7,146 bases of DNA, taken from contig JALGWK010000093.1 in assembly GCA_025774205.1 (NCBI GenBank), positions 1 to 7,146 on the forward strand. Direction: 5' to 3'. Below the pieces are notes generated by a model. That model had not been told where the DNA came from, did no database searches, and worked only from the letters and a program-made list of their open reading frames with translations. This document shows positions 1 through 7,146 of this stretch, one piece after another. The position numbers and the translations under genes were made by a program. Numbering within the stretch: the stretch's first letter is position 1; the number at the start of each line of letters is the position of its first letter. Source of the DNA: a bacterium. GTDB lineage: Bacteria > Blakebacterota > Blakebacteria > Blakebacterales > Blakebacteraceae.

Positions 1-1
1 T

Positions 2-2119
2 GTGCCGCACGGCGACAACCACGACCTGTGGCTCAATCCCGACGACGCGCAGATGATGATCAACTCCAATGACGGGAGCGCCAACGTCTCCTTCGACGGT
101 GGACAGAGCTGGTCAGAGCAGGACCTCGCCACGGCACAGTTCTATCACGTCACCACCGACAACCACTTCCCCTACCGGATCTACGGCGCCCAGCAGGACA
201 ACAGCACGGCCCGGATAGCGAGCCGCACCACCGGTTTCGGGATCGGGGAGGATGACTGGGAGTCGACCGCCGGCGGTGAGAGCGGCTATATCGCGATCGA
301 CCCCGAAGATCCGGAGATCGTCTACGGCGGCAGTTACGGGGGACTCCTCACGCGAGTCGACCACCGGACGGGGATGAGCCGGAACATCAACGCCTGGCCC
401 GACAACCCGATGGGTCACGGCGCCATCGATGCCGCCCTCAGGTTCCAGTGGACCTTCCCGATCGTCTTCTCGCCCCACGATCCGGATGTACTCTACACCT
501 GCTCACAGTTCCTGCTGAAAAGCACCAACGAGGGGGAAACGTGGAAGAAGATCAGTCCCGATCTGACCCGGAACGATCCTTCCACCCTCGGGCCCTCGGG
601 AGGCGACCTCACCCACGACAACACCGCCGTGGAGTACTACGCCACGATCTTCACGATCTCGGAATCCCCCATCATCTCCGGCCTCATCTGGGCCGGCTCG
701 GATGACGGCCTGGTGCACATCACCCGCGACGGCGGCGCCTCGTGGGAGCAGATCACCCCTGCGGGCATGCCCGAGTGGGGTCTGTGCAGCATGATCGAGG
801 CTTCCCCGCACGATCCCGCGACCGCCTGGCTGGCGGTCGACAACCACGAGAACGACGACTACACGCCGTGGGCCTACGTAACCCACGACTACGGGAAGAG
901 CTGGGAGAAGATCGTCAGCGGTATTCCCAACACCACCTTCGTAAGGGTGGTCAGGGAGGATCCGGTTCAGAAGGGCCTCCTCTACGCCGGTACCGAGATG
1001 GGCGTTTTCGTGAGTTTCAACGGCGGCCAGAACTGGCAGTCGCTCCAGCTGAACCTGCCCCTCTCCCCGATCCACGACCTGGTTCTGAAGGAAGACGACG
1101 TAATCGTTGCCACCCACGGCCGGTCCTTCTGGGTACTCGACGACATCACCCCGCTCCGCGAGATCGATGAGATCCCCGCCGAGCGCAGTGCCTTCTACTT
1201 CCAGCCGAAAGACGCCTGGCGGGTACGCTGGGGCGGTGGCGGCGGTCGCTTCCGGGGACGGAGCGGAGGATCTGCCGCGACGGTCGGTCAGAATCCCCTG
1301 AGCGGAGTGGTGATCACCTACCTCCTGACAGAGGACGCTGAATCGATCGTGTTCGAGATCTCCGACCTGGACGGAAACGTGATCACGACCCTCGCAAGCG
1401 GCGAGGGCCAGGGCATCTCGAAGTCGGCCGGCATGCACCGGACCTCGGCCTTCCTCCAGTACCCCTCCTTCCGCAGTTTCGAGGGGATGATCATGTGGGC
1501 GGCGGGACCGCGGCCGGTCACCGCCCCTCCCGGGGCCTACCGGATATCCATGAAAGCCGTGTTCGCTGACCGGCGGCGCGTCCGGACCGTGGAGCAGTCT
1601 TCCCATTTCAGGTGGATTGCCGATCCCCGGAGTGGCTCGTCCGACGCCGATCTGCGGGCGCAGTTCGATCTGGCGATGCTGATCACCGAACGGACCAACA
1701 ACGCCAATGACGCTGTCTATATGATCCGCGACATCAAGACGAAGGTCGACGCCGCCTTCGAGGCTTCGGGGAACGACGCGACGCTCGTCCGGGCCGGCGA
1801 GGCACTGAAGGCGAAACTGAGCGGGCCGGAAGGGGAGATCTACCAGGTCAGGAACCAGAGCGGCCAGGATCCGCTCAACTTCCCCATCAAGCTGAACAAC
1901 AAGATCGCCGCCCTCCTCGGGGTGGTGATGAGCGGCGACTATCGCCCGACCGACCAGTCATACGAGGTCTTTGTCATCCTCACGACCGAACTGCAGGTCC
2001 AGCTCGATCTTCTGAAGGTGATCATCAACACCGATCTGGCCGCGTTCAACCAGCAGCTGGCCGGGAAGAGCCTCGAGGAGATCGTGCCCCACGACCGCTC
2101 GAAGGACGAGGGAAACTGA
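2..2119 (+). CDS. Sortilin/VPS10-type BNR-repeat beta-propeller protein, C-terminal part (5' truncated by window)
   Basis: The frame is already open at the window edge. The first codon (GTG, base 2) lies inside a conserved HGDxHDLW-type motif, so it is internal and not a start. Five Asp-box (BNR) motifs of the S/T-x-D/N-x-G-x-x-W type are visible at residues 30-37, 174-181, 241-248, 294-301 and 338-345 of the fragment, which is the signature of a sortilin-like propeller. The propeller closes with ATHGRSFWVLDD (370-381). A Gly/Arg-rich linker (about 410-425), a beta-rich FlgD/Ig-like segment (about 435-540) and a helical C-terminal domain (about 548-690) follow. Relatives are usually around 1000 residues (from memory), so roughly 300 residues and any signal peptide lie upstream. 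Such proteins are often annotated as glycosyl hydrolases, but no glycosidase active site is visible; a secreted binding or scaffold role is an inference. It converges on the S41 gene. Confidence 0.9.
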   Translation: MPHGDNHDLWLNPDDAQMMINSNDGSANVSFDGGQSWSEQDLATAQFYHVTTDNHFPYRIYGAQQDNSTARIASRTTGFGIGEDDWESTAGGESGYIAIDPEDPEIVYGGSYGGLLTRVDHRTGMSRNINAWPDNPMGHGAIDAALRFQWTFPIVFSPHDPDVLYTCSQFLLKSTNEGETWKKISPDLTRNDPSTLGPSGGDLTHDNTAVEYYATIFTISESPIISGLIWAGSDDGLVHITRDGGASWEQITPAGMPEWGLCSMIEASPHDPATAWLAVDNHENDDYTPWAYVTHDYGKSWEKIVSGIPNTTFVRVVREDPVQKGLLYAGTEMGVFVSFNGGQNWQSLQLNLPLSPIHDLVLKEDDVIVATHGRSFWVLDDITPLREIDEIPAERSAFYFQPKDAWRVRWGGGGGRFRGRSGGSAATVGQNPLSGVVITYLLTEDAESIVFEISDLDGNVITTLASGEGQGISKSAGMHRTSAFLQYPSFRSFEGMIMWAAGPRPVTAPPGAYRISMKAVFADRRRVRTVEQSSHFRWIADPRSGSSDADLRAQFDLAMLITERTNNANDAVYMIRDIKTKVDAAFEASGNDATLVRAGEALKAKLSGPEGEIYQVRNQSGQDPLNFPIKLNNKIAALLGVVMSGDYRPTDQSYEVFVILTTELQVQLDLLKVIINTDLAAFNQQLAGKSLEEIVPHDRSKDEGN

Positions 2120-2120
2120 A

Positions 2121-2141
2121 TCGGACCTGGAGTGGGTCCGG
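2121..2141. terminator. Candidate bidirectional hairpin between convergent genes
   Basis: CGGACC (2122-2127) and GGTCCG (2135-2140) form a perfect 6-bp inverted repeat around a 7-nt loop. A U-G pair (2121/2141) extends it in plus-strand RNA. It starts two bases after the BNR stop codon and lies within the 34-bp gap before the S41 stop codon, where a shared terminator would be expected. No T tract follows on either strand, so it is not a canonical intrinsic terminator; it may instead be a 3'-end stabilising hairpin. Confidence 0.4.
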
Positions 2142-2153
2142 ATCGGAGGCGGA

Positions 2154-3179
2154 TCACTTCAGGCGATCGATCGCGTATTCGAGCTGAAGGTCGCGACCGG
2201 CCCGGATGGCCGCCATCGTGTTGACCACCCGGATGTCGGGCGGAACGCCGTTCCACTCCCATGGCAGTCCGTCATAGCGCCGCCAGTCGGTGGTCCCGAT
2301 CGATATGTATCGGCCGCTCGGCAGTCGGTACTCACCCGGGGCGCTCTGCGTGTTCCCGGCTGATCCACCCCCGGTGGTGTCCCCCACCGCCGTCACGTAC
2401 GGCAGCTGCTTCAGCATCTCGGCGCACATCTCTCCCGCGCTGTAGGTCAGGCCGTTGATCAGGACCACCACCGGTTTCGTCCAGGGTGTTGAACCACGCG
2501 GCTGAAGCGGCGGTATATAGATCAGCTCACCCAGCACCCGATATTCCATCCTGGTCAGAGACCCGGTCAGGAACCGGCTGACGACGGCGTCGACGTTCTG
2601 AAGCGACCCGCCGATCCGTTGACGGATGTCGATGATCAGGGCCGAGGTCGAACGGAGCGACCAGAGGACCACGCCGAATTCCTCGGTCAGGTAATCCTCC
2701 TGGAAACTGGCCAGGAAGATGTACCCGATGTTGTCAGGCAGGATCCCGTACTCGATCCAGCCGCTCGGTGACCGCTGCAGATCCCGGTCGAAATAGCCTC
2801 TCACCACGAACGGGTTGTAGAGTCCCTGATCCCTCACTCTCCGGGGAGGAATCCACGGGTAGATCTCCGAGCCGCCCGGGGTGACATGGAAAACATGCCC
2901 GTCCTGCAGCTGGCCGAGCAGGTCGTGGAGGACACCGATGAACTCATCTCCCCTCGCCGCCTCGGCCCGGGGACGGTACTCGGTGTAAATCGAGTCCCAG
3001 TCGATCCCCTTGAATCCGAGATAGGGATAGTCGGCGTCGATCGCGCTCCAGGCGGCCTCGAAATCCTCCACGATCAGATCGGAATCGGGAGACTTCACGA
3101 TCAGGTCCTGGCAGGCAGCGACTCCGGTAAGACAGATCACCAGCCCGAACAGGAGCACCTTACGCGCGCCGCGGGTCAT
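2154..3179 (-). CDS. S41-family peptidase, lipoprotein (tail-specific/tricorn-core type)
   Basis: A 341-residue serine protease of family S41. The N-terminus has basic residues, a hydrophobic stretch and a lipobox ending in V-A-A-C23, so the mature protein is probably lipid-anchored in the envelope. Family landmarks in order are QLQDGH (90-95), LIIDIRQRIGGS (181-192), NGLTYSAGE (242-250) with Ser247 as the likely nucleophile, VGDTTGGGSAGN (265-276) and WEWNGVPPDI (307-316). By analogy with tricorn-type S41 enzymes, His95, Ser247 and Glu308 are the likely catalytic residues (inference). The usual DxRxNxGG signature reads D-I-R-Q-R-I-G-G, with Arg188 in place of Asn. No PDZ domain is evident. 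The ATG lies one base after the stop codon of the barrel gene, and a GGGGA Shine-Dalgarno inside that gene sits 7 nt upstream, implying translational coupling. The substrate is unknown. Confidence 0.88.
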   Translation of the reverse strand: MTRGARKVLLFGLVICLTGVAACQDLIVKSPDSDLIVEDFEAAWSAIDADYPYLGFKGIDWDSIYTEYRPRAEAARGDEFIGVLHDLLGQLQDGHVFHVTPGGSEIYPWIPPRRVRDQGLYNPFVVRGYFDRDLQRSPSGWIEYGILPDNIGYIFLASFQEDYLTEEFGVVLWSLRSTSALIIDIRQRIGGSLQNVDAVVSRFLTGSLTRMEYRVLGELIYIPPLQPRGSTPWTKPVVVLINGLTYSAGEMCAEMLKQLPYVTAVGDTTGGGSAGNTQSAPGEYRLPSGRYISIGTTDWRRYDGLPWEWNGVPPDIRVVNTMAAIRAGRDLQLEYAIDRLK

Positions 3180-3180
3180 C

Positions 3181-3960
3181 TCACAATCCCCAGGTCAGAG
3201 AGAGATTGAGGAAGTCGCTGGCCGAGAGGAGCGGATTCCAGCTGCTGATCCGGGTGATGTCGGAGGCATAGGCCAGACGGCACGACCACCTCTCCGATAA
3301 CGAGTACCTGATCCCCAGCCTGAAGACGACATGTGTGCCCGACAACGCGGTCAGGAGTCTGGCCGGCGGTTCGTCGGTCCGTTCATCGTCAACCATCCGG
3401 GCAGCCAGCGAGAGGACCCCGGCCCGCAGCGAGCCTTCGGCCTGTATTCGGGACGTGAGCGGAATCGTCAGTTCAGATCGGACGCCGACAGATATCAGGG
3501 CCGCGATCGATTGCGCGAATCCAAGGGCAGCGACAGCGATATCCTGGCTGTTCATCAGGATGAAGAACTCTGTCGAGGGGCCCAGCAGCAGGGTGGCATC
3601 CCGCTTGAACAGCCTGAGGTCCGACAGGGGGTAGAGGAATGCCTGGTGGAGCGAGACCTGAGTGATCGTCGTGGTGACGTTGTGGTTCCGGATACTGCTC
3701 GAGTTCAAAGCTTCGAAGCCGAGCCGAAAATGATTCCTGGTATGATCGCGGGCCCATTCAACACCGACCCAGGGGATCGAACCGGCATACTTCTCCCTGG
3801 AGATGTTCTCATCGGTGATGGCATACCCGCCGCGACCGAATTCGACCGTGAGCCCCCGTCTGTGCCGCAACCCGGATACCGGTTCACTCTGCGACTTCAC
3901 CTCGTTCATGAATCCGGAACCCACCAGCAGGAGCGATATCAGCACTATTTCATTCTTCAT
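3181..3960 (-). CDS. Putative outer-membrane beta-barrel-like protein, exported
   Basis: A 259-residue protein that I do not recognise as a named family. The N-terminus looks like a Sec signal peptide (Lys2, hydrophobic 5-17) with probable cleavage near V-K-S23. The rest is a series of short, alternating hydrophobic/polar segments with Gly and aromatic residues, for example GLTVEFGRGGYAI, WVGVEWARDH, HFRLGFEAL, ATLLLGPSTEFFI, VVFRLGIRYSLSERWSCRLAYA and the final FLNLSLTWGL. This pattern, with aromatic/hydrophobic residues near the C-terminus, is that of small outer-membrane barrels, so an outer-membrane location is an inference. The ATG at 3960 is supported by AAGG 6 nt upstream. The gene is one base from the S41 protease gene and 91 bp after the propeller lipoprotein gene, most likely in one operon. 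A soluble beta-sandwich is the main alternative. Confidence 0.7.
   Translation of the reverse strand: MKNEIVLISLLLVGSGFMNEVKSQSEPVSGLRHRRGLTVEFGRGGYAITDENISREKYAGSIPWVGVEWARDHTRNHFRLGFEALNSSSIRNHNVTTTITQVSLHQAFLYPLSDLRLFKRDATLLLGPSTEFFILMNSQDIAVAALGFAQSIAALISVGVRSELTIPLTSRIQAEGSLRAGVLSLAARMVDDERTDEPPARLLTALSGTHVVFRLGIRYSLSERWSCRLAYASDITRISSWNPLLSASDFLNLSLTWGL
3187..3191 (-). promoter_or_regulatory. Shine-Dalgarno of the S41 gene, inside the upstream gene
   Basis: On the minus strand GGGGA (3191 to 3187) lies 7 nt before the ATG at 3179. It is embedded in the last codons (Trp-Gly-Leu-stop) of the barrel gene. With the TGA-G-ATG junction it supports translational coupling and fixes the S41 start. 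Confidence 0.6.
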
Positions 3961-3966
3961 CCACAG

Positions 3967-3973
3967 CCTTCTC
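3967..3973 (-). promoter_or_regulatory. Shine-Dalgarno of the barrel gene
   Basis: Minus-strand GAGAAGG (3973 to 3967) ends 6 nt before the ATG at 3960. It supports this start over the internal Met18. Confidence 0.5.
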
Positions 3974-4014
3974 AGTGACAGGTATGGTCTACAATACGGC
4001 AGGAGGTCAGATCG

Positions 4015-4036
4015 TGTTGCCGCCTTCCGGGCAACA
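4015..4036 (-). terminator. Hairpin in the propeller-barrel intergenic gap (attenuator or 3'-end stabiliser)
   Basis: TGTTGCC (4015-4021) and GGCAACA (4030-4036) form a perfect 7-bp stem with an 8-nt loop. In the minus-strand transcript it begins 15 nt after the propeller stop codon. No U tract follows, so full intrinsic termination is doubtful. Partial termination or protection of the propeller mRNA 3' end could give unequal expression of the propeller and the barrel/S41 pair. Confidence 0.35.
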
Positions 4037-4051
4037 GATATCGGGAAGGAT

Positions 4052-5275
4052 TCAGTCGCGTCCCGGGATATCGATCGTATAGACGTGGATCTGCACGAAT
4101 TCCTCGTCGAACCCCGTCACCACGCAGAGGTGACCGGCTCCGATCGCTATCCGATCGATCCGCTCGTGAGCACCAATGACGAACCGGGTGACGTACCGAC
4201 CTGCCAGATCGAAGAGGTCGAAGGTGTTCGTCGCGCCGCTCTTCGAAGTGTTGACCTTGACCCAGATATAGCCGTCGGGATCGTAGGAGATCGACTGGAC
4301 CGTCGTCTTCAGGGGATCGATCACCGGGAACTCGAAGTCAGCCGGCATCCCCCCGCTTTCCCGCTGAAGTCGGTCCATCACCCGCTGATAGAATTGCCGT
4401 TCCTCTTCGAGTTCTTCCGCGGTCTTCAACACCCGGTCGAACTCCTTCTCCACCACCCGCTCGACCGATCCGTTCGGCCAGAAGACCGTCAGCCGGTACT
4501 CGTCGTTCCGCCGGAAGGTCTGCCAGATCCGTTCCCGACGATCGAGGACGATCAGCGGTTCCATCCAGGCCAGGGTTTCGGTCTCCATCTGCATGGGATT
4601 GATCTGGATCGCGGACAACTCGACCGACGAGAGCGAATCCCCGTCGACCGAGTACCGGTCGAGGGAGAACGCGGTCACGAAATCGGTCTCGCTGCTCATC
4701 TGCGTCTGCTGTATTACCCCCATGAAGCCGTCCCGGAGCGGTTCGAAGAGGAAGAGGTTGAGCAGGCGCCGGCCAATCCTGATATCGTGAAGGTACTCGC
4801 CCGCCGGAGTGAACAGAGTGAACTGGAGGCGACCGGCATCAGCGATCCACAGGTTTCCGTCCGGCGCCACCCGCATCCCTTCGAGCAGGACCCGCTCGAG
4901 TTCGCCCGGACCCTGCCCCTGGCGGCCGATGTGATGACTGAACGATCCTTCCGGCAGGAAGACCCTGACCGAATTCTCATGCCAACCGACTGTGTAAATC
5001 CGACCCTCGTCATCGACCTCGAGCCCGATGATGATGCCGAGCATGTACTCTTCCGGGCCTTCAGCCACCCCGATGACTGCCTGCAGTTCGAGCGAGATCG
5101 GCAGATCGGGTTCGAGCGGCTCGGTGGTATTCATCACGTGGAGGACGCCGTCGATCTCGACCATGCCCTCAGGCCGGCCTGAACAGGCGGCCGGTACCAG
5201 CAGGGTAAAGACACACAACCTGAGGAGTACTGAACGCGCGGGCAGAACAGGGATCGGTCTCCGGGAGCCGGACAT
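4052..5275 (-). CDS. 6-bladed beta-propeller (NHL-like) lipoprotein
   Basis: A 407-residue exported protein. An arginine-rich n-region and a hydrophobic stretch lead to L-V-P-A-A-C31. The Cys suggests lipidation, although Pro at -3 is unusual for a lipobox. Propeller signatures recur: GLEVDDEGRIYTVGWHENSVRVF (residues 84-106), IGRQGQGPGELE (116-127), GMRVAPDGNLWIADAGR (133-149), ISYDPDGYIWVKVN (329-342) and LFDLAGRYVTRF (354-365). The GxGPGEL motif followed by a D-x-G-x-I/L-W/Y blade matches the 6-bladed propeller family common in Bacteroidota and Gemmatimonadota. A charged helical insert (about 275-308) interrupts the blades. The ATG at 5275 has GGGGAG 9 nt upstream (5290-5285). It is first in the minus-strand cluster with the barrel and S41 genes. 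The family generally lacks a defined enzymatic role; a binding or scaffold function is an inference. Confidence 0.8.
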   Translation of the reverse strand: MSGSRRPIPVLPARSVLLRLCVFTLLVPAACSGRPEGMVEIDGVLHVMNTTEPLEPDLPISLELQAVIGVAEGPEEYMLGIIIGLEVDDEGRIYTVGWHENSVRVFLPEGSFSHHIGRQGQGPGELERVLLEGMRVAPDGNLWIADAGRLQFTLFTPAGEYLHDIRIGRRLLNLFLFEPLRDGFMGVIQQTQMSSETDFVTAFSLDRYSVDGDSLSSVELSAIQINPMQMETETLAWMEPLIVLDRRERIWQTFRRNDEYRLTVFWPNGSVERVVEKEFDRVLKTAEELEEERQFYQRVMDRLQRESGGMPADFEFPVIDPLKTTVQSISYDPDGYIWVKVNTSKSGATNTFDLFDLAGRYVTRFVIGAHERIDRIAIGAGHLCVVTGFDEEFVQIHVYTIDIPGRD

Positions 5276-5321
5276 GCTCCCATTCTCCCCGATCGACCTG
5301 ATTTGTCAATCTGTCCCGTTC

Positions 5322-5393
5322 CTACTCCCGCCGCAGCGCCTCCATCGGATCGGTGGTCACAGCCTTCCAGACCGTCAGAAGAGAGACGTCCAT
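5322..5393 (-). pseudogene. C-terminal remnant of a MacB/FtsX-type ABC transporter permease
   Basis: Read on the minus strand, the last codons before TAG (5324-5322) give SLLTVWKAVTTDPMEALRRE. The LLTVxxxxxKAxxxDPxxALRxE pattern is the typical last-helix-to-C-terminus ending of MacB/FtsX-like permeases, such as the ADOP family. The frame stays open further upstream on that strand, but its translation (rich in Arg, Ser, Pro and His) no longer looks like a membrane protein, and the other two frames contain stops or nothing recognisable. Only about 24 codons therefore survive of a gene normally hundreds of codons long. The stop is 46 bp before the propeller ATG, so a full permease may once have headed this cluster. 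The upstream limit given (an ATG at 5393) is arbitrary. A chance match of this length cannot be excluded. Confidence 0.5.
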
Positions 5394-5542
5394 CGAAACC
5401 GCCGGGGTTCTATTCCGTATCACTGAAGCAGATCGATCCGGGAGCCGCGAGGGCAGAGGATGCCCCCGGCATCCGGTTATGGGAGTATCTCGAACGGCTG
5501 ATCGATGACCTGCCGGGTGATCGGCAGCCGTGATGACTGAAT

Positions 5543-5546
5543 GGAG
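5543..5546 (+). promoter_or_regulatory. Shine-Dalgarno deciding the amidohydrolase start
   Basis: GGAG at 5543-5546 is 9 nt before the ATG at 5556. It overlaps the in-frame ATG at 5541, which has no Shine-Dalgarno of its own. Starting at 5556 gives an N-terminus of Met-Lys-Arg followed by a hydrophobic core, a normal signal peptide. The 5541 start would add MENPL in front. Confidence 0.55.
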
Positions 5547-5555
5547 AATCCGCTC

Positions 5556-7079
5556 ATGAAGCGCTCAATGATCCTCACCACTTCGCTGCTCCTTATCGCA
5601 ATGACCACAACCGGTGTCCAGGCCCAGGAACGGGCCGAGATGGCCATCGTCAACGGGAAGATCTGGACCGTCGACGAATCAAATCCGTGGGCGGAAGCGG
5701 TCGCGGTGACCGGCGGCAGGATCGTCGCCATCGGAGATTATTCTGAAGTGAGGCGGCATATCGGACGCCGCACCGAGGTCCTCGATGTCGAGGGGGCCTT
5801 CGTGATGCCCGGCTTCATCGACTCCCACTGCCACTTCTCCAGCGGCGGCAGGCGCCTCTCTCAACTCGATCTGAGCCGGGTTTTCACGATTGACGCTGTG
5901 CAGGAACTGCTGGCGGCAGCGGTTGCCGAAACAGAGCCGGGTGAAGCCATATGGGCGCTCGGGTCATTCCCCAACACCGTGATCTTCCCCGGCCTGGGCT
6001 GGCCCACGAAGGAGATGCTCGACGCGGTCTCACCCGACAATCCGGTGGTCGTGAACCGTGGGGGCGGTCACGCCGTCTGGCTGAACAGCCGGTCACTTGA
6101 ACTCTCCGGCATCACTGGGGATACAGAGGTTCCCCCGGGGGGAGAGATCACACTCGATCCCGACACCGGGGAACCGACCGGCATCCTGAAGGAAGCCGCC
6201 GCGAACCTCATGCGGGTCCCCAATACCTGGACACCTCGCGAGTACATCGATGCCGCGCTCGACTATTCCAGGCAGGTCGGAATCACCACCATCAGCACCG
6301 GATCGTCCCGGGAGGACAGAGATATCTTCCTCAAACTGCAGCAGAACGGGGAGTTGACCCTGCGGATTTCTGCCTGGCTCGGTCTGGGCGGCCTCGACCG
6401 TTACATCGAGGAGGGGATCGAACAGGACCGGGAAAGCGACTGGGTGCGGATCGGCATGCTCAAGGGGTTCCTTGACGGAACCATCGGCGTCAGGTCAGCT
6501 CTGATGTTCGAGGACTTCACCGAGGAACCGGGTAATACCGGCCTGGCCCAGTACGAAGAAGAGGAGTTCTATCGGGTCGTTGCCCGGGCGCACGAACACG
6601 GTTACCAGGTCGGCGTGCATGCCATCGGCGACAGGGCCGTCCACTGGACCCTGAACGCCTACGAACGCGCCCGGCAGCTGCACGGCCGAAAGGATCTCAG
6701 GCATCGAGTGGAGCATGGAGCATGCCACCGTGATCGCCCTGGACGATATCCCCCGGTTCGGGGAACTGGGCGTCATTGCCTCCATGCAGCCGAGCATCAC
6801 GGGAGGACAACCTTATCGGGAGGAACGGCTGGGTGTGGAGCGCTCCCACCGGGTGGACATGTGGCGCTCCCTTCTCGAAACGGGCGCCATGCTCTCATGG
6901 GGGACCGACTGGCCGGTCTCCAACATCGATCCGAGGATGAACCTGGTCAATCTTGTCACCCGTTACCCCGAACAGCGGCTCACCATGGAAGAGGCGATCA
7001 GGTACTACACCCTCGGTTCGGCGTATGCCAATTTCTGGGAGGAGGATCTGGGCAGTCTGGAGGTCGACAAACTGGCTGA
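5556..7079 (+). CDS. Exported YtcJ-type amidohydrolase (Amidohydro_3 family), frameshifted
   Basis: A metal-dependent hydrolase of the amidohydrolase superfamily, YtcJ/LAF3-like; the substrate is unknown. Residues are numbered from the ATG at 5541; the likelier start is Met6 at 5556. A signal peptide ends near V-Q-A28. Family landmarks follow: MAIVNGKIWTVD (34-45), GGRIVAIGD (58-66), MPGFIDSHCHF (89-99, HxH metal ligands His96 and His98), HAVWLNSRSLE (177-187), KGFLDGTIGVRSA (308-320), GVHAIGDRA (358-366, ligand His360) and RHRVEH (387-392, ligand His392). After His392 the frame is lost: the next 120 codons to the TGA at 7079 give Arg/Gly/His-rich sequence unlike the family, while the genuine C-terminus continues in another frame from 6724. 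The product as written lacks the metal-site Asp of GTDWP and is predicted inactive. Family members start with an N-terminal beta-sandwich and a TIM barrel, consistent with this order. No promoter could be assigned. Confidence 0.85.
   Translation: MKRSMILTTSLLLIAMTTTGVQAQERAEMAIVNGKIWTVDESNPWAEAVAVTGGRIVAIGDYSEVRRHIGRRTEVLDVEGAFVMPGFIDSHCHFSSGGRRLSQLDLSRVFTIDAVQELLAAAVAETEPGEAIWALGSFPNTVIFPGLGWPTKEMLDAVSPDNPVVVNRGGGHAVWLNSRSLELSGITGDTEVPPGGEITLDPDTGEPTGILKEAAANLMRVPNTWTPREYIDAALDYSRQVGITTISTGSSREDRDIFLKLQQNGELTLRISAWLGLGGLDRYIEEGIEQDRESDWVRIGMLKGFLDGTIGVRSALMFEDFTEEPGNTGLAQYEEEEFYRVVARAHEHGYQVGVHAIGDRAVHWTLNAYERARQLHGRKDLRHRVEHGACHRDRPGRYPPVRGTGRHCLHAAEHHGRTTLSGGTAGCGALPPGGHVALPSRNGRHALMGDRLAGLQHRSEDEPGQSCHPLPRTAAHHGRGDQVLHPRFGVCQFLGGGSGQSGGRQTG
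6709..6724 (+). repeat. Tandem heptamer duplication (GGAGCAT x2) causing the frameshift
   Basis: GGAGCAT occurs at 6710-6716 and again at 6717-6723; the period-7 tract spans 6709-6724. Seven is not a multiple of three, so the extra copy shifts the frame. Removing one copy gives gtg-gag-cat-gcc-acc-gtg-atc, that is V-E-H-A-T-V-I, the expected family sequence. The duplication also creates an inverted repeat GCATG-GAG-CATGC (6713-6725), a structure that could promote slippage. Confidence 0.9.
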
Positions 7080-7146
7080 CATGGTGGTCCTGTCCGAGAA
7101 CCTGCTCGAGATCTACCCTTTCAAGATCCTCCAGACGGATGTGCTC
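6724..7146 (+). pseudogene. C-terminal portion of the same amidohydrolase, displaced frame, runs off the window
   Basis: From GCC at 6724 this frame is open for 141 codons to the window edge, with no stop. It reads ATVIALDDIPRF, GVIASMQPSI, MLSWGTDWPVSN, QRLTMEEAIRYYTLGSAYA, LGSLEVDKLADMVVLS and YPFKILQTDVL. These are the expected YtcJ-family elements that follow the RHRVEH motif, including the metal-site Asp at 6907-6909. The last residues resemble the typical ending of the family, so probably only about 10-25 codons are missing beyond the window. In-frame ATGs exist at 6715 and 6784, but neither has a properly spaced Shine-Dalgarno. It is unlikely to be a separate gene and is best read as the 3' part of the broken amidohydrolase. 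The lack of stops means the break is recent, reversible or artefactual. Confidence 0.85.

Follow-up and report, generated by a model that had tools for sequence, protein, structure and literature searches.

Organization of the interrupted amidohydrolase gene

The window analysed here, i.e., the whole stretch of 7,146 nucleotides, makes up contig 312 of a draft metagenome-assembled genome (MAG) that has 527 contigs and is 86% complete. Towards its end it carries a metal-dependent hydrolase gene whose reading frame changes at a short tandem duplication, and the features of this locus are as follows:

5541 to 6708, plus strand: 5' part of a gene for a metal-dependent hydrolase of the YtcJ type (Amidohydro_3), whose product appears to carry an N-terminal signal sequence (from the open reading frame, the family profile and the sister genome)
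6709 to 6724, plus strand: 16-bp tract (TGGAGCATGGAGCATG) made up of two perfect tandem copies of 7 bp and 2 further matching bp, which shifts the frame at RVEHA
6718 to 7146, plus strand: 3' part of the same hydrolase gene, read in the shifted frame and containing GTDWP, whose Asp is the predicted metal-site residue
6725 to 7079, plus strand: aberrant out-of-frame tail readable from the 5' frame, ending at the TGA at 7077–7079 (from the open reading frame)

The 5' frame runs from the ATG at 5541 to the TGA at 7077–7079. Both parts of the gene score well above the 29.7-bit gathering cut-off of the Amidohydro_3 profile (PF07969), the 5' part matching positions 1–315 of 472 (197 bits, E 9e-58) and the 3' part positions 310–458 (95 bits, E 7.9e-27). 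Since the first match stops at profile position 315 and the match on the downstream frame begins at 310, the loss of frame coincides precisely with the repeat. Among solved structures, 3icj and 3igh come closest to both parts, which can be aligned one after the other to a single protein of this type; the gene in the window contig differs from it by its interrupted frame. No single continuous frame in this contig carries all of the metal-site motifs: HxH (within DSHCHF), VHAIGD, and RVEH lie in the 5' frame, while GTDWP is found in the shifted frame only. We assign the metal-binding His on strand 6 of the amidohydrolase superfamily to RVEHA and the Asp on strand 8 to GTDWP, and on this assignment the product of the 5' frame would have an aberrant tail of ~120 residues and no Asp. 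The downstream frame opens at an ATG at 6715, inside the repeat, and no stop codon interrupts the hydrolase frame on either side of it. The genome encodes about ten Amidohydro_3 relatives, the broken gene among them.

Tandem Repeats Finder delimited the tract at 6709–6724 (period 7, match 100%), and therefore the unit can be read in three equivalent registers. The doubled unit GGAGCATGGAGCAT occurs once in the window, at 6710–6723, and in 0 of 200 shuffles; the tract contains no Ns and lies 422 bp from the contig end at 7146. Around 2.4 heptamer tandems with at least nine matches are expected by chance in 580 kb, so that such a tandem is not rare in itself, but its coincidence with the loss of frame is not due to chance. 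An earlier note, made from the letters of the window, had described a perfectly duplicated heptamer, a YtcJ-type amidohydrolase, a frame lost exactly at the duplication and no further stop or lesion on either side, all of which our analysis bears out. Its description of the restored C-terminus needs trimming: the end is family-like and includes the Asp (in GTDWP), although it is not complete, as the contig end truncates the gene ~16 codons short of the end of the sister protein.

A comparison of positions 5280–5540 with the sister genome (L002, 1–740) shows different genes upstream of the hydrolase: in the window a six-bladed-propeller lipoprotein-like gene on the other strand, in the sister a metallo-beta-lactamase-like protein. 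A short minus-strand remnant at 5322–5390 ends in TTDPMEALRRE*, which resembles a MacB/FtsX-type ABC permease C-terminus, and the body of such a gene is missing upstream of it. A second candidate gene remnant at 5400–5533 had no match and was dropped.

The sister orthologue and other relatives

Comparison was made with one other genome of the genus (hereafter the sister; G001, public record JALGVQ010000276); a search of the genus turned up no further genome of the window's own species. The sister orthologue shares 82% DNA identity, has an intact frame of 550 amino acids, and holds the heptamer once (GTCGAGCATGCC). Its alignment to the window shows a single 7-nt gap at the repeat, where the sister reads RHRVEHATVI, the very motif that the earlier note had expected to reappear upon removal of one copy. 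The note had also called for a comparison in related genomes, and this came out in the same direction: the sister is single-copy and intact, and none of the matches from 60 genomes, relatives and controls, was reported with a frame broken at the same place.

Amino acid identity to the sister orthologue is 84% for the 5' part and 89% for the 3' part. Codon counting gave dN/dS values of 0.11 for the 5' part, from which the signal region was left out, and 0.08 for the 3' part; these do not differ (Fisher p 0.56). By these counts, selection has maintained both sides of the break until now. Equal purifying selection on both sides implies that the lesion is either very young or not real.

Exact tandem duplications across the MAG

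Our survey of the MAG itself covered 78 readable contigs, totalling 581 kb of 3.09 Mb, with 43 contigs that read as N excluded. Perfect tandem duplications with a period of 10–70 bp numbered 26 (45 per Mb), many of them frame-breaking (G000 contigs L111, L114, L135, L165–L168, L173, L180, L194, L197, L200, L204, L213, and L214). With periods of at least 10 bp, the sister had one in 152 kb and the other records nine in 852 kb, corresponding to 7–11 per Mb in these MAGs, the control records being of mixed composition and mixed quality. The MAG thus stands above comparable genomes, with 26 copies in 581 kb vs. 10 in 1.0 Mb (rate ratio, p about 2e-5 when the sister and the other records are combined and p 0.03 for the sister by itself). 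At periods of at least 16 bp, 18 duplications were perfect, seven were 90–99% identical and 17 were 80–90% identical, a spread that represents a surplus of fresh copies and not a range of ages. Eleven of the 18 perfect copies had a period that is not a multiple of three and hence break the frame, which gives no sign of selection for frame.

Half of the copies (13 of 26) matched over exactly one period without extra microhomology, as chance extension predicts, and there was a slight excess of copies with 3–4 extra matching bases. Exact copies were over-represented near contig ends: 8 of 23 lay no more than 500 bp away, compared with 13% expected (p 0.008). This bias was weaker for the 18 longest copies, with a p-value of 0.015 overall and 0.09 with their contigs held fixed. 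Shorter periods behaved differently: those of 7–8 bp alone showed no excess over chance in the MAG survey, and in a frame-switch scan of 4–6 bp periods consistent and inconsistent matches occurred at similar rates. Short N-gaps are present in the MAG contigs, so the MAG was probably scaffolded, and one of these gaps (4 Ns at L219, 847–850) has the 6-bp CGCATC on both sides, i.e., an unmerged duplicate. Contig L173 holds nested exact copies at 6806–6947, in which a 57-bp unit is doubled and its last 28 bp doubled again (A B A B B).

Core genes interrupted by exact copies

The duplications are as indifferent to gene essentiality as they are to frame, with waaA, ppdK, and recJ affected. Frame-breaking copies were located in the following genes:

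L114, 375 to 418: pyruvate phosphate dikinase (ppdK), 22-bp copy
L167, 2805 to 2824: KDO transferase (waaA), 10-bp copy
L214, 689 to 769: recJ, 40-bp copy
ABC ATPase gene: 10-bp copy
Gene with a lytic-transglycosylase (SLT) C-terminus: 25-bp copy
Sulfotransferase gene: frame-breaking copy
L111: TonB receptor gene, frame-breaking copy

For ppdK, waaA, recJ, the ABC ATPase, and the SLT gene, the sister is single-copy and the length missing from it equals the period, either exactly or once small gaps are netted out. In the case of ppdK, the 22-bp copy is the sole gap in 1216 bp aligned at 90% identity. Confirmed sister comparisons exclude the L111 TonB receptor duplication, for which no clear sister orthologue was found, and L197, where both genomes are repetitive. 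That a free-living cell would bear so many breaks in conserved genes is implausible, but not that a draft would contain such errors.

Origin of the duplicated heptamer

Judged from the assembled sequence, the duplicated heptamer is probably a local assembly error. Two sub-contigs would share an overlap of a few bases at their ends, their joining would retain this overlap twice and so create an exact tandem copy, and the retained copy would put a spurious frameshift into a gene for an exported amidohydrolase that is intact in all other respects. We infer that the excess of exact copies in the MAG arises from such joining of overlapping ends, with the step from overlap to duplicate being the presumed part of this scheme. 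The 7-bp copy presumably belongs to the same class; given that periods of 7–8 bp show no excess, its membership rests on the break in frame and on extrapolation from longer periods. Retention of overlapping flanks as duplicates during scaffolding has been described for IDBA-UD and CLC assemblies (Chen et al. 2020, PMC7111523). The likeness to that error lies in exact duplicates where pieces of a draft MAG are joined internally, with the L219 pair still showing Ns in between; it differs in that the described copies have Ns between them, whereas most copies in our MAG do not, and in that IDBA-UD and CLC may not be the assemblers used for this MAG.

A genuine and very recent 7-bp duplication by replication slippage, with loss of the gene's function in the strain sampled or in a minority within the population, is possible but less likely. 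The broken gene's product would retain the first metal ligands but not the final strands of the barrel and, with them, the Asp of GTDWP. Short tandem duplications are ordinary spontaneous mutations, the gene is free of other lesions, and the site in this species offers a 2-bp TG microhomology (GTGGAGCATG) that is absent from the sister (GTCGAGCATG). The absence of decay on either side would, however, require extreme youth, and the MAG-wide surplus of exact copies in core genes is hard to square with a living cell. Spontaneous tandem duplications of 26–116 bp are known from the lrp gene of Xenorhabdus (PMC6786866), where an exact tandem copy likewise breaks one reading frame, although that case concerns one gene in sequenced isolates while the heptamer has dozens of counterparts throughout a draft that is unverified. 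If instead all the exact duplications were real, a process in the lineage or population would have to make tandem copies of 7–70 bp without microhomology at a very high rate, which we regard as very unlikely; were it true, such a process would transiently silence many genes, core ones included.

Still harder to credit is a contingency locus, in which gain and loss of the heptamer would act as a reversible on/off switch of the hydrolase. In its favour, three does not divide the period, the copies are perfect, and short repeats inside genes are known to slip reversibly, as do the icaC tetranucleotides of Staphylococcus aureus (PMC7911514), which share with the heptamer a coding-region unit not divisible by three. 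Yet the heptamer differs from icaC in having no multi-copy tract, no conservation, and no evidence of two states: only two copies are present here, and the sister has one with a different codon, so that the repeat is not maintained as a multi-copy tract in relatives. No frame-broken relative was found among the matches in the 60 genomes, similar copies of all lengths fall in housekeeping genes, unlike contingency loci, and as one of about ten Amidohydro_3 relatives the hydrolase has no apparent surface-antigen role. Programmed recoding, or re-initiation at the ATG at 6715 to yield two functional fragments, has a next to negligible probability. That ATG does start the downstream frame within the repeat, but the GGAG lies just 1 nt from it, no slippery run is seen, the 5' frame runs on as aberrant sequence to 7079, and no relative with a split at this site was found in the 60 genomes. 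The earlier note had raised a reversible on/off switch, which the two copies, the single-copy sister, the lack of a repeat across the family and the lack of any frame-broken relative speak against, and it had held switch, recent mutation and assembly error to be equally open, a balance that the genome-wide evidence in the MAG tips towards assembly error.

Implications for broken genes in draft genomes

If the duplicated heptamer is an artefact of assembly, it has little meaning for biology. What it would illustrate is that one draft MAG can hold dozens of exact tandem stutters that mimic pseudogenes or phase-variation tracts. The number of exact tandem copies per Mb compared with a sister genome, together with frame and microhomology statistics, provides a repeatable test for this condition. 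Given such MAG-wide stutters, broken genes in bins of this kind should not be taken as loss of function.
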